NCBI GenBank assembly: GCA_944384995.1
Contig: CALWVN010000004.1
Span: forward strand, 1-64,000
Direction of reading: 5' to 3'
DNA from: an uncultured Clostridia bacterium
Lineage (GTDB): Bacteria > Bacillota > Clostridia > Oscillospirales > Acutalibacteraceae
DNA: 64,000 bases
The position numbers and the translations under genes were made by a program. The notes under the pieces were generated by a model. It was given only the letters and a program-made list of their open reading frames with translations, was not told the DNA's origin and searched no databases. Below are positions 1 through 64,000 of this stretch, piece after piece (within the stretch, counting starts at the first letter, position 1; every line of letters begins with the position of its first letter).

Positions 1-19
1 TCAAAAGAGAGATATAAAA

Positions 20-43
20 CCGTAAAATCGTTGTGCCACAACG
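20..43 (-). terminator. Possible weak terminator after second guaA
   Basis: A short perfect stem, CGTTGTG pairing with its complement at 29-43, lies just past the stop of the leftmost gene and is followed on the minus strand by an ATTTT run. It is short and the T-run is broken, so this is a weak call. Confidence 0.35.
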
Positions 44-62
44 GGTTCGGAGTTTCAAAAAA

Positions 63-1043
63 TCACTCCCACTCGATCGTCCCGGACGGTTTGGGGGTGA
101 GGTCATACAGGACTCTGTTTACGCCCGGCACTTCGCTTGTGATGCGCTGTGTGATGTGCTGCAAAAGCGCAAAAGGAATGTCCTCCACGGTTGCGGTCAT
201 CGCATCGGTCGTATTGACGGCGCGGAGGATCACAGGGTAGGCAAATGTGCGCTTGCCGTCTTTGACGCCGACCGATTTAAAGTCCGGCACAACGGTGAAA
301 TACTGCCATACCTTGCCCGCCAGGCCGTTTTTGGCGAATTCTTCACGGAGGATCGCGTCGGATTCCCGGACACATTCCAGACGGTCGCGGGTGATCGCAC
401 CGAGACACCGCACGCCAAGCCCCGGGCCGGGGAACGGCTGGCGGTAGACCATCCCATCCGGGAGCCCCAGTGCCTTCCCGACAACACGAACCTCATCCTT
501 ATAAAGCAGCTTCAGCGGTTCCACAAGCTCAAATTGCAGATCCTCCGGCAGCCCGCCGACGTTGTGGTGCGCTTTCACCCCGTCGCTTTCGATAATATCG
601 GGATAAATCGTGCCCTGTGCCAGGAACTCAATGCCTTCCTGCTTTCTCGCTTCCTCTTCAAATACGCGGATAAATTCCGCACCGATGATCTTTCGCTTTT
701 GCTCCGGATCCGCAACACCGGCAAGCTTGTCCAAAAAGCGGTCGACCGCATCGACATAGACCAGGTTGGCGTCCATCTGATTGCGGAAAACCTCAATGAC
801 CTGCTCGGGTTCCCCCTTGCGCAGCAGCCCGTGGTTGACATGGACGCATACGAGCTGTTTGCCGATGGCCTTGATCAGAAGCGCCGCGACAACCGAGGAG
901 TCAACGCCGCCCGAAAGCGCCAGAAGCACCTTTTTATTTCCTACCTGCTTTTGGATCGCCTCCACCTGCTCTGCGATAAACGCATCTGCCAGGCGGGATG
1001 TGGTGATACGCTCCATCGTATCGGGTCGTTTACAGCTTTCCAT
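63..1043 (-). CDS. GMP synthase-like ATP pyrophosphatase lacking the glutaminase domain (GuaA paralogue)
   Basis: This 326-aa protein matches the ATP-pyrophosphatase and dimerisation domains of GMP synthase, which adenylates XMP and aminates it to GMP. The PP-loop SGGVDSS is at residues 44-50, and the family motifs [17 protein letters not shown] and the C-terminal KPSGTIEWE are all present. The N-terminal class I glutamine amidotransferase domain (about 190 residues) is absent, so it would need free ammonia or a partner glutaminase. The start ATG follows GGAGG by 8 bases. It is the fourth gene of an operon whose second gene is a complete guaA, 45 bp behind ddh. Separate GATase/ATPase subunits are normal in archaea; here the full-length enzyme coexists, so this is a paralogue, not the sole GMP synthase. 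Its real substrate is not settled by sequence. Confidence 0.88.
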
Positions 1044-1088
1044 ACATATTACCTCCGTTTTCCTGTGAATAAAGGCGTTTACTGCCGA

Positions 1089-2075
1089 TCAAAGAAGTGT
1101 TCTGCGAAGCTCGTCACCGCTTGCGGGATGCAAATAGGCAGGCGGGACGTCAAAGAGCGTTTTGCAGCCGGACTGCCCTTCCTTGTACATGCGGAATGCT
1201 GCCCTTGCGCATGCGGCGAGCACGCCGGATGTAAATTCCGGGTTGGAATCAAGCTGCAGACGATATTCGATCACGTGCCGGTTTTTCCCGTTTTCGCCCG
1301 TGGCGCCGGTGCGGAAAACAACGCCGCCGTGGGGGATGCCGGCATGCTTTTCCAGCAGCTCCTCGCGGCTGATGAAGTGCACCGTCGTGTCGTAGTCGGC
1401 AAAATAATTCGGCATGGTCTTGATCGCTTTTTCGATCGCTTGCAGATCAGCGCCGTCTTTTGCAACGACATAGCAGACACGTGTATGCTTCTCGCGGGTG
1501 GTGAGGACAGGCTGCTGTGCACTGCGCACACGCTCAAGCGCTGCTTCGGACGGAACCGTATACTGCCTTGCATCCAGCACACCGTCGATCCGGCGGATCG
1601 CATCGGAGTGCCCTTGACTTACGCCCGGCCCCCAGAAGGTGTAATCCGCGCCGTTTGGCAGGATCGCCTGCCCGTACAGGCGGTTGAGGGAGAACATGCC
1701 CGGATCCCAGCCGGCAGAGATGATCGCAAGTCTGCCGTTTGCACGGCAGGCCTGATCGACCGCCGCAAAATGCGCCGGGATTTTTGCGTGTGTGTCAAAA
1801 CTGTCAACAACGTTGAAATCCTGCGCAAACTGCACGGTCTGCTCCGGCAGGTCGTTGGCGCTGCCGCCGCAGAGGATCATAACGTCAAAGCTGTCGCGCA
1901 TCCGGGCAGCCTGTTCCAGAGAATAAACGGGGACGTTTGTGCGCACCGAGAGGCTTTGCGGATCGCGCCGTGTAAAGACGCCGGAAAGGACCATATCTTC
2001 GGCGTTTTCAAGCGCGTATTCCACACCGCGCCCCAGATTGCCGTATCCGACGATCCCGATTCTGATTTGTTCCAA
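1089..2075 (-). CDS. ddh: meso-diaminopimelate D-dehydrogenase
   Basis: The 328-aa protein is an NADPH-dependent meso-diaminopimelate dehydrogenase, which makes meso-DAP for peptidoglycan and lysine in a single step from tetrahydrodipicolinate. The Rossmann motif GYGNLG is at residues 10-15, and the family signatures DSFDTHAKIP and SAGWDPGMFSLNR are clear. I place the start at a TTG (2075) because AGGAGGAG stands 6 bases upstream and the length then agrees with the roughly 326 aa usual for the family; an in-frame ATG 15 codons earlier has no such site and would overlap guaA. It lies between two guaA-type genes in a purine operon, an odd neighbourhood for a cell-wall enzyme. Confidence 0.93.
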   Translation of the reverse strand: MEQIRIGIVGYGNLGRGVEYALENAEDMVLSGVFTRRDPQSLSVRTNVPVYSLEQAARMRDSFDVMILCGGSANDLPEQTVQFAQDFNVVDSFDTHAKIPAHFAAVDQACRANGRLAIISAGWDPGMFSLNRLYGQAILPNGADYTFWGPGVSQGHSDAIRRIDGVLDARQYTVPSEAALERVRSAQQPVLTTREKHTRVCYVVAKDGADLQAIEKAIKTMPNYFADYDTTVHFISREELLEKHAGIPHGGVVFRTGATGENGKNRHVIEYRLQLDSNPEFTSGVLAACARAAFRMYKEGQSGCKTLFDVPPAYLHPASGDELRRTLL

Positions 2076-2110
2076 AATATCTCCTCCTGTGTTTGTGACT
2101 CCACTGTATT

Positions 2111-3661
2111 TTACAGCCATTCCACGGTTCCGGGGGGCTTGGAAGTGATGTCATAGACAACGCGATTGACGCCTTCGACCTCGTTTGTGATGCGGTTGGA
2201 GACGGTGGCGAGGATGTCGTAGGGGATGCGCGCCCAATCGGCGGTCATGAAGTCGTCGGTGGTGACGGCGCGGATGGCGATGACATTTTCATACGTGCGA
2301 TGATCACCCATAACGCCGACCGCTTTTGCACCCGTAAACACGGTAAAGAACTGTGCCAGCGCCTTTTCGTAGCCGTTTTTCGCCATTTCGTCGCGCAGCA
2401 CGAAGTCTGCATCCTGTGTGATGCGGATCTTTTCGGCGGTGATCTCGCCGATGATGCGCACGCCTAAGCCCGGACCCGGGAACGGCTGCCGCCAGACAAG
2501 TTCACGCGGAATGCCCAGCTTTTCGCCCACGGCGCGCACTTCGTCTTTGAACAGATCGGCAAGCGGCTCGATCACACCGAGAAATTCAACATCCTGCGGG
2601 ATGTCTCGCTGGTTGTGGTGCGTTTTGATCACGGCGCTGCCCGCGCCCGTGCCTGAAGCGCCCTTGCCGCTTTCAATGCGGTCGGGGTAGATCGTACCCT
2701 GCGCAAAATAGGCGTCGCCTTTTGCGCGGGTCTTGATCTCGTCCCAAAATACCTCATAAAAGGCATCGCCGATAATACCGCGCTTTTCTTCCGGGTCGGT
2801 TACGCCTTTAAGCTTTTGTAAAAAGGCGTCCCCACAGTTTATACGGACAAAATCCATGTCGAAAAGCTGTGTGAAAGTCTGCTCGACAAAATCACCCTCG
2901 TTTTTGCGCATCAGCCCCTGGTCGACAAATACGCAGGTCAGCTGTTTGCCCACAGCACGGGACAAAAGCCCTGCCGCGACGGAGGAATCCACGCCGCCCG
3001 AAAGCCCAAGGATCACCTGCTTTTCGCCGATCTTCTCGCGAAGCGCGGCGACGGTGTCCTCAATAAAGCTGTCCATGACCCAGTCGCCCTTGCAGCCGCA
3101 GATCGTATACAGGAAGTTCTGCAAGATCTGCGTACCGAACGCGGTGTGCGTGACCTCGGGGTGGAACTGCACGGCATAGAGCCGCTCGTCGGGGTTTTGC
3201 ATCGCGGCGCACGGGCAGTTGTCCGTGGCGGCGATCGTCTCAAAGCCTGCGGGCGGTTCGGCGATATAATCGGTGTGACTCATCCACACCACGCTGTCGG
3301 CGGGTACACCGTCAAAAAGCGGACTTTCAGCGGTAACGTGCAAATCGATTTTGCCGTATTCCGACACGGGCGCGGTTTCCACCCTGCCGCCGCGCATCCA
3401 CGCCATAAGCTGGCAGCCGTAGCAGATGCCGAGGATCGGCACGCCGAGTTCTAAAATATCTTTCGTATAATGCGGGGAGCTTTTGTCATAAACGGAGTTT
3501 GGCCCGCCTGTGAAGATGATGCCCTTGTAGCCGTTTTTGCGGATCTCGGTGAGGTCGGTTGTATAGGGGAGGATCTCTGCATAAATGTGCAGATCGCGCA
3601 CGCGTCGTGCGATAAGCTGGTTATACTGCCCGCCGAAATCCAGCACCAGAACCTTTTCCAC
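2111..3661 (-). CDS. guaA: GMP synthase (glutamine-hydrolysing), full length
   Basis: This 516-aa enzyme makes GMP from XMP, ATP and glutamine, the last step of guanylate synthesis. It has the complete two-part architecture: a class I amidotransferase domain with nucleophile Cys80 (GICYG) and His167/Glu169 (FHPEV), then the ATP-pyrophosphatase domain with PP-loop SGGVDSS at 221-227 and the C-terminal dimerisation domain ending KPPGTVEWL. The start is a GTG preceded by AAAGGAG. It is 24 bp behind purA, so both purine branch enzymes from IMP (to AMP and to GMP) are co-transcribed. It is clearly the canonical enzyme; the shorter paralogue two genes downstream is the unusual one. Confidence 0.97.
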   Translation of the reverse strand: MEKVLVLDFGGQYNQLIARRVRDLHIYAEILPYTTDLTEIRKNGYKGIIFTGGPNSVYDKSSPHYTKDILELGVPILGICYGCQLMAWMRGGRVETAPVSEYGKIDLHVTAESPLFDGVPADSVVWMSHTDYIAEPPAGFETIAATDNCPCAAMQNPDERLYAVQFHPEVTHTAFGTQILQNFLYTICGCKGDWVMDSFIEDTVAALREKIGEKQVILGLSGGVDSSVAAGLLSRAVGKQLTCVFVDQGLMRKNEGDFVEQTFTQLFDMDFVRINCGDAFLQKLKGVTDPEEKRGIIGDAFYEVFWDEIKTRAKGDAYFAQGTIYPDRIESGKGASGTGAGSAVIKTHHNQRDIPQDVEFLGVIEPLADLFKDEVRAVGEKLGIPRELVWRQPFPGPGLGVRIIGEITAEKIRITQDADFVLRDEMAKNGYEKALAQFFTVFTGAKAVGVMGDHRTYENVIAIRAVTTDDFMTADWARIPYDILATVSNRITNEVEGVNRVVYDITSKPPGTVEWL

Positions 3662-3685
3662 GCGGCCGTCTCCTTTCGTCTTATC

Positions 3686-4960
3686 TTATCTGTAAATGAT
3701 CGCTTCGCGCTCGGGACCGTTGGAGACCATGTCGATCTTCACGCCCAGCTCGTTTTCAATGAATTCCACATAGGCACGCGCCTTCTCGGGCAGCGCGTCG
3801 TAGTCACGGATGCCGCGGATGTCGCAGTGCCAGCCGGGGAGGACTTTCAGAACGGGCTTGCACTTTTTGAGAAGCGGCGTGGTGGGGAAGTTCCGCAGCA
3901 CCTTACCGTTGAGCTCGTAGCCGACGCAGACGGGGATCTCCTCAAGATAGGAAAGGCAGTCAAGCGCGGTCATGACGACCTTCGTCGCGCCCTGACAGGC
4001 GATGCCGTACCGCGTTGCCACGCAGTCAAACCAGCCCACGCGGCGCGGTCTGCCCGTCGTCGCGCCGAATTCACCCTTGTCACCGCCGTGCATGCGCAGC
4101 TCTTGCGCTTCGGCTTCGTCCAGAATTTCGGAAACGAATTCACCGGCACCCACTGCGGAAGAATATGCCTTGGTCACGGCGATGATGTCGGAAATGGATT
4201 GCGGCGGCAGCCCCGCACCCACTGCGCCGTAGGCGGCGAGGGTGGAGGAGGAGGTCACCATGGGGTAAATGCCGAAGTCGGGATCTTTCAGCGTGCCGAG
4301 CTGGCCTTCCAGAAGGATCTCTTTGCCGTTTGCGAGCGCGTCGTTCAGGAATTTCCGCGTATCGCAAACGAACGGTGCGATCATCTCACGGTAGCGCACG
4401 CAGGTCTCATACAATTCATCCTCGGAAAGCAGCGGTTTATGATAAACGTATTGTAAAGTCAGGTTTTTGAGCGTGCATATGTTTTTCAGCTTCGCTTTCA
4501 GCGTATCGTCGTCAAACAGCTCGTTGACCTGCATGCCGATCTTGGCGTATTTGTCGCTGAAGAAGGGCGCAATACCGCTTTTCGTTGAGCCGAATGCATT
4601 TTTGCCGAGCCGTTCCTCTTCATAAACGTCGAACAGGATGTGGTAGGGCATGAGGATCTGCGCGCGTTCGGAAACCAGCAGCTTGGGGTTCAGCCCCGCG
4701 CGGCGGATGTCTTCCAGCTCTTTGCAGAATTTCTCAATGTCGAGCGCCACGCCGTTGCCGATGACACAGGTGGTGTGATCGTAGCAGACGCCGCTGGGCA
4801 TCAGGTGGAACGAAAAACGCCCCTTGTCGTTGATAATGGTGTGCCCCGCGTTTGCGCCGCCCTGAAAACGAACGACGATGTCTGCCTTTTCGGCAAACAT
4901 ATCGGTGATCTTGCCTTTGCCTTCGTCGCCCCAGTTTGCGCCGACGATCGCCTTGACCAT
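3686..4960 (-). CDS. purA: Adenylosuccinate synthetase
   Basis: The 424-aa protein joins IMP and aspartate using GTP, the first committed step to AMP. The signature WGDEGKGK is at residues 10-17, including the catalytic Asp12, and NAGHT with catalytic His40 follows. The start at 4960 is chosen because an AAAGGAGG site lies just upstream and translation from there begins directly with the conserved VKAIVGANWG strand; the open frame continues further upstream but that stretch has no similarity and contains the promoter. It leads the operon purA-guaA-ddh-guaA2. Confidence 0.97.
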   Translation of the reverse strand: MVKAIVGANWGDEGKGKITDMFAEKADIVVRFQGGANAGHTIINDKGRFSFHLMPSGVCYDHTTCVIGNGVALDIEKFCKELEDIRRAGLNPKLLVSERAQILMPYHILFDVYEEERLGKNAFGSTKSGIAPFFSDKYAKIGMQVNELFDDDTLKAKLKNICTLKNLTLQYVYHKPLLSEDELYETCVRYREMIAPFVCDTRKFLNDALANGKEILLEGQLGTLKDPDFGIYPMVTSSSTLAAYGAVGAGLPPQSISDIIAVTKAYSSAVGAGEFVSEILDEAEAQELRMHGGDKGEFGATTGRPRRVGWFDCVATRYGIACQGATKVVMTALDCLSYLEEIPVCVGYELNGKVLRNFPTTPLLKKCKPVLKVLPGWHCDIRGIRDYDALPEKARAYVEFIENELGVKIDMVSNGPEREAIIYR

Positions 4961-5026
4961 AATACGGAAACCTCCTTTAAATATACCCGCCGTATATGCG
5001 GGCAACAGGGGAAAACATACAAAGAA

Positions 5027-5055
5027 ATTATACAATAAGCCCTTGCCGATGTCAA
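5027..5055 (-). promoter_or_regulatory. Consensus sigma-A promoter of the purA operon
   Basis: On the minus strand TTGACA (5050-5055) and TATAAT (5027-5032) are separated by exactly 17 bases, a perfect match to the housekeeping consensus. It sits about 70 bp upstream of the purA start. I looked for a purine or PRPP-type riboswitch fold in the short leader and saw none. Confidence 0.88.
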
Positions 5056-5103
5056 CGGCTCGAGCGCGGAAAGCCGAGAAAGCGCGCTGCGTGCCGCAAG
5101 CGG

Positions 5104-5655
5104 TCAAATGCTGTTGGACGGCGGCAACAGACGGATGAACCGTTTGACGCGCGCAGAAAAAACATGTGTGTACAAAGCCAGGTACTCCTCGAACGTAACA
5201 GAGCCGTTTTTGGTGAGCAGTTCCATCTCCACACCGAAAAGCCGTACGCGCCACGGCTCGGCCTGCATGCCGGCACGCAGATAAAATGCCTTGCGGCGTT
5301 TGCGCTGTTCCGAATTTTCGGCGGGCAGATCCGTGCGCTCGATCTCTAAGATCAGCCGCCGCGAGCCCAGATGTGCTTCGATCATGTGCAGCACCTCGGA
5401 TCCGATGCCTTTTCCGCGCGCGTTCGGCGAGACGGCAAAGTAGTTGAGCAGCACAATGTCACGGTATAAAGCGGTGACGACAAGGCCCAAAAAAGAGCCT
5501 GCATCGTCTTCAATGCGAAAGATCTCCATTTCGCCCGCTTTCTGTTTTCGGGGGATCATCGAAAAAGGCTTGCGCTCCTTGCGCGGGAATGCCGTCCGAT
5601 ACAGGCGGCGCACATCGCGAAACTGCTTACGGGTTTGTGCACGGACAAGCTGCAT
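5104..5655 (-). CDS. GNAT-family N-acetyltransferase
   Basis: This 183-aa protein has the fold signature of acetyl-CoA-dependent N-acetyltransferases: an N-terminal strand-helix region, the core strands around residues 55-77 and the acetyl-CoA pyrophosphate loop RGKGIG at 80-85 followed by the helix SEVLHMIEAHL. The acceptor cannot be told from sequence. The start ATG has GAAAGGA 10 bases upstream. It lies between the cohesin-like gene and purA, all on the minus strand, but a terminator-like hairpin upstream and a strong promoter downstream suggest it is transcribed on its own or at low level. Confidence 0.8.
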   Translation of the reverse strand: MQLVRAQTRKQFRDVRRLYRTAFPRKERKPFSMIPRKQKAGEMEIFRIEDDAGSFLGLVVTALYRDIVLLNYFAVSPNARGKGIGSEVLHMIEAHLGSRRLILEIERTDLPAENSEQRKRRKAFYLRAGMQAEPWRVRLFGVEMELLTKNGSVTFEEYLALYTHVFSARVKRFIRLLPPSNSI

Positions 5656-5682
5656 GATTTTTGTATCCTTTCAGTACAATAT

Positions 5683-5721
5683 CAAAATCAAAACAGCCGC
5701 CCGAAACTGTGTCCGAGCGGC
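5683..5721 (-). terminator. Terminator after the cohesin-like gene
   Basis: An 8-bp stem (GCCGCTCG with CGGGCGGC, one G-U pair) is followed on the minus strand by a T-rich tail. It separates the cohesin-like gene from the acetyltransferase. Confidence 0.65.
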
Positions 5722-5742
5722 AAGGTTTTTCGTATGCGGACT

Positions 5743-6336
5743 TTACGCGCTGCGTCTGCGCTTGACAACTGCGGTCGTGACCACGATCGCAGTGATCGCT
5801 ACCGCCGCAGCACCGCCTATGGCAACATATCTGCCTGCGGTGGAGGGAATGTCGGCATCGGTGATCGTCTGCTCTTCGGAAAGCGCGACTTCCAGCGTGT
5901 CACCGCTTGCAAAGGAGAAATTTACAGCATTGTCGTCATTGTCCGTAGCGGCGGTGTCCGTAAAGACAAGGTTTGTTGTACCGGCAGCGCCGTCGTTGAT
6001 CTGAAAGGTCACGGTCACAAGCGTTGCGGCAGTTTCCTGTGTTTCCGTCCAGATCATGAACAGCCCGATCTGCCCGGCGGTGTCGGTATTGGAGGTAGTC
6101 ATGTTGCCTGCACCGTAGGTGACCTCCTGCACTTCGAGCACCGCGGCGTCATATTGCAGTGTGCTTTCAAAGGTGGCAAGGCCGCTGCCCTCGGGCACCG
6201 AGACGGTGAGGGTCAGCACGCCGTCTTCGGAAACGACGACAGAGGTATCGGCGGTTACCCGAGAAGCTGCAAATCCCGGAACAGCGAGCGCCCCCAGCAG
6301 GAAGAAAGCCAAAAGGACGGAAACGAGTTTTTTCAT
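5743..6336 (-). CDS. Membrane-anchored surface protein with one cohesin-like domain
   Basis: The 197-aa product starts with a signal peptide (MKK, hydrophobic core, cleavage near VPGFA-A at about residue 24). Residues about 28-152 read as a cohesin-type beta-sandwich: LTVSVPEGSGLATFESTLQ, then YDAAVLEV, NTDTAGQIGL, and ATLVTVTFQINDGAAGTT followed by a D/N-rich strand, in the order seen in type I cohesins. A transmembrane helix near 166-190 ends in KRRRSA, so the domain would face outward on the cell surface. No LPxTG motif is present. Cohesins bind dockerin modules on secreted enzymes; no dockerin protein is in this window. The cohesin assignment is by pattern and moderately sure; another Ig-like adhesive fold is the alternative. 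Confidence 0.7.
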   Translation of the reverse strand: MKKLVSVLLAFFLLGALAVPGFAASRVTADTSVVVSEDGVLTLTVSVPEGSGLATFESTLQYDAAVLEVQEVTYGAGNMTTSNTDTAGQIGLFMIWTETQETAATLVTVTFQINDGAAGTTNLVFTDTAATDNDDNAVNFSFASGDTLEVALSEEQTITDADIPSTAGRYVAIGGAAAVAITAIVVTTAVVKRRRSA

Positions 6337-6410
6337 AAATTTCAGAACCTTTCCGCGGCGGCGGGCGTCTGCCCGATCCCCCTTATTTTACTGTGCGATT
6401 TATATGAATC

Positions 6411-6440
6411 ATCATACCACAAAAGTACATGGACTGTCAA
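6411..6440 (-). promoter_or_regulatory. Promoter of the cohesin-like gene
   Basis: TTGACA (6435-6440, minus strand) and TATGAT (6411-6416) are 18 bases apart, upstream of the cohesin-like gene and back-to-back with the promoter of the phosphodiesterase gene. Confidence 0.75.
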
Positions 6441-6472
6441 ACAAAATCCCGTGACGGCCGTACCCGGGCGCG

Positions 6473-6501
6473 TTGACTTCCCGAAAAAAACGGGGTACAA
6501 T
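6473..6501 (+). promoter_or_regulatory. Promoter of the GDPD gene
   Basis: TTGACT (6473-6478) and TACAAT (6496-6501) are separated by 17 bases, 45 bp upstream of the phosphodiesterase start. Confidence 0.78.
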
Positions 6502-6545
6502 ACAGAAAACAGCTCTTGCCGTGCAGAAAAGAGGTTGGAAAACAT

Positions 6546-7526
6546 ATGATGACGTTTTGTATCGTGCTGGTATGCGTTTTGGCGGTGCTTGGGGTGTTTT
6601 ATCTTGTGATCTCGCACGATTACCGTGACGCGGTCGTGCCTGTGCCGGATAAAGCGGATACTGCGCGCAATCCGTATATCGTCCCTACCGGGCGCACCAT
6701 GGTCGTGGCGCACCGTTTGGGCGGCGGTATTTCGCCCGAAAATACGCTCATGGCGCTCAAAAACTGCGTGGAGATCGAAGCTCTGCCCGTGGACATCTTC
6801 GAGTTTGATGTGCATCTGACGAAAGACGGCCAGCTCATCCTGCTGCACGACGAGACCTTTGACCGCACCTCCAACGCCGAGGAGGCGTTCGGGCGCAAGG
6901 GCGTTCTGCCGCACGAAAAGACCTACGAAGAATTACAGGTGCTCAACCTCGGCGAGCATTTTAAGACAGCCTCGGGCGATACACCCTATAAGGGGCTTCG
7001 CGGGGCGGACATTCCGCCTGATTTGCACGTGGCGCGCCTGCGTGATGTGTTTGCCTATTTTCGGGACCGCAAGTCCTACGGCTTCGTGATCGAGATCAAG
7101 GACGGCAAGGCGCTCGGCCGCCGCGCTGCCGACGAGCTGTATGCCGCGCTCCGGGAATACGATATGCTGCCGCGCGTGGTCGTAGGCACCTTCCACGGCG
7201 AGATCACAGCGTATATGGAAGAAACCTATCCCGACATGCTGCGTTCGGCCGGTATCCGCGAGGTGGCGGGTTTCTATTTCTCGAGTCTGTTCGGGATCCG
7301 GCATAAACCGGATCATTATCATTTTGATGCGCTGCAGATCCCGACAAACGATTATGTGTTTCAGCTGGGGACTTCCCGGCTTGTGAACTATGCGCACAAA
7401 TACAACATCGCCGTGCAGTACTGGACGATCAACGACCCCGCCGAGGTGCGGCGGCTTGCTTCCATTGGCGCGGACGCGATCATGAGCGACCATCCCGAAA
7501 TGGCAAGTCGAGAACTGCGCGGGTAA
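6546..7526 (+). CDS. Membrane-anchored glycerophosphodiester phosphodiesterase family protein
   Basis: This 326-aa protein belongs to the GDPD/UgpQ family, which hydrolyses glycerophosphodiesters to glycerol-3-phosphate and an alcohol. One N-terminal transmembrane helix (about residues 2-23) anchors it. The catalytic core starts with AHRLGG, then EFDVHLTKDG and LLHDETFDRTS supply the metal-binding Glu/Asp and second His, and the C-terminal part has the usual QYWTINDP strand and a terminal ADAIMSDHPE. The start is an ATG-ATG pair at 6546/6549 behind an AGAGG site. Substrate is likely a lipid- or teichoic-acid-derived diester outside the membrane, an inference from topology. Confidence 0.87.
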   Translation: MMTFCIVLVCVLAVLGVFYLVISHDYRDAVVPVPDKADTARNPYIVPTGRTMVVAHRLGGGISPENTLMALKNCVEIEALPVDIFEFDVHLTKDGQLILLHDETFDRTSNAEEAFGRKGVLPHEKTYEELQVLNLGEHFKTASGDTPYKGLRGADIPPDLHVARLRDVFAYFRDRKSYGFVIEIKDGKALGRRAADELYAALREYDMLPRVVVGTFHGEITAYMEETYPDMLRSAGIREVAGFYFSSLFGIRHKPDHYHFDALQIPTNDYVFQLGTSRLVNYAHKYNIAVQYWTINDPAEVRRLASIGADAIMSDHPEMASRELRG

Positions 7527-7603
7527 TTTTGAATTTCAGATGTTAAAGACAGGGAGGGTTAACAACTGCCGGTTACGCAGGAAACCATAATGGTATACAT
7601 ACC

Positions 7604-7716
7604 GTAGGGACAAGCCTTGCGGCTGTCCGCAGTGAAAGATTTGCGTTCGTAGAGTTTTACCGAAAGCATGGCAACAGGTAGAAAGACACACGGACAAGCG
7701 CAAGGCTTGTCCCTAC
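7604..7716. repeat. MITE-like inverted repeat between gdpD and pflB
   Basis: A 17-bp perfect inverted repeat (left arm 7604-7620, GTAGGGACAAGCCTTGC; right arm 7700-7716) continues imperfectly inward to about 7632 and 7688, giving a 113-bp palindromic unit in a convergent intergenic gap. There is no coding capacity. The arm sequence resembles short dispersed repeats common in gut clostridial genomes. The rest of 7527-7842 shows no gene or other signal. Confidence 0.7.
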
Positions 7717-7842
7717 GATGCGGACAGAATTTGAATGTTCTTCACAGCCGTCGGCTTCTATCTTACTGCACGCTTCCCGGCGGGAGCAAGCGCCGCCCTA
7801 CTCCAAAAAACGTTGCATTTCGGGCAGCCGAAGCAATCGAAA

Positions 7843-7886
7843 ACCCGCCCGCCGTATCATGCGATACGGCGGGCGGGTCGTTTTTT
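7843..7886. terminator. Bidirectional terminator between gdpD and pflB
   Basis: A perfect 16-bp stem (7843-7858 with 7863-7878) and a four-base loop are flanked by a T-run on the plus strand and an A-run on the other side, so it can stop the two convergent transcripts. Confidence 0.9.
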
Positions 7887-7907
7887 GTGCTTTTTGGAAA
7901 ACGGCGC

Positions 7908-10139
7908 TTACATCGTGCTGTGGAACGTACGCATGATGACCTCGCGCTGCTGCTCTTTCGAGAGCTTATGGAAGTTGACTGCATAGCCCGAAACGCGGAT
8001 GGTCAGGTTCGGGTATTTCGTCGGATCCTCATAGGCTTCCATCAGCATTTCGCGGTTGAGGACGTTGACGTTGATGTGGTGCGCGTGCTGCTTGAAATAG
8101 CCGTCGAGCACGCTGACCAGATTTTCCGAACGCTCTTTCGGCGTTTTGCCCAGCGCCTGCGGCACGATGGAGAAGGTATTGGAAATACCGTCGCGGCACG
8201 CGTCATACGGCATTTTTGCCACGGAGTTCAAGGAAGCGAGCGCGCCGTTTTTCTCACGGTTGTGCATCGGGTTCGCGCCCGGCGCGAACGGCTCGCCCTT
8301 TTTGCGGCCGTCGGGTGTTGCGCCGGTCTTTTTGCCGTAGACCACATTGGAGGTGATGGTCAGCGCCGACAGCGTGTGGATGGCGTTTCGATAGGTCGGC
8401 GTTTTGCGAAGCTCTGTGATCGTGTTCTCCAAAAGCTTCTTGGCAATGGAATCCACGCGGTCGTCGTCGTTGCCGTAGGTCGGGAACTCACCCTCGGTCA
8501 CGAAGTCCATAACGTGTCCCGCCTCGTCGCGCACAGGGTGCACCTTGGCATAACGGACCGCGGAAAGGCTGTCCGCCGCAACGGAAAGCCCTGCCACGCC
8601 GAACGCCATAAAGCGTGTAACATCGGTGTCGTGCAGCGCCATCTGGATCTTTTCATAGGCGTATTTGTCATGCATATAGTGGATAACGTTCATCGTATTG
8701 ACATACAGCCTGCAAAGCCACGAAAGATAAACAGAGAAACGCCCCGCGACTTCGTTAAAGTCGAGCGTATCGCCCGAAAGAGGTGCCATCTGCGGGCCGA
8801 CATGCTGGTCGAACACATTGTCATAGCCGCCGTTGATCGCCAGCAGCAGCAGCTTCGCGAGATTGCAGCGCGCGCCGAAGAACTGCATCTGCTTGCCGAC
8901 CTGCATGGCGGACACACAGCAGGCGATGGCGTAGTCGTCGCCGTAAATGGGGCGCATCAGGTCGTCGTTTTCGTATTGGATGGCGTCGGTGTCCACAGAG
9001 ACGCGCGCGCAGAACGTCTTAAACGGCGCGGGCAGCTTCTCCGACCAAAGCACCGTCAGGTTCGGCTCCGGCGCGGGGCCGAGCGTATACAGCGTGTTGA
9101 GCACGCGGTAGGAATTCTTGGTGACAAGCGGCCTGCCGTCTTCCCCCATACCGCCGACGCTTTCGGTGATCCACATCGGGTCGCCGCCGAACAGTTCGTT
9201 GTATTCGGGTGTGCGCAGGTGCCGCGCCATGCGCAGCTTCAGCACAAAGTCGTCCATCAGCTCCTGCGCGCCGCTTTCGGTCAGCGTGCCGTTTTGCAGG
9301 TCGCGTTCAATATAAATGTCAAGGAAGGTGGACGTGCGCCCCAAGGACATCGCCGCGCCGTTCTGTTCCTTGATGGCGGCAAGATAGCCGAAATACAGCC
9401 ACTGGATCGCCTCGCGCGCGTTCGAAGCGGGCGCGCTGATGTCGTACCCGTACAGCTTTGCCATCTCTTTAAGCAGCTCTAAAAAGTGGATCTGCTGGTA
9501 CAGCTCCTCGCTCTGGCGGATGGCGTCCACATCCATGTTGCCCTGTCCGATTTTCTGTTTATCCTTTTTCTTTTCGGCAATAAGCACATCCACGCCGTAC
9601 AGCGCCACACGGCGGTAGTCGCCGATGATGCGCCCGCGCCCGTAGGCGTCGGGAAGTCCCGTCAAAAGCCCGATGTGCCGCGCCGCGCGCATTTCGTCGG
9701 TATACACGCGGAACACGCCGTCGTTGTGGGTGGTCTTAAAGCTGAAAATTTCCTCGATCGTGTCTGAAAGCTCGTAGCCGTAAGCTTTCGCCGCGCTGCG
9801 CGCCATACGCATCCCGCCGAACGGGTTTACCCCGCGGCGCAGCGGCGCGTCGGTCTGTAGGCCGACGATCAGCTCATTGTCTTTGTCGATATAGCCCGCG
9901 TCGTAGGTGACGAGCGACGAGACGTGCTCGGTATCCACGTCCAAAACGCCGCCTTTTTCGCGCTCTTCTTTTTGAAGCGCCGCACATTTCTCCGCAAGCG
10001 CCTTGGTGCGGGCGGTCGCTTTTTCCAAAAATGCGCCGTCGCCCGTGTATGGCGTGTAGTTCTGCTGGATGAAATCGCGCACGGCGATCTGTTCGCTCCA
10101 CGCGCCGCGGCGGAAGCCTTCCCACTGTTTGAAATCCAT
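7908..10139 (-). CDS. pflB: Formate C-acetyltransferase (pyruvate formate-lyase)
   Basis: The 743-aa glycyl-radical enzyme splits pyruvate plus CoA into acetyl-CoA and formate in anaerobic fermentation. The adjacent active-site cysteines are in [11 protein letters not shown], and the glycyl-radical motif RVSGYAV near the C-terminus puts the radical on Gly718. The start at 10139 is preferred because GGGAG precedes it at good spacing; two in-frame ATGs lie 5 and 8 codons upstream. The gene stands alone behind a ZTP riboswitch, and its activating enzyme is not adjacent. Formate made here can enter the tetrahydrofolate one-carbon pool through formate-THF ligase and so feed purine synthesis, which makes the riboswitch logical. 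Confidence 0.97.
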
Positions 10140-10168
10140 GTTGTTCACTCCCATGAAGATCATTCCTG

Positions 10169-10280
10169 CAAAACAAAAAGGGCAACCCTGCGTTTTGCAA
10201 GATCGCCCAGACGGTCGGCATAGATTCGGCTGCGTGCTCCACCGCAGTTTGTCTGCGTTTTCCCGTCAGTCGCACGCGCC
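10169..10280 (-). ncRNA. ZTP (pfl motif) riboswitch with intrinsic terminator
   Basis: The pflB leader folds as a ZTP/ZMP aptamer. A perfect 6-bp P1 (GCGTGC at 10272-10277 with GCACGC at 10232-10237) encloses GACTGACGGG, a P2 hairpin CGCAG-ACAAA-CTGCG (10243-10257) and GGTGGA. A linker leads to CCGTCTGGGC (10205-10214), one change from the family's hallmark CCGCCUGGGC. The GGGC of that hallmark also forms the 5' side of a terminator hairpin (10180-10208) ending in TTTTTGTTTT, so aptamer and terminator exclude each other: ligand would switch pflB on. The class is known from pfl, purH, fhs and folD leaders; this instance is read from sequence only. Confidence 0.88.
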
Positions 10281-10296
10281 GTTTCATTGTGGTTTC

Positions 10297-10325
10297 AGTA
10301 TACCTAAATTCCGCACAAAATGCAA
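10297..10325 (-). promoter_or_regulatory. Promoter of the pflB riboswitch transcript
   Basis: TTGCAT (10320-10325) and TATACT (10297-10302) on the minus strand are 17 bases apart and sit just upstream of the aptamer. Confidence 0.65.
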
Positions 10326-10368
10326 TATGGCAGATTTCACAAGAAACAGGGGAAATGGGACGGTAAAA

Positions 10369-13300
10369 TTATTCCACACTCTTTGTGGATTCCACCATAT
10401 CGATCTTTTTCAGGCGGAAGTACATCAGCCAGTTTACGATCACGGAGAAGCCCAGGGTAATGAGCACGCTCCAAAGGCAGCTGAGCGGGGCGATCTCCAC
10501 GCTGTACATGACGATGTCCGTCGCGATGGTGCGCATGACGAACCAGTGCAGCAAAAAGCCGAGCCCGATCCCCAAGACCGTACCCGTGAGCGTCAGGATG
10601 ACATTCTCCCGGTAGACATAGGCGGCAAGCTCACGGTTGTAAAAGCCCAGCACCTTGAGCGTGGCAAGCTCGCGCCGGCGTTCGGTGATGTTGATGTTGT
10701 TGAGGTTGTAAAGCACGATGAATGCCAAAAGCCCCGCCGCAACGATAAGCACGGCGATGATGACGGTCAGATTGTCGAGCATCGTTTGGACCTGCCGTTC
10801 GGCAGTGGTGTTCATCGTGACGGAGGTCACCCCGCCGATCTCCAGAATCTCGGCGGCGACAGCGTCGGAATCCGCACCCGCCTCGGTCTTGATAAGCGCC
10901 GCATTAAGCGTGGCGGTTTCGCCGTAGAGTGCCTGATAGACGTTCGGCGTCATGTAAATGTAGTGGTTCAAATAGTTTTCCACGATGCCCGCCACACGCA
11001 CCTGACCTACGGGCACGGCGGTTTTGTCATCCTTGAGGGTGATCATGTCGCCGACCTGCACATCTAAAAGTTTTGCAAACTTTTCGGTGATAAGCACGCC
11101 GTCGTCGGTAAGCCCAAAGGGCTCGTTGGTGACGCGCGTCTGCAAGCGGACATATTCGCTGAATTTCGCGGTGTCCTGCGGCACGATGAGATAAGCCGTA
11201 GCCTCACCGGCATCCGTTTGCGCATAGGTGACGACAGAACGCGCCTGCAGATAATCGGCAACACCCTGTACGGAGCCGACCTTAGCAAGCAGCTGCCGCC
11301 GCTCTGCGCGCGAAAGCGAGGTGTCTGTGCCGACGGTGCCCTGATAGGCGAAGACATCGCCGTACTGCTTGTCGGGAACACGTTCCACGGAATCGCTGAT
11401 GCCGAAGCCTACAAGCAAAAGCGCCATACAGCTTGCCACGCCGAACACGGTCATAAACAGCCGCTTTTTATAGCGAAACAGGTTACGCAAAGCTGCCTTT
11501 TGGGAAAAATTGAGCCGCATCCAGATGAAATCGACATTCTCAAGCGCGATGTGCTTGCCGGTCTGCGGGGCTTCGGGTCGCATGAGCGCAGAGGGGCTTT
11601 CGGTAAGTACGCGGCCGCCGGCGACAGCCGCACCGCCTACGGTCGCCAGCACGGAAAGAACAGCGGCGATTGCGGCATTGGGAATGTGGATGGTAAAGAC
11701 GGTTTCGGAAAGCCCTGTGTATACAAGGCGATAGGTCCGAAGGATCAGATTCGGCAAAAGCGCCTCGCCGAGCACCGCGCCGAAGATCGCCCCGAGCAGG
11801 GTGGAGAGCAGTGCGTAGAAAATATACTTGGAAAGGATCGCGCGTTTGCCGTAGCCAAGCGCTTTAAGCGTGCCGATCTGGGTGCGTTCTTCCTCGACCA
11901 TGCGGGTCATGGTCGTGAGCGACACGAGCGCCGCAACAAGGAAGAAGATGATCGGGAACACCGTACCGACGGCGCGGATGCTTTCGGTATCGTTTTGGAA
12001 AGAAGCGTAACTCGGCACGGAGGTGCGGTCCAGCACATACCACTGCGGGGTTTCTACGTTGTTGATCTCATTCTCCGTGTTTTGCAGACGCTCCTCCGCG
12101 GCGGCAAGCTCCGCTTCGGCGTCCTCTTCGGCAACGGCGTAATCCTCTTTGGCGCGTTCCAGCTCGATCTCGCCGTCCTGCACCCGCTTTTCCGCTTCGG
12201 CAAGCTCCACCTCGCCTGCGGCGATCCGTTCGCGGGCGGCAGCTGCGGCCTCAGGGTAGTTGTTTATGAAGGCTTCCGCGGTTTCTACCTGCTGCTCCAC
12301 GGCGGCAATGCTGCGCTCGACCGAGGGAAGCTGACTTTTATAGTATTCCACGGTGGCGGTTGCCTGAATGATCTCCAGGCTGCGCCGGTAGTATTCGTCG
12401 GAGGAAATGTACGGCGCATCTGCACGAAGCTGTTCTTCCATTTCGGCAATGGTCGCCTCGTCCTCGGCGATCTGCTGTTCGATGGCAGCTTTCTGTTCCT
12501 CCAGATCCGTCAGCGTTGCGCGCGCTTCGGCGATCTGGTCGCGGCTGGCGTCAATGGTCTGGTCGCCTGCATCAAACAGGGCTTGCAGATCCTGAAGCTG
12601 CTGGCGGGTCTGGTTGATCTCGAGCTGCGCGTTTTCCAGCTCCGCCTCAGATGCCGCAAGTGCCTGATACGCATCGGAAAGATCGCGCATCGCTTTATCC
12701 TTTTGCTGTTGGTATTCATAGCGCGCGTCGTTCAACTGGTTGTCCGCGTCTTCGCGGAACTGCTGGAGGCGAACCTCGCAGCGCCCCTGTTCAATGGCTT
12801 CGATATTGGCGGTCACGTTTGCCAGCAGATCAGCGTATTCGTCGGAAAAACAGTTGAGCGTATCGGCGCCGGTGATGCGAATGAGCACCTCGGAAAAGAT
12901 CTCCTCGGTAAACGCTTCTTTCGGGATGATCATCATCCCGTCGCCCGTACCGTCGCCGATGGAAGCGGTGCCGCGGTCTGAATCCATATAATAGGCGCTC
13001 TCACCGACGCCGACGATGCGGTATTCGTCGGTCGCGAGCATGTCGGAAACGCTGTCCTCGGTGCCGGTGCGCAGACGCACCGTATCGCCCAAAGCATAGC
13101 CCGAAGCGTCCAGAAAAGCCTGATCGACGATACATTCGTCATAACTTTCGGGATAGCGCCCTTCGGTGACGCGCACCAAATTGATGCGGTTCGTCATGGA
13201 GGATACTTTCACGACGACCGACGCGCCTTCGGTTTCGCAAAGATAATCGGCGGTGTAGATGCCTTCCGCATCCTCTACGCCTTCAAGCCCTAAAAATGCA

Positions 13301-13521
13301 GCCACATCCTCCGTGGTCATCCCCAGGGTCCCGAGTACGCGGATGTCCATGAGGCTCTGGCTGTCATAGGTGGCGTCCGCCGACGCTTCCATGGCGGGTG
13401 CGGCGGTGCGCACACCCGCGAAGAACGCAACACCGAGCGCGGAGATCAGCAGGATCGACAGAAAGCGGCTGAAGCTTTTGCGGATCGACCTGCGAAAATC
13501 CTTTCTCAAACCTTTTGTCAT
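10369..13521 (-). CDS. FtsX-like ABC exporter permease with long coiled coil
   Basis: This 1050-aa protein is the permease of a MacB/FtsX-type ABC system. An N-terminal membrane helix (about 18-40) leads to an extracytoplasmic MacB-like periplasmic-core-type domain, then a long coiled coil (about 250-485, heptad-rich Q/E/A) and a first FtsX block of three helices (about 515-630). A further helix near 685-710 starts the second half, which ends with three helices near 915-1040. Both FtsX blocks carry the RTQIGTLKALGY / RRELATLKVLGF type coupling-helix motif. Such large permeases are usually mechanotransmitters or exporters of peptides or lipids; the substrate is unknown. It is 15 bp downstream of its ATPase. 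Confidence 0.9.
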   Translation of the reverse strand: MTKGLRKDFRRSIRKSFSRFLSILLISALGVAFFAGVRTAAPAMEASADATYDSQSLMDIRVLGTLGMTTEDVAAFLGLEGVEDAEGIYTADYLCETEGASVVVKVSSMTNRINLVRVTEGRYPESYDECIVDQAFLDASGYALGDTVRLRTGTEDSVSDMLATDEYRIVGVGESAYYMDSDRGTASIGDGTGDGMMIIPKEAFTEEIFSEVLIRITGADTLNCFSDEYADLLANVTANIEAIEQGRCEVRLQQFREDADNQLNDARYEYQQQKDKAMRDLSDAYQALAASEAELENAQLEINQTRQQLQDLQALFDAGDQTIDASRDQIAEARATLTDLEEQKAAIEQQIAEDEATIAEMEEQLRADAPYISSDEYYRRSLEIIQATATVEYYKSQLPSVERSIAAVEQQVETAEAFINNYPEAAAAARERIAAGEVELAEAEKRVQDGEIELERAKEDYAVAEEDAEAELAAAEERLQNTENEINNVETPQWYVLDRTSVPSYASFQNDTESIRAVGTVFPIIFFLVAALVSLTTMTRMVEEERTQIGTLKALGYGKRAILSKYIFYALLSTLLGAIFGAVLGEALLPNLILRTYRLVYTGLSETVFTIHIPNAAIAAVLSVLATVGGAAVAGGRVLTESPSALMRPEAPQTGKHIALENVDFIWMRLNFSQKAALRNLFRYKKRLFMTVFGVASCMALLLVGFGISDSVERVPDKQYGDVFAYQGTVGTDTSLSRAERRQLLAKVGSVQGVADYLQARSVVTYAQTDAGEATAYLIVPQDTAKFSEYVRLQTRVTNEPFGLTDDGVLITEKFAKLLDVQVGDMITLKDDKTAVPVGQVRVAGIVENYLNHYIYMTPNVYQALYGETATLNAALIKTEAGADSDAVAAEILEIGGVTSVTMNTTAERQVQTMLDNLTVIIAVLIVAAGLLAFIVLYNLNNINITERRRELATLKVLGFYNRELAAYVYRENVILTLTGTVLGIGLGFLLHWFVMRTIATDIVMYSVEIAPLSCLWSVLITLGFSVIVNWLMYFRLKKIDMVESTKSVE

Positions 13522-13536
13522 TGTTGCGAACTTCCT

Positions 13537-14238
13537 TTACCACTCAATGTATTCGACGGGGGTCGGACGCTTGTTCATCAGGATCTGATCGATCTTGCCG
13601 TTTTTGACCTTGATGACCTTATCCGCCATGGGGGCGATGGCAAGGTTGTGGGTGATGACGATGATGGTCACGCCCTTTTCGCGGCAGGTGTCCTGCAAAA
13701 GCTTTAAAATGGATTTGCCCGTGATGTAGTCGAGCGCGCCCGTGGGCTCGTCGCACAACAGGAGCTTCGGGTTTTTCGCGAGCGCACGCGCGATGGAAAC
13801 GCGCTGCTGCTCGCCGCCCGAAAGCTGGGCGGGAAAGCTGTCCAGACGGTTGCTCAAGCCGACCTCCTGCAAAACGGCCTTTGCGCTTAAGGGGTTTTTG
13901 GAGATTTGCAGGGCGAGCTCTACATTTTCCAGCGCCGTGAGGTTACCCACAAGGTTATAAAACTGGAATACAAAGCCCACATCGTCGCGGCGGTATGCGG
14001 TCAACGCCTTTTCGTCAAAGCTGCTGACGGCTTCGTTGTCCACATAAATTTTACCCGAGGTGGCGGTGTCCATGCCGCCGAGAATATTCAGGATCGTGGT
14101 TTTGCCCGCGCCGGACGGCCCGACAATGACCACGAATTCGCCTTTCTCCACGGCGAACCCGACCTCGTCAAGCGCCTTGATCTCCACCTCGCCCATTTGA
14201 TAGGTCTTGGTGACGTTTTTCATTTCAATAAAAGCCAT
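13537..14238 (-). CDS. ABC transporter ATPase (MacB/LolD type)
   Basis: A 233-aa ATP-binding subunit with Walker A GPSGAGKT at 40-47, Q-loop near FVFQFYNL (residues 89-96), signature LSGGEQQR from 139 and Walker [13 protein letters not shown] ending at 170. The FQFYNL and PTGALD variants are those of the LolD/MacB branch that pairs with FtsX permeases. It powers the large permease immediately downstream. The stretch 14239-14395 upstream shows no gene; the ribosome binding site is weak. Confidence 0.93.
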
Positions 14239-14396
14239 GGCAGTTCTCGGGCAGCCGTGCCCGTTGTCCTTTCCCTTGCAGATTCGGTATTTCGCCTCGC
14301 GGAAGGATTTTTCCGCATATATGAATTTATTTTAGCACACCGTGAGCGGGATTTCTATGTATTTTGCGGTGCTTCACAAAATCCGTCAAAACGCAT

Positions 14397-14430
14397 AAAA
14401 AAAGAACCGTCAATTCAGCGAATTGACGGT
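14397..14430 (-). terminator. Terminator after spoVFB
   Basis: A perfect 11-bp stem (ACCGTCAATTC at 14406-14416 with its complement at 14420-14430) is followed on the minus strand by a run of T broken by one C. Confidence 0.85.
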
Positions 14431-14440
14431 GTAAATCCAA

Positions 14441-14477
14441 GCCGCATGGGATATTTCTGCAAAATATCCCATGCGGC
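14441..14477 (-). other. Second perfect hairpin in the spoVFB 3' region
   Basis: A 16-bp perfect stem (14441-14456 with 14462-14477, five-base loop) directly follows the spoVFB stop and lacks a T-run. It may stabilise the 3' end of the mRNA; the real terminator is the next hairpin. Confidence 0.6.
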
Positions 14478-14483
14478 GAACGG

Positions 14484-15056
14484 TCAGCAATACATCGGCT
14501 GCAACTGCTTCCCCGCCATTGCGGCGGCAGCCGCTTCGGGGAGCTTTGTGAAATCCGCGACTACGGAATTCGGCTTGTCTTCCGGCGCATCCTGCCGCAT
14601 GGGGACAAAGAACATGTGCTTTGCATTCATTAAAACACCTATGTTTTTTGCCGCAGCGCCGAGCGCGTCGTTGGTCGAGACCGCCAAGAGCACGGGTCGC
14701 GCATTGCGCAGATGCGCCTTGCATGCGAGCGTGACCGAAGTGTCGGTGATGCCGTTGGCGAGCTTCGCGAGCGTATTTCCCGTAGCGGGAGCGATGATCA
14801 GCAGATCCAAAAGCTTTTTCGGCCCGATAGGCTCCGCCGAATATACGGTGTGCCAAACGGGCTTTCCCGTTATGCTTTCAATTTTTTTTACAAAATCCGC
14901 CGCCTTGCCGAAGCGTGTATCGGTAGTGTAAGCGGTCTGTGATAGGATCGGCTGAATATCCCATCCTGCGGCCTTCAGCCGTTCGATCTCGGGAATCACC
15001 CGGTGAAACGTGCAAAAGGAGCCGCACATGGCGAAACCCAAACGATTCCCGGACAT
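14484..15056 (-). CDS. spoVFB: Dipicolinate synthase subunit B
   Basis: The 190-aa flavoprotein-like subunit works with SpoVFA in the mother cell to turn dihydrodipicolinate into dipicolinic acid, the calcium-chelated core component of spores. It opens with the family pattern RLGFAMCGSFCTF and has the LDLLIIAPATGNTLAKLANGITDT flavoprotein-type segment (about residues 83-106). Its length is close to the 200 aa of the Bacillus protein. It follows spoVFA by 14 bp. Confidence 0.94.
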   Translation of the reverse strand: MSGNRLGFAMCGSFCTFHRVIPEIERLKAAGWDIQPILSQTAYTTDTRFGKAADFVKKIESITGKPVWHTVYSAEPIGPKKLLDLLIIAPATGNTLAKLANGITDTSVTLACKAHLRNARPVLLAVSTNDALGAAAKNIGVLMNAKHMFFVPMRQDAPEDKPNSVVADFTKLPEAAAAAMAGKQLQPMYC

Positions 15057-15070
15057 GGGTTTTCCCTCCC

Positions 15071-15904
15071 TTACAAGAGACTTTGCATTTTCTCGCCCAA
15101 AATCTGCGCCGCCGCCTTTGGAAAGTATTTTCCCGGCAAAGACTGTGCCTTGACTGCTTGCAGCCCGTACGCCGCAGCTGCCTCAAAATCTATGCCGAAC
15201 GGTGCGGAGGCAACGTCAATGAGCAGGGCGTCTTGGGGCGTTTTAGAAAGGACAGCCGCGTCAAAAAGCTGCGCGGGCACGGTGTTGACGAGTACATCAA
15301 AGGCCGCAGGCTTTTCCAAAAAAGCACACAGCGGTACCGTGTCGGCGCCGCTTTCGGCGGCGGCGCGAAGGGCGAGGGTGCTTCGCGCGGCAACAAGGAC
15401 TTTGCCGCCGCGTGCTTGCAATTCCCGGACGGTTGCTTTTGCCACTCTGCCGAATCCCGTGACGACGAACCGCAGCGTATCGGGCGAACGGTCCGTGTGC
15501 TCGCCGAGCACGCGCATAATGCCCTTGGCGGTCAGATCGGCGTTTTGTACGACGACCTGTTCGTCATAGTAGTCCGTATACCGCACACCGTCTGCAAGGA
15601 GCTGTTCCGAAAGCGATTTCGGGAGCTGTCCGCCGAGCACGACCGCGCCCGTGCGGAGCCTCCCTTGTAAAGATGCAAACGGCAGCGCGCCGTCCCAAAG
15701 GGGCGTGTGCACATGCTCGCCGTCCTTGGTCGCCGGCAGCGGCAAAATCACTGCCACATAAGGCTGTTGCAGCGCGTCCCAAAGCAAAGTCAGCGGCTCG
15801 CCGGGGCTTTGTGCAAAGCCATATGTAAGATACCCCTTGCGGGAGAGGAAGTCACTTAAATAAAGGCTGCGGCGGTCGCCGCCGATCAAAATGATGCGCG
15901 CCAA
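15071..15904 (-). CDS. spoVFA: Dipicolinate synthase subunit A
   Basis: This 277-aa protein is the NAD(P)-binding subunit of dipicolinate synthase. An N-terminal sugar-nucleotide-like domain begins ARIILIGGDRRS, and a Rossmann motif VVTGFGRVAKA lies near residue 150. I start it at TTG 15904 because AAGGAG is 9 bases upstream and the reading then begins at the conserved strand; the open frame runs on upstream without similarity. It is the first gene of the spoVF pair and is divergent from murC. Confidence 0.92.
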   Translation of the reverse strand: MARIILIGGDRRSLYLSDFLSRKGYLTYGFAQSPGEPLTLLWDALQQPYVAVILPLPATKDGEHVHTPLWDGALPFASLQGRLRTGAVVLGGQLPKSLSEQLLADGVRYTDYYDEQVVVQNADLTAKGIMRVLGEHTDRSPDTLRFVVTGFGRVAKATVRELQARGGKVLVAARSTLALRAAAESGADTVPLCAFLEKPAAFDVLVNTVPAQLFDAAVLSKTPQDALLIDVASAPFGIDFEAAAAYGLQAVKAQSLPGKYFPKAAAQILGEKMQSLL

Positions 15905-15935
15905 AGAACAGCACTCCTTTTCACGGTTTCTAAAG

Positions 15936-15963
15936 TATATTATGTGGACGCGAATTTTATTGT
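15936..15963 (-). promoter_or_regulatory. Sigma-K-like promoter of spoVFAB
   Basis: On the minus strand CATAATATA (15936-15944) fits the sigma-K -10 consensus CATANNNTA exactly, and an AC dinucleotide (15962-15963) lies 17 bases upstream as the -35. Sigma K is the late mother-cell factor that transcribes spoVF in Bacillus. The motif is short, so the support is motif plus gene identity. Confidence 0.6.
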
Positions 15964-16042
15964 GATAAATTCCGATTGGGGGTTTAATTTTTTCGCGCTT
16001 TGCAATATAATAAGGAAAGAATATACATCTGGAGGTACGGCG

Positions 16043-17425
16043 ATGCAGAATATCGACACTCTGCTCAAAAAAGTCCGGCGCATCCATTTTATCGGCATCG
16101 GCGGCAGCGGCATGTGCCCGCTTGCCGAGATCCTGCACAGCGAGGGCTATCAGCTTTCCGGGTCGGACAACAATCCCGGTGATACGCTCGAGCGCATCAA
16201 GGCGCTGGGCATCCCCGTTTTTATGGGGCAGCGCGCCGAGAATATCGGCGACGCCGAGATGGTGGTATACACGGCAGCTCTCCTGCCGGACAACCCGGAG
16301 CTTGTCGCCGCAAAGGAAAGCGGTGTGCCGACCTTCGAGCGCGCCGAGCTGTTCGGGGCGATCTCGCGGCTTTATAGGCACTGCATCGGCGTGTGCGGTA
16401 CGCACGGCAAGACCACCACGACCTCCATGCTTACACAGATGCTCTTAGAAGCCCAACTCGACCCGTCGGCGGTCATCGGCGGCAAGCTGCCCAAGATCGG
16501 CGCGAACGGCCGCGTCGGGAAAAGCGATCTGTTCGTCTGCGAGGCGTGCGAATTCAAAGATACGTTCCTGTCGCTTTCGCCCTCAGTAGCGGTGATCCTC
16601 AATATCGACGAGGATCATCTCGACTACTTCAAAACGCTTGAAAATCTCATCCACAGCTTTCACCGTTTCGCGGATATGGCAACGGATGCGGTCATTTACA
16701 ACGGCGACGACGCAAACACCCTGAAGGCTTTAGAGGGCGTGGGGGAAAAGACGAAGATCACCTTCGGCTTTTCGGAGAAAAACGACTGGTATGCCGCGAA
16801 TCTCTCTACCGTGCGCGGCGCGTTTTACGCGTTTGACGCAGTGCACGGCGGGAAAGTCCTCGGGCGCGTCACGCTCGCCGTACCGGGTAAGCACAATGTG
16901 TTGAACGCTCTTGCGGCGCTCGCCGCAGCCGTGTACGCGGGCGCCGATTTCGATGCAGCGCGGCGGGGCTTGGAAGCGTTCGGCGGCGCGGGGCGGCGGT
17001 TTGAAAACCTCGGCACCTACCGCGGGATCACCTTCGTGGACGATTACGCCCACCATCCCGCAGAGCTGCGTGTGACGCTGGAGGCGGCGATGCAAATGGA
17101 TTTTCGCCGCGTGTGGGCGGTGTTTCAGCCGTTTACCTATTCGCGCACCTATATGCTTATGGACGATTTTGCCGAGGTGCTGCGCATCCCCGACAAATGC
17201 GTGCTGACCGAGATCATGGGCTCGCGCGAGGTCAACACCTACGGCGTGCGCACCGAGCAGCTTGCGGCGAAGATCCCGGGTTCTGTCTGGTTCAACACCT
17301 TTGACGAGGTGGCGGACCATGTGCTGGCAAACGCCGGCGAGGGCGACCTGGTGCTGACGCTTGGGTGCGGGGATATTTACAAGGCGGCAAAGCTGATGGT
17401 GCGCCGCCTAAAAGCCGAAAATTAA
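16043..17425 (+). CDS. murC: UDP-N-acetylmuramate--L-alanine ligase
   Basis: The 460-aa ligase adds the first amino acid to UDP-MurNAc in peptidoglycan synthesis. The N-terminal Rossmann motif IHFIGIGGSGM (residues 14-24) is followed by the Mur ATP-binding loop GTHGKTTTT from residue 119 and the conserved DYAHHPAE near the C-terminal domain. The start ATG lies behind GGAGG. A -10-like TATAAT at 16006-16011 is present without a convincing -35. It heads murC-nadB-nadC with a 9-bp gap to nadB. Confidence 0.97.
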   Translation: MQNIDTLLKKVRRIHFIGIGGSGMCPLAEILHSEGYQLSGSDNNPGDTLERIKALGIPVFMGQRAENIGDAEMVVYTAALLPDNPELVAAKESGVPTFERAELFGAISRLYRHCIGVCGTHGKTTTTSMLTQMLLEAQLDPSAVIGGKLPKIGANGRVGKSDLFVCEACEFKDTFLSLSPSVAVILNIDEDHLDYFKTLENLIHSFHRFADMATDAVIYNGDDANTLKALEGVGEKTKITFGFSEKNDWYAANLSTVRGAFYAFDAVHGGKVLGRVTLAVPGKHNVLNALAALAAAVYAGADFDAARRGLEAFGGAGRRFENLGTYRGITFVDDYAHHPAELRVTLEAAMQMDFRRVWAVFQPFTYSRTYMLMDDFAEVLRIPDKCVLTEIMGSREVNTYGVRTEQLAAKIPGSVWFNTFDEVADHVLANAGEGDLVLTLGCGDIYKAAKLMVRRLKAEN

Positions 17426-17434
17426 AATACGGTC

Positions 17435-18898
17435 GTGATGGATTTGGAACAAAGATATGACGTTTTAGTGGTCGGCGCCGGCGCCGGCGGACTTTACACG
17501 GCGTTGTCACTTCCCGAAACGCTTTCGGTGCTGGTGCTTGCGAAAAAAGACCGCAAGCTTTCCAACAGCTCCTTAGCACAGGGCGGCGTGGCGGCGGTGT
17601 TAAGCTTTGAAAACGACAGTTACGAGCTGCATTATAAGGATACTCTGATCGCGGGGCAGTACAAAAACGATCCCGACGCGGTCAACGTTTTGGTGCATGA
17701 AGGCCCCGACGACGTGCGCAAGATCATGTCCTACGGGGTGGATTTCGACAAGAACCCCGACGGCACGCTGCAAAAAACGCTGGAGGGCGGGCACAGCCGC
17801 CGGCGCATCGTGCACCATAAGGACACCACGGGCGCGGAGATCGTGGACAAGCTGCTGTGTGAATTGCAGCGCCGCAAAAATATCACGCTTTGCGAGGATG
17901 CCATGGTGTTTGACCTGCAAAAGGTCAAGAGCGGCTTTTGCGCGGATATGCTCGTCGAGGATACGCCTTGCACTGTGTTCTGTGATTACTGCGTCCTTGC
18001 GACGGGCGGTATCGGCCGGGTCTACAAATACACCACCAACCCGGCGGTCGCCACGGGCGACGGCATCCGCCTTGCCTACGCGCTCGGTGCGAACATAAAA
18101 AATTTAAGCTATGTGCAGTTCCACCCGACCGCCTTTAACGGTGCGGACCGCGAGCAGTTTTTGATCAGCGAAGCCGTGCGCGGCGAGGGGGCTTATTTAC
18201 TCAACTGCAAGCATGAACGCTTTATGCACCGCTATGACCAGCGCTTGGAGCTTGCGCCGCGCGATGTGGTCTCCAAGTGCATCATCATGGAAAGCCGCAA
18301 GACCGGCAGCAATGCATTTTATCTGGATATCCGCCACCGCGGCAGGGAATTCCTTTTGAACCGCTTCCCCGGCATCTATGAGGGCTGCAAGCAGCATGGG
18401 GTGGACATCACCACGGATCTTATCCCCGTGTTCCCGTGCCAGCACTATCTCATGGGCGGCATCGGCGTCGATCTCGACGCGCGCACGAGCATTGCACGGC
18501 TGTACGCTGTCGGCGAGTGCTCCTGCACGGGCGTGCACGGCAAAAACCGCCTTGCCTCCAATTCGCTTTTGGAGGCGCTGGTGTTCGGACGCCGTGCGGC
18601 GCAGGATATCGCACGCTGTGTCGAAGGCGGCTTTGCACACGTCGTGCCCACCGATCACACGCCCGATGTTTCCGGTGCGCCGCTGCCCAAGGGCATGCGC
18701 ACGGAGATCCGTTCCATTATGCAGCGCGCGTATTTCGTCATTCCCGACCTCGGCGCGGTGCATACGGGCTTAAAACGTGTGGATGCGATCCTTCGGCGTT
18801 TGCAAACGGGCAAATTTGCCGTGACTCACGACTATTGTGAGGCGTTGAGCCTTGCCACAGTTGCACATATCATTCTCAAGGAGGTCGACGAGGGATGA
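17435..18898 (+). CDS. nadB: L-aspartate oxidase
   Basis: The 487-aa FAD enzyme oxidises aspartate to iminoaspartate for NAD synthesis; in anaerobes fumarate can serve as acceptor. The dinucleotide-binding GAGAGG is at residues 14-19, and the family motifs SSLAQGGVAAV, GGHSRRRIVHH, HPTAF and SNSLLEALVFGRRAA follow in order. GTG (17435) and ATG (17438) are both possible starts; neither has a strong ribosome site, suggesting coupling to murC. It overlaps nadC by 4 bp. The quinolinate synthase gene nadA, the usual third member, is not in the window. Confidence 0.95.
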   Translation: MMDLEQRYDVLVVGAGAGGLYTALSLPETLSVLVLAKKDRKLSNSSLAQGGVAAVLSFENDSYELHYKDTLIAGQYKNDPDAVNVLVHEGPDDVRKIMSYGVDFDKNPDGTLQKTLEGGHSRRRIVHHKDTTGAEIVDKLLCELQRRKNITLCEDAMVFDLQKVKSGFCADMLVEDTPCTVFCDYCVLATGGIGRVYKYTTNPAVATGDGIRLAYALGANIKNLSYVQFHPTAFNGADREQFLISEAVRGEGAYLLNCKHERFMHRYDQRLELAPRDVVSKCIIMESRKTGSNAFYLDIRHRGREFLLNRFPGIYEGCKQHGVDITTDLIPVFPCQHYLMGGIGVDLDARTSIARLYAVGECSCTGVHGKNRLASNSLLEALVFGRRAAQDIARCVEGGFAHVVPTDHTPDVSGAPLPKGMRTEIRSIMQRAYFVIPDLGAVHTGLKRVDAILRRLQTGKFAVTHDYCEALSLATVAHIILKEVDEG

Positions 18899-19734
18899 AA
18901 CTGCCGCAGTTTTATGTAGATGATATCATCGAGCGCGCGCTAAAAGAGGACATCAATTATTTGGATGTGTCGTCGGACTATCTGCTGCCCGAGGATCAGC
19001 GCAATGAAGCGTATTTTGTTGCCAAAGCGGACGGCGTGCTGTGCGGGCTGGATGTCGCTTTGCGCACGTTCGAGCTGCTCGATGACAGCTTTTCTGCAAA
19101 AATATACAAGCATGACGGCGAAAAAATCGCCGCAGGCGATGTGATCGCCGAATTTTCGGGCAAGACGGTTCTGCTTCTGAAGGGCGAGCGCACGGCGCTC
19201 AATTTGCTCCAGCACATGTCCGGTATCGCCACCGCCACGGCGCGCGCGGTGGAGCTTGTGCGCGGGACGAACGCGCAGATCACCGACACGCGCAAGACCC
19301 TGCCGGGAATGCGCGCACTGCAAAAATATGCAGTGGTCTGCGGCGGCGGCAAAAACCACCGCTTCAACCTTTCGGACGGCGCCATGCTCAAGGACAATCA
19401 CATCGACGCGGGCGGCGGCATCGCAAAAACCGTGGCGGCGCTGCGCGGGAAGCTCGGGCACATGGTGAAGATCGAGGTGGAAACGCGCGATCTCGACGAG
19501 GTGCATGAAGCCGTACAGGCGGGCGCGGACATCATTATGCTCGACAATATGCCGAACGACGAAATGCGCGAAGCGGTGCAGATCATCGGCGGCAGGGCAA
19601 AAACCGAGGCGTCCGGCGGCATCACGCTCGAAAATCTCGCCGAAGTCGCAAAGACCGGCGTGGACATCATCTCGCTCGGCGCGCTTACACATTCCGTGCA
19701 TGCGTTCGACATTTCGATGAAGATGAAGAAATAA
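18895..19734 (+). CDS. nadC: Nicotinate-nucleotide pyrophosphorylase (quinolinate phosphoribosyltransferase)
   Basis: The 279-aa enzyme converts quinolinate and PRPP to nicotinate mononucleotide. Signatures include ERTALNLLQHMSGIAT, TRKTLPGMRALQKYA, GGGKNHRFNLSDG and LKDNHI, then EVETRDLDE and a C-terminal barrel with EASGGITLEN. Start and nadB stop overlap in ATGA, implying translational coupling. Confidence 0.97.
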   Translation: MKLPQFYVDDIIERALKEDINYLDVSSDYLLPEDQRNEAYFVAKADGVLCGLDVALRTFELLDDSFSAKIYKHDGEKIAAGDVIAEFSGKTVLLLKGERTALNLLQHMSGIATATARAVELVRGTNAQITDTRKTLPGMRALQKYAVVCGGGKNHRFNLSDGAMLKDNHIDAGGGIAKTVAALRGKLGHMVKIEVETRDLDEVHEAVQAGADIIMLDNMPNDEMREAVQIIGGRAKTEASGGITLENLAEVAKTGVDIISLGALTHSVHAFDISMKMKK

Positions 19735-19759
19735 CAAAGCCACAGTATTAACGCAAAAT

Positions 19760-19795
19760 AAGCGGAGAACCCTTTGCTTCTCCGCTTTATTTTTG
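19760..19795 (+). terminator. Terminator of the murC-nadBC operon
   Basis: A 10-bp stem (AAGCGGAGAA at 19760-19769 with 19778-19787) is followed by TTATTTTT. Confidence 0.88.
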
Positions 19796-19815
19796 CCTTA
19801 GAAAGGGGGCAGGGG

Positions 19816-20517
19816 ATGCTCTACTGCATGTCCGATATCCACGGGGAATATGGAAAATATCTGCAAATGCTTGAAACCATCCGCTTTTCCGACGCGGATA
19901 CGCTGTATGTCCTCGGCGATATGATTGACCGCGGTCCCGCGCCTGTCGAGGTGCTGCAGGATGTCGCCGCGCGCGCAAACGTGTACCCGATCCTCGGCAA
20001 TCATGAGCTGATGGCGCGCGAGGCGCTTTCCCGCCTTGCCGTGGATGCGACCGAGGAAAACGCCGAAACGCATTTGCGCGCCGAAGATTTTGCCGCTTTG
20101 CAGGAATGGCTGCAAAACGGCGGGGAGACGACCCTGCGCGGGTTTCGAAAGCTCGGCAAGGACGCACGCGCGGATCTGCTGGACTTTCTCTGCGACCTGC
20201 CGCTTTACGAGACCGTCGAGACGGGGGAAACCGCCTTTGTGCTCGTCCACGCGGGGCTTGGGAATTTTCATCCCGGCAAGCCGCTGTCCGCCTATTCCGC
20301 ATTTGACCTTGTGTGGGCGGGGACGAACCTTTCCAAACGCTATTTTGACGATGCAAGCACATATCTTGTTGTCGGGCACACGCCGACCATGTGTTTGGCA
20401 GGCGCACCGAAAATCTACCGCTGCCAAAACAATTTCTGCATTGACTGCGGCGCCGTGTTCGGCGGGAGGCTCGCCTGCCTGAGGCTCGACGATTTTGCAG
20501 AATTTTATGTGGAATAA
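19816..20517 (+). CDS. Calcineurin-like phosphatase (bacterial PPP/bis-tetraphosphatase type)
   Basis: This 233-aa metallophosphoesterase has the PPP-type order of motifs: SDIHGEY at about residue 6, GDMIDRGP near 35, GNHE near 63, and C-terminal VHAG and GHTPT. Enzymes of this group act on phosphoserine/threonine or diadenosine polyphosphates; the sequence does not decide. The start ATG follows AAAGGGGGCAGGGG. It stands alone between two terminators. Confidence 0.85.
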   Translation: MLYCMSDIHGEYGKYLQMLETIRFSDADTLYVLGDMIDRGPAPVEVLQDVAARANVYPILGNHELMAREALSRLAVDATEENAETHLRAEDFAALQEWLQNGGETTLRGFRKLGKDARADLLDFLCDLPLYETVETGETAFVLVHAGLGNFHPGKPLSAYSAFDLVWAGTNLSKRYFDDASTYLVVGHTPTMCLAGAPKIYRCQNNFCIDCGAVFGGRLACLRLDDFAEFYVE

Positions 20518-20533
20518 AATGAGAAAATTACAA

Positions 20534-20566
20534 CGCGCCCGCCTCTTTTGAGGCGGGCGCGGTTTG
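20534..20566. terminator. Hairpin between convergent genes
   Basis: A perfect 12-bp GC stem (20534-20545 with 20550-20561) lies between the convergent phosphatase and unknown membrane-protein genes. The T-tract is loose on the plus side. Confidence 0.7.
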
Positions 20567-20596
20567 CTGTTTTATGCGATTGCAGGCGGGACTGCT

Positions 20597-22384
20597 TTAC
20601 TGCATGGAAACGACGTCGATGATCTCGCCTTCGCTTTCTGCACCGACGGTAAAGGTCACCGCGCTGCCGACGTTCAGAAGCACGACGCGCTCTGCATCGG
20701 CAACGGCAACTTTGTAATAGGATTCGCTCGAATCCAGACGGATATAGAAGTACGTCTCGCCGCCCGTTACGACGGAGCGAATCTCCGTGACATTGCCTGT
20801 GACCTCACGCGTAGCAGGGACTTGCGAAGTCGGGTCATTCTCCGCGCCCATTTCGTCCATGTCAATGTCCACGTTGATGCCGTTGCTCACAAGCTCTGCG
20901 GCGTAATTTTCGGTACAAGTCGTCAGGTCTTTGCCGATGCCGACGATCGTGGATTGCTTGACATTGACCATGGCGTATTGCTTCACAAGCCCGCCCGCGT
21001 CCTTGAGCGCCATGAAATAGGTCGGCTCGCCGCTGATGTTGAGAAGCAGCGGGAAGGTCGCGTCATAGGCATATTCCTGCACCGCACCCTCCGCCGATGC
21101 CTGCGCTGTACGCTCAAGCGCGCCGGAGATCGAATAGAATTTCGTTTCCTTGGTGCGCTGGTTCGAGAGCACAAAGCCGATGATGGACTGATCGGAGGAA
21201 ATGGAGGTCACGCCCGTAAACATATACACGTCGTCGTTGAGCGCCAGATAATTGTAGCCGTCGCTGACGACGCTGACGCCTTCCTGCCCGAAGATGGAGT
21301 TAAAGAAACCGCCCGACAGCTTGCCGTAATAGTTGTATTGCTCGTTGATGACAGAAGCGGAGTATACACGGTCGAGCCACTGCCATTCGCTTTCTGTCAC
21401 GAATTCATCCGTATCCAGGCTTGTTTCACCCGTAAGGCTTGTGGAGACCAGTGTCACGTCGCCCGAAACGGCATTGACCACAGCCGCGCCGATGACGTCC
21501 GTGCCGCCGAACAGCCCAATGGTCTTGTCTAAGACCGGCACGACCCAAAACGGCGCGCCGTTTTCGTCGATCTCAAAGTTCGGGGTGCCGAACATCAGCG
21601 TGGGGTACTTAAAGCGCAGATAACGCGGCAGATAGCGGTTGAAGTGCTCGTCCGGCGTATAGCGCATGCCGCCGTCCTCCAGACGAACAACCTGTGCCCC
21701 TTCTGTGGTCATGTCCACGATGATGTAGGCGGGTAAGCCCTCCGAGGTGTTGCGCAGCCATTTGAAAATGTTTTCATACGCCAGCGGATAGACGCGCACA
21801 GGCGTGCCGTGGTAGTTGATCTGCGTGGAATTGCCCGAAGAAATGACAAACTGCGACACGTAGTCCGACAGGTCGCCGAAAGCGCGTGCGGCAATGGTCG
21901 TCGCAGAGGCTTCGTCGAGAATGGGAACGCTTGAAAAATCGATCTCCGCCACATCCTCGGCAAAGTCGCCTTCCTCGACGGTCATCAATTTGCTGTAGTC
22001 ATCCGCACGGAAAATGGTCGCGCCGACCAAATACCCCACGAGCGCCACGGCTGCCAGCACACCGATGATGATCAGCGGCACGCGGGACTGCTTGCGCACA
22101 TACGGTCCGTATTCCGGCTGCGTAAACAGCTTGGTCGAGAGGATCATCAGCCCGATGTAGATCAGGCAGACGAACGCGATGTACAGGTAAAGCTCGATCG
22201 CCTTGAAATTCAGCGCCGGCAGCATAAAGTAGTAAAGCACTGCCGCTAAAATCACCGTGATGACAAGGCAGACCGCGATCTTTCTGCCGGCATGCTCGGG
22301 CGGGATCAGAATATCCTTCACCGAGGTCTTTTTGCCGTCGTCTTTTTTGCCGCCGCCTGTGAAATCCACATTGATGGGGTCCAA
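20597..22384 (-). CDS. Conserved membrane protein of unknown function
   Basis: I do not recognise the function of this 595-aa protein. Three predicted transmembrane helices (about residues 38-58, 65-87 and 105-125) follow a charged cytoplasmic N-terminus rich in Gly/Lys/Asp. The rest is a large soluble region, probably extracytoplasmic, ending in a beta-rich domain (about 520-595) that reads like an OB-type fold (EVTGNVTEIRSVV, TYFYIRLDSSES, AVADAERVVLLNVG). The start is a TTG with AAGGAG at 7-8 bases. It is monocistronic. The gap 22385-22545 holds no gene. Confidence 0.75.
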   Translation of the reverse strand: MDPINVDFTGGGKKDDGKKTSVKDILIPPEHAGRKIAVCLVITVILAAVLYYFMLPALNFKAIELYLYIAFVCLIYIGLMILSTKLFTQPEYGPYVRKQSRVPLIIIGVLAAVALVGYLVGATIFRADDYSKLMTVEEGDFAEDVAEIDFSSVPILDEASATTIAARAFGDLSDYVSQFVISSGNSTQINYHGTPVRVYPLAYENIFKWLRNTSEGLPAYIIVDMTTEGAQVVRLEDGGMRYTPDEHFNRYLPRYLRFKYPTLMFGTPNFEIDENGAPFWVVPVLDKTIGLFGGTDVIGAAVVNAVSGDVTLVSTSLTGETSLDTDEFVTESEWQWLDRVYSASVINEQYNYYGKLSGGFFNSIFGQEGVSVVSDGYNYLALNDDVYMFTGVTSISSDQSIIGFVLSNQRTKETKFYSISGALERTAQASAEGAVQEYAYDATFPLLLNISGEPTYFMALKDAGGLVKQYAMVNVKQSTIVGIGKDLTTCTENYAAELVSNGINVDIDMDEMGAENDPTSQVPATREVTGNVTEIRSVVTGGETYFYIRLDSSESYYKVAVADAERVVLLNVGSAVTFTVGAESEGEIIDVVSMQ

Positions 22385-22545
22385 AAAATCAACTCCTTTT
22401 TGCAGGGATGTCTGTTTTTCCTTAGTATAATCTATTTTACCGCCGTTTGCAAGGCTTTAAGCCTTTTAGATATCAGATGTTAGAAATTAGATGTTAGATG
22501 CGAAATGGGCGGGTTTGTGCGCAGCCGAAAAGCAGTATGAAACAG

Positions 22546-22577
22546 AAAAGCGCAGCCGCTTTTTCGGCTGCGCTTTT
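22546..22577. terminator. Terminator after the GH3 gene
   Basis: A 13-bp stem AAAAGCGCAGCCG with its complement, loop of six bases, with T-runs on both strands. Confidence 0.85.
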
Positions 22578-22585
22578 TACATCTG

Positions 22586-25018
22586 TTAAATGCCTTTGAG
22601 CTTGCCGAGATTGGCGAGCGTGTGCGGCACGCCTTTTAAGATCTTACCCATGCCCTTGGCAAATTTATCCTCGTTGAGGATGACCAACAGCCCCTTTGCC
22701 ATGTCCTCGCTGAACAGGCCGAAGCTCATGGAGACAAAGTTCTTGATGGGCAGCTGCAAAGCGATCGCGCCCGCAAGGGTGTCTTCGCCGAGCATTTTCT
22801 TGAACAGGCGGTTGAAACGCCCGCCCCATTTGCCGTCCACGGCATCTTCGATCGTGTTGCCGAGCGTAAGCGGCTGGGACTTATCTCGCGCATTGGGGGG
22901 CAGCTCGCGTCCGAGGACCGCCACAAATTCCTCGTCTGAGACGTGCGTGATGTCGCCGCCGTAATAGGACGGCGCGCTGATGCGGTAGTCGGGGATCTCG
23001 GCTTCTACGGTGGAACGTACCTGTACTTCCGTTTCCAGCCGGATATCGCGGCTCGATGCACCCACCAAAATTTTGAATGCGCCCGTTTCCACATGCCAGT
23101 CGTGGATGTTCACGTTGTAATAGGCGAACGCGCGCTTGTCGAGCGTCATGGAAACTTCCTTTTCCTCGCCTGCTTTCAGGAACACCTTTGTAAAAGCCTT
23201 AAGCTCTTTCTTCGGGCGGTAGATGGTGCTTTCCTCGTCGCTGACATACAGTTCTACGACCTCGGCGCCGTCGCGCGAACCCGTGTTCTTTACCTTGCAG
23301 GTGACGGTGAGCATGTCGGTATCGTCGATGCTCTCGGCGCTGGTTTTCAGGTCGCTGTATTCGAACGTCGTGTACGAAAGCCCGTGCCCGAACGGGAAAC
23401 GAACCGCTTTTTCGGCGGTGTCATAGTAGCGGTAGCCCACATACACGCTCTCGCGGTATTCCACGGAGACCGGCGTGCCGGGGAAGTAGTTCGCGCTGGA
23501 ATTTTCGGAAAGCGCCATGGGATAGGTCTCCGACAGCTTACCGGAGGGGTTCACATCGCCGAACAGCACGTCGCAGACAGCGCTGCCGGTGGTCTGACCG
23601 GAAAGGAAAGTGTGTAAAATCGCGGGGACTTCGTCCGCCCACGGCAGCTCCACAGCGGAGCCGCCCGCTAAGACCACGACCACGTTTTTGTTGACCTTGA
23701 GCACTTCGTTGACCAAACGGTTGTGCAGCGGCGGCAGGTTCATGTGGCGGCGGTCACAGCCCTCGGTCTCATATTCGTCAGTAAGCCCGATGAACAAGAG
23801 CACTGTGTCTGCGCCCTTTGCCTTTTCCACCGCCTCGGCAACAAAGGTGTCGTCGGGGGTGCGGTTCTTTTTCTCGGTGGAATAGCCCGGGGCGTATTGG
23901 AAGGAAACACCCATCTGTACCAGCGCCTCAAAGGCGGAGTCAAGCTGGATGGGGTTGATAAGCGACGAGCCTGCACCTTGGTAACGCGGCTTTTTCGCCA
24001 TTTCGCCGATGACCGTGATTTTCGCATCCTTTTTAAGCGGCAGGACGTCGTTGTCGTTTTTAAGAAGCACCATGCACTGCCCCGCGATCTCTCGCGCGAG
24101 GGCGTGGTGCGCTTTTGCGTCGTAGGTATAATCGCCAAGCACCTTCTGTGCTTCCAGCGCCATATCAATAAGGCGGTCCACAAGCTCGTCGAGGTAGCTT
24201 TCCTCCACAAGGCCCTGCTTGACGGCTGCCAAAATTTGGCGGTTGCCGACGCCGTCGGAGGAGGGCATTTCGAGCTCCTGCCCCGCAAGCAGGCCCGGCA
24301 CACGTTCATTTTCCGCGCCCCAGTCGGTCACGACGATGCCCTTATAGCCCCATTCGTTGCGCAGCACATCGGTCAGCAGCCACTTGTTTTCCGCGCAGTA
24401 AGTCCCGTTTAAGCGGTTGTACGCTGCCATGATCGTCCACGGCTGTGCCTTTTTGACGGCCGTTTCGAACGGCGCAAGATAGATCTCCCGCAGCGTGCGC
24501 TCATCCACGACCGTATTGACGGTCATGCGGCGCGTTTCCTGGTTGTTTGCCGCGAAATGCTTAATGGAGGTACCAATCCCCTTGCTTTGCACGCCGTTGA
24601 TGAACGCCGCCGCCATTTCACCCGCCAAAAGCGGGTCTTCCGAAAAATACTCGAAGTTTCTGCCGCAGAGCGGGGAACGCTTGATGTTCGTGCCGGGCCC
24701 CAGCAAAACAGAGACCTTTTCTTTTAAGCATTCTTCGCCGAGCGCCTCACCCATGCGGCGGATAAGCGCCGTATCCCATGAGCATGAGGTCGCCGCCGCC
24801 GTGGGGTAGCAGATGGCGGGAACGCCTTTTAAGGACATTTTTTCTTCCTTGGTGGTCTTTTCTTCGACACGCTTGCGGATGCCGTGCGGGCCGTCGGTCA
24901 GCATGATGGACGGTACGCCCACCGAGGGGACGTCCGCCGTGTGCCAATAGTCCTTGCCGGAACACAGGCTGACCTTTTCCTCCAGCGTCATCTTCGCTAA
25001 AATGTCAGGGTGCTTCAT
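22586..25018 (-). CDS. Glycoside hydrolase family 3 beta-glucosidase
   Basis: This 810-aa protein is a GH3 beta-glycosidase. The N-terminal barrel has the substrate-binding KHFAANNQET near residues 153-162 and the nucleophile Asp232 in IVVTDWGAE; the alpha/beta sandwich domain carries LFIGLTDEYETEGCDR; a fibronectin type III-like domain (RDGAEVVELYVSD) follows, plus about 130 unassigned C-terminal residues. No signal peptide is present, so it should act inside the cell on imported beta-glucosides. The start at 25018 is fixed by GGAGGAG. It has its own promoter and no linked transporter. Confidence 0.93.
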   Translation of the reverse strand: MKHPDILAKMTLEEKVSLCSGKDYWHTADVPSVGVPSIMLTDGPHGIRKRVEEKTTKEEKMSLKGVPAICYPTAAATSCSWDTALIRRMGEALGEECLKEKVSVLLGPGTNIKRSPLCGRNFEYFSEDPLLAGEMAAAFINGVQSKGIGTSIKHFAANNQETRRMTVNTVVDERTLREIYLAPFETAVKKAQPWTIMAAYNRLNGTYCAENKWLLTDVLRNEWGYKGIVVTDWGAENERVPGLLAGQELEMPSSDGVGNRQILAAVKQGLVEESYLDELVDRLIDMALEAQKVLGDYTYDAKAHHALAREIAGQCMVLLKNDNDVLPLKKDAKITVIGEMAKKPRYQGAGSSLINPIQLDSAFEALVQMGVSFQYAPGYSTEKKNRTPDDTFVAEAVEKAKGADTVLLFIGLTDEYETEGCDRRHMNLPPLHNRLVNEVLKVNKNVVVVLAGGSAVELPWADEVPAILHTFLSGQTTGSAVCDVLFGDVNPSGKLSETYPMALSENSSANYFPGTPVSVEYRESVYVGYRYYDTAEKAVRFPFGHGLSYTTFEYSDLKTSAESIDDTDMLTVTCKVKNTGSRDGAEVVELYVSDEESTIYRPKKELKAFTKVFLKAGEEKEVSMTLDKRAFAYYNVNIHDWHVETGAFKILVGASSRDIRLETEVQVRSTVEAEIPDYRISAPSYYGGDITHVSDEEFVAVLGRELPPNARDKSQPLTLGNTIEDAVDGKWGGRFNRLFKKMLGEDTLAGAIALQLPIKNFVSMSFGLFSEDMAKGLLVILNEDKFAKGMGKILKGVPHTLANLGKLKGI

Positions 25019-25104
25019 AGATTCTCCTCCATACGAAAAATATCTTTTCAAATTGGGAATTTGAACAAAAAGGGATGGGTTTTACTTGAAAAAATATCGA
25101 TACC

Positions 25105-25133
25105 ATAATAAACCAAATGCGTGGATTTTGCAA
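25105..25133 (-). promoter_or_regulatory. Promoter of the GH3 gene
   Basis: TTGCAA (25128-25133) and TATTAT (25105-25110) on the minus strand are 17 bases apart, in the gap after rmuC. The leader is about 80 bases and AT-rich. Confidence 0.62.
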
Positions 25134-25155
25134 GTGTTTGTGTGAATGTGACGGC

Positions 25156-26466
25156 TTATTCCGTTCCCTCGTCGTCGGAAAGCCCCAGAACGCCAGCGGC
25201 GTCGGGCTGTTCCATCGCCTCCACGGTCTTGAGCTTTTTGCGGATGATGTCGTTGCGGTGCTGCGCTTCGCCGAGTGTCTTGCCCGCTTCGTCGATCTTC
25301 TTTTGGGCTTTTGCGAGGATGACGCCGAAGTTTTCATATTGCGTCTTAGTCGCGCTCAAGAGCAGGCGCACCTCGTTCGCTTTTTCGTTGATCGCCACGG
25401 TCTTAAAGCCCATGGCAAGGGAATTTAAGAGCGCGGTGATGGTGGAGGGCCCCGCGATCATCACGTTGCAGTCGTTTTGGATGCGCTCCAAGAGCCCTGA
25501 CTGCGCCGAAACGATCTCCGCGTACAGCCCTTCCGTCGCAAGGTACATAATGGCGAACGGCGTGGTGTTCGGGACATGTATGTATTTTTTGATCATCTTC
25601 GCTTCGCTGTACACGCGCGCTTCCAGCTCCTTGCGCGCCGCCTTGACCGCCTCGGGGTCGGCCTTTTCGGCGGCGGAGCACAGCCGCACATAGTCCTCCA
25701 TGGGGAACTTTGAGTCCACGGGAAGATAAGTGATCCTGGAGGAGTCGTCGCTTGCGGGGATGCGGATAGCGAATTCCACGCGCTCGGAATCCTTTTCGCC
25801 CGTGGCGACGTTTTTGTCGTACATGTGCGGAATGGTCTGGTCGAGGATCGTTTCCAGCTGGATCTCCGCCCAGGTGCCGCGCGCCTTGACGTTCGTGAGC
25901 ACGCGGTTGAGCGCACCGACGTTGTCGGTCACGCCGACGGAAAGCTCCTTCATCTCGCCTAAGGATTTATATAGGTTTTCAAGCTGTTCCGAAACCGTTT
26001 TGAAAGAGGAATTCAGGCGCGCGGTCAGTGTGGAGGTCAGCTTTTCGTCCACCGTGGCGCGCATTTCGTCGAGCTTTTTCTCGTTGCTCTCCTGCATTTT
26101 TGTCACGGCGCTCTCCACCGTGCGCGACTGCTTTTCGCCTTGTGTCAGCAGACGGTCGCGGATGTCGTTTAGGGATTTTGTGACCGTTTCGCTTAAAGAG
26201 ATGCGCTGTTCCAAATTGGATTTTGTGATCTCCTCCAGTCGCTTTTGCGTGCGGTCTGCTTCGGCGGCACGCTCCATGCGGCTGCGTGAGGCTTCCTCGG
26301 CGGTGGTTTTGCGCATCTCATCCAAACGCGCGGAGAGCTGACGGAGCGCATCTTCGGTTTGTTTATCCGTTTTCCCGCCCTTGCGTGCGGTAAGCACGAG
26401 CAGAACCACCAAAAGCAAAAGCCCAAGCAGGGCGGCAGCAAGTAAAAGGATCTGTGTCGTTTCCAT
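25156..26466 (-). CDS. rmuC: DNA recombination protein RmuC
   Basis: The 436-aa protein has the RmuC layout: one N-terminal membrane helix (about 5-25), a long coiled coil (about 30-185) and the nuclease-like RmuC domain (GTWAEIQLETILDQT, LPVDSKFPMEDYVRL, YLATEGLYAE). RmuC limits inversions between short inverted repeats in E. coli, by established genetics. The start ATG at 26466 has AAAGAGG upstream. Confidence 0.94.
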   Translation of the reverse strand: METTQILLLAAALLGLLLLVVLLVLTARKGGKTDKQTEDALRQLSARLDEMRKTTAEEASRSRMERAAEADRTQKRLEEITKSNLEQRISLSETVTKSLNDIRDRLLTQGEKQSRTVESAVTKMQESNEKKLDEMRATVDEKLTSTLTARLNSSFKTVSEQLENLYKSLGEMKELSVGVTDNVGALNRVLTNVKARGTWAEIQLETILDQTIPHMYDKNVATGEKDSERVEFAIRIPASDDSSRITYLPVDSKFPMEDYVRLCSAAEKADPEAVKAARKELEARVYSEAKMIKKYIHVPNTTPFAIMYLATEGLYAEIVSAQSGLLERIQNDCNVMIAGPSTITALLNSLAMGFKTVAINEKANEVRLLLSATKTQYENFGVILAKAQKKIDEAGKTLGEAQHRNDIIRKKLKTVEAMEQPDAAGVLGLSDDEGTE

Positions 26467-26580
26467 GGTCTCTACCTCTTTTTAGCATGGTTCCCGCCGA
26501 AGCGGGCAGCGCTTCCCCACAATATATCTGTATTGTACGGGGGAAATGCAAAAATATCTATCAAAAATCCGATTTGAATA

Positions 26581-27357
26581 TTAAGTATCCGTACTTTTTT
26601 GAAAATCATACCGCCTGTGCTCGGATGCCCAAACGTGCGGCGTGACCCCGTAGGCTTGCTTGAAGCAGGCGATAAAATACGATTCCGAGCAAAACGACAG
26701 GATATACGCTGCACGGCTGCACGAACAGCCGTTTTCGAGCATGCGGCAGGCCTCTTTGAGCTTTTCCTGCAAAATATAGCGGCGAAGCGGCACGCCGACC
26801 TCTTTTTTGAAAATCGCGGAAAGATAGTCCGCCGAAACGCCGCATATATCGGCAAGGTCGGTCACGCGCAGGTTTTCGTGCAGACAGCGGTCGATATGCA
26901 TGACACATTTGCGCACATGCGGCGAATAGTGCAGCCGTCCGTGCGTGCGCGCCACAAGCTCGGTCAGCGCGTATGCCTGCTGCGTTAAGTATTCGATGAT
27001 CTGCTCGGGGCTTTGGAGCGTGTCTACCGTTTGGATGCAGCGGTCGGAAAAATTGTAAGCATGCAGCTCGTCCAAGCCCCCTTCGAGCGCGGCGCGCGTG
27101 GCGAGCGTCACCGACGAGACCGCCCAATACTGCATCTGCCGCAGCGGGTCGCTGGAGAGCCGCCCGACGACAAAGCCGCTTTGAAAGTATTCCTCCATTT
27201 TGCGCTCCAAAAGGGCGCAGTCGCCCGCCTTGATGCAGTCGTAAAAGGCGGACTCTGCCTGATAGGGCGTGTGGCGCACGCCGCTTTCGCGCTGGGCAAA
27301 AATGGGATCTGTTTTTGCCTGCGGGACGATTTGGATCTTGTGCAGATCGGGCTTCAT
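26581..27357 (-). CDS. AraC-family transcriptional regulator
   Basis: This 258-aa regulator ends in an AraC double helix-turn-helix (about residues 160-255; LRVTDLADICGVSADYLSAIFKKEVG then AAYILSFCSESYFIACFKQAYGVTP). The N-terminal 150 residues are helical and lack the cupin signature, so the sensing domain is of another type. The start at 27357 follows GGGAGG; the frame upstream is open but has no ribosome site. It is divergent from azlCD, which it may control. Confidence 0.9.
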   Translation of the reverse strand: MKPDLHKIQIVPQAKTDPIFAQRESGVRHTPYQAESAFYDCIKAGDCALLERKMEEYFQSGFVVGRLSSDPLRQMQYWAVSSVTLATRAALEGGLDELHAYNFSDRCIQTVDTLQSPEQIIEYLTQQAYALTELVARTHGRLHYSPHVRKCVMHIDRCLHENLRVTDLADICGVSADYLSAIFKKEVGVPLRRYILQEKLKEACRMLENGCSCSRAAYILSFCSESYFIACFKQAYGVTPHVWASEHRRYDFQKSTDT

Positions 27358-27429
27358 TCGGCGCCTCCCTTTGCCGCGAATTCTTATTTTAGCATACCGT
27401 TTTTCACGTGAAAAGTCAACGGAAATCCT

Positions 27430-27460
27430 GCAAAAACCTCGGGTTTTTATCGTTTTTGCA
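27430..27460. promoter_or_regulatory. Inverted repeat in the araC-azlC gap
   Basis: An AAAAACC ... GGTTTTT inverted repeat (core AAAAACC-TCG-GGTTTTT) lies just upstream of the azlC -35 box. It could be an operator for the divergent regulator; no direct evidence. Confidence 0.35.
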
Positions 27461-27467
27461 ACCGGAC

Positions 27468-27496
27468 TTGCAGACATGCGCGGCGCGTGATATACT
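27468..27496 (+). promoter_or_regulatory. Promoter of azlCD
   Basis: TTGCAG (27468-27473) and TATACT (27491-27496) are 17 bases apart, 47 bp upstream of azlC. Confidence 0.68.
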
Positions 27497-27543
27497 AATC
27501 TGCAAATCATTCGGAAAGGGCGCGCCGGCCGGCGCGAAGCAGT

Positions 27544-28260
27544 ATGAAGCAAGGCAAACACGAACCTATCCGCAAGGCGTTTCGGGCGGCGTTTCCGTAT
27601 ACGCTGCCCATCTGCGCGGGCTTTTTATTTTTGGGAATGACTTACGGCGTGCTCATGCGCACCAACGGCTTTGCGTTCTGGTACCCGCTGCTCATGAGCC
27701 TGACCATATTTGCGGGCTCTGTGGAATTTGTCGCGGCGGATATGCTTATGGGTACATTTCAGCCGCTGCAGGCGTTTTTGATGACGCTCCTGCTCAACGC
27801 GCGGCACCTGTTTTACGGCATTTCGATGCTGGACAAATACAAGGGAACGGGCTTCAAAAAGCCGTATCTGATCTTCGGGCTTTGCGACGAGAGCTTTTCG
27901 ATCAACTGCACGGCAAAGATCCCGCCCGAAGCGGACCGCGGCTGGTTCTATTTCTTTGTCACGCTGCTCAACCATTTTTATTGGGTGGCGGGCGCGACGC
28001 TCGGCGGCGTGTTCGGCTCGCTTGTGCATTTCAACACCGAAGGGCTTGATTTCGTGATGACCGCCATGTTTGTGGTGATCTTCCTCGAACAATGGCAAAA
28101 GGATAAACAGCACGCGAGCGCTCTGGCGGGGCTTGGCATTTCGGCGCTCTGCCTGTTGGTTTTCGGCAGCGATAATTTCATCCTGCCCGCCATGCTCGGC
28201 ATTTTGGCGGCGCTCACGCTTTTACGCCGCCCGCTTTTGAAAGGGGGCGACGCCGCATGA
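27544..28260 (+). CDS. azlC: AzlC-type branched-chain amino acid exporter, large subunit
   Basis: The 238-aa integral membrane protein has the AzlC pattern: [43 protein letters not shown] and [18 protein letters not shown]. With AzlD it forms an exporter of branched-chain amino acids or analogues. The ATG lacks a good ribosome site; the upstream GC palindrome may fold over it. Its stop overlaps the azlD start. A second azlDC pair lies at the right window end. Confidence 0.93.
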
Positions 28261-28592
28261 GCGCCATGACGCTTCCCCAGCAGCTTGTGACTATCCTGAT
28301 GGTCGTGCTCGGCACGATGCTCACGCGGTTTTTGCCGTTCCTGCTGTTCCCGGCGGGCAAGCCCACGCCGAAATATCTGCAATATCTGGGCAAGGTTCTG
28401 CCCGCGGCGGTGTTCGGGCTGCTGGTCGTGTACTGCCTGCGGAATGTAAGCATCGTTTCGGGCAGCCACGGCATCCCGGAGCTGATTGCTATCGTTGTGG
28501 TCATCGGGCTGCATTTATGGAAAAAGCAGATGCTGTTGTCCATTGCGGGCGGCACGGTCTGCTACATGCTGCTCGTGCAGTTTGTGTTTTGA
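28257..28592 (+). CDS. azlD: AzlD-type branched-chain amino acid exporter, small subunit
   Basis: A 111-aa membrane protein with three to four helices and the AzlD motif [13 protein letters not shown] near the N-terminus. It overlaps azlC by 4 bp, consistent with a fixed-ratio complex. Confidence 0.93.
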
Positions 28593-28604
28593 ACAGAAAA
28601 AGAG

Positions 28605-28639
28605 AACGGGATACCGCAGAACAGCGGTATCCCGTTTTT
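28605..28639. terminator. Bidirectional terminator between azlD and the phosphoesterase
   Basis: A perfect 13-bp stem (28605-28617 with 28624-28636) with T-runs on both strands between convergent genes. Confidence 0.92.
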
Positions 28640-28654
28640 CGTATGGTGCAGGTT

Positions 28655-30265
28655 TTACTTCATGAACCTGCCGTAGCGCACTTGATTTACGATGAAACCG
28701 ATCGCCAGCGCCAAAAGCAGGGGGATGAGCAGGATGATGAGCGCAACGATCCCGATGATGACGATCGGCACGCCCTTTTTGCTCTTTTTGCGTGCGGGCT
28801 TTTCTTCGGGCGCCTTCTTAGGCGGCGCCTGCTCGCCCACGGCGTAATAGGGCAGGATCGGCAGAACCGCGTTGTAGGAGGGGATGCCCGTGTTATGAAG
28901 AAGCGGCTCTGCGAAATCGCACAGCGAATCCGAAACCTTCAGCAGCTTGCGCACCTTGATGTGCAGCGCGCCGAACACGGAGTCGAGGATGGACAAAAGC
29001 CCCATCGTGATCTTGTATTCCGCGTCGTCGGGCGAATACAGGTCCTCGCCGCCGTAGAGGTTCGTGACCATGTCCACGATGAAATCCACCACGGGCCGGT
29101 CTGCGATGTCGGCATAATCTTCGGGAGAAAGTCCCGTTTCCTTTTTCGTCCATTTGGCGACCTTGCCGATGGTCAGCTTGTTTAAGAGCTTCGCGATCGG
29201 TTTTACAAGCCAGCCGATCTTGTAAATGAGCTTCTTTTTGATGCTGATGGACGTTGCCATGTCGGCGAATTTGTGCGTGTCGCCCGCAGCCGCCTTGACC
29301 ATGTCGCGCACGATGCCGACCATCTGATTTTTCAAATAGTCCTGCAGCGACTTTCCTTTCAGGTCAAAATCTACCTTTTCGGTCACAAGGTCGGTCGTGG
29401 TCGAAACGATGCCCGCCGCCTCGTCCACCACCACGGTGCGGATCGGCGCGGGGTAGCCGATGGTCGCGGCGGTGGAAATGGTATACAGCGTGTTGCCGCG
29501 TTTGCTTTCAATCTTGTCGATGTGGTGGATGTGCGTGTGTCCGGTGAGCATGAACTGGATGCCCATATCGGCGTATTGCTCGCGGCGGATGTCGAAGTCG
29601 CCGTGCATATCGTTTTTGCCGATGAGCGCGTACACGGGGGAGGGGGCGATGAGCGGGTGGTGCGTCATGGCAAGGATGAACTGTTTATTTTTGCGCGCGT
29701 CCTCCGCTTGCTCGCACAGCCACTTGTAGCAGTCCTCCGAAATGCCGCTTTTACCCGTAAGATTGCGGTCATCGTTGATGGCAAACAGGCGGTAGCCCTC
29801 CTGCAGCTGCACAACATAGGACATGCTGTCGCGGTGCACGGAAATCGCCTCGTCCGGGCCGAACTCGCGGTACATCTCGTAAAGCTCCTCGCGCTTTGCG
29901 GCGGGGATCTTTACCTTTTCGTCACCGACATAGGAATTGGTCTGCCCGTCGTCCTGGTAGTCGTGCGTGGCGGTGATGACATACACGCGCTTGCCTGCGG
30001 CTTTCAAGCCGCGCAGCATTTCGATGAACTCCTTATGCGAATCGTATTCACCGTTCGAGGTGGTGTCGCCGGAAAGCAGCACGATATCGGTGCGCTTGTC
30101 CGCCTTGATCTGACGGAACGCCGCGTCGAGGATCTCCGCCGAATATTGCAGCGGCATTTGGCTTTTGGCGTTTGCCGTTTCATAAGCCGCGCCGGAAATG
30201 CCCGTGGATTTCGCATAATAATGGGTATCCGTGATCACCGTTACCGTTAGCGGTGCTTTTGCCAT
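28655..30265 (-). CDS. Membrane-anchored metallophosphoesterase
   Basis: This 536-aa protein starts directly with a calcineurin-like phosphoesterase domain: ITDTHYY near residue 11, LLSGDTTSNGEYDSH near 64, ATHDY in place of the usual GNHD, MTHHPL and TGHTHIHH. A C-terminal half of unknown fold follows, then a K/R-rich stretch and a single helix near 500-525 with a short tail. No N-terminal signal is visible, so the catalytic domain is likely cytoplasmic with a tail anchor. It follows thrS by 12 bp and so shares the T-box transcript. Substrate unknown. Confidence 0.85.
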   Translation of the reverse strand: MAKAPLTVTVITDTHYYAKSTGISGAAYETANAKSQMPLQYSAEILDAAFRQIKADKRTDIVLLSGDTTSNGEYDSHKEFIEMLRGLKAAGKRVYVITATHDYQDDGQTNSYVGDEKVKIPAAKREELYEMYREFGPDEAISVHRDSMSYVVQLQEGYRLFAINDDRNLTGKSGISEDCYKWLCEQAEDARKNKQFILAMTHHPLIAPSPVYALIGKNDMHGDFDIRREQYADMGIQFMLTGHTHIHHIDKIESKRGNTLYTISTAATIGYPAPIRTVVVDEAAGIVSTTTDLVTEKVDFDLKGKSLQDYLKNQMVGIVRDMVKAAAGDTHKFADMATSISIKKKLIYKIGWLVKPIAKLLNKLTIGKVAKWTKKETGLSPEDYADIADRPVVDFIVDMVTNLYGGEDLYSPDDAEYKITMGLLSILDSVFGALHIKVRKLLKVSDSLCDFAEPLLHNTGIPSYNAVLPILPYYAVGEQAPPKKAPEEKPARKKSKKGVPIVIIGIVALIILLIPLLLALAIGFIVNQVRYGRFMK

Positions 30266-30277
30266 AGGGCTTCCTCC

Positions 30278-32188
30278 TTATTTCGCTTTGGTTTGGATCT
30301 CCTCAGTCAGGCGAGAGAGCAGATCGTCGAGTGTAAACGAGCCGATGTCACCCTCGCCGCGGTGCGATACGGAGACCGAGCCGTCTTCGACCTCCTTGTC
30401 GCCGACGATAAGCCAATACGGCAGCCTTTGCAGCCTTGCTTCGCGGATCTTATACCCGACCTTTTCGCTGCGGTCATCCACCGAGGCGCGGATGCCGTGC
30501 TCGAACAAAACTTTGCGGATCTCCTCGGCACGCGCGGCGTGGCGGTCGGCAATCGGCAGCACGCGCACCTGCTCAGGTGCGAGCCACAGCGGGAACGCGC
30601 CGGCAAAATGCTCGATGAGGATGCCGATAAAGCGTTCGATGGAGCCGAATACCACGCGGTGAATCATGATCGGGCGGTGCTTCTCGCCGTCCGCGCCCGT
30701 GTATTCCGCTTCAAAGCGCTGCGGCAGCTGGAAGTCGAGCTGGATGGTGCCGCACTGCCAGGTTCTGCCCAAAGAGTCCTCCAAGTGGAAGTCGATCTTC
30801 GGCCCGTAAAACGCGCCGTCGCCCTCGTTGACGACATACGGCAGATGCAGTTCGTCGAGCGCCTTGCGCAGACCCTCGGTCGCCATCTCCCAATCCTCGT
30901 CGCTGCCCATGGAATCCTCGGGACGGGTGGACAGCTCCACATGGTATTTGAAGCCGAACAGCGTGTATACCTCGTCAATGAGCCGCACGACGCCCTTGAT
31001 CTCGTCGGTGATCTGCTCGGGCATCATGAAGATGTGCGCGTCGTCCTGCGTGAAGCAGCGCACGCGCATCAGCCCGTGCAGCGCGCCCGATTTTTCGTGG
31101 CGGTGCACAAGCCCCAGCTCGCCCATACGGATGGGCAGATCACGGTAGGAGTGCGGCTCGGATTTGTAAACGAGCAGCCCGCCCGGGCAGTTCATCGGCT
31201 TAATGGCGAAATCCGTATCGTCAATGACGGTGGTGTACATGTTTTCCTTGTAGTGATCCCAGTGCCCGGAGGTCTCCCAAAGCTGGCGGTTGAGCATCAT
31301 CGGGGTCGAGATCTCCACATACCCCTCGCGCGTGTGGATCTGCCGCCAATAGTCGATCAGCGTGTTTTTGAGGATCATGCCGTTCGGCAGGAAAAACGGG
31401 AACCCGGGGCCTTCGTCCATCAGCGCAAAGAGCTTGAGCTCGCGCCCCAATTTCCGGTGATCGCGCTTTTTCGCTTCCTCAATGCGCGCGAGATACTCGT
31501 CGAGCGCCGACTGCTTCGGGAACGCCGTCGCATAAATGCGCTGGAGCATTTTATTGTGCTCGTCGCCGCGCCAGTACGCGCCCGTGCAGGAGGTCAGCTT
31601 GAACGCTTTGACAGGACCCGTGGACATCAGGTGCGGCCCTGCGCAAAGCTCGTCAAATTCGCCCTGCCGGTAAAACGAGATCGGCTCGTTTTTCTCGGCA
31701 TGCTCTTCGATGAGCTCGACCTTGTAAGTCTCGCCCTTTTCGCGCATGGCAGCGAGCGCCTCGTCGGGGGAGAGCGTGTAGCGTTCGAGCGGCAAGTCCT
31801 CCTTGACGATCTTCTTCATTTCTGCCTCGATTTTTTCAAGCACCTCGGGCGTGAAAACCGTCTCGGAATCAAAATCGTAATAAAAGCCATTGTCAATGGC
31901 GGGACCGATGGCGAGCTTCGTCTCGGGATACAGCCGCTTGACCGCCTGCGCCAAGATATGCGAAGCGGTGTGGCGGAACGCGCGCCGGCCGTCCTCGTCG
32001 TCAAAGGTCAAAATTTCCAGCGTGCAGTCTTTGGAGATCTCCGTGCGCAGGTCGCAGGTTTCACCGTCTACTTTCGCAAGGCACGCCGCTTTGTAAAGCC
32101 CCATGCCGAGGCTTTTCGCGACTTCGGCGGCGGTCACGGGGGCTTCAAAGCTTTTGACCGAGCCGTCTTTCAGTGTGATGTTGAACAT
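30278..32188 (-). CDS. thrS: Threonyl-tRNA synthetase
   Basis: The 636-aa class II synthetase has a TGS domain (about 1-61), the editing domain with RHTASHILAQA, the catalytic core with motif 2 (LVHRHEKSGALHGLMRVRCFTQDDAH), the zinc-binding Cys in MNCPGG, and an anticodon-binding domain at the C-terminus. The ATG at 32188 follows GGAGG. It is preceded by a threonine T-box and followed by the phosphoesterase gene. Confidence 0.97.
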   Translation of the reverse strand: MFNITLKDGSVKSFEAPVTAAEVAKSLGMGLYKAACLAKVDGETCDLRTEISKDCTLEILTFDDEDGRRAFRHTASHILAQAVKRLYPETKLAIGPAIDNGFYYDFDSETVFTPEVLEKIEAEMKKIVKEDLPLERYTLSPDEALAAMREKGETYKVELIEEHAEKNEPISFYRQGEFDELCAGPHLMSTGPVKAFKLTSCTGAYWRGDEHNKMLQRIYATAFPKQSALDEYLARIEEAKKRDHRKLGRELKLFALMDEGPGFPFFLPNGMILKNTLIDYWRQIHTREGYVEISTPMMLNRQLWETSGHWDHYKENMYTTVIDDTDFAIKPMNCPGGLLVYKSEPHSYRDLPIRMGELGLVHRHEKSGALHGLMRVRCFTQDDAHIFMMPEQITDEIKGVVRLIDEVYTLFGFKYHVELSTRPEDSMGSDEDWEMATEGLRKALDELHLPYVVNEGDGAFYGPKIDFHLEDSLGRTWQCGTIQLDFQLPQRFEAEYTGADGEKHRPIMIHRVVFGSIERFIGILIEHFAGAFPLWLAPEQVRVLPIADRHAARAEEIRKVLFEHGIRASVDDRSEKVGYKIREARLQRLPYWLIVGDKEVEDGSVSVSHRGEGDIGSFTLDDLLSRLTEEIQTKAK

Positions 32189-32237
32189 AGTGCATCCTCC
32201 TTAAAATGCGGAAAACATAAAAATCGTTTTGGGATAA

Positions 32238-32483
32238 AAACAAAAGCATCTCACCCCGAAAAGGGATGAAATGCTTCACATTCCACGGTTCCACCCAAAT
32301 TGGCGCAGTGCGCCCGCTCAAACGCCTTAACGCGGCGGCACGGCGCGCTTTACGGCAGCAGCTTTACAGCGCGCACTCGGGAGAGGTGTCGGGCTTTTAC
32401 GCTTTGCCCGCGCTTGCAGCCGCGGCGCGGACTCTCTGAAAAGCGTATAGGAAAGCCGTCGGGCTCCGTCAACGATTTGTACA
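32238..32483 (-). ncRNA. T-box leader of thrS, threonine specifier
   Basis: The minus-strand leader has the conserved T-box sequence TTTGGGTGGAACCGTGGAA (about 32281-32299), which pairs with uncharged tRNA to form the antiterminator. A strong terminator stem follows (32243-32275, AAGCAT...ATGCTT with inner TCATCCC/GGGGTGA) ending TTTTGTTTTTA. In stem I, AGAGAG faces CTCTC and places an ACC Thr codon (32385-32387, minus strand) in the specifier loop. Uncharged tRNA-Thr should therefore turn on thrS and the downstream phosphoesterase. Confidence 0.92.
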
Positions 32484-32489
32484 ATACAG

Positions 32490-32519
32490 ATTATACTATA
32501 TTATAGATGTACATGTCCG
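32490..32519 (-). promoter_or_regulatory. Promoter of the thrS T-box transcript
   Basis: TATAAT (32490-32495) with CGGACA (32514-32519) 18 bases upstream on the minus strand, just before the T-box. Confidence 0.65.
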
Positions 32520-32654
32520 AAAAATCAACCCCCATTTTCACTGCAGCGGTTCACAAGGAAAAGCACGATCCGACTGCCGCACAAGGGGGTAGCAATTTTT
32601 CGGGAATTATGCTATACTTTCACTTGAGAAAAACATCGAATATAGGAGACGCCT

Positions 32655-34919
32655 ATGTTACCCTCAAACACCCTTAAGCACAGCGGCGCCTTACGCACGG
32701 GCGCATTGCTTGCGGCGCTCACTCTGCTGCTTTCCGGCTGCGGGGCAGGTACGGACGTGCAGACACAGAACGTCGGCACGCGCACCGTCGAAACCGCGCA
32801 GTACGCGGGCGCCGAAACGCACCATACCAGTTCCGAAAACCTGGTTTTTGTTACAAGCTCAGGGCTTGTGGAACTCTATTACGACAGTGCGACGGATTCC
32901 GCCGCAGTGCGCGAGACGAACACCGGCACCATGTGGCAGGCGCTCCCCGCCGCACGGACGGACGGCGCCGAGGTGCAGTCGGCCGTTGTCACGGTGCAGA
33001 TGTCGAACGGCGGTACGGTCTATACCCTCAATTCGCAGGACAATGCGACGGCTTTTGGTACTTCCGCATTTCAGCCGACGCAAAACGGCATGGAATTAAC
33101 GTACAATATGGCGCTGGACGCCGAAACAGCGGCGCGCAATGTTGCGGATGTCCCTGCGGGTGCACCGTATGTGTCCGTGACCGTGGCGTTTACGCTGGAG
33201 GACGGCGCGCTGCGCGTGACGGTGAACTGCAGCGATATACTGGTCAGTACCGGCTTCGTGCTGGAGCGCCTGACGCTGCTTGATTGGTTCGGCGCGACGG
33301 ATGCCGCTGCGGACGGGGACTATATGCTCCTGCCCGACGGCAGCGGTGCGATCGAAGCGATCGCGGGCACGTCGTCGGATGCGTACACCGAAAAGACCTT
33401 TGTGACCTACGGTGCGGACGCCGCACTCGGGGAACAGGCTGAGACGGCGGACGGCGGCATTGCGTTTACCTCTGCTTTGCTGCCCGTTTACGGCATGAAG
33501 CGCGGGGAAAGCGCCTTTGTTGCGATCATCGAAAGCGGGGATGCGATCTCCCGCATCACCTCGCACCGCGCGGGGGGCGACACGCTTTATAACCGCGTCG
33601 GCGCAACGTTCTGTGTGACGGATACCGCGCTTCTCGGCGATGCGGGCGATCAAACGCTGTATACCGGCAATGCCTACACCGGCGAGCTCGGAATCTGCTA
33701 CCGCTTCTTGTCCAACCGCAACGCCGGCTATTCCGGTATGGCGGCGGCGTGCCGCGAGGTGCTCATCCGCAACGGCGTTTTGCCTTCACAGGCGGCATCA
33801 GTCCCCGAAACGCTGCCGTTGCTTTTAACGGCGTACGGCGCAGCGGCGAAAAGCAACCCGAATCGCAGCGAAACGCTGACGGATTATATGCAGATGCAGG
33901 AGCTTCTGCGCCTGCTCAAAGCAAAAAGCGTGGATAACGTTTTGCTGCGTGTGTCCGGCGCGCTGGACGGTGCAACGTCGCAGGGGCTGCTGAAAAGCAG
34001 CGACCTTTCCGGCAAACTCGGCAGTGAAAAGGAACTGGAAGCGCTGCTGCAATATGCGCAGACGCAGCAATTCTCAGTTTACCTGAATGCGGACATTGCC
34101 TCGTTCGGCAGACGCAGCGCGAGAAAGTCCGCACATGCCGCCGAAAACATTGCGGGCGATACACTTTCTATGGCGGTCAATAACCCGTTCACAGCTGTAG
34201 CGGGCGATGCACGGCATACACGCTATTTGCTGCGGCAACCGGAGATTCGTGAAAACGTGGATGCGTTCGTCAACGATTTCCACGGCCTTGCGTTCAGCGG
34301 CTACTGTATCGACGACGCAGGCAGCACGCTCTATTCCGATTACGCGAGTGCTGGCAATACGCGCACCGTCGCCGCAGGGCTCATGCAGGAACAGGCGGCG
34401 ACCCTTGCTGCCGGAAGAACGCTGATGGTCGATACGGGCAACGCCTACCTGCTGCGCGATGCCGATGTCGTGGTGGATCTGCCGAGCACTGCCGTATATC
34501 CCGAAACCGACGGCTACACATCCGTCCCGTTCGTGCAAATGGTGCTGCATGGGCTGATTGCCTATGCGCACGAGCCGATCAATCTTGCCGAGAACAGCGA
34601 AACGGCGTTCCTCAAGGCGCTGGAATACGGCGCAATGCCGAGCTGCGCTTGGAATTATACCAAAACGGGCGACGAGGCGATCGATGCGATCTACAATTAT
34701 GAGGCACAGATCAATACCGCAGCCGCAAATTATCTGACGGCGGCGCAGACGCTCGGTGATTTGCAGGATGCGCGCATGACGGCGCACTACGAAGTGCAGG
34801 ACGGTGTATACTGCACGGAGTACAACAACAGCACCACCCTGTATTTCAACTATACGGACGAGACAGTCACCGTAAGCTCCATTACAGTCGAGTCGATGTC
34901 CTGCCAGCGCGTGAACTGA
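32655..34919 (+). CDS. Large extracytoplasmic lipoprotein of unknown function (DUF5696-like)
   Basis: This 754-aa protein has a lipoprotein signal with lipobox LSGC, Cys29 being the lipidated residue. The remainder is extracytoplasmic: a beta-rich N-terminal half (about 60-300; VELYYDSATDSAAVRE, TMWQALP) and a C-terminal half that looks like a TIM-barrel-type domain (TLPLLLTAYGAA, DNVLLRVSGALDG, VDAFVNDFHGLAFSGYCIDDAG). It resembles Firmicute lipoproteins of the DUF5696 type, tentatively by pattern. It is monocistronic with its ATG 9 bases after AGGAGAC; no sugar transporter is adjacent. Confidence 0.75.
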   Translation: MLPSNTLKHSGALRTGALLAALTLLLSGCGAGTDVQTQNVGTRTVETAQYAGAETHHTSSENLVFVTSSGLVELYYDSATDSAAVRETNTGTMWQALPAARTDGAEVQSAVVTVQMSNGGTVYTLNSQDNATAFGTSAFQPTQNGMELTYNMALDAETAARNVADVPAGAPYVSVTVAFTLEDGALRVTVNCSDILVSTGFVLERLTLLDWFGATDAAADGDYMLLPDGSGAIEAIAGTSSDAYTEKTFVTYGADAALGEQAETADGGIAFTSALLPVYGMKRGESAFVAIIESGDAISRITSHRAGGDTLYNRVGATFCVTDTALLGDAGDQTLYTGNAYTGELGICYRFLSNRNAGYSGMAAACREVLIRNGVLPSQAASVPETLPLLLTAYGAAAKSNPNRSETLTDYMQMQELLRLLKAKSVDNVLLRVSGALDGATSQGLLKSSDLSGKLGSEKELEALLQYAQTQQFSVYLNADIASFGRRSARKSAHAAENIAGDTLSMAVNNPFTAVAGDARHTRYLLRQPEIRENVDAFVNDFHGLAFSGYCIDDAGSTLYSDYASAGNTRTVAAGLMQEQAATLAAGRTLMVDTGNAYLLRDADVVVDLPSTAVYPETDGYTSVPFVQMVLHGLIAYAHEPINLAENSETAFLKALEYGAMPSCAWNYTKTGDEAIDAIYNYEAQINTAAANYLTAAQTLGDLQDARMTAHYEVQDGVYCTEYNNSTTLYFNYTDETVTVSSITVESMSCQRVN

Positions 34920-34946
34920 TCGAAACGGAATTTCGTCATATATATA

Positions 34947-34984
34947 AAAGGCCGTCCCCGCAGGATCCTGCGGGGACGGCCTTT
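34947..34984. terminator. Perfect palindromic terminator
   Basis: A 38-bp perfect palindrome (two 19-base arms, central GGATCC) between the lipoprotein gene and ybaK, convergent. Inner arms must open to form a loop. T-runs on both ends. Confidence 0.85.
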
Positions 34985-35017
34985 CAGGCATAAGACGGCG
35001 GGCTGTGATGCCCGGAC

Positions 35018-35509
35018 CTATTGCGTAATATCGCCGAACTCGGCGTTCGCCGCATGCCGCAGGTCGTCGGGGGAAAGCTCTGCCTGCACGCCGATTTTTC
35101 CCGCGCTGACGATGATCGTCTCAAAGTCCTGCGCGGTTCGGTCGATGACGGTCGGGAACGCTTTTTTCATCCCGATGGGGCTGCACCCGCCGCGCACATA
35201 ACCCGTTAGAGGAAGCAAATCCTTAACGTGCAGCATTTCCACATGCTTTTCGCCGACACAAGCCGCCGCAGCTTTCAGGTCCAGTTCCGCGGGGGCGGGG
35301 ATCACGAACACATAGCACTGCCCGCTTTTGCCCCGTGTCACGAGCGTTTTGAAAATGCGGGCGGCATCTACGCCCAAAAGCGCGGCAACACGCATCCCGT
35401 CTACCGCTTCACCATCGTGCGCATAGGTGTGTACGCAGTAGGCGATCTTTTCCCGATCCAGGATACGCATGGCGTTGGTTTTCGGCAGTCCTTTTGCCAA
35501 AGCGTTCAC
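35018..35509 (-). CDS. ybaK: Cys-tRNA(Pro)/Cys-tRNA(Cys) deacylase, YbaK/EbsC family
   Basis: The 163-aa single-domain protein removes mischarged amino acids from tRNA-Pro in trans. The family motifs IFKTLV (with the functional Lys), FVIPAPAELDLK, YVRGGCSPIGMKK and ISAGKIGVQ-type VSAGKIGVQAELSP are present. Its start lies just after the dacF stop on the same strand, so it may be co-transcribed with dacF. Confidence 0.92.
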   Translation of the reverse strand: MNALAKGLPKTNAMRILDREKIAYCVHTYAHDGEAVDGMRVAALLGVDAARIFKTLVTRGKSGQCYVFVIPAPAELDLKAAAACVGEKHVEMLHVKDLLPLTGYVRGGCSPIGMKKAFPTVIDRTAQDFETIIVSAGKIGVQAELSPDDLRHAANAEFGDITQ

Positions 35510-35510
35510 C

Positions 35511-36869
35511 TCATTTTAAGTTGCGGAAATTCTTTATGGTCTTTGGGGCTCTGCGGCGCTTTTTCTGCCGATTGTGCCGTATGATCAGCCCGATATAGAC
35601 GGCGAGCACCAAAAGGACCAGTGCAAAAACGATCAGGAACACGGTGGAGTGGAACAGTTTGACGATCCCGTTGCCGAGATACAGGAAGATGCTCACGTCT
35701 ACGTCCTCGGCGGCGACCAGATTGACCGTTGCGATCTCATCGCCCGCGTACAGGATCCGCGCTTTTCCCAAAACATCTCCCTTTTTGACCGGCGCCTCCA
35801 CCGTAGTCGGCGTTTCCTCGGGGATCGCTTCAATGAACACGCTGTTTTCGTCGTTGCCCACGGGTACGAGTGCCGTCACCTCGGTTTCGGGTACAAGGCG
35901 TACATGGTCGGCGTCGCTGGAGAGGCGCACATCCACTACAGTCACAATGCGCGTGGTGTCGGCGACCTTCGTCATACGCAGATTGTCAAACGCCCATTCA
36001 AAGAGCGTTTTACAATCCAAAAATGCACGGTTGTCGGGATTGCCGTCGCCGTTGACATCCTCATACGGGGCGTTCATAACAACTGCAAGATAGTTATAGC
36101 CGTCTTTGCTCGCCGTGGAAATGATACACCGTCCGGCGTCCGAGGTCGAGCCGGTCTTGATGCCCGAGGCATACTCACAATAATAGGTCTTGAAATTCGG
36201 GTTGATCAGCCAGTTTGTCGAAAGCAGATTGCGTTCTTCGCTTTTATTCGTGGCGGGCAGGGTGTAGCTGACGGTGTTGACGATCTCCGAAAACAGCGGC
36301 AGCTCAAGTGCGTGCTGTGTGATCAAAGCCAGATCGCGTGCGGTGGAGTAGTGCCCTTCGGCGTCTAAGCCGTGCGGGTTGACGAAATGCGTGTTCGTGC
36401 AGCCCAGAGAAGCGGCAAAATCATTCATCATCTGCACAAAGGCGGGCACAGAGCCGCCGCCGATGTAATCCGCCAAAATGACCGCCGCCTCGTTGGCGCT
36501 GCGCACCAAAAGGCAGTATAACAGCTGGCGCACCGTCAGCTCTTCGCCTGCAAGCAGCCCCGCCGTGGAGCTGTTCGTGCCCGCAATGGCGTCGATGGAC
36601 GACTGCTTGACGGTCACGACGGCGTCGAGATCCTGACAGTTTTCGATCGTGAGAATGGCGGTGGTAATTTTTGTAAGCGAAGCAGACGCGGTGACCTTGT
36701 CCGCATTTTTGTCAAAGATCACCGTGTTGCTGTCCAAATTCAGAAGCAGCACAATGTCCGCGCTGATGCCCATAGTGTCTAAGGATGCGTTAAAGGCGGC
36801 AGAACCCGGCAAAATGCAGGCGCAAAGCAGAAGTATGACCGCAAGGAAAAAAGAAAAAGCACGCTTCAA
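35511..36869 (-). CDS. dacF: D-alanyl-D-alanine carboxypeptidase (S11 penicillin-binding protein, DacF-like)
   Basis: The 452-aa serine peptidase trims the terminal D-Ala of peptidoglycan stem peptides. It has a signal peptide (about 1-24), then the three catalytic motifs SLTK at 64-67, SAN at 124-126 and KTG at 238-240, a beta-rich C-terminal domain (about 290-385), and a C-terminal membrane helix near 405-428 with a basic tail RRRAPK. The start is TTG with AGAGGTG upstream. A true transmembrane anchor, not an amphipathic one, is typical of clostridial homologues. Sporulation involvement is inferred from the DacF likeness only. Confidence 0.9.
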   Translation of the reverse strand: MKRAFSFFLAVILLLCACILPGSAAFNASLDTMGISADIVLLLNLDSNTVIFDKNADKVTASASLTKITTAILTIENCQDLDAVVTVKQSSIDAIAGTNSSTAGLLAGEELTVRQLLYCLLVRSANEAAVILADYIGGGSVPAFVQMMNDFAASLGCTNTHFVNPHGLDAEGHYSTARDLALITQHALELPLFSEIVNTVSYTLPATNKSEERNLLSTNWLINPNFKTYYCEYASGIKTGSTSDAGRCIISTASKDGYNYLAVVMNAPYEDVNGDGNPDNRAFLDCKTLFEWAFDNLRMTKVADTTRIVTVVDVRLSSDADHVRLVPETEVTALVPVGNDENSVFIEAIPEETPTTVEAPVKKGDVLGKARILYAGDEIATVNLVAAEDVDVSIFLYLGNGIVKLFHSTVFLIVFALVLLVLAVYIGLIIRHNRQKKRRRAPKTIKNFRNLK

Positions 36870-37002
36870 AGCGTTTCACCTCTTGAAAAGAACTCGCAAA
36901 ACGTGTAAAATACTATATTACATATGGGATCTGAATCAGATATCAAACAGTATACCAAAATTTTCAAACGATGGCAACCCAAATCAAAGGATGTGACCCA
37001 TT

Positions 37003-37692
37003 TTGATATATGTCACCGGCGACACCCACGGCGAGGCCGACCGCCTTTCGCCTTCGAAGCTGCGCGCGCTGAAAGCGGGCGACACGCTGATCGTCTGCGG
37101 CGATTTCGGCTTTTTGTGGGATGACAGCAAAAAAGAGCAGAAGCTGCGCGAACAGCTGGGCAAACGGAAATACAACATCTGCTTCATCGACGGCACGCAT
37201 GAAAATTTTTCCCTTTTAAACAATTACGAGGTAAGCGAGTGGAACGGCGGCAAGGTGCACCGGATCTACGGCAACCTCTACCATCTGCTGCGCGGGCAGG
37301 TCTATCATATCGACGGGCTTTCGGTGTTCACCATGGGCGGCGGCGAGAGTCCCGACATCGACATCCGATCGGAGGGCGATACCTGGTCGCGTGAAGAGAT
37401 CCCTACACGCGAGGAGCTTTTGGAGGGTGCGCACGCGCTTGAAAAGGAAGACTATCATGTGGACATCGTCGTTACGCACGAACCGCCGCTGCGCATCAAG
37501 GGCTTTTTGCAGCTCAAGGATTACGACGCCCTGCGCGTGACGGCGCTGAACGCTTATTTTGAAGAGCTTTCCGATTCGTGTACGTTTGACAAATGGTATT
37601 TCGGCAGTATGCATATGGATAAATACATTTCCTCCGCACACATTGCCGTGTTCAAAAATATCCTTCGCGCCGACACAGGCGAAAAAGTGTAA
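37003..37692 (+). CDS. Metallophosphoesterase
   Basis: A 229-aa soluble calcineurin-like phosphoesterase: TGDTHGEAD near residue 5, CGDFGFLWDD near 31, DGTHENF near 63, VVTHEPP near 162 and FGSMHMD near 202. The GDFG and DGTHE variants mark a family common in Firmicutes of unknown substrate. The start is a TTG with AAAGGA upstream. The DHHW gene follows after 20 bp. Confidence 0.85.
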   Translation: MIYVTGDTHGEADRLSPSKLRALKAGDTLIVCGDFGFLWDDSKKEQKLREQLGKRKYNICFIDGTHENFSLLNNYEVSEWNGGKVHRIYGNLYHLLRGQVYHIDGLSVFTMGGGESPDIDIRSEGDTWSREEIPTREELLEGAHALEKEDYHVDIVVTHEPPLRIKGFLQLKDYDALRVTALNAYFEELSDSCTFDKWYFGSMHMDKYISSAHIAVFKNILRADTGEKV

Positions 37693-37712
37693 AGACAAAG
37701 GCAGACTTCACC

Positions 37713-38828
37713 ATGCAAATGACTCGTTCCCGAAAAATCCTCGGCACAGCGGAGGTGGTCGCCGCCGTTGTGGTTCTGGTGCTTGCCGTCGCGCTCGCAC
37801 CGGCGTACACGGGCGCACAGCCGGCTGAGACCGCGCCCGCAACCGAAGCAACCGAAGCGGCAACCGCCGGCACCGAGACGCAACCGGCCGAAATCACGAC
37901 CGAGCCGCCCACCGAACCGCCGGAAGTGGGCGAATACACCGTGGAAAATTACATTGTGCTCACAAGTGATTCCGCTATGGAAATGTATTCCGTCGCGAAA
38001 AAACGGCTGACCGAATACGGCGAAACGCTCAGTGCACTGAAATCGCGCGTCCCCGAGATCAACGTGTATTCCCTGCTTGCGCCCACGCGCATCGCGTTTT
38101 ACGGGCCGGAGGAATACCGCACGGGCGCACATTCACAGACGCGCGGCATCGAGATCGCCTACGGCGCAATGTCCGACGACATCGTCAAGGTGGACGCCTA
38201 CAGCCACCTTTCTCGGCACACGGATGCATACATCTATTTCCGCACCGACCACCACTGGACGGCACGCGGCGCATATTATGCGTATGAGGCGTTCTGTGAA
38301 AGCGCCAACCTCGAATGCAAGCCGCTTTCCGCGCATGAGACCGGCAGGCTCGACGATTTTGTGGGCAGCATGTACCGCTATACGCACAGCGAGAATTTGA
38401 AAAACAATCCCGATTATGTCGAGGTGTTTTATCCGACGGTCGAGGCGAGTGGGCAGTATTATTCGACCCCCGCGATGACCGACGGGAAAACGCTTCGCAT
38501 CATTTCGACCTCGATCACAGATGAATCCAGCAAATATATGGCGTTCATCCAGGGTGACAAGCCGCTGATCAAAATGACCTCCGCGTGCGGGAGCGATCGG
38601 AAGATCCTGCTTATTAAGGAATCCTACGGCAACGCCTTTGCACCGTTCCTTTTGGAAAACTTCGGTGAGGTCTATGTGCTTGATCCGCGTCAGGACGGCG
38701 TGAAGGGTATGAACCTCCCGCAGTTTCTGCGCGAGCAGGGGATCACCGATGTGCTTGTGCTCAATTACCTGATGGCGCCGTCGAATTCCACCTTCATGGA
38801 TGCGTTCAACGAAATGGTCTATGTTTGA
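37713..38828 (+). CDS. DHHW/AlgX-like extracytoplasmic protein
   Basis: This 371-aa protein has an N-terminal membrane helix (about 11-33), a long Thr/Glu/Pro-rich linker (about 36-75) and a SGNH-like domain. TDHHWTARGAYYAYEAF gives the DHHW family its name, and IKESYGNAF near residue 300 supplies the second conserved block. Related AlgX/DltD-like proteins O-acetylate or otherwise modify cell-surface polymers; here that is inference. The classic GDS-type serine at the front of the domain is not obvious. Confidence 0.78.
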   Translation: MQMTRSRKILGTAEVVAAVVVLVLAVALAPAYTGAQPAETAPATEATEAATAGTETQPAEITTEPPTEPPEVGEYTVENYIVLTSDSAMEMYSVAKKRLTEYGETLSALKSRVPEINVYSLLAPTRIAFYGPEEYRTGAHSQTRGIEIAYGAMSDDIVKVDAYSHLSRHTDAYIYFRTDHHWTARGAYYAYEAFCESANLECKPLSAHETGRLDDFVGSMYRYTHSENLKNNPDYVEVFYPTVEASGQYYSTPAMTDGKTLRIISTSITDESSKYMAFIQGDKPLIKMTSACGSDRKILLIKESYGNAFAPFLLENFGEVYVLDPRQDGVKGMNLPQFLREQGITDVLVLNYLMAPSNSTFMDAFNEMVYV

Positions 38829-38869
38829 CGCATGGATATAGGATAGGAAAAAACCTGTTTTCTATACAA

Positions 38870-38899
38870 TTGCGCCCCGCCGAAATTGGCGGGGCGCAA
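38870..38899 (+). terminator. Hairpin after the DHHW gene
   Basis: A perfect 12-bp GC-rich stem with loop GAAATT, 41 bp after the stop. No immediate T-run, so termination is not certain. Confidence 0.55.
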
Positions 38900-39000
38900 C
38901 GCGTATGCTTTTTGTGCTTTCACCGAAAAAGTTTTGTACACTGCGGAGGGAAAACCGTAGAAAACATGCTTCAAAAATTATGCAAGCCCTGTTTTTCCGG

Positions 39001-39042
39001 ACGGCAACCGCGTTTTGCAAACGGCAGTTGCCGTCTTTTTCC
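39001..39042 (+). terminator. Strong terminator 135 bp upstream of the acyltransferase gene
   Basis: Outer stem ACGGCAAC/GTTGCCGT (39001-39008 with 39027-39034) plus inner stem CGTTT/AAACG and a CTTTTT tail. It could be the terminator of the DHHW transcript or an attenuator in the next gene's leader. The rest of 38829-39177 shows no gene. Confidence 0.7.
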
Positions 39043-39177
39043 ATGTGCGTAAACCGAAATGTATGGTGCAACCGTGTCCTTGTGGGTATGATAAAGGCGT
39101 TCTCACGAACAAGACTTTTCCCGGAAATATTTTCCGAATATCCCGAATACCATTTGAAAGACAGAGGAGATGCGCTT

Positions 39178-40131
39178 ATGAAAACGCTTAAAGTCACCCA
39201 CTTCGGAATCCAAAGAAAAATCGTCGCGAACATGACCTCGGAAAGCTGGGAGACCATTCCGCACGTGACCTATATGTATGAGCCCGACGTGACCGATTTC
39301 ATGCGCGAATATAAAAAGCTGAACTTCGACCGCAGCGGTGCGGATAAGATTTCCGTGAATACGCTGGTGCTCAAGGTCATCTGCGAGGGGCTCAAAGCAG
39401 CCCCCGCCATGAACGCCCATATTCATTTCAACCGCAAGCTCGTGCGCGGCGAGATCAAGAACTTTGAAACCGTCAATATTTCCATGCCGATGATCCTGCC
39501 GAACGGCGAGATGATGACTGTGAACCTGCACAACTTTGAAAACAAGAATCTGGATGAAATGACCGACTATATCCGCGACGTCGCCCGCCGTGCGGAGAAT
39601 ACCGATCTCAACGAAGCCATGTTCGAAGTGTCGCTGGACAATACGCTAACTGCACTTCGCCACGGCAAGATCGGGCAGGCCGTCTGTCGGCTGATCGGCT
39701 CCAAAACCGGCAAGCACAAGGTGCGCACCCTGCACGGTAAGGCCAAGCGCGACTATGAGGCGATCCCCGTTTCCGACCGCCTGACCAAGTCGGACTTAGA
39801 GCAGGGCACGGTCACCGTCTCCAATATCGGTTCCGTGTACCGCGGGCAGAAAGGCGCCTGCTCGCTTTTGGAGATCATTCCGCCGCAGGTCACGGCGTTC
39901 GGCGTGGGCGCGGTGCAGGATAAACCCGTGGTCGTCTGCGATGCCGCCGGCAAAAAGAGTGTCGAGGCACGGCAGGTGCTGCCCATCTGCATCGCCTTTG
40001 ACCATCGCGCACTCGATTTCGGTGATATCGTGCCGTTCTTAAAAAAGCTGGATGGTATTTTTGCACATCCACAGATTATGCACACCTGGAAGAGCCGCGA
40101 AAAATTCGTGCGCACGGCGCGCGAGGCATAA
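39178..40131 (+). CDS. Stand-alone 2-oxoacid dehydrogenase acyltransferase (E2) catalytic domain
   Basis: This 317-aa protein matches the chloramphenicol-acetyltransferase-like catalytic core of E2 acyltransferases. It starts at the core (KVTHFGIQRKIVANM... TIPHVTYMYEPDVT) and keeps the C-terminal active site FDHRALDFGD with catalytic His276, although the canonical DG after the motif is FGD. There is no lipoyl domain, no peripheral-subunit-binding domain and no E1 or E3 gene nearby, so it cannot work as a normal dehydrogenase-complex core. The start at 39178 follows AGAGGAG. It probably transfers an acyl group from CoA to an unknown acceptor. Confidence 0.85.
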   Translation: MKTLKVTHFGIQRKIVANMTSESWETIPHVTYMYEPDVTDFMREYKKLNFDRSGADKISVNTLVLKVICEGLKAAPAMNAHIHFNRKLVRGEIKNFETVNISMPMILPNGEMMTVNLHNFENKNLDEMTDYIRDVARRAENTDLNEAMFEVSLDNTLTALRHGKIGQAVCRLIGSKTGKHKVRTLHGKAKRDYEAIPVSDRLTKSDLEQGTVTVSNIGSVYRGQKGACSLLEIIPPQVTAFGVGAVQDKPVVVCDAAGKKSVEARQVLPICIAFDHRALDFGDIVPFLKKLDGIFAHPQIMHTWKSREKFVRTAREA

Positions 40132-40150
40132 AAGCTAAAGCAAAATAACA

Positions 40151-40378
40151 GGGCGGCTTCTCAAAAGAAGTCGCCCCGAGCGTGTCAAAAAAGTACCTTT
40201 TGCTCCCCTTGTCAGGGGAGCTGTCGAGCGAAGCGAGACTGAGGGGTAGTCAAAAACCTTGATGTTTCAAGGGTTCTCTCCCTCCGTCACGCGCGAAGCG
40301 CGTGCCACCTCCCTCGTCAGAGGGAGGAAAAAAGACTTCTTTGACAGTCTGAGGGCGGCTTCTCAAAAGAAGTCGCCC
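40151..40378. repeat. 228-bp palindromic intergenic repeat element with hairpin termini
   Basis: The element is bounded by two direct copies of the hairpin GGGCGGCTTCTCAAAAGAAG (plus TCGCCC) at 40151-40176 and 40353-40378. Six bases inside each copy lies an inverted repeat TGTCAAAAAAGT (40183-40194) / ACTTCTTTGACA (40335-40346). As the hairpins are themselves palindromes, the ends form about 44-bp imperfect terminal inverted repeats. The interior has two back-to-back copies of a CCCCTTGTCAGGGGAG...GAGCGAAGCGA...GAGGGG-type unit. No coding capacity. It lies between convergent genes. Confidence 0.78.
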
Positions 40379-40399
40379 GTTTGCTGTCTGTCTGGTTTG

Positions 40400-41383
40400 T
40401 CAGGTCTGCGGAAAATCGCGCAGGGACTTGAATACATACCCTTGTTCCCGTGCCCAGTCGATGATCTGCCCGAGCGCATTCGCGTTGTCGGGCGAGACCG
40501 AGTGCAGCAGGATCACCGCGCCCGGGTGCAGACGTGAAGTGACGGTGTCAAAGGCGTACTGCGTACCGCGCTGGTTGTCGAGATCCCAATCCTCATACGC
40601 GACCGACCAGAACACGCTGCGGTATCCGATCGAGCCGACCAGATCCAGCGCGCAGTCGGAATATTCCCCCATCGGAAAGCGAAAGAACGGTTCGCTGTAC
40701 CCGAAATTCGTACGCAGGTAATCGTCCATCCCCTGAATCTCCTGCGCCATTTCGATCCTGGTCAGCGTCGGGAAAGACGGGTGCTTTACGGAGTGATTGC
40801 CCACGATGTGACCTTCCGTTATCATGCGGGCGATTAGGTCGGGGTTATCCTCCACTTGCGGAAGCGTGCAGAAAAACGCCGCCGGCACATTCTTTTCCTT
40901 GAGCGTGTCGAGGATTATTTCGGTGTATCCGTTTTCGTAGCCGCAGTCAAAGGTCAAATACAGCGTCTTTTCCGTGCTTACGGTGTCAAGGCAAAATGCC
41001 TGATAGCCGTTTTCGGAAAAGTAGCTTTGATTTTGAACCGAAGTCTCGTGCGGCGCGCCGTCCTTTGCCACGCCGTAGCTGTATCCGACTTTTTCAGTCG
41101 AAAGCCCGCGCGTGTTTTCCGGGTCTTCTACGGCAAAATCCTGCAATGGGAGCGCGGGCAGCCCCGTGTACGTTTCGCCGTTTTGTAAAACAGGTTTTTG
41201 CGCCGTCACGGGCAGAGGCGTCGCAACCAGCGTGGTTTCGCCGGCTGCGGGGTCGGTCAATTCCGGTTGCGCCTCGGTTGCGGGGTCTATCTGCCGTACG
41301 TTATCGCCTGCCGCAGAGTTGCCGCAGGCGCTGCAAAGCAGTATGCACAGCAACAGCAGACAGCAGATCCGTATGCGTTTCAT
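40400..41383 (-). CDS. PdaA-like polysaccharide deacetylase lipoprotein
   Basis: A 327-aa lipoprotein (lipobox LCSAC, Cys20) with a Ser/Thr/Glu-rich linker and a NodB-type deacetylase domain from about residue 138. The segment YLTFDCGYENGYTEIILDTLKEK closely follows PdaA, the muramic acid deacetylase that makes spore-cortex delta-lactam, but Cys147 stands where PdaA has Asn and others Asp. Metal ligands His197 and His201 (NHSVKHPSF) and the C-terminal ILLHS motif are present. The assignment to the PdaA branch is strong; a spore role is inferred. Confidence 0.85.
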   Translation of the reverse strand: MKRIRICCLLLLCILLCSACGNSAAGDNVRQIDPATEAQPELTDPAAGETTLVATPLPVTAQKPVLQNGETYTGLPALPLQDFAVEDPENTRGLSTEKVGYSYGVAKDGAPHETSVQNQSYFSENGYQAFCLDTVSTEKTLYLTFDCGYENGYTEIILDTLKEKNVPAAFFCTLPQVEDNPDLIARMITEGHIVGNHSVKHPSFPTLTRIEMAQEIQGMDDYLRTNFGYSEPFFRFPMGEYSDCALDLVGSIGYRSVFWSVAYEDWDLDNQRGTQYAFDTVTSRLHPGAVILLHSVSPDNANALGQIIDWAREQGYVFKSLRDFPQT

Positions 41384-41450
41384 GGGGCTTTCACCACCTG
41401 TTGTTCGACAGCCCGAGATTGTTTGCGGCGGGCTGCTTGTAAAGCTGCTG

Positions 41451-41636
41451 TCACTTCATTATAGCATGCATATTGTCCACAAGATTCAAAAATGTGTTGA
41501 CGGCCTTTTTTGCCGTTTTTTTCGCCTTGCGCTTTGTCGAGCCGCTTTTGACCATGCCGCTGACCATCGCCACGGCACTGCCGACCGCCAGACTCACACC
41601 AACGGCCTTCATGGCGGAATTCATGGAATTGTTCAT
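41451..41636 (-). CDS. Small Lys-rich protein of unknown function
   Basis: A 61-aa protein with a Gly/Ala-rich hydrophobic N-terminal half (about residues 9-28) and a basic middle (STKRKAKKTAKKAVN) then LVDNMHAIMK. I recognise no function. AAGGAGG lies 7 bases before the ATG at 41636, which supports it as a real gene; a GTG one codon earlier is possible. Similar small proteins occur in clostridia, from memory of the pattern. Confidence 0.7.
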   Translation of the reverse strand: MNNSMNSAMKAVGVSLAVGSAVAMVSGMVKSGSTKRKAKKTAKKAVNTFLNLVDNMHAIMK

Positions 41637-41773
41637 CACTGTTCCTCCTTTTGCTTGGGTTCGCCCGCGCTCTTGTGTGCAAAATCAAATTTTTAAATGC
41701 GGGCTGTTTATAGTTTGCACATGAAAAGTCGGTTTAGCCGCGCAAAAAACTGCCGAAGCGGAAAATTTTGCAA

Positions 41774-41857
41774 AATAAAAAACCTGCCCGCCTGTGCGGT
41801 TCAGGCGGGCAGTCAAGCACCCGGGGAAGGTACGACCCGGGTAAAAGAGAGGGGATA
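41774..41857 (-). ncRNA. Candidate small RNA with promoter and terminator
   Basis: A promoter pair at 41863-41891 drives an about 80-nt minus-strand transcript that ends in a strong terminator (stem CTGCCCGCCTG/CAGGCGGGCAG at 41784-41812, then GGTTTTTTATTTT). Between them is one hairpin with arms ACCCGGG/CCCGGGT (41819-41842) whose loop reads TCGTACCTTC, and a C-rich 5' end CCCCTCTC. No reading frame is present. C-rich loops that could pair with ribosome binding sites are typical of Gram-positive trans-acting sRNAs; the function is inference. The alternative is a leader attenuator for the 61-aa gene 140 bp downstream. Confidence 0.55.
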
Positions 41858-41862
41858 TATCT

Positions 41863-41891
41863 ATTGTAATACAAAATGTTATAAAATGCAA
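41863..41891 (-). promoter_or_regulatory. Promoter of the candidate sRNA
   Basis: TTGCAT (41886-41891) and TACAAT (41863-41868) on the minus strand, 17 bases apart. The surrounding stretch 41640-42015 has no protein gene. Confidence 0.6.
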
Positions 41892-42015
41892 CATAAAAAG
41901 CAAAAAAGAAAGTGCGATATCCAAAACCCGTCCGGCTTTACTTTTCCAGAAAAAGCTGGTAGAATATGCGGCAGAATCTGCAAAAGGAGAGCGTGAAAAC
42001 GCACGGCGCAAAAAT

Positions 42016-42522
42016 ATGGCGTTAAACATTGTGTTGGTCGAGCCCGAGATCCCGCAGAACACGGGCAATATCGCGCGCACCTGTGCGGCGACGGGCGCGC
42101 GGCTGCATCTGGTCGGTCCCATGGGCTTTACTGTAGACGATCGCAAGCTCAAGCGCGCTGGCTTAGACTATTGGCGGCTGTTGGACATCACCTATTATGA
42201 CAGCCTGCGGGATTTTCTGGACAAAACGCCGCAGCAGGACAATTTCTTTTTCTTTACCACAAAGGGCAAGCACGTGTATTCTGACCTGCGGTATCCCGAA
42301 AATGCATATCTGTTTTTCGGCAAGGAGACAAAAGGTCTTCCCGAATGGCTCCTGCACGAAAATCCTGCGTTCTGCGCACGTCTGCCCATGCTCGACGACG
42401 CACGCGCCCGCAGCCTGAACCTCTCGAACACCGTGGCCGTCGCCGTCTATGAGGTGCTGCGGCAGTGGGGCTTCCCCAAGCTGTTGTGCGAGGGGCATTT
42501 GCGCGAGTACGAAGATGGATGA
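42016..42522 (+). CDS. trmL: tRNA (cytidine(34)/5-carboxymethylaminomethyluridine(34)-2'-O)-methyltransferase
   Basis: The 168-aa SPOUT methyltransferase modifies the wobble base of tRNA-Leu. It opens NIVLVEPEIPQNTGNIARTCAATG, has FGKETKGLPEWLL near residue 102 and the knot region LPMLDDARARSLNLSNTVAVAVYE at the end, all diagnostic. Length is typical for the family. The ribosome site is weak (AGGAG some 26 bases upstream), so an undetected closer site may be used. Confidence 0.95.
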   Translation: MALNIVLVEPEIPQNTGNIARTCAATGARLHLVGPMGFTVDDRKLKRAGLDYWRLLDITYYDSLRDFLDKTPQQDNFFFFTTKGKHVYSDLRYPENAYLFFGKETKGLPEWLLHENPAFCARLPMLDDARARSLNLSNTVAVAVYEVLRQWGFPKLLCEGHLREYEDG

Positions 42523-42558
42523 AAAACGCTCCGAAGCGGCTTTGCTTCGGAGCGTTTT
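42523..42558. terminator. Terminator between trmL and the GH13 gene
   Basis: A perfect 15-bp stem AAAACGCTCCGAAGC with its complement, loop of six, directly after the trmL stop; T-runs on both strands serve the convergent genes. Confidence 0.92.
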
Positions 42559-42582
42559 AGATTGAATTTTGTGCAGAGTAGC

Positions 42583-44253
42583 TTACTCATACAAATACAC
42601 ACGTGCTTCATACGGCCGCATGGCGCAGATGTTCGGCTTTGCCGGGGCGTCCTTGTAGTTGCACAAAAGCAGCTTGCCCTTCGTGAGGTCAAAGCCCTCC
42701 GGCGCGCGGAAGGTGCGCGTTTCCTCCGCGAACGAGCAGATGATCAGAGCCTTTTGCCCCTCGTAATTGCGTTCGTAGCAATAGAAATCCTTGCTTTCGG
42801 GACAGTGCTCGCGGTAGCTGCCGTAGATAAACAGCTTGCTCGACTGCCGGATCTTCAGAAGCTTGCGGTAGTAGTGAAGTATGGAATCTTTGTCGCGCTC
42901 GGCTTCCTTGACATTGATCTCCTTGTAGCTGGGCGCAACACCGAACCACGGTTCGACGGTCGAAAAGCCTGCGTATTGGCTCGAATCCCACTGCACGGGC
43001 GTGCGCGCGTTTTCGCGGCTGGTGCGGTTGGCGATCTCAAGATATTTTGCATCGGAAAAGCCGAATTTCTTGAACAGGCGTTCGTTATTGAAGGTCACAA
43101 CGTCCTTGAACTTGTGGATGTCGTCGAGATGGTTGTTAATCATCCCGATCTCCTGCCCCTGATAGATAAAGGGCGTGCCGCATTGGAAATAGCACATGGT
43201 CGCGAGCGTTTTGCCGCTTTCCTTGCGGAACTTCTCACTGCCGTAGCGGCTGATGATGCGCGGGTGATCGTGGTTCTCTAAATACAACGCGTTCCAGGAT
43301 TTGCCGTACAGATCCTCCTGCCAGTGCGTGAACGCCTTTTTCATTTTGCGCAGGCTGAAGGGCATGGCAATGGTGTCGGTCATAAAGCAGTCCGCCTGCA
43401 TGTGGTCGAAGCTGATCATCATGTCAAGCTCACGGTTCGGCCCTGAGGTGAACGCCAGTGCGTCCTTGGAATTCGTCATGGGCGACTCGCCGACCATAAA
43501 GCAGTCATAGTCCTTGCAGATGTCGCGGCGGAATTCCGAGAGGTATTCGTGGATGTGCGGCCCTTTGTTGTAATGTTCAATACCCGTGGCGATGGGCAGC
43601 GGGAAGCCGTTGGGCAGTCCCTCGCGCTTGGAGATAAAGGTGATGACGTCCTCACGGAAGCCGTCCACGCCCATATCAAGCCAAAAACGCATGATGTTTT
43701 TGACTTCTTCGCGTACCTTCGGATTGTCCATATTCAGGTCGGGCTGCTTTTTGGCGAAAACGTGCAGATAATATTCCCCGCGCACGTCGTCGTATTCCCA
43801 AGCGCCGCCCTCAAAGGTGGAAAGCCAGTTGTTCGGCGGCTTTTTGCTGTCCTTGCCCTTGCCTTTGCGCCAGATGTAATAGTCGCGGTAAGGGTTGTTG
43901 TCGCCGCCCTTGCGGCTTTCCCGGAACCACATGTGTTCGTCGGAGGTGTGGTTGACGACCAGATCCATAATGACCTTCATCCCGCGCTCGTGCGCGCCGT
44001 CAAGCACTTGCTTGAACAAATCTAAATTGCCGTAGTCGGGTGAGATGTTTTTGTAATCCGCAATGTCATAGCCGTAATCCGCGTTCGGCGAAGGGTACAG
44101 CGGCGAAAACCAAATGGCGGTAGCGCCGAGGCTTTTGATGTAATCGAGCTTTTCGAGTACGCCCCAAAGGTCGCCGATGCCGTCGCCGTTGCCGTCTTTA
44201 AACGAGCGCGGCCAAATCTGATAAATGACCGCCTCTTTGTACCAATCCGACAT
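42583..44253 (-). CDS. Alpha-glucosidase / oligo-1,6-glucosidase (GH13)
   Basis: The 556-aa enzyme hydrolyses alpha-glucosidic bonds of short oligosaccharides inside the cell. GH13 regions are in place: DLVVNHTSDEH, DGFREDVI with the nucleophile Asp, FMVGESP with the acid/base Glu, and ENHDHPR. Its opening WYKEAVIYQIWPRSFKDGNGDGIGD is that of oligo-1,6-glucosidase and trehalose-6-phosphate hydrolase relatives. AAAGGAGAG precedes the ATG at 44253. No phosphotransferase or ABC sugar gene is adjacent. Confidence 0.94.
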   Translation of the reverse strand: MSDWYKEAVIYQIWPRSFKDGNGDGIGDLWGVLEKLDYIKSLGATAIWFSPLYPSPNADYGYDIADYKNISPDYGNLDLFKQVLDGAHERGMKVIMDLVVNHTSDEHMWFRESRKGGDNNPYRDYYIWRKGKGKDSKKPPNNWLSTFEGGAWEYDDVRGEYYLHVFAKKQPDLNMDNPKVREEVKNIMRFWLDMGVDGFREDVITFISKREGLPNGFPLPIATGIEHYNKGPHIHEYLSEFRRDICKDYDCFMVGESPMTNSKDALAFTSGPNRELDMMISFDHMQADCFMTDTIAMPFSLRKMKKAFTHWQEDLYGKSWNALYLENHDHPRIISRYGSEKFRKESGKTLATMCYFQCGTPFIYQGQEIGMINNHLDDIHKFKDVVTFNNERLFKKFGFSDAKYLEIANRTSRENARTPVQWDSSQYAGFSTVEPWFGVAPSYKEINVKEAERDKDSILHYYRKLLKIRQSSKLFIYGSYREHCPESKDFYCYERNYEGQKALIICSFAEETRTFRAPEGFDLTKGKLLLCNYKDAPAKPNICAMRPYEARVYLYE

Positions 44254-44285
44254 GTCGTTCTCTCCTTTTTGCCTGAATTTTCTAT

Positions 44286-44314
44286 ATCGTATCATACTTT
44301 TTTATGAAAAACAA
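44286..44314 (-). promoter_or_regulatory. Possible promoter of the GH13 gene
   Basis: TTGTTT (44309-44314) and TACGAT (44286-44291), minus strand, 17 bases apart. Both boxes are only moderate matches. Confidence 0.45.
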
Positions 44315-44441
44315 TGGGGCACAACAAAAAAACAGGCATAGGTCAGTGGGCATGACAGGCGAAAAGTGCCGCATCATACCGTTTTCAAACAAAATACACA
44401 AAACCGCCTGAAAAAACCAAATTTGTTTTCATAAAATGCGG

Positions 44442-44470
44442 TTGTACTTTGTGAAAAAAAGTGCTACAAT
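44442..44470 (+). promoter_or_regulatory. Promoter of the V/A-ATPase operon
   Basis: TTGTAC (44442-44447) and TACAAT (44465-44470), 17 bases apart, 36 bp upstream of the first ATPase gene. No other promoter is obvious within the operon. Confidence 0.62.
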
Positions 44471-44506
44471 CAGTTCTTAATAAAACAGATGATCGGAGGG
44501 CTTTTC

Positions 44507-44821
44507 ATGGAAAACGCGCTGAACATGATCGTCGAAGCGGATCGAGCCGCGCGTGAGCGCGTGGAGCAGGCACGGCAGCGGCGCGAGGCGTTGACACAAA
44601 CGCTTGCTTCGCAAAAGCAGGCGATCGACGCTGAAAATACCGCGCGTGCGCACGAAGAGATCGACCGTGCACGCAAGACCAAGCAGCAAAAGCTCGAGGC
44701 GCAAAGCCGCGCCATTTCGGAGAGGGAAAAAAAGCTTGCCGCGCGTTTGGAAGAACGGTATAAAGCCGGGCATGCCGCGTGGGAGGACACGCTGTTCTCT
44801 GCGGTGATCAAAGGCGAATAA
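44507..44821 (+). CDS. V/A-type ATPase peripheral-stalk subunit G/H
   Basis: A 104-aa, almost wholly helical, charged protein (ADRAARERVEQARQRREALTQ..., EREKKLAARLEERY) as expected for the stalk subunit that pairs with subunit E. Sequence conservation in this family is low, so the call rests on composition, length and position as first gene of the ATPase operon. The start ATG at 44507 follows GGAGGG. Confidence 0.78.
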   Translation: MENALNMIVEADRAARERVEQARQRREALTQTLASQKQAIDAENTARAHEEIDRARKTKQQKLEAQSRAISEREKKLAARLEERYKAGHAAWEDTLFSAVIKGE

Positions 44822-44858
44822 AAACAGACGTTTATACCCGGAAAAGGAGGTTCGGCGC

Positions 44859-45926
44859 ATGAAAAAAATCGCTTCGCTTTCCGCAGGCGCGCTTACGGCA
44901 AAGGCGCATGCGATGTACGGGGATATTCTCGGCGCCGACATATATCGGGAAGCTTTAAGCTGCCGCAGTATAGTGGAGCTTGCCGCTTTCCTGCGTGACC
45001 ACACGGCGTATGCGTCGGTATTCGGCGATCTTGCGCGTGTGCGCATCCAGCGCGCACGGTTCGAGGCACTGCTGCGCAAATATACGATGACCCGCATCGC
45101 GTCGCTTGCCGCCGCGGAAAAGGCGCTCGGCGGCAGCCTGTATCGGGCGCTTATTATGGATTACGATGCCGAGCTGCTGATCACCTGCGCCGAATATCTC
45201 GGCTCCGAGGGGGTCGGCGAGTCCCTGCAGTTCGTGCCCGCCTTTTATCGCGAGAACTCTCAGCTTAACGAGCGAGAGCTGTTTCGTGCGCACAATTTGG
45301 ATGAACTGGACGCCGCGTTGGACGGCACGCCGTATAACCGTCTGCTGGATGGTTTTCGTGCCGGTGCGCCGTTCTCGGTGCGTGCGCTTGAGCTTTTGGT
45401 AGATGAATGTGTGAACACGCGCACCGAGCAGCTGATTCACGATAACTATTCGGGAGAAACGCGCAGCGCGCTGCTTGAAAATCTGCGCATGCGCGCGGAT
45501 ATGAAGACCGTTGAAAGCCTGTACCGCATGAAGACATATTATCCGGATGCGGATGCGCGCCGTACGGGCGTGCTTTCCAACACGGTGACCGCCTTTACGG
45601 AAAATGAGCGCACCGCCCTGCTCGAGTGCAGGGATGCGGCTGCGCTCACACAGGTGCTCAAGCGGTCGGTTTACGGTAAACTGCCCGGGCTTTTCAAGGC
45701 GGGCGTTATCGAGCATAAAACGAACGAGGCTATGCTTCGCGCCTACGCACACCAGCTCCGTTATTCCACCATTCCGCAGGTCGTGCTTGTCAGTTTTGTC
45801 GGCATCCAGGAAAATGAAATGACCAATCTGGTCCACATTTCGGAGGGGATCCGATACGGGCTTTCCCCCGAAGAGATCGCCGCGTTTCTGGTGACAAAAG
45901 AGAATGTGCGCGCGTCCGAGACGTAA
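44859..45926 (+). CDS. ntpC: V/A-type ATPase subunit C
   Basis: The 355-aa helical funnel subunit links the rotor K ring to the central stalk. Typical blocks are LTAKAHAMYGDIL, LAAFLRDHTAY, and the C-terminal YSTIPQVVLVSFVGIQENEMTNLVHISEGIRYGL. AAAGGAGG precedes the ATG. Confidence 0.93.
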   Translation: MKKIASLSAGALTAKAHAMYGDILGADIYREALSCRSIVELAAFLRDHTAYASVFGDLARVRIQRARFEALLRKYTMTRIASLAAAEKALGGSLYRALIMDYDAELLITCAEYLGSEGVGESLQFVPAFYRENSQLNERELFRAHNLDELDAALDGTPYNRLLDGFRAGAPFSVRALELLVDECVNTRTEQLIHDNYSGETRSALLENLRMRADMKTVESLYRMKTYYPDADARRTGVLSNTVTAFTENERTALLECRDAAALTQVLKRSVYGKLPGLFKAGVIEHKTNEAMLRAYAHQLRYSTIPQVVLVSFVGIQENEMTNLVHISEGIRYGLSPEEIAAFLVTKENVRASET

Positions 45927-45953
45927 CGGGTCTGTGTGAAAGGAAGGCTTTCC

Positions 45954-46898
45954 ATGAGAAAACGAAAATTTGCGGTCCTCAGGCTCCTGATCGCTTCGGA
46001 AGAAATGGATGCGGTTTGCAGAGCTTTGAAGCAATACGGCTTTCAGCCGCAGTTTGATACCGAAACGCCGGCGTCGGCATATCGCGGTACGGAAAAAAAG
46101 AACGGTGACAGCCCGTATACGCATGCGCTGTCGCATCTGCGCTTTGTGCTGGATATTGCCGGGAAACCGCTTCCCGAAGCCGACATCCATGCAGCATTGC
46201 CGGAAGGCTGGTATGAAAAAACCGAGGCGCTTTATAAAGCCTGCCGAACGCTTCAAAAAGAGAAAACACAGCTGCAAGAGCAGGAGGAAGCCTGCCGGCA
46301 GGGACAAAAAAAGCTGGAGCTGTTCGGCGATTTGTCCGTAGACCTGCAGGATATTGTGGAATGTACGTTCATCCGCGTTCGATTCGGGCATATGCCCGCG
46401 GAAAGCTACGAGCGTATGCGTGCGCTGTATGCAGACAATCCGTATGTAGAGTTTTTCCCATCCTTTTCGGACGGCGGCGAGATCTTCGGAATGTATTTTG
46501 CGCCGCGCGATATGGCGCAGCGGATCGATGCGATCTTTGCCTCGCTTTTGTTTGAGTCGCTTGCCATACCTTCATTATCAGGCAACACTGCCGAGATCGG
46601 CACGGAATTTGAACGAAGCCTGCACATCTTAGAGACGGAGCTTTCCGACGTCGAGCAGCGCCTGGAACGGTTCTTTGCAAAAGAAGAGGAGACCGTCCGT
46701 GCGCTGTATGCCGCGCTTGCCGGGGCAGAGTCGCTGTTTGCGCTGAAAGCCTATGCGACGTGCTGCAAGGGCTCCTACATCCTGACCGGGCTGCTGCCCG
46801 AAGAACGGCTGCGGGAGCTGTACGCTGTTCTTGAAAACAGCAAACAAGTCTATGTGATCCGAAAGGGCTGCGTCAAGCAGCGTTTTGCGACGGCCTGA
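45954..46898 (+). CDS. Truncated V/A-ATPase subunit I paralogue (cytoplasmic arm only)
   Basis: This 314-aa protein aligns with the cytoplasmic N-terminal arm of subunit I, the next gene: the shared blocks are SPYTHAL/NPYTQKI, FIRVRFGHMPAES/FIKVRFGHMPKES, GMYFAPRD/GVYFAPVD and AIFASLLFES/GIFAFLLFEP. It stops cleanly by its own codon where the full protein would enter its membrane half, and has no transmembrane helix. AAAGGAAGG precedes the ATG. The two copies are clearly diverged and both look intact, so this is an old duplication, not a recent break. In a normal complex one subunit I bridges both peripheral stalks; a second soluble arm could occupy or regulate a stalk site. Confidence 0.85.
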   Translation: MRKRKFAVLRLLIASEEMDAVCRALKQYGFQPQFDTETPASAYRGTEKKNGDSPYTHALSHLRFVLDIAGKPLPEADIHAALPEGWYEKTEALYKACRTLQKEKTQLQEQEEACRQGQKKLELFGDLSVDLQDIVECTFIRVRFGHMPAESYERMRALYADNPYVEFFPSFSDGGEIFGMYFAPRDMAQRIDAIFASLLFESLAIPSLSGNTAEIGTEFERSLHILETELSDVEQRLERFFAKEEETVRALYAALAGAESLFALKAYATCCKGSYILTGLLPEERLRELYAVLENSKQVYVIRKGCVKQRFATA

Positions 46899-46939
46899 TC
46901 TTTCCCCGCAAAAAAATCTTCTAAGGAAAAGGAGATACC

Positions 46940-48880
46940 ATGGCGATTGAAAGAATGAAGCTGATGAAGATCAGCGGCACGCTCGGTCAGCTTGCCGCAG
47001 TCAGCGAGGTGCTGTGCGAAAGCGAGAGCTTCCAGCCGGATGCCGCATCGAATTATATTTCCTCCTCCATGGGCTTTCTTCCGTTTTCGGAAGAGAACCC
47101 TTATACGCAAAAAATCACGGCACTCACGGATTTTGCGGCTTCGCTCGGGTTCCCGCTGGAAGAGCAGACTGCATCCGAAACGGTGTCCGATGACGCGGAT
47201 GACGACTATATCCGCACGGTGGAGAAACGCGCTTCCCAGCTTTTGGAAACGCGCCGTATTTTGACCGAGCAGAAAGAGGTTTGCGAGGACGGCATTCGCA
47301 AGTATTCGCATTTCGCGGGGCTGGATCTCGATTTGGACAGCATTTCCGCATGCGAGTTTATCAAGGTGCGCTTCGGACATATGCCGAAAGAGAGCCTCGC
47401 ACGGCTGAATACAGTGTTCCGCGATTACCCCTATTTGCTGTTCTGCCCGTGCTCGGAGGACAAGACCGATTATTGGGGCGTATACTTTGCCCCGGTCGAT
47501 AAGCTCGACGAAGTGGACGGTATTTTTGCCTTCCTGCTGTTCGAACCGTTTTCCGTTCCCGGCGCAGCCGGCACGGTGGATGAGGTGCTCGCCGAAATTC
47601 GCAAAAGCATCGCGATCCTTGAAGGGCAGATCTCCGAAAACGAAGATCATCTGCGCGCGTTCTGGAAAGAGGAAGAAGCGCATTGCAACCTGCTATATAC
47701 AAAGCTCCTTCGACAAAACGCGGTGTTTTCGCTGCGCAGCTATGCTCTGCACAACGAAAAGAATTTTATGCTTGTGGGCTTTGTGCCCGAAAGCCGTGTG
47801 CGCGGGCTTTCCGAACGCATCGATAAGATTGAGGATGTCTCTGCGGAGGTGGAAGAACCGCCGAAGAGCGAGAAAGTTTCGATCCCCGTCCGATATAAAC
47901 AGCGCGGGCCGCTGTACAGGGCCCTTGTTTCTCCATACCGGTATTATATTGAAATGTACGGCTCGCCCGGCCGCAGCGACGTGGATGTGACGCCGTTTGT
48001 TGCCGTGACATATACCATATTGTTCGGCATCATGTTCGGCGACCTTGGGCAGGGGCTTGTGGTGAGCCTTGCGGGCTTCCTTATGTGGAAGCTCAAAAAA
48101 ATGGAACTCGGCAAGATCCTGATCCCCTGCGGGCTTTCGTCTGCGGTGTTTGGGTTTTTGTTCGGCAGCGTGTTCGGGTTTGAGGAAATGCTCGACCCCG
48201 TATACCACGCCCTCGGATGGGGCGGCAAGCCTCTTTCCGTTATGGACAGCATCAATACCGTGCTGCTCATTGCCATCGGCATCGGCGTGTTCCTCATGGT
48301 CTGTGCAATGCTCATCCACATATATGCAAGCATCAAGCGCCGACAGTTCGGCGAAGCGCTTTTCAGCCAAAACGGGCTTGCCGGCATGGTGCTTTACCTG
48401 ATGGGCGTCAACCTTGCCTCCGGCTTTATGGGCGGCCCGGCGCCGATCCCCACGAATGTCTGCGGTGTGCTGCTCGGCGTTTCGGCGGTGCTTCTGTATA
48501 TTAAGGAGATCCCCATCGGCATCATCGATAAGCACCCCGATTGGAAGCCCGAGAGCTGGCCGGATTTCCTCTTACAGAATTTCTTTGAACTCATCGAATA
48601 CGTCCTTTCTTATCTTTCCAATACCCTGTCTTTCCTGCGCGTCGGCGCGTATGTGCTGGTGCATGCAGGCATGATGATGGTTGTGTTCTCGCTTGCGGGC
48701 GAGAGTGAAAACCTGTTTGTCATCATCCTCGGCAACGCGCTGGTAATCGTGCTTGAAGGGCTTTTGACGGGCATCCAGGTGCTGCGTCTTGAATATTACG
48801 AAATGTTCAGCCGTTTTTATGAGGGCGACGGCAAACCTTTTACACCCGTTACCCTGCACAAACAAATCCATACAAATTGA
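46940..48880 (+). CDS. ntpI: V/A-type ATPase subunit I, full length
   Basis: The 646-aa stator subunit has a cytoplasmic arm (about 1-320) and a membrane half with about seven helices that carries ions past the K ring. The membrane part has DVTPFVAVTYTILFGIMFGDLGQG near residue 350 and the essential Arg-bearing helix near the C-terminus, LSFLRVGAYVLVHAGM. The start follows AAAAGGAG. It is preceded by its own truncated paralogue. Confidence 0.95.
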   Translation: MAIERMKLMKISGTLGQLAAVSEVLCESESFQPDAASNYISSSMGFLPFSEENPYTQKITALTDFAASLGFPLEEQTASETVSDDADDDYIRTVEKRASQLLETRRILTEQKEVCEDGIRKYSHFAGLDLDLDSISACEFIKVRFGHMPKESLARLNTVFRDYPYLLFCPCSEDKTDYWGVYFAPVDKLDEVDGIFAFLLFEPFSVPGAAGTVDEVLAEIRKSIAILEGQISENEDHLRAFWKEEEAHCNLLYTKLLRQNAVFSLRSYALHNEKNFMLVGFVPESRVRGLSERIDKIEDVSAEVEEPPKSEKVSIPVRYKQRGPLYRALVSPYRYYIEMYGSPGRSDVDVTPFVAVTYTILFGIMFGDLGQGLVVSLAGFLMWKLKKMELGKILIPCGLSSAVFGFLFGSVFGFEEMLDPVYHALGWGGKPLSVMDSINTVLLIAIGIGVFLMVCAMLIHIYASIKRRQFGEALFSQNGLAGMVLYLMGVNLASGFMGGPAPIPTNVCGVLLGVSAVLLYIKEIPIGIIDKHPDWKPESWPDFLLQNFFELIEYVLSYLSNTLSFLRVGAYVLVHAGMMMVVFSLAGESENLFVIILGNALVIVLEGLLTGIQVLRLEYYEMFSRFYEGDGKPFTPVTLHKQIHTN

Positions 48881-48898
48881 TTTCGGGAGGAATCTGTT

Positions 48899-49372
48899 AT
48901 GACCGCATTTTTCTATGTATTGTTGATCGTTGCACCCATGGCGCTGCTGGCGACCGCTTTTATCGCTCTGCGCAAACGCAATCAAGGAAAGTCCGCGAAA
49001 CGTGCAATGGGCATGAACCTTGCCGTATTCGGCGTTCTGGTGGTGCTTTTGTCGGTGCTTTCGTTTAACGTGTTTGCTGCATCGGATACAAACACGGCGG
49101 CGGACACCGCGCAGACCGAGCAGACCGCCGCGCAGGCGGAGCAGACCGCCGGAGATTCCTCAAAAGGTCTCGGGCTTTTGGCGGCAGGGCTTGTAACGGG
49201 CCTTGCGGGCATCGGCGGCGGTATCGCGCTGGCAGCGGCAGCTCCTGCCGCAATCGCTGCAACCGCTGAGAACCCGAAATCCTTCGGTAAATCCCTGATC
49301 TTCGTGGCGCTCGGCGAATCCATCGCGCTGTTCGGCGTGGTCATCTCGATTTTGATCATCAACGAGCTGTAA
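48899..49372 (+). CDS. ntpK: V/A-type ATPase subunit K (proteolipid)
   Basis: The 157-aa rotor subunit forms the ion-carrying ring. Four helices are predicted: two N-terminal (about 1-23 and 41-62), a hydrophilic linker with Ala/Gln/Thr repeats (about 63-88), then a conserved proteolipid hairpin GLGLLAAGLVTGLAGIGGGIA and FVALGESIALFGVVISI with the ion-binding Glu in ALGES. The N-terminal hairpin shows little likeness to a c-subunit and has no acidic residue in its second helix. The Gln/Thr ligands of sodium-type K rings are not seen near the glycine-rich helix; ion choice stays open. Confidence 0.9.
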   Translation: MTAFFYVLLIVAPMALLATAFIALRKRNQGKSAKRAMGMNLAVFGVLVVLLSVLSFNVFAASDTNTAADTAQTEQTAAQAEQTAGDSSKGLGLLAAGLVTGLAGIGGGIALAAAAPAAIAATAENPKSFGKSLIFVALGESIALFGVVISILIINEL

Positions 49373-49384
49373 GAGGGCGCAAAT

Positions 49385-49690
49385 ATGCGACTGTTTTTGG
49401 TCAGCGATAAGCTGGATCCCGTGATCGGCATGCGCCTTGCAGGCGTGGAGGGCGCGTGCCTGCGTTCGAGCGCCGACATGGAAAAGGCGCTGTGCGACGC
49501 CGCCGCAAACGCGGAGATCGGTGTTATCCTTTATACGGCAGGCGTGCGCGAAGCGTGCGCCGAGACCGTTGCGCGGCTGCAGCGAAAGCCACGTCCGCTG
49601 CTTTTGGAGATCCCGGACGGCGAAAGCGAGACGGGCAGCACGAGCAGCATTACACAATATATTCAAGAGGCGGTCGGCATCCGTTTGTGA
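49385..49690 (+). CDS. ntpG: V/A-type ATPase subunit F
   Basis: A 101-aa central-stalk subunit. It opens MRLFLVSDKLDPVIGMRLAGVEG, with the family's VIG-F/M-RLAG pattern, and has the IGVILYTAGV strand and PLLLEIPDGES loop. Twelve bp follow ntpK. Confidence 0.93.
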   Translation: MRLFLVSDKLDPVIGMRLAGVEGACLRSSADMEKALCDAAANAEIGVILYTAGVREACAETVARLQRKPRPLLLEIPDGESETGSTSSITQYIQEAVGIRL

Positions 49691-49717
49691 GCCGCCGCAG
49701 GCAAGAGGTGAAAGTCC

Positions 49718-50326
49718 TTGGATATTCCAAACGGCAATATCACAGTCTTTCTCGACGCTGTCCGCCGGCTTGCGGATGCGGAGTGTGAGAAAATCGACTG
49801 CGAGACCGAGGCTGTGCGCACGCAGCGGCTGGAGACTTTGCAGCAGGAAGCAAAAGCGCGCAGCGATGCATACGCGCAGTATGAGATCGCGCGCATCGAT
49901 GCAGATTTTAACCGCGAGATCTCCGCACTGGAGGAGGCTTCGCGCAAGCGGCTCACAGAGAGGCGCACTGAATTGGAAAAACAGGTGTTTGACCGCGTGC
50001 GCGCGCGCATCACTGCGTTCACCGAAACGCCGGAATACCGCGATATGCTGAAAAAAAGCGCCGAACAGGCGGCTGCGGCTGTCGGCGGCAGGAATTTGAC
50101 GGTGTATCTTCGGGAGGCGGATATGCCCCTTGCCGAAACGCTTTGTGCAGACCTGCCGAAAGACACGCAGTTCGTCTGCGACGCGACGATCTTGCTCGGC
50201 GGGGTAAAGGTACGTGCCGGAGCGACCGGGCTTTTGGCGGATGATACACTTGACGCGCGATTGGAACAGCAGAAGACGCAGTTTTTGGCTGTTTCCGGAC
50301 TTTCCATAGAGGAGGCGGAAGAATGA
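49718..50326 (+). CDS. ntpE: V/A-type ATPase subunit E
   Basis: The 202-aa peripheral-stalk subunit has a long N-terminal helix (about 8-95, with EARSDAYAQYEIARID) and a C-terminal globular domain with DATILLGGVKVRAG near 165. The start is TTG with AGAGGTGA upstream. Its stop overlaps the ntpA start by 4 bp. Confidence 0.9.
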   Translation: MDIPNGNITVFLDAVRRLADAECEKIDCETEAVRTQRLETLQQEAKARSDAYAQYEIARIDADFNREISALEEASRKRLTERRTELEKQVFDRVRARITAFTETPEYRDMLKKSAEQAAAAVGGRNLTVYLREADMPLAETLCADLPKDTQFVCDATILLGGVKVRAGATGLLADDTLDARLEQQKTQFLAVSGLSIEEAEE

Positions 50327-52077
50327 CGGCGTATCAGATCTACGGCATCAACGGGCCGGTCATTACCGTCCGCGGCGAAACCGGTCTTCAGATGATGGAG
50401 ACGGTCTATGTCGGCAACGCGCGACTCATCGGCGAAGTCATCGGGCTGCAGCAAGACAAAACCACCATCCAGGTTTACGAAGAGACGGCAGGGCTAAAAG
50501 TGGGCGAACCCGTATACGCTACGGGCAGCGCAATGAGCGTTACACTCGGACCCGGGCTTTTGGGCAATATTTTCGACGGCATCCAGCGCCCGCTGCCGGC
50601 TTTGGAAAAACAGTTCGGCGCATTCATCGGGCGCGGCGCGAAATTTTCACCGCTGGATACCGAAAAGACCTATGATGTCCACCTGTGCATAAAAGTCGGC
50701 GACCGTCTTTCGGGCGGCGATGTGTATGCGACCTGTCCCGAGACAGCGGCTGTCGAGCACAAGGTGATGCTCGCACCGAATCTTTCGGGCACGGTGTCGG
50801 AGGTTCTCCCCGACGGCGCATATCATGTGCAGGATACCGTCGCAAGGCTTCAAACCGACGACGGAAAAGAAATCGATCTGACGCTGATGCAGACGTGGCC
50901 CATTCGCACGCCGCGTCCCACCAGAAAGCGTCTGCCCGCCGACCGTCCGCTGATCACCGGGCAGCGCGTGATCGATACGGTGTTCCCCGTAGCCAAGGGC
51001 GGCGCGGCGGCGATCCCCGGCGGCTTCGGTACGGGCAAAACTATGACACAGCACCAGCTTGCCAAATGGTGCGACGCGGACATCATCATCTACGTCGGCT
51101 GCGGCGAACGCGGCAACGAAATGACGCAGGTGCTCTCCGAATTTTCGGAGCTTACCGACCCGCGCACGGGCAAGTCGCTCCTTGACCGAACGGTGCTCAT
51201 CGCCAACACCTCCAATATGCCCGTCGCGGCGCGCGAAGCGTCCATTTACACGGGCATCACCCTTGCGGAATACTACCGCGATATGGGTTACCATACCGCG
51301 CTTATGGCGGACTCGACCTCTCGTTGGGCGGAAGCGCTGCGTGAGATTTCAGGGCGGCTTGAAGAAATGCCTGCCGACGAGGGCTTCCCCGCATATCTGC
51401 CTTCGCGCCTTTCGGAGTTCTATGAGCGCGCGGGGCGTACCGAAACCTTAAACGGCAGCGAAGGCTCCGTAACGCTGATCGGTGCGGTCTCGCCGCAGGG
51501 CTCGGATTTTTCGGAGCCTGTCACACAGAATACCAAGCGGTTCACGCGCTGCTTTTGGGCGCTGGACAAATCCTTGGCCTACGCACGGCATTACCCCGCA
51601 ATCAACTGGACGCTTTCATACAGTGAGTACACGAACGAGCTGACGAATTGGTACCGCGATAACGTCTCGCCCCAGTTCTCGAGCGACCGCGACGAGCTGT
51701 GCGCGCTCTTGCAAGAGGAAAACACGCTCATGGAGATCGTCAAGCTCATCGGTGCCGACGTGCTGCCGGACGACCAGAAGCTGGTCATCGAGATCGCGCG
51801 CGTGATCCGCGTCGGATTTTTGCAGCAAAACGCCTTCCATGCGGAGGACACCTATGTGCCGCTGGAAAAGCAGTATAAAATGATGCATGTGATTTTGCAT
51901 CTGTACCACCGCGCCAGAGAAGTCGTCGCACGGCAGATTCCGATTTCCGTGCTGCTGCAAACGGGGATCTTTGAACAGCTTGTCAAAATGAAATACGATG
52001 TGCCGAACGACAAGACGGAGATGCTCGACGATTATATCCGCGACATCGACGCCGCCGTAGACGGCATCCTGCGCTGA
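50323..52077 (+). CDS. ntpA: V/A-type ATPase catalytic subunit A
   Basis: The 584-aa catalytic subunit binds and hydrolyses (or makes) ATP. Walker A GGFGTGKT is at 233-240; the non-homologous insert typical of A subunits precedes it; [41 protein letters not shown] and the C-terminal helical domain follow. It is preceded by subunit E with a 4-bp overlap. Confidence 0.97.
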
Positions 52078-52091
52078 AAGGGGGCGGAACT

Positions 52092-53468
52092 TTGCTTGTC
52101 AGACATTTGAAATTAAGCGGCGTGAACGGGTCGCTTGCAACCCTTTCCGGCGTGGAAAACGCCGCAAATGAAGAGATCGTGCGCCTGCACCTGACGGACG
52201 GTACCGAGCGCACGGGGCGCGTTGTCAAGATCGACGGCGACGAGGTCTCTGTGCAGGTGTTCGAGGGCACGCGCGGCATGTCCATGTCGAATACCGAAAC
52301 GATCTTTACGGGTAAGCCCATGCAGGTCGCGCTGTCTCCCGAGATTTTAGGGCGCGTGTTCGATGGCCTCGGCAGACCCATCGACGGGCTCGGCGAGGTG
52401 TTCCCCGAGGAGGTGCGCGACGTAAACGGCGCGCCCATCAACCCCGTTTCGCGCGAATACCCGCGCAACTACATCCACACCGGTATTTCCTCTATTGATG
52501 CGCTCGCCACGCTCATCCGCGGGCAGAAGCTACCCATTTTTTCGGGCTCCGGCATGCAGCACAACGAGCTTGCCGTGCAGATCGTGCGGCAGGCGTCTAC
52601 CGCTGACGGCAGCGATTTTGCGGTCGTGTTTGCGGCGATGGGCGTGAAAAACGACGTGGCACAGTATTTCCGCACCTCGTTTGAAGAAGCGAACGTCATG
52701 CACCGCGTGGTAATGCTCTTAAACCTTGCCAACGACCCGATCGTTGAGCGCATTATGACGCCGCGCGTCGCGCTGACCATTGCGGAGTATCTGGCGTTCA
52801 CGCGGCATATGCACATTCTTGTCATTTTAACGGATATGACCTCTTACGCCGAGGCGCTGCGGGAATTTTCCGGCTCCAAGGGCGAGATCCCCGGCAGAAA
52901 GGGCTTCCCCGGCTATCTGTATTCCGATCTTGCGTCGCTTTATGAGCGCGCGGGCATGCTCAAAGGCGTGGAAGGCTCGGTCACGCAGATCCCGATCCTC
53001 ACCATGCCCAATGACGACATCACCCACCCGATCCCCGACTTAACAGGCTATATCACCGAAGGGCAGATCGTCTTGAACCGCGACTTGGACTACAAGGGCA
53101 TTTACCCGCCCGTGGATGTTCTGCCGTCGCTGTCGCGTTTGATGAAGGACGGCATCGGCGCAGGCTTTACGCGCGAGGACCACGCGGACTTAAGCAACCA
53201 GCTTCTCGCGTCCTATGCCAAGGTGCAGGATGCAAAGGCGCTCGCATCGGTCATCGGCGAAGAGGAGCTTTCTGCTGACGATAAGCTGCTCATGGAATTC
53301 GGCAGAGCGTTTGAAGCGCGGTTCTTGAACCAGAGCTTTACGGAAAACCGTACAATGGATCAGACGCTCGACCTCGGCTGGGCGCTTTTGTCCATGCTGC
53401 CGCGCCGCATGCTCGACCGTGTGGATGAAAAGACGCTCGAAAAGCATTACAAAGGCGAATCTGCATAA
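52092..53468 (+). CDS. ntpB: V/A-type ATPase regulatory subunit B
   Basis: The 458-aa non-catalytic partner of subunit A. As expected it lacks a Walker A loop; [21 protein letters not shown] occupies that position, and [35 protein letters not shown] follows. The start is TTG behind AAAGGGGG, giving the conserved N-terminal strand. Confidence 0.97.
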
Positions 53469-53503
53469 CGCGATTTTGAATTCGATTCGGGAGGTGAATT
53501 CGC

Positions 53504-54151
53504 TTGGCGCAGGTGTTTCCGACAAAGGCAAATTTAATGGCGACCCAGAAGTCGCTGGAGCTCGCGCGCATGGGCTATGAGCTGATGGATCGCAAACGCA
53601 GCATTTTGGTGCGTGAGATGATGCAGCTCGTGGATGAAGCGCGTGCGGTCGAGTCGCAGATCGGCGACGTATACAAGCAGGCTTATGCTTCGCTGCGGCT
53701 TGCAAATATCACCTTGGGGCTCTGCGGCAACTTTGCGCGCAGTGTGCCCGTAGATGTTTCCCTTTCGGCGCGCGGCAAAAGCGTCATGGGCGTGGAGATC
53801 CCGATTTTAGAGCTGCCGGAGACCCAGGCGGAGCCCCACTACGGCTTTCATCGGACGAATTCGCACCTCGACGAAGCGTATCGGCAGTTCAACCGTGCAA
53901 AGCAGCTAACCGTGCGGCTGGCCGAAACGCAGGCGTCGATCTTCCGTCTGGCGGATGCAGTTAAGAAAACACAAAAACGCGCAAATGCGTTGAGCAACAT
54001 TTTGATCCCGCAGTTTGAGGCGACCGTGAAGTTCATCACGGAGGCGCTCGACGAAAAGGAACGTGAGGATTTCACGCGCCTCAAGGTCGTAAAAAACGCC
54101 AAACTGCGCGCACAGGCAAACGCAGAAACCCCAGCGGACGAAGCGCAGTAA
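53504..54151 (+). CDS. ntpD: V/A-type ATPase subunit D
   Basis: The 215-aa central rotor axle, a long antiparallel coiled coil. It opens QVFPTKANLMATQKSLELARMGYELMDRKRSIL, the hallmark of the family, and returns with TQKRANALSNILIPQFEATVKFI. The start is TTG after GGGAGGTG. It ends the ATPase operon. Confidence 0.95.
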   Translation: MAQVFPTKANLMATQKSLELARMGYELMDRKRSILVREMMQLVDEARAVESQIGDVYKQAYASLRLANITLGLCGNFARSVPVDVSLSARGKSVMGVEIPILELPETQAEPHYGFHRTNSHLDEAYRQFNRAKQLTVRLAETQASIFRLADAVKKTQKRANALSNILIPQFEATVKFITEALDEKEREDFTRLKVVKNAKLRAQANAETPADEAQ

Positions 54152-54172
54152 AATTATTTTCAGCAAATATAA

Positions 54173-54200
54173 AACAGGCTGTCCAAACGGACAGCCTGTT
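54173..54200. terminator. Terminator of the V/A-ATPase operon
   Basis: A perfect 12-bp stem AACAGGCTGTCC with its complement and loop AAAC, 21 bp after ntpD, shared with the convergent 108-aa gene. Confidence 0.8.
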
Positions 54201-54216
54201 GCTATGTATAAACGAT

Positions 54217-54543
54217 TTAGAGATATGTTTCTTTCGAGTCACAATATTTTTTGAAATCCTCCGGATACAAATAACGTTCTATCAGCGTGTTTGCTTTTCC
54301 TGCTGTTTGTATAAGCATAGCTTCGTAATCTTCCAAAAGAGTTGCGATGTCTTCTGCGAAGTTATCCATGTCGCCGGCGATGTCACGTACTTCATCGATT
54401 GCTACACTATAACCGTCCGGATTATCACATTCCTCTATCCACCATTCTTCTGCTTGATCCGCTAGCTTTTCCAACGCATCTGCTTTTTTGCGTGTCTCGG
54501 CTTTGAGCGTGCGCAGCATTTGCAGCATATCCCGAGTCAACAT
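54217..54543 (-). CDS. Small helical protein of unknown function
   Basis: A 108-aa acidic, mostly helical protein (LKAETRKKADALEKLADQAEEWW, DIAGDMDNFAEDIATLLEDYEAML). I do not recognise a family. GAGGAGG precedes the ATG, so it looks real. Its DNA is visibly more AT-rich than its neighbours, a hint of separate origin. It is 24 bp after the small membrane-protein gene on the same strand. Confidence 0.72.
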   Translation of the reverse strand: MLTRDMLQMLRTLKAETRKKADALEKLADQAEEWWIEECDNPDGYSVAIDEVRDIAGDMDNFAEDIATLLEDYEAMLIQTAGKANTLIERYLYPEDFKKYCDSKETYL

Positions 54544-54567
54544 AAAACATCCTCCTCTTTTTGCTTT

Positions 54568-54846
54568 CTATTTCTCTTTGCGTTCCCGTGCGCGTTTGCC
54601 AAGCGTATCCGCAAAGTAGACGCCGACCAAAACGCCTGCCGCAATAAGCGTGGAATACAGGCGGTTCCACCCGAACCGCACCTCCAGAACGCCGGTTGCA
54701 AACAGCACACCGACGATCGATAGGATATACACAATCAGCAAAACGACCCTGCACTTGTTCTGCGGGCGTTCACTGTAAGAAAGCCCGTAGACAGACAGCA
54801 TCACGAGCACCGCGACGCCGATATAGCCGGCTAAGAATGCGGTCAT
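54568..54846 (-). CDS. Small integral membrane protein of unknown function
   Basis: A 92-aa protein with three predicted transmembrane helices (about 4-22, 33-52 and 62-80) and a basic tail GKRARERKEK. The ATG at 54846 has AAGGGG eight bases upstream; a GTG three codons earlier is possible. It follows the SCIFF maturase by 39 bp on the same strand and may belong to its transcript. Function unknown; a role in handling the peptide would be speculation. Confidence 0.7.
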   Translation of the reverse strand: MTAFLAGYIGVAVLVMLSVYGLSYSERPQNKCRVVLLIVYILSIVGVLFATGVLEVRFGWNRLYSTLIAAGVLVGVYFADTLGKRARERKEK

Positions 54847-54885
54847 GCGCTTCACCCCTTGTTTGTCGGAATCGCCGTTAAAGGC

Positions 54886-56277
54886 TTATGCGTTGCTTTC
54901 CGCTTTGTCCAGCGCTTCGGCGACTTTCAGCATGATCGCGCATTCCATCCGCTTTTTGAAAAGCTTACAGCCAAGCTCATAAACGCCCGTGACCGACCCT
55001 GTTGCGTGGTAGGCGTTCGCCGCGCACCCGCCGCTGCAATAGAGCTTTGCCCAGCAGTCGCGGCATTCTTCGCGCGCATAGGCATTGCACAGCTTGAATT
55101 CCTGCTGCACGGCGGTGTTGGTTACGCCGTTCCAAATGTCGCCCAAACGGTATTTTTCATCGCCGACGAATTGGTGGCAGGGGTACAGGTCGCCCCACGG
55201 CGTCACGGCAAGGTATTCCGTGCCCGAGCCGCAGCCGGAAATGCGCTTGTAAATGCACGGCCCGCCCGACAGATCGATCATGTAGTGATAAAACGTGAAA
55301 GGCTTGCCCGCGCGTCTGCGGCGCAGCATCTCTTCGGCGAGCAGTTCATACTGCTTATAAAGCGTGGGCAGATCCGCGTCGCTTAAGGCATACGGGTCGT
55401 CGGGCGCGCTGACCACGGGCTCCATGGAAAGCTCCGTAAAGCCTAAGTCCGCCATATGGAAAATATCGTTTGTGAAATCCAAATTATACTTCGTATATGT
55501 CCCGCGCACGTAGTAGCCGCGGTTGCCGCGCTTTTGCACGAAATCCTGAAACTTCGGCACGATCAAATCATAGCTGCCTGCGCCGTTCACGGTCTTGCGC
55601 AGGCGGTCGTGCACTTCCTTGCGCCCGTCTAAAGAGAGCACAACGTTGTGGCACTCACGGTTGGCAAATTCTGTCACTTCGTCGTTTAACAGAACGCCGT
55701 TTGTCGTTAAGGTGAACCGGAAGTTTTTGCCCGCTTCCTTTTCGATGCTGCGCGCATACGCCACAAGTTCCTTCACAACTTCAAAATTCATCAGCGGCTC
55801 GCCGCCGAAAAAGTCGACTTCTAAGTTTTTTCGCGTGCCCGAATGTTCCACTAAAAAGTCGAGCGCACGCTTGCCCGTTTCAAACGACATCAGCGCCCGT
55901 TCGCCGTGGTATTTGCCCTGCGCGGCGAAGCAGTATGAGCAGTTGAGATTGCAGGTGTGCGCCACATGCAGGCAGAGCGCTTTGACAACCGTATTGCGGT
56001 TTTTGAAATCGAACGCACGGTCGGCGTAGACATCCTCGGTGAACAGCTTGCCGTCGGTTTTTAGCTGCTCGATGTCCGCAAGCACCTCGTCAAGCTCCTT
56101 TACGGAAAGGTTTTCGCCTTCCCCGTATTTTTTGAGAAGTTCTGCCTTGATCTCATCTTTTGTGTGCGTTTCGTACAGCGCGATCGCGTCATAAGCGACC
56201 TCGTCCACCGCATGCACCGCGCCGCTGAATACGTCGAGCACGATGTTGTAGCCGCCGAGCTTATACTGATGTACCAA
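54886..56277 (-). CDS. scfB: SCIFF peptide maturase (radical SAM / SPASM, thioether-forming)
   Basis: This 463-aa radical SAM enzyme installs Cys-to-Thr-type thioether links in the SCIFF peptide encoded just upstream. The N-terminal domain (about 1-90) opens HQYKLGGYNIVLDVFSGAVH, as in the family. The SAM cluster cysteines are C109, C113 and C116 (CNLNCSYC), FFGGEPLMNF follows, and the C-terminal SPASM region has the auxiliary-cluster cysteines (CGSGTEYLAVTPWGDLYPCHQ, then CRDCWAKLYCSGGC). I use TTG 56277 as start since AAAGGA lies 9 bases upstream and homologues begin M-I/V-H; a TTG ten codons earlier is less likely. Confidence 0.95.
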   Translation of the reverse strand: MVHQYKLGGYNIVLDVFSGAVHAVDEVAYDAIALYETHTKDEIKAELLKKYGEGENLSVKELDEVLADIEQLKTDGKLFTEDVYADRAFDFKNRNTVVKALCLHVAHTCNLNCSYCFAAQGKYHGERALMSFETGKRALDFLVEHSGTRKNLEVDFFGGEPLMNFEVVKELVAYARSIEKEAGKNFRFTLTTNGVLLNDEVTEFANRECHNVVLSLDGRKEVHDRLRKTVNGAGSYDLIVPKFQDFVQKRGNRGYYVRGTYTKYNLDFTNDIFHMADLGFTELSMEPVVSAPDDPYALSDADLPTLYKQYELLAEEMLRRRRAGKPFTFYHYMIDLSGGPCIYKRISGCGSGTEYLAVTPWGDLYPCHQFVGDEKYRLGDIWNGVTNTAVQQEFKLCNAYAREECRDCWAKLYCSGGCAANAYHATGSVTGVYELGCKLFKKRMECAIMLKVAEALDKAESNA

Positions 56278-56305
56278 AGCGGCACGTCCTTTCCCGTATT
56301 TTCTC

Positions 56306-56335
56306 AAAAAGAAAAGCCGTCTGACAACGGCTTTT
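56306..56335 (-). terminator. Intercistronic terminator between SCIFF peptide and maturase
   Basis: A 9-bp perfect stem AAAAGCCGT/ACGGCTTTT (56312-56320 with 56327-56335), loop of six bases, followed on the minus strand by CTTTTTG. It lies after the peptide stop and 29 bp before the maturase start, so partial read-through could set a high peptide-to-enzyme ratio. Confidence 0.75.
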
Positions 56336-56355
56336 CCGAAGTGTGCGTTTTTGCG

Positions 56356-56508
56356 TTATTTCTGCTCCATGCACTTTTCGCACTGCTGGTTCGCAACGCC
56401 GCAGGAGGTTTTGCAGGCGCTCTGGCAAGAGGTCTGGCACTCGCCGCAGCCGCCGTTTTCGACGCTCTTTTTCAGGTCGCGGGTATCCAGGGTCTGGATT
56501 CTTTTCAT
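56356..56508 (-). CDS. scfA: SCIFF ribosomally made peptide precursor
   Basis: A 50-aa six-cysteines-in-forty-five-type precursor found across Clostridia. The leader KRIQTLDTRDLKKSVENGG precedes the core CGECQTSCQSACKTSCG with regularly spaced cysteines, then CEKC. There are seven cysteines, one more than the usual six, on a C-terminal extension CMEQK. The start ATG at 56508 follows AAGGAG. Mature product function is unknown for the whole family. Confidence 0.95.
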   Translation of the reverse strand: MKRIQTLDTRDLKKSVENGGCGECQTSCQSACKTSCGVANQQCEKCMEQK

Positions 56509-56566
56509 ATGTATCGACTCCTTATCGTTTTGTTCGGTAGTATAGTAGCACACCGCGCGCCTTTTG

Positions 56567-57994
56567 TCAATCGCAAACGCGCAGAAGCGGCAGTGCGCCG
56601 TGGGTGGACAGCACCGAAAGACCGTGCGCCTGCGCTTGAAGGATATGGGAAACCATGTCCTGATTTACGATCTCGCCGGGGACGAGCAGCGGCGTGCCGG
56701 GCGGGTAGCAGAATACATACTCAAGACTCATTTTGCCCGCTGCTTCTTGCAATGGACAAAGCCTTCCGGAAAGACTTGCGGCTTCGGCGGGCGTGCAGCG
56801 CCGTTCGGGCAGCGCCGACATGGAAAACACAGGGGGCTTTTCACAAAATTTTGCTTCACGGTCGATGACGGAAAGCGCGTCGAACAGGCGTATGAAACCC
56901 GCTTCGGTGTCGCAGACGGAGGTCATCAGCAGCGCGTAAGAGATCGCCGCCATTTCGCCCTCGATGGCAAAATCCTCCCGCAAATGCTCTAACAGCGCCT
57001 GTCCGTCCAAGGTCGTATGCGCGGTGACCACGGGCAGCTTACCGGTATCGAAGGCAAAAAACGCGGGGTGGTTTTCAAGCTTGTCCGCGCCTTTGCCGAG
57101 CACGCGCAGACGCTCAAGCGCACGGCAGCGTTCGGAAAAATCGGAAAGCCGCGCGCGGTAAGCGGCGAACGCCGCCGCACCCCGCGTTTCCAAAAAATCC
57201 GCACACTGCGCAACGGATGCGAGCAGCACATACGAGGGGCTGGAGGTCTCAAACATCGAAAGCGCCTGTTGAAAGCGCATCGGGTCTACGATCGTCCCGC
57301 AAAGGTGCGCGGCGGCGCACTGCGTAAGGGCGGTGAGGGTTTTATGCAGAGAATGGATCACGATGTCCGCACCCGCGCGCACCGCACTGCGTTCTGCCTG
57401 TTCGGTGAAAACCAGATGCGCCCCGTGTGCTTCGTCGGCGAGCACGGGAACACCCGCTTCATGCGCGGTACGCACAATCCCCGCCATATCGCTGATCACC
57501 CCGTCGTAGGTCGGCGAGGTCACGACGACGAGCCGCGCGTTCGGGTGCGCTTCGAGTGCACGGCGGACCTGTTCGGGCGTGATGCTGCCCGCAATGCCGC
57601 TTTCTGTATCCACCGGCGGTACAAGATAGACAGGGCTTGCACCCGTAAGCTCGATAGCGTGGTAGACACTCCGGTGGCAGTTGCGTGCGACGAGCACCGT
57701 GTCCCCGCGCGAAACGCACGCCGCCACCCCTGCCAAAATGCCGCAGGTCGAACCGTTTACAAGCGCAAAGCTCTGCTCGCTGCCCCAGATGCGGGAAAGC
57801 TGTTCATTTAACTGCTTCAGAATACCCTGTGGGGCGTGGAGGTTGTCAAAGCCGTCGATTTCGGTGATGTCAATGGTATAGGGGAGTGCTTCGCCCAAAA
57901 GCGCCGTATTGCGCTTGTGCCCGGGCATATGGAACGGATATATATTCTGTTTTGCGTAACATAAAAGCTGCTCAAACAAATTTTTCTCGTTCAT
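56567..57994 (-). CDS. PLP-dependent Orn/Lys/Arg decarboxylase-family enzyme
   Basis: The 475-aa fold-type I enzyme matches the group of arginine/lysine/ornithine decarboxylases of Gram-positives. It opens with YPFHMPGHKRN, has NGSTCGILAG near residue 80, DEAHGAHL near 187-194 and the PLP lysine K218 in SLHKTL, plus a smaller C-terminal domain. Likely product is a polyamine precursor (agmatine or cadaverine), not decided by sequence. Its start overlaps the stop of the AraC gene by 4 bp, implying co-translation with a regulator. Confidence 0.92.
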   Translation of the reverse strand: MNEKNLFEQLLCYAKQNIYPFHMPGHKRNTALLGEALPYTIDITEIDGFDNLHAPQGILKQLNEQLSRIWGSEQSFALVNGSTCGILAGVAACVSRGDTVLVARNCHRSVYHAIELTGASPVYLVPPVDTESGIAGSITPEQVRRALEAHPNARLVVVTSPTYDGVISDMAGIVRTAHEAGVPVLADEAHGAHLVFTEQAERSAVRAGADIVIHSLHKTLTALTQCAAAHLCGTIVDPMRFQQALSMFETSSPSYVLLASVAQCADFLETRGAAAFAAYRARLSDFSERCRALERLRVLGKGADKLENHPAFFAFDTGKLPVVTAHTTLDGQALLEHLREDFAIEGEMAAISYALLMTSVCDTEAGFIRLFDALSVIDREAKFCEKPPVFSMSALPERRCTPAEAASLSGRLCPLQEAAGKMSLEYVFCYPPGTPLLVPGEIVNQDMVSHILQAQAHGLSVLSTHGALPLLRVCD

Positions 57995-58830
57995 ACGGCG
58001 CTTCCTTTCCGATACTGCCGCGGCGTCGTGCCCTTATATTTGCGGAAGGTCTTTACAAAATAGCTTAAATCGTTAAAGCCGCAAGAAAGCGCGATCTCCG
58101 TGACGCTTTCGTCCGTATAGGTCAGCCGTTCGCAGGCGCGCTCCACGCGGTAAAAATTCAGATAATCGATGGGCGTGCGCCCGGTCATCTCCGAGAAAAA
58201 GCGGCAGAAATAGCGCGGCGACATCCCCGCCGCCTCGGCGAGCTCGTCGAGCGTGACGGGTCTTGCATAGCGCTTTCGGATAAATTTGAGCGCACTTTTC
58301 AGCTGCCGCACGCGCCGCTGAGAGCGTGCCGTGCGTTCCTCGCTTAAAACGTACCGATGATTTTGTAAGATCAGCCCCACAAGCTGTAAAATAAGGCCCT
58401 GCGCCAAAAAGGCATAGCCTGTGCCCGCGGCCTGCACGGTATCGAACAGCCGCCCGATGGTGCGCGCTTCTTCGCTGTCTTTCGGGAAGGTCGCGTCGAG
58501 GACGACGGTGTCCGAATCCGCAAAATCCGGCACGTTGCCGCGCAGGAATGCATGTAAGTCCATGTCGATACACTGGTACACGCAGTCCCTCGGCACCCCG
58601 CCGTGCACGACGCCCTCCTGCACGAGCGCGACGTCGCCCGAAGAGAGCGTCAGACTGCGCGTATCCAGCGAGAGCGAAAGCTCGCCGGAAAGCACGCGGA
58701 TCAGCTCATAATCCATGTGCCAGTGCAGCGGCATGTGGTAACGCGGATGGGTCTTGTCTACATGATGAAATTCCAGAGGAAAGGCAAATGTGCCCCGCGG
58801 TCTTTGTTCCTGAACGGCAGACGTGAACAT
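57991..58830 (-). CDS. AraC-family regulator with cupin sensor
   Basis: This 279-aa regulator has an N-terminal cupin domain (about 15-90; YHMPLHWHMDYELIRVLSGELSLSL) that should bind a small sugar-like ligand, and a C-terminal AraC double helix-turn-helix (about 180-275; VTLDELAEAAGMSPRYFCRFFSEMTG then VTEIALSCGFNDLSYFVKTFRKY). The ATG at 58830 has GAGG upstream. It is divergent from the fucose operon and overlaps the decarboxylase gene. Control of fucose genes is the simplest inference from position. Confidence 0.92.
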   Translation of the reverse strand: MFTSAVQEQRPRGTFAFPLEFHHVDKTHPRYHMPLHWHMDYELIRVLSGELSLSLDTRSLTLSSGDVALVQEGVVHGGVPRDCVYQCIDMDLHAFLRGNVPDFADSDTVVLDATFPKDSEEARTIGRLFDTVQAAGTGYAFLAQGLILQLVGLILQNHRYVLSEERTARSQRRVRQLKSALKFIRKRYARPVTLDELAEAAGMSPRYFCRFFSEMTGRTPIDYLNFYRVERACERLTYTDESVTEIALSCGFNDLSYFVKTFRKYKGTTPRQYRKGSAV

Positions 58831-58853
58831 GAGCACCTCAAAAAGTGAATATT

Positions 58854-58881
58854 ATTATACTTTATAGATAGTATACTACAA
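58854..58881 (-). promoter_or_regulatory. Promoter of the AraC regulator gene
   Basis: TTGTAG (58876-58881) and TATAAT (58854-58859) on the minus strand, 16 bases apart. A second TATAAT at 58903-58908 on the plus strand is the likely -10 of fucI, without a clear -35, as expected for an activator-dependent promoter. GTATAC-type dyads fill the gap. Confidence 0.6.
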
Positions 58882-58947
58882 GTTTTCCCGAAAAAACAAC
58901 AGTATAATGAAAAAAGAATCAAACAAAAACAGAGAGGAGCAACCCCT

Positions 58948-60738
58948 ATGAGCAACAGATATGTAGGCGATTATCCCGTGATCGGCATCCGACCGACCAT
59001 CGACGGCAGACGCGGGCCCTTGAAGGTGCGCGAATCGCTCGAGGCGCAGACCATGGGGATGGCGAAAGCCGCGGCGGCGCTGTTCCGTGAAAATCTGCGG
59101 TACACGAACGGCGAACCCGTTCAAGTCGTCCTTGCCGACACCACCATCGGCCGCGTGGCGGAGGCCGCCGCGTGCGAGGACAAATTCCGCAAGGCGGGCG
59201 TTGCGATCACGCTGACGGTCACGCCCTGCTGGTGCTACGGCTCGGAAACCATGGATATGGACAAAAACACCATCAAGGGCGTTTGGGGCTTCAACGGCAC
59301 CGAGCGGCCGGGTGCGGTGTATCTTGCTTCCGTGCTTGCATCGCACGCGCAAAAGGGGCTGCCCGCGTTCGGCATTTACGGGCGCGACGTGCAGGATGCC
59401 GACGAAACGGAGATCCCCGACGACGTGAAAGAAAAACTGCTGCGCTTCGGGCGCGCGGCGGTGGCGGCGGCGACCATGCGCGGCAAATCCTATTTGCAGA
59501 TCGGCTCGATTTGCATGGGTATCGCGGGATCGATCATCAACCCGGATTTCTTTGAGGAATATCTCGGTATGCGCGTGGAGTCCGTAGACGAGGTCGAAAT
59601 TCTCCGCCGCATGGAAGAGGGTATTTACGACGAAGCCGAATTCCAAAAGGCGCTCGCCTGGGCGAAGGAGAATTGCAAGGAGGGCTTCGACAAAAACCCC
59701 GACTGGTTCAAAAAGACCGACGCGCAAAAGGAAGAGGCGTGGGAATTCGTCGTCAAGATGATGTGCATTATCAAAGATCTGTATGCGGGCAACCCGAACC
59801 TGCCCGAGGGCCGCGAAGAAGAGGCGGTCGGGCACAACGCACTGTGCGGCGGCTTCCAGGGCCAGCGGCAGTGGACGGACCATTATCCGAACTGCGACTT
59901 CCCCGAGGCGCTGCTCAACTCGTCGTTTGACTGGAACGGCGCGCGCGAGCCGTATGTGCTCGCAACCGAAAACGACACGCTCAACGGCGTCTCCATGCTG
60001 TTCGGCAAACTACTGACGAACACCGCGCAGATGTTCTCCGACGTGCGCACGTTCTGGAGCCCCGAGGCGGTCAAAAAAGCGGCGGGCTATACGCTCACCG
60101 GCAAGGCGGCGGAAGCCGGCGGCTTTATCCACCTCATCAACTCCGGCGCGTCCTGTCTGGACTTCTGCGGTGCGGTCAAGGATGCAAACGGCAACGGCGT
60201 TGTCAAGCCGTTTTGGGAAATGACCGAAGCGGACTGCAAAGCATGCTTGGACGCGACCACCTGGAACGCGGCGGACATGGGCTATTTCCGCGGCGGCGGC
60301 TTCTCCTCGCGGTTTTTGACGCGCAGCGAAATGCCCGCCACGATGTGCCGTCTGAATATCGTCAAGGGCTTAGGCCCGGTTATGCAGATCGCCGAAGGCT
60401 ACACCGTCGCCCTGCCCGACGAGGTCTCCGACAAGCTTTGGAAGCGCACCGACTATACCTGGCCGTGCACCTGGTTCGCGCCGCGGCTTACGGGCAAGGG
60501 CGCGTTCAAATCGGCATATGACGTGATGAACAACTGGGGCGCGAACCACGGCGCGATCAGCTACGGGCACATCGGCGCGGATCTCATCACGCTTTGCTCG
60601 ATTCTGCGCATCCCCGTTTGCATGCACAACGTGCCGGAGGAAAAGATCTTCCGCCCTGCGGTGTGGAATGCGTTCGGTATGGATAAGGAGGGGCAGGATT
60701 TCCGCGCATGCGCGGCGTTCGGCCCGATGTACAAATGA
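58948..60738 (+). CDS. fucI: L-fucose isomerase
   Basis: The 596-aa Mn-dependent ketol isomerase turns L-fucose into L-fuculose. Family signatures are [21 protein letters not shown] at the N-terminus, [25 protein letters not shown] and [13 protein letters not shown]; length equals the 590-odd aa usual for FucI. AGAGGAG precedes the ATG. It overlaps the kinase start by 4 bp. Confidence 0.96.
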
Positions 60739-62213
60739 GCGCCGAAAAACGGTATCTGTGCCTGGATTTCGGCGCGTCAAGCGGGCGCGCCATCCTTGGG
60801 AAATACAACGGCGAGACACTCGCTTTAGAGGAGATCCACCGTTTCTCCAACGACCCTGTCGAGGTCTGCGGTACGCTGTATTGGGACGTGCTGCGGCTGT
60901 TTCACGAGATCAAGCAGGCGTTGCTGAAATCCAAGGCATACGGTGCGGTAGAAAGCATCGGCGTGGACACCTGGGGCGTGGACTTCGGGCTTTTGGATAA
61001 AGACGGCTTTTTGCTCGAAAACCCCGTGCATTACCGCGACGCGCGCACGGCGGGCACGCTGGAACAGGCGTTTCAAAAGCTCCCGCGTGAAGAATTCTAT
61101 CAAATTACGGGCAATCAGTTCATGGAGATCAACACCGCGTTCCAGCTGCTCGCACTGAAAACGAAGCGGCCGCAGGTGCTCGAAAATGCGGAAACGCTGC
61201 TGCTCATGCCCGATCTGTTTAACTATCTGTTGACGGGTGAGCGCAAAGCAGAGTATTCGATCGCCTCTACAACGCAGCTTTTGGATGCAAAACGGCGGGT
61301 CTGGTCTAACCGCGTGCTGTCCGCTCTGGGCATCCCGAAGCGGCTGTTCCCCAATGTGATACCGACCGCTTCGCCCGTCGGACAGCTTTGCCCGGCGCTT
61401 TGCGAGGAACTGGGGCTTGCCCCCACGCGCGTGACCGCCGTAGCGGGGCACGATACGCAGTGCGCCATGGCAAGCGTGCCTGCTGAAAGCGAAGACTTCC
61501 TGTTTTTAAGCTGCGGGACATGGTCGCTTTTAGGCACAGAGCTTGCCGCACCGCTGATCACGGACGGGGCATACCGCTGCAATGTCACCAATGAGGGCGG
61601 CTACGGCGGGAAGGCATCTTTCTTAAAAAACATCATCGGGCTTTGGCTCATTCAGGAGACGCGGCGGCAGTGGCAGCGCGAGGGTGAAGCGCTTTCCTTT
61701 GCCGAAATGGAGTCGCTCGCCGAAAGCGCAAAACCGTTTCAAAGCTTTATCAATCCCGACGACGCACGCTTTGCGCCGACCGGGAACATCCCAAAGCGTA
61801 TTCGGGCATACTGTGCCGAAACGGGCCAAATCGTCCCCGAAAGCAAGGCGGAGGTGCTTCGCTGCATTTATGACAGTCTTGCCATGAAATACCGCTATGC
61901 GATCGGGCAGATCGAGCGCTGTACGCAGAAGCGCTATGATACGCTGCACATCGTCGGCGGCGGCGTCAAGGATCAGCTTTTATGTGCGCTCACGGCGGAT
62001 GTTTGTCAGAAAACCGTGTGCGCGGGACCCGTGGAAGCGACCGCCTACGGGAATCTGCTTTTGCAGATGCTTGCCGACGGTACGATAGAAGATCTGCCGG
62101 TCGCGCGTGCGCTTGTGCGCCGGTGCGAACAGCCGCAGCTTTTCACACCGCATCCGCCGGAGAACACAGACGCGGCGTATCAACGATTTTTGAAGGTGAC
62201 ACGCTTATGTTAA
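60735..62213 (+). CDS. Rhamnulokinase-family sugar kinase, presumably fuculokinase
   Basis: A 492-aa FGGY kinase with [12 protein letters not shown] at the N-terminus, [25 protein letters not shown] and [13 protein letters not shown], the pattern of the rhamnulokinase branch, not of E. coli FucK. Placed between fucI and fucU it should phosphorylate L-fuculose to L-fuculose-1-phosphate; that activity is inferred from context. Start chosen at ATGA overlap with fucI. A FucK/RhaB replacement of this kind has been seen in Clostridia and Bacteroides operons as a class. Confidence 0.9.
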
Positions 62214-62650
62214 AAGGAATCCCGAAAATTCTGCCGCCCGCGCTCTTAAAGGCGCTGTGTGAAATGGGACACGGCGACACGCTGGTGCTTGCGGACGGCA
62301 ATTTCCCGGTACATACCGTGGGCAAAAACGCGGTGGTCGTGCGTATGGACGGGCACGGCATACCGGAAATATTGGATGCGATCTTACAGCTCGTGCCGCT
62401 GGACACCTATGTGGAAAAACCCGTAGGACGCATGCAAATCGTGCCGGGCGATCCTGTAGAGACCCCGATCTGGGATGTTTATGATGGTATCCTTGCAAAA
62501 TACGACGTGCGCGGCGCGGACACGGTCGAGGAGATCGAGCGCTTTGCCTTTTATGAGCGCGCGAAAGGCGCATACCTGATCATTGCGACCGGCGAACAGG
62601 CGCTGTATGCCAATTTGCTTTTGCAAAAAGGCGTTGTGACGGATGAATAG
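62207..62650 (+). CDS. fucU: L-fucose mutarotase (RbsD/FucU family)
   Basis: The 147-aa enzyme interconverts alpha- and beta-L-fucose. It opens [34 protein letters not shown], with the catalytic His in GHGD, and ends YANLLLQKGV. The start ATG overlaps the kinase stop by 7 bp and GAAGGTG lies upstream. Confidence 0.95.
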   Translation: MLKGIPKILPPALLKALCEMGHGDTLVLADGNFPVHTVGKNAVVVRMDGHGIPEILDAILQLVPLDTYVEKPVGRMQIVPGDPVETPIWDVYDGILAKYDVRGADTVEEIERFAFYERAKGAYLIIATGEQALYANLLLQKGVVTDE

Positions 62651-62666
62651 GAAAGGAAGCAGAACG

Positions 62667-63350
62667 ATGCAATACATGGAAACGCGCGAAGTGATGTGCG
62701 ACATCTGCCATAAAATGTGGCAGCTCGGCTGGGTGGCGGCAAACGACGGCAACCTTTCCGTCCGCCTGCCGAACGGCAATTTCTTAGCGACCCCGACGGG
62801 GATCTCGAAAAGCTTTATCACGCCGGAAAAGCTGGTGGTCATCGACGCCGACGGCAATGTGCTGGAGGCAGAGAACGGCTACCGTCCGTCGTCCGAGATC
62901 AAAATGCACCTGCGCTGCTACAAGGAGCGCGAGGATGTCGGCGCGGTGCTGCACGCGCATCCGCCCACGGCAACGGGTTACGCCGTGGCGCATGTGCCGC
63001 TGGACCGTTACACCATGATCGAAACGGTCGCCGCCATCGGCTCGATCCCCGTAACACCCTACGGCACGCCGTCCACCTATGAGGTGCCCGATGCCATCGC
63101 GCCCTATTTGCAGGAGCACGACGTGCTGCTTTTGGCAAACCACGGTGCACTGACCGTCGGCGCGGACGCGATCACCGCGTATTACCGCATGGAAACGCTG
63201 GAGCTGTTCGCCAAGATCAGCCTGACGGCGCATCTGCTGGGCGGGGAAAAGGAGATCTCCGAAGAGAATATCCAGAAGCTCATCGACCTGCGCAAATACT
63301 ACGGCATCACGGGGCGTCACCCGGGCTATAAGCATTACCGCGAGGACTAA
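62667..63350 (+). CDS. fucA: L-fuculose-phosphate aldolase
   Basis: The 227-aa class II aldolase splits L-fuculose-1-phosphate into DHAP and L-lactaldehyde. It has NDGNLSVRL and TPTGISKSF near the N-terminus, the zinc-ligand His pair in LHAHPPTA and a third in LLANHGALTVG, plus a Glu in SSEIKMHLRCY. AAAGGAAG precedes the ATG at 62667. It ends the fucose operon; no transporter follows. Confidence 0.93.
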   Translation: MQYMETREVMCDICHKMWQLGWVAANDGNLSVRLPNGNFLATPTGISKSFITPEKLVVIDADGNVLEAENGYRPSSEIKMHLRCYKEREDVGAVLHAHPPTATGYAVAHVPLDRYTMIETVAAIGSIPVTPYGTPSTYEVPDAIAPYLQEHDVLLLANHGALTVGADAITAYYRMETLELFAKISLTAHLLGGEKEISEENIQKLIDLRKYYGITGRHPGYKHYRED

Positions 63351-63373
63351 GACCATACCCATACATACAATGC

Positions 63374-63410
63374 CCCCCGAAGAAAAGTGCAGCTTTTCTT
63401 CGGGGGTTTT
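63374..63410. terminator. Terminator of the fucose operon
   Basis: A 14-bp perfect stem CCCCCGAAGAAAAG with its complement and loop TGCAG, followed by TTTT; it also faces the convergent azlD. Confidence 0.92.
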
Positions 63411-63427
63411 GTATAGAACATTCGATA

Positions 63428-63745
63428 TTAAAGCAGGGTCGGCAGCCATTCGGCTAAGAATACGGCAGCGCATGCGCACAGCGCAACGGTGACAAGCCCT
63501 CTTTCGAAAAAGGCGAGCACCACCGCGACGATAAGTCCCGCAAGCGCCGACCACAGCCCGCCGCCCGTGGAGGAAAATACGGCGGGGAAGGTCATGGCGG
63601 CAAGCACCGCGTAGGGGATGTAGTGCAAAAACGAGCGAATAAAGCGGTTTTCGATTTTTTTGCGGAAGATCACCAGCGGCAGCATACGCACAAGGTAGGT
63701 CACGCCCGCCATCACCGCCAGCTGGATCCAGAAATAGGCGGTCAT
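63428..63745 (-). CDS. azlD: AzlD-type small exporter subunit, second copy
   Basis: A 105-aa membrane protein with the AzlD pattern VTYLVRMLPLVIF near residue 15 and three to four helices. It is clearly diverged from the copy at 28.3 kb. Its start overlaps the end of the azlC-like gene. Confidence 0.88.
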   Translation of the reverse strand: MTAYFWIQLAVMAGVTYLVRMLPLVIFRKKIENRFIRSFLHYIPYAVLAAMTFPAVFSSTGGGLWSALAGLIVAVVLAFFERGLVTVALCACAAVFLAEWLPTLL

Positions 63746-64000
63746 GCTGTGCCCTCCTTTTCGGAAACAGGCTTTATGATCGCGCCGAGCGCCGCTGCGG
63801 CGACCGCGCAGATAATGATGACAAAGCCCGATGAGACGGACTGTAAAAACGGGAGATAGTGAAACGCACAGCTAAGTCCCGCCGCCGTGAGCACCACCGC
63901 CGCGACAGCGCCCGATTTTTTCATCGGCGGGATGAAGATCGCCAAAAACATCCCGTAGATCGCAATGCCAAGCGCGGAACGAAGGCCCTCGGGCAAAAGA
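63742..64000 (-). CDS. azlC: AzlC-type large exporter subunit, second copy (partial)
   Basis: Only the C-terminal 85 or so residues are in the window; the gene runs off the right edge. The segment LRSALGIAIYGMFLAIFIPPMKKSGAV followed by two hydrophobic helices matches the end of AzlC proteins of a branch different from the 27.5-kb copy. It overlaps azlD by 4 bp. An apparent TTG start at 63996 is only an internal Leu codon. Confidence 0.82.
   Translation of the reverse strand, partial: LLPEGLRSALGIAIYGMFLAIFIPPMKKSGAVAAVVLTAAGLSCAFHYLPFLQSVSSGFVIIICAVAAAALGAIIKPVSEKEGTA

Follow-up and report, generated by a model that had tools for sequence, protein, structure and literature searches.

A V/A-ATPase operon from an uncultured clostridial bacterium encodes a separate, membrane-free paralogue of the subunit I arm, a candidate additional stator subunit

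The V/A-ATPase operon of an uncultured Clostridia bacterium contains, in addition to the gene for full-length subunit I (NtpI), a gene for a 314-residue soluble protein whose homology identifies it as a paralogue of the subunit I cytoplasmic arm. The operon lies in a stretch of 64,000 nucleotides of contig CALWVN010000004.1, referred to below as the window. The original prediction dealt with this single operon; the main result beyond it is that extra arms or lobes appear to have arisen several times in related bacteria. We favor a role of the arm as a stator subunit that would provide the EG peripheral stalk with an additional docking lobe, with a probability of about 0.6, because arm sequences are found fused to subunit G and because the distal lobe was gained repeatedly.

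The arm gene is located on the + strand at 45954..46898, from an ATG codon at 45954 to a TGA codon at 46896-46898, and is preceded by the ribosome-binding-like sequence AAGGAAGG (45940..45947, +, read directly). A GTG codon at 45936, leading to a protein of 320 residues, is also a possible start. The frame is intact, with a clean stop, and 41 bases separate it from the gene for subunit I (46940..48880, +; 646 residues), whose ribosome-binding-like AAGGAG was read directly at 46929..46934 (+). Subunit I consists of an arm (about 46940-47890) and a membrane domain (about 47891-48880). The extra arm and this neighbor share FGHMP, YFAP, and FxxLLFE; in an alignment covering residues 27-294 of the arm, the two proteins are 33% identical (E 1.5e-44). 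These observations bear out the original description of an intact 314-residue membrane-free arm gene preceding ntpI, with its ribosome site, clean stop, and motifs common to both proteins.

Searching the bacterium's own genome (86.1% complete) at E <= 0.001 retrieved the arm and subunit I, with no third match. NCBIfam profiles of four families, all of subunit I, matched the arm (best E 2.9e-10, residues 88-301, far under the curated cut-off). Pfam gave no subunit I match, PF01496 included; its sole matches to the arm were to two coiled-coil families, neither of which reached its cut-off. The arm scored 39.4 bits with NF004430, for which the cut-off of 670 is also out of reach of the genuine subunit I encoded in the window (169.6 bits). 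No 19-residue segment of the arm exceeded the hydropathy threshold used, indicating that the protein has no membrane segment, and its sequence ends at the arm, without the C-terminal membrane domain that provides the ion path in subunit I. Since the protein stops at the end of the arm and is devoid of a hydrophobic segment, we classify it as an arm paralogue rather than as a subunit I. It has in common with subunit I the location of its gene in the pump operon and a two-lobed cytoplasmic arm, the latter according to homology and to a modest structural model with its Foldseek matches.

The operon is complete and on the + strand, in the order G, C, extra arm, I, K, F, E, A, B, D. The first gene (44489..44821) encodes a peripheral stalk protein of 110 residues resembling subunits G/H, based on a weak PRK08404.1 (subunit H) match (E 0.0034) and on homologues at the same place in relatives. 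It is followed by the gene for subunit C (NtpC; 44859..45926, 355 residues, PF01992 E 7e-40). Downstream from subunit I are the genes for subunits K (rotor ring; 48899..49372, 157 residues), F (49385..49690, 101 residues, PF01990 E 2.6e-14), and E (peripheral stalk; 49718..50326, 202 residues, PF01991 E 2.6e-15), two reading frames with homologues at the same place in relatives, which we take to encode subunits A (50323..52077, 584 residues) and B (52092..53468, 458 residues), and the gene for subunit D (53504..54151, 215 residues, PF01813 E 6.8e-55). Subunit K displays a single ATP-synt_C hairpin (residues 94-153) and an N-terminal extension with hydrophobic segments at residues 4-22 and 41-59 and a polar linker. 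A frame of 473 residues on the - strand (54886-56307) contains CNLNCSYC and a cysteine-rich C-terminal part; presumably, it encodes a radical SAM protein, perhaps a peptide maturase.

The borders of the lobes and helices of the arm were set by us from an AlphaFold model and the alignment. The proximal lobe comprises residues about 1-85 and 263-306, the arm helices residues about 86-130 and 211-262, and the distal lobe residues about 131-210. The order of these elements is that of the subunit I arm, in a model of modest quality (pLDDT 62.6). A control model of the arm of the window's own subunit I, obtained with the same four sequences, was worse (pLDDT 39), so the arm model is poorly calibrated and provides weak support, and the claim is carried by sequence homology. 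Foldseek analysis of the arm model returned V-ATPase entry chains as its best 28 matches (best E 1e-8); chain and length indicate that these are probably subunit I/a, and 3rrk is so named. The global fit was loose, with TM-scores of up to 0.46 and rmsd values of about 10-13 Å. Comparison of the arm profile with solved structures by sequence alone gave a weak match (3rrk, E 0.00053), mostly to the return helix and proximal lobe. The original proposal that the protein should model onto the subunit I arm is sustained by a modest model that matches chains taken to be subunit I/a.

Among the 39 genomes of the bacterium's own genus (g1), itself included, 32 contained a match at E <= 0.001, and 30 of these were strong (E below 1e-50). 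A separate arm was found beside subunit I in 8 of the 30 strong-match genomes (own included; L032 and G526 counted as one genome) and was missing from the other 22, so that the conservation of the gene, which the original prediction had proposed as a check, holds for part of the genus only. In seven arm-less loci inspected, 1 to 60 bases separate the C and I genes, leaving no room for a relic of the arm.

The window arm is under purifying selection, with dN/dS values of 0.15-0.20: 0.197 in comparison to the 95%-identical copy of G526 and 0.15-0.17 in comparison to three more distant copies (0.152 for the pair with G585). Values of 0.193 (G593-G564) and 0.142 (G754-G657) extend the observation to three lineages. 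The corresponding values for the subunit I arm in the window pairs were lower (0.04-0.11), and the extra arm had the higher dN/dS in 9 of 9 pairs, indicating that it is kept under weaker constraint. Recurrent arm duplications and the 22 arm-less genomes could be expected if the gene were a functionless duplicate heading to decay. This explanation is highly improbable, since none of the 12 arm genes checked contained an internal stop, dN/dS ranged from 0.14 to 0.26 in eight pairs from g1 and family f71, and the window arm is 69-78% identical to the intact copies of three relatives; the pair from family f26 (G527-G487) gave a rough estimate of 0.62 versus 0.32 for subunit I. A decaying pseudogene, one of the outcomes that had been named in advance as fatal to the original prediction, is thus not what the selection on the arm indicates.

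The distal lobe is the best-kept region of the window arm (46% versus 20-31% elsewhere in the arm). We did not accept this skew as evidence that the lobe binds a stalk, since pairs of subunits I of equal identity also average 46% and 50 of 115 controls were at least as skewed. Other arms tested for the same skew were within or below their controls. Distal-lobe conservation was therefore dropped from the evidence as providing no special sign of stalk binding. As a separate observation on the genus, the sole subunit I match in G098 and in G576 is a distant one (open frames of 661 and 662 residues; E 3.6e-5 and 2.0e-6, respectively), and four other genomes contain such a distant match beside the usual one; two kinds of V-ATPase thus seem to be present in the genus.

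Wider surveys, which overlap, found matches in 111 of 200 genomes searched in the family, at least 157 of 394 in the order, at least 173 of 391 in the class, and 73 of 299 in the phylum, as well as in 97 of 148, 14 of 28, and 44 of 80 genomes of families f26, f71, and f57, respectively. The genomes are mostly drafts, and the numbers of extra arms are lower bounds, with at most five candidates scored per genome in the order and class surveys. Separate arms were present in at least 21 genomes from nine genera and three families. These genomes belong to the bacterium's own family (eight genomes of g1 and G134), to f26 (G527, G1368, G1307, G1271, G1270, G487, G1276, and G1377, the last counted from the survey table rather than from its locus), and to f71 (G754, G865, G657, and G1390, in which the arm is fused to subunit G). 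Three candidates were rejected: a 322-residue arm frame of G1272 (L140) overlaps a frame of 370 residues and looks like part of a single interrupted subunit I, G783 ends at a contig end, and G868 is fragmentary. G1041 (open frame 344) and G539 (genus g182) were not counted as arms.

The arm gene is located between the C and I genes in all 19 separate-arm loci inspected and between the G and C genes in the G1390 fusion. The strong divergence of the arm from subunit I (33%) might be taken to mean that it works with a partner other than the pump. The operon place kept in the 19 loci and the existence of a relative in which an arm is fused to subunit G make this highly improbable.

A tree of 62 arm sequences, including 19 separate arms, required at least six changes (bootstrap range 6-6), and a single clade of separate arms was rejected (difference of 490 log units, p-AU 6.7e-49). 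The arms of f71 genus g337, that of G134, and, weakly, those of G593 and G564 adjoin their own subunits I in this tree, and the window arm was grouped with the arm of G582 on long branches. Some of these apparent origins could be mimicked by gene conversion between an arm gene and the subunit I gene next to it. In a tree based on subunits A and B, genus g1 alone needed three changes, two of which were forced by well-supported branches.

Extra lobes were also found within subunit I itself. The 950-residue subunit I of G080 contains a second, near-complete arm in tandem (profile positions 50-297). Nested duplications of the distal lobe are present in the subunits I of G008 (773 residues), G213 (754), G447 (730), G1341 (786), G1169 (803), and G1284 (910). 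In 8 of 8 loci of genus g182 inspected (G539, the ninth genome, is outside these eight) and in G1284, an extra distal lobe is inserted in the membrane domain, ahead of its last conserved segments. In G1300 (L122), the arm lacks its distal lobe and a distal lobe occupies the same place in the membrane domain. The loci with a distal lobe in the membrane domain are L083, L084, L087-L092, L123, and L122, and the place of insertion was aligned for four of the g182 loci. Following the standard numbering and topology of subunit a, we take this place to be the cytosolic loop between TM6 and TM7. The one-chain forms link an additional lobe with the membrane portion of one and the same enzyme.

These one-chain forms bear indirectly on two alternative roles of the separate arm. 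As a regulatory cap or decoy, the cap being a role that the original prediction had named next to an asymmetric stator, the soluble arm would replace subunit I on the EG stalks of V1, thereby reversibly detaching V1 or uncoupling the pump. A protein that lacks a membrane domain and keeps the order of the arm elements could compete for the same sites, and in all nine pairs its dN/dS is higher than the value for the corresponding arm of subunit I. We nevertheless consider a cap unlikely, since extra arms and lobes that share a polypeptide with the membrane domain, as in the relatives, cannot be free competitors, the place in the operon suggests co-production with the pump, and neither Pfam nor NCBIfam scans detected a regulatory domain in the arm. 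As an assembly factor, the arm would hold E and G, or subunit I, during assembly and then leave. Its kept element order, its lack of a membrane domain, and the position of its gene just before that of subunit I would suit this role, which is very unlikely in the face of the permanent one-chain arrangements of the relatives; no precedent was found in the titles and abstract starts of the open-licence PMC literature.

Arm sequence was found joined to subunit G in two forms. In G1390 (f71), a 468-residue protein (L133:4278-5684) consists of a complete arm (residues 1-334) followed by a second subunit G (residues 370-464), in an operon with the order G, arm-G, C, I that also encodes a free G. The complete fusion was found in this one genome only; two congeners (L155 and L156) have G, C, and I without the fusion. 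In six genomes from two genera of f57 (G931, G1471, G1453, G709, G1458, and G1434; loci L110 and L150-L154), the first half of the arm ends within the distal lobe and continues into subunit G. The second half is encoded by the next gene together with the membrane domain; four of the six genomes have two copies of it and the other two a single copy. No other G match was detected in the six f57 stretches, of which that of L153 extends only a short way upstream of C. The f57 case represents a split subunit I rather than an extra arm. In the genomes with two second halves, two complete lobes, one per stalk, could be formed by two first halves that each bear a G. The G tails of G1390 and G931 scored 46.9 and 47.7 bits, respectively, against a profile of five free G proteins, compared to best scores of 18.9 (G1390) and 15.7 (G931) bits for shuffled controls (300 plain and 300 block shuffles each). 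Such fusions hint at which parts of the arm and of the stalk meet.

For the favored stator role, we propose that subunit I was duplicated and that the copy kept the cytoplasmic arm and lost the membrane domain, giving rise to a soluble stator subunit. The arm protein would be part of the collar that lies between V1 and the membrane, where it would offer a second distal lobe. An EG stalk that shares the single arm, or is missing, in the standard two-stalk enzyme would thereby gain an anchor of its own. A second arm would mean a second tip, such that each of two stalks has its own tip or that a third stalk is added. Entry of the arm into the complex, its binding of E and G, and its copy number are features that we infer. 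A more specific version, which we put forward tentatively and hold to be rather doubtful, is that these bacterial pumps have three EG stalks, or at least a separate arm per stalk, and that the second arm is an independently evolved bacterial counterpart of the eukaryotic collar, gained several times from the distal lobe of subunit I and locked to the stalk by G fusion in some lineages. The repeated extra arms in related bacteria suggest that the stator anchoring of the pump is still being rebuilt by evolution. If lobes or arms continue to be added to this enzyme in related bacteria, the anchoring of the stalks would be a variable open to comparison among closely related bacteria that have or lack the arm.

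In known prokaryotic V/A-ATPases, a single subunit I/a holds both EG stalks, according to the portions of PMC5758568, PMC6131620, and PMC10382590 consulted, in agreement with the canonical arrangement assumed by the original prediction. The Thermus enzyme, in the consulted portion of PMC5758568, has one stalk, EG1, attached to the arm of subunit a at its tip, and its other EG stalk at a different site; we read this tip as the distal lobe. The titles and abstract starts of the open-licence PMC literature contained no report of an extra or fused bacterial subunit I arm, which is a weak negative; the consulted portions of PMC5706428 and PMC2359735 say nothing about it either. The Enterococcus hirae V-ATPase is likewise bacterial and made of subunits A, B, D, E, F, G, d, a, and c (PMC10382590, in part). 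It differs by its asymmetric dual stalks, with no extra arm mentioned in the consulted portions of PMC10382590 and PMC6199243, which link stalk number and symmetry to the centring of the rotor.

Eukaryotic enzymes have three stalks and extra collar proteins, subunit C adding the third stalk; according to a review, homologues of this subunit are absent from A- and F-type enzymes (consulted portion of PMC6131620). If the favored stator role is right, the arm would resemble eukaryotic subunit C (Vma5) as a soluble, two-lobed, coiled-coil collar protein that holds an extra EG stalk. We do not claim membership in that family, as the Foldseek match of our modest model was weak (1u7l, E 0.016, TM-score 0.21) and there was no Pfam match. 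The closest known counterpart is the arm of subunit I/NtpI/subunit a (Thermus thermophilus 6r0z_N and 3rrk), which the extra arm resembles in its full-length alignment, motifs, order of secondary structures, and best Foldseek matches. It differs from subunit I in lacking the membrane domain, in being encoded by its own gene, and in being only 33% identical to its neighbor, and its operon differs from those of the known prokaryotic enzymes, which, in the consulted portions of PMC5758568 and PMC6131620, have one arm for two stalks.
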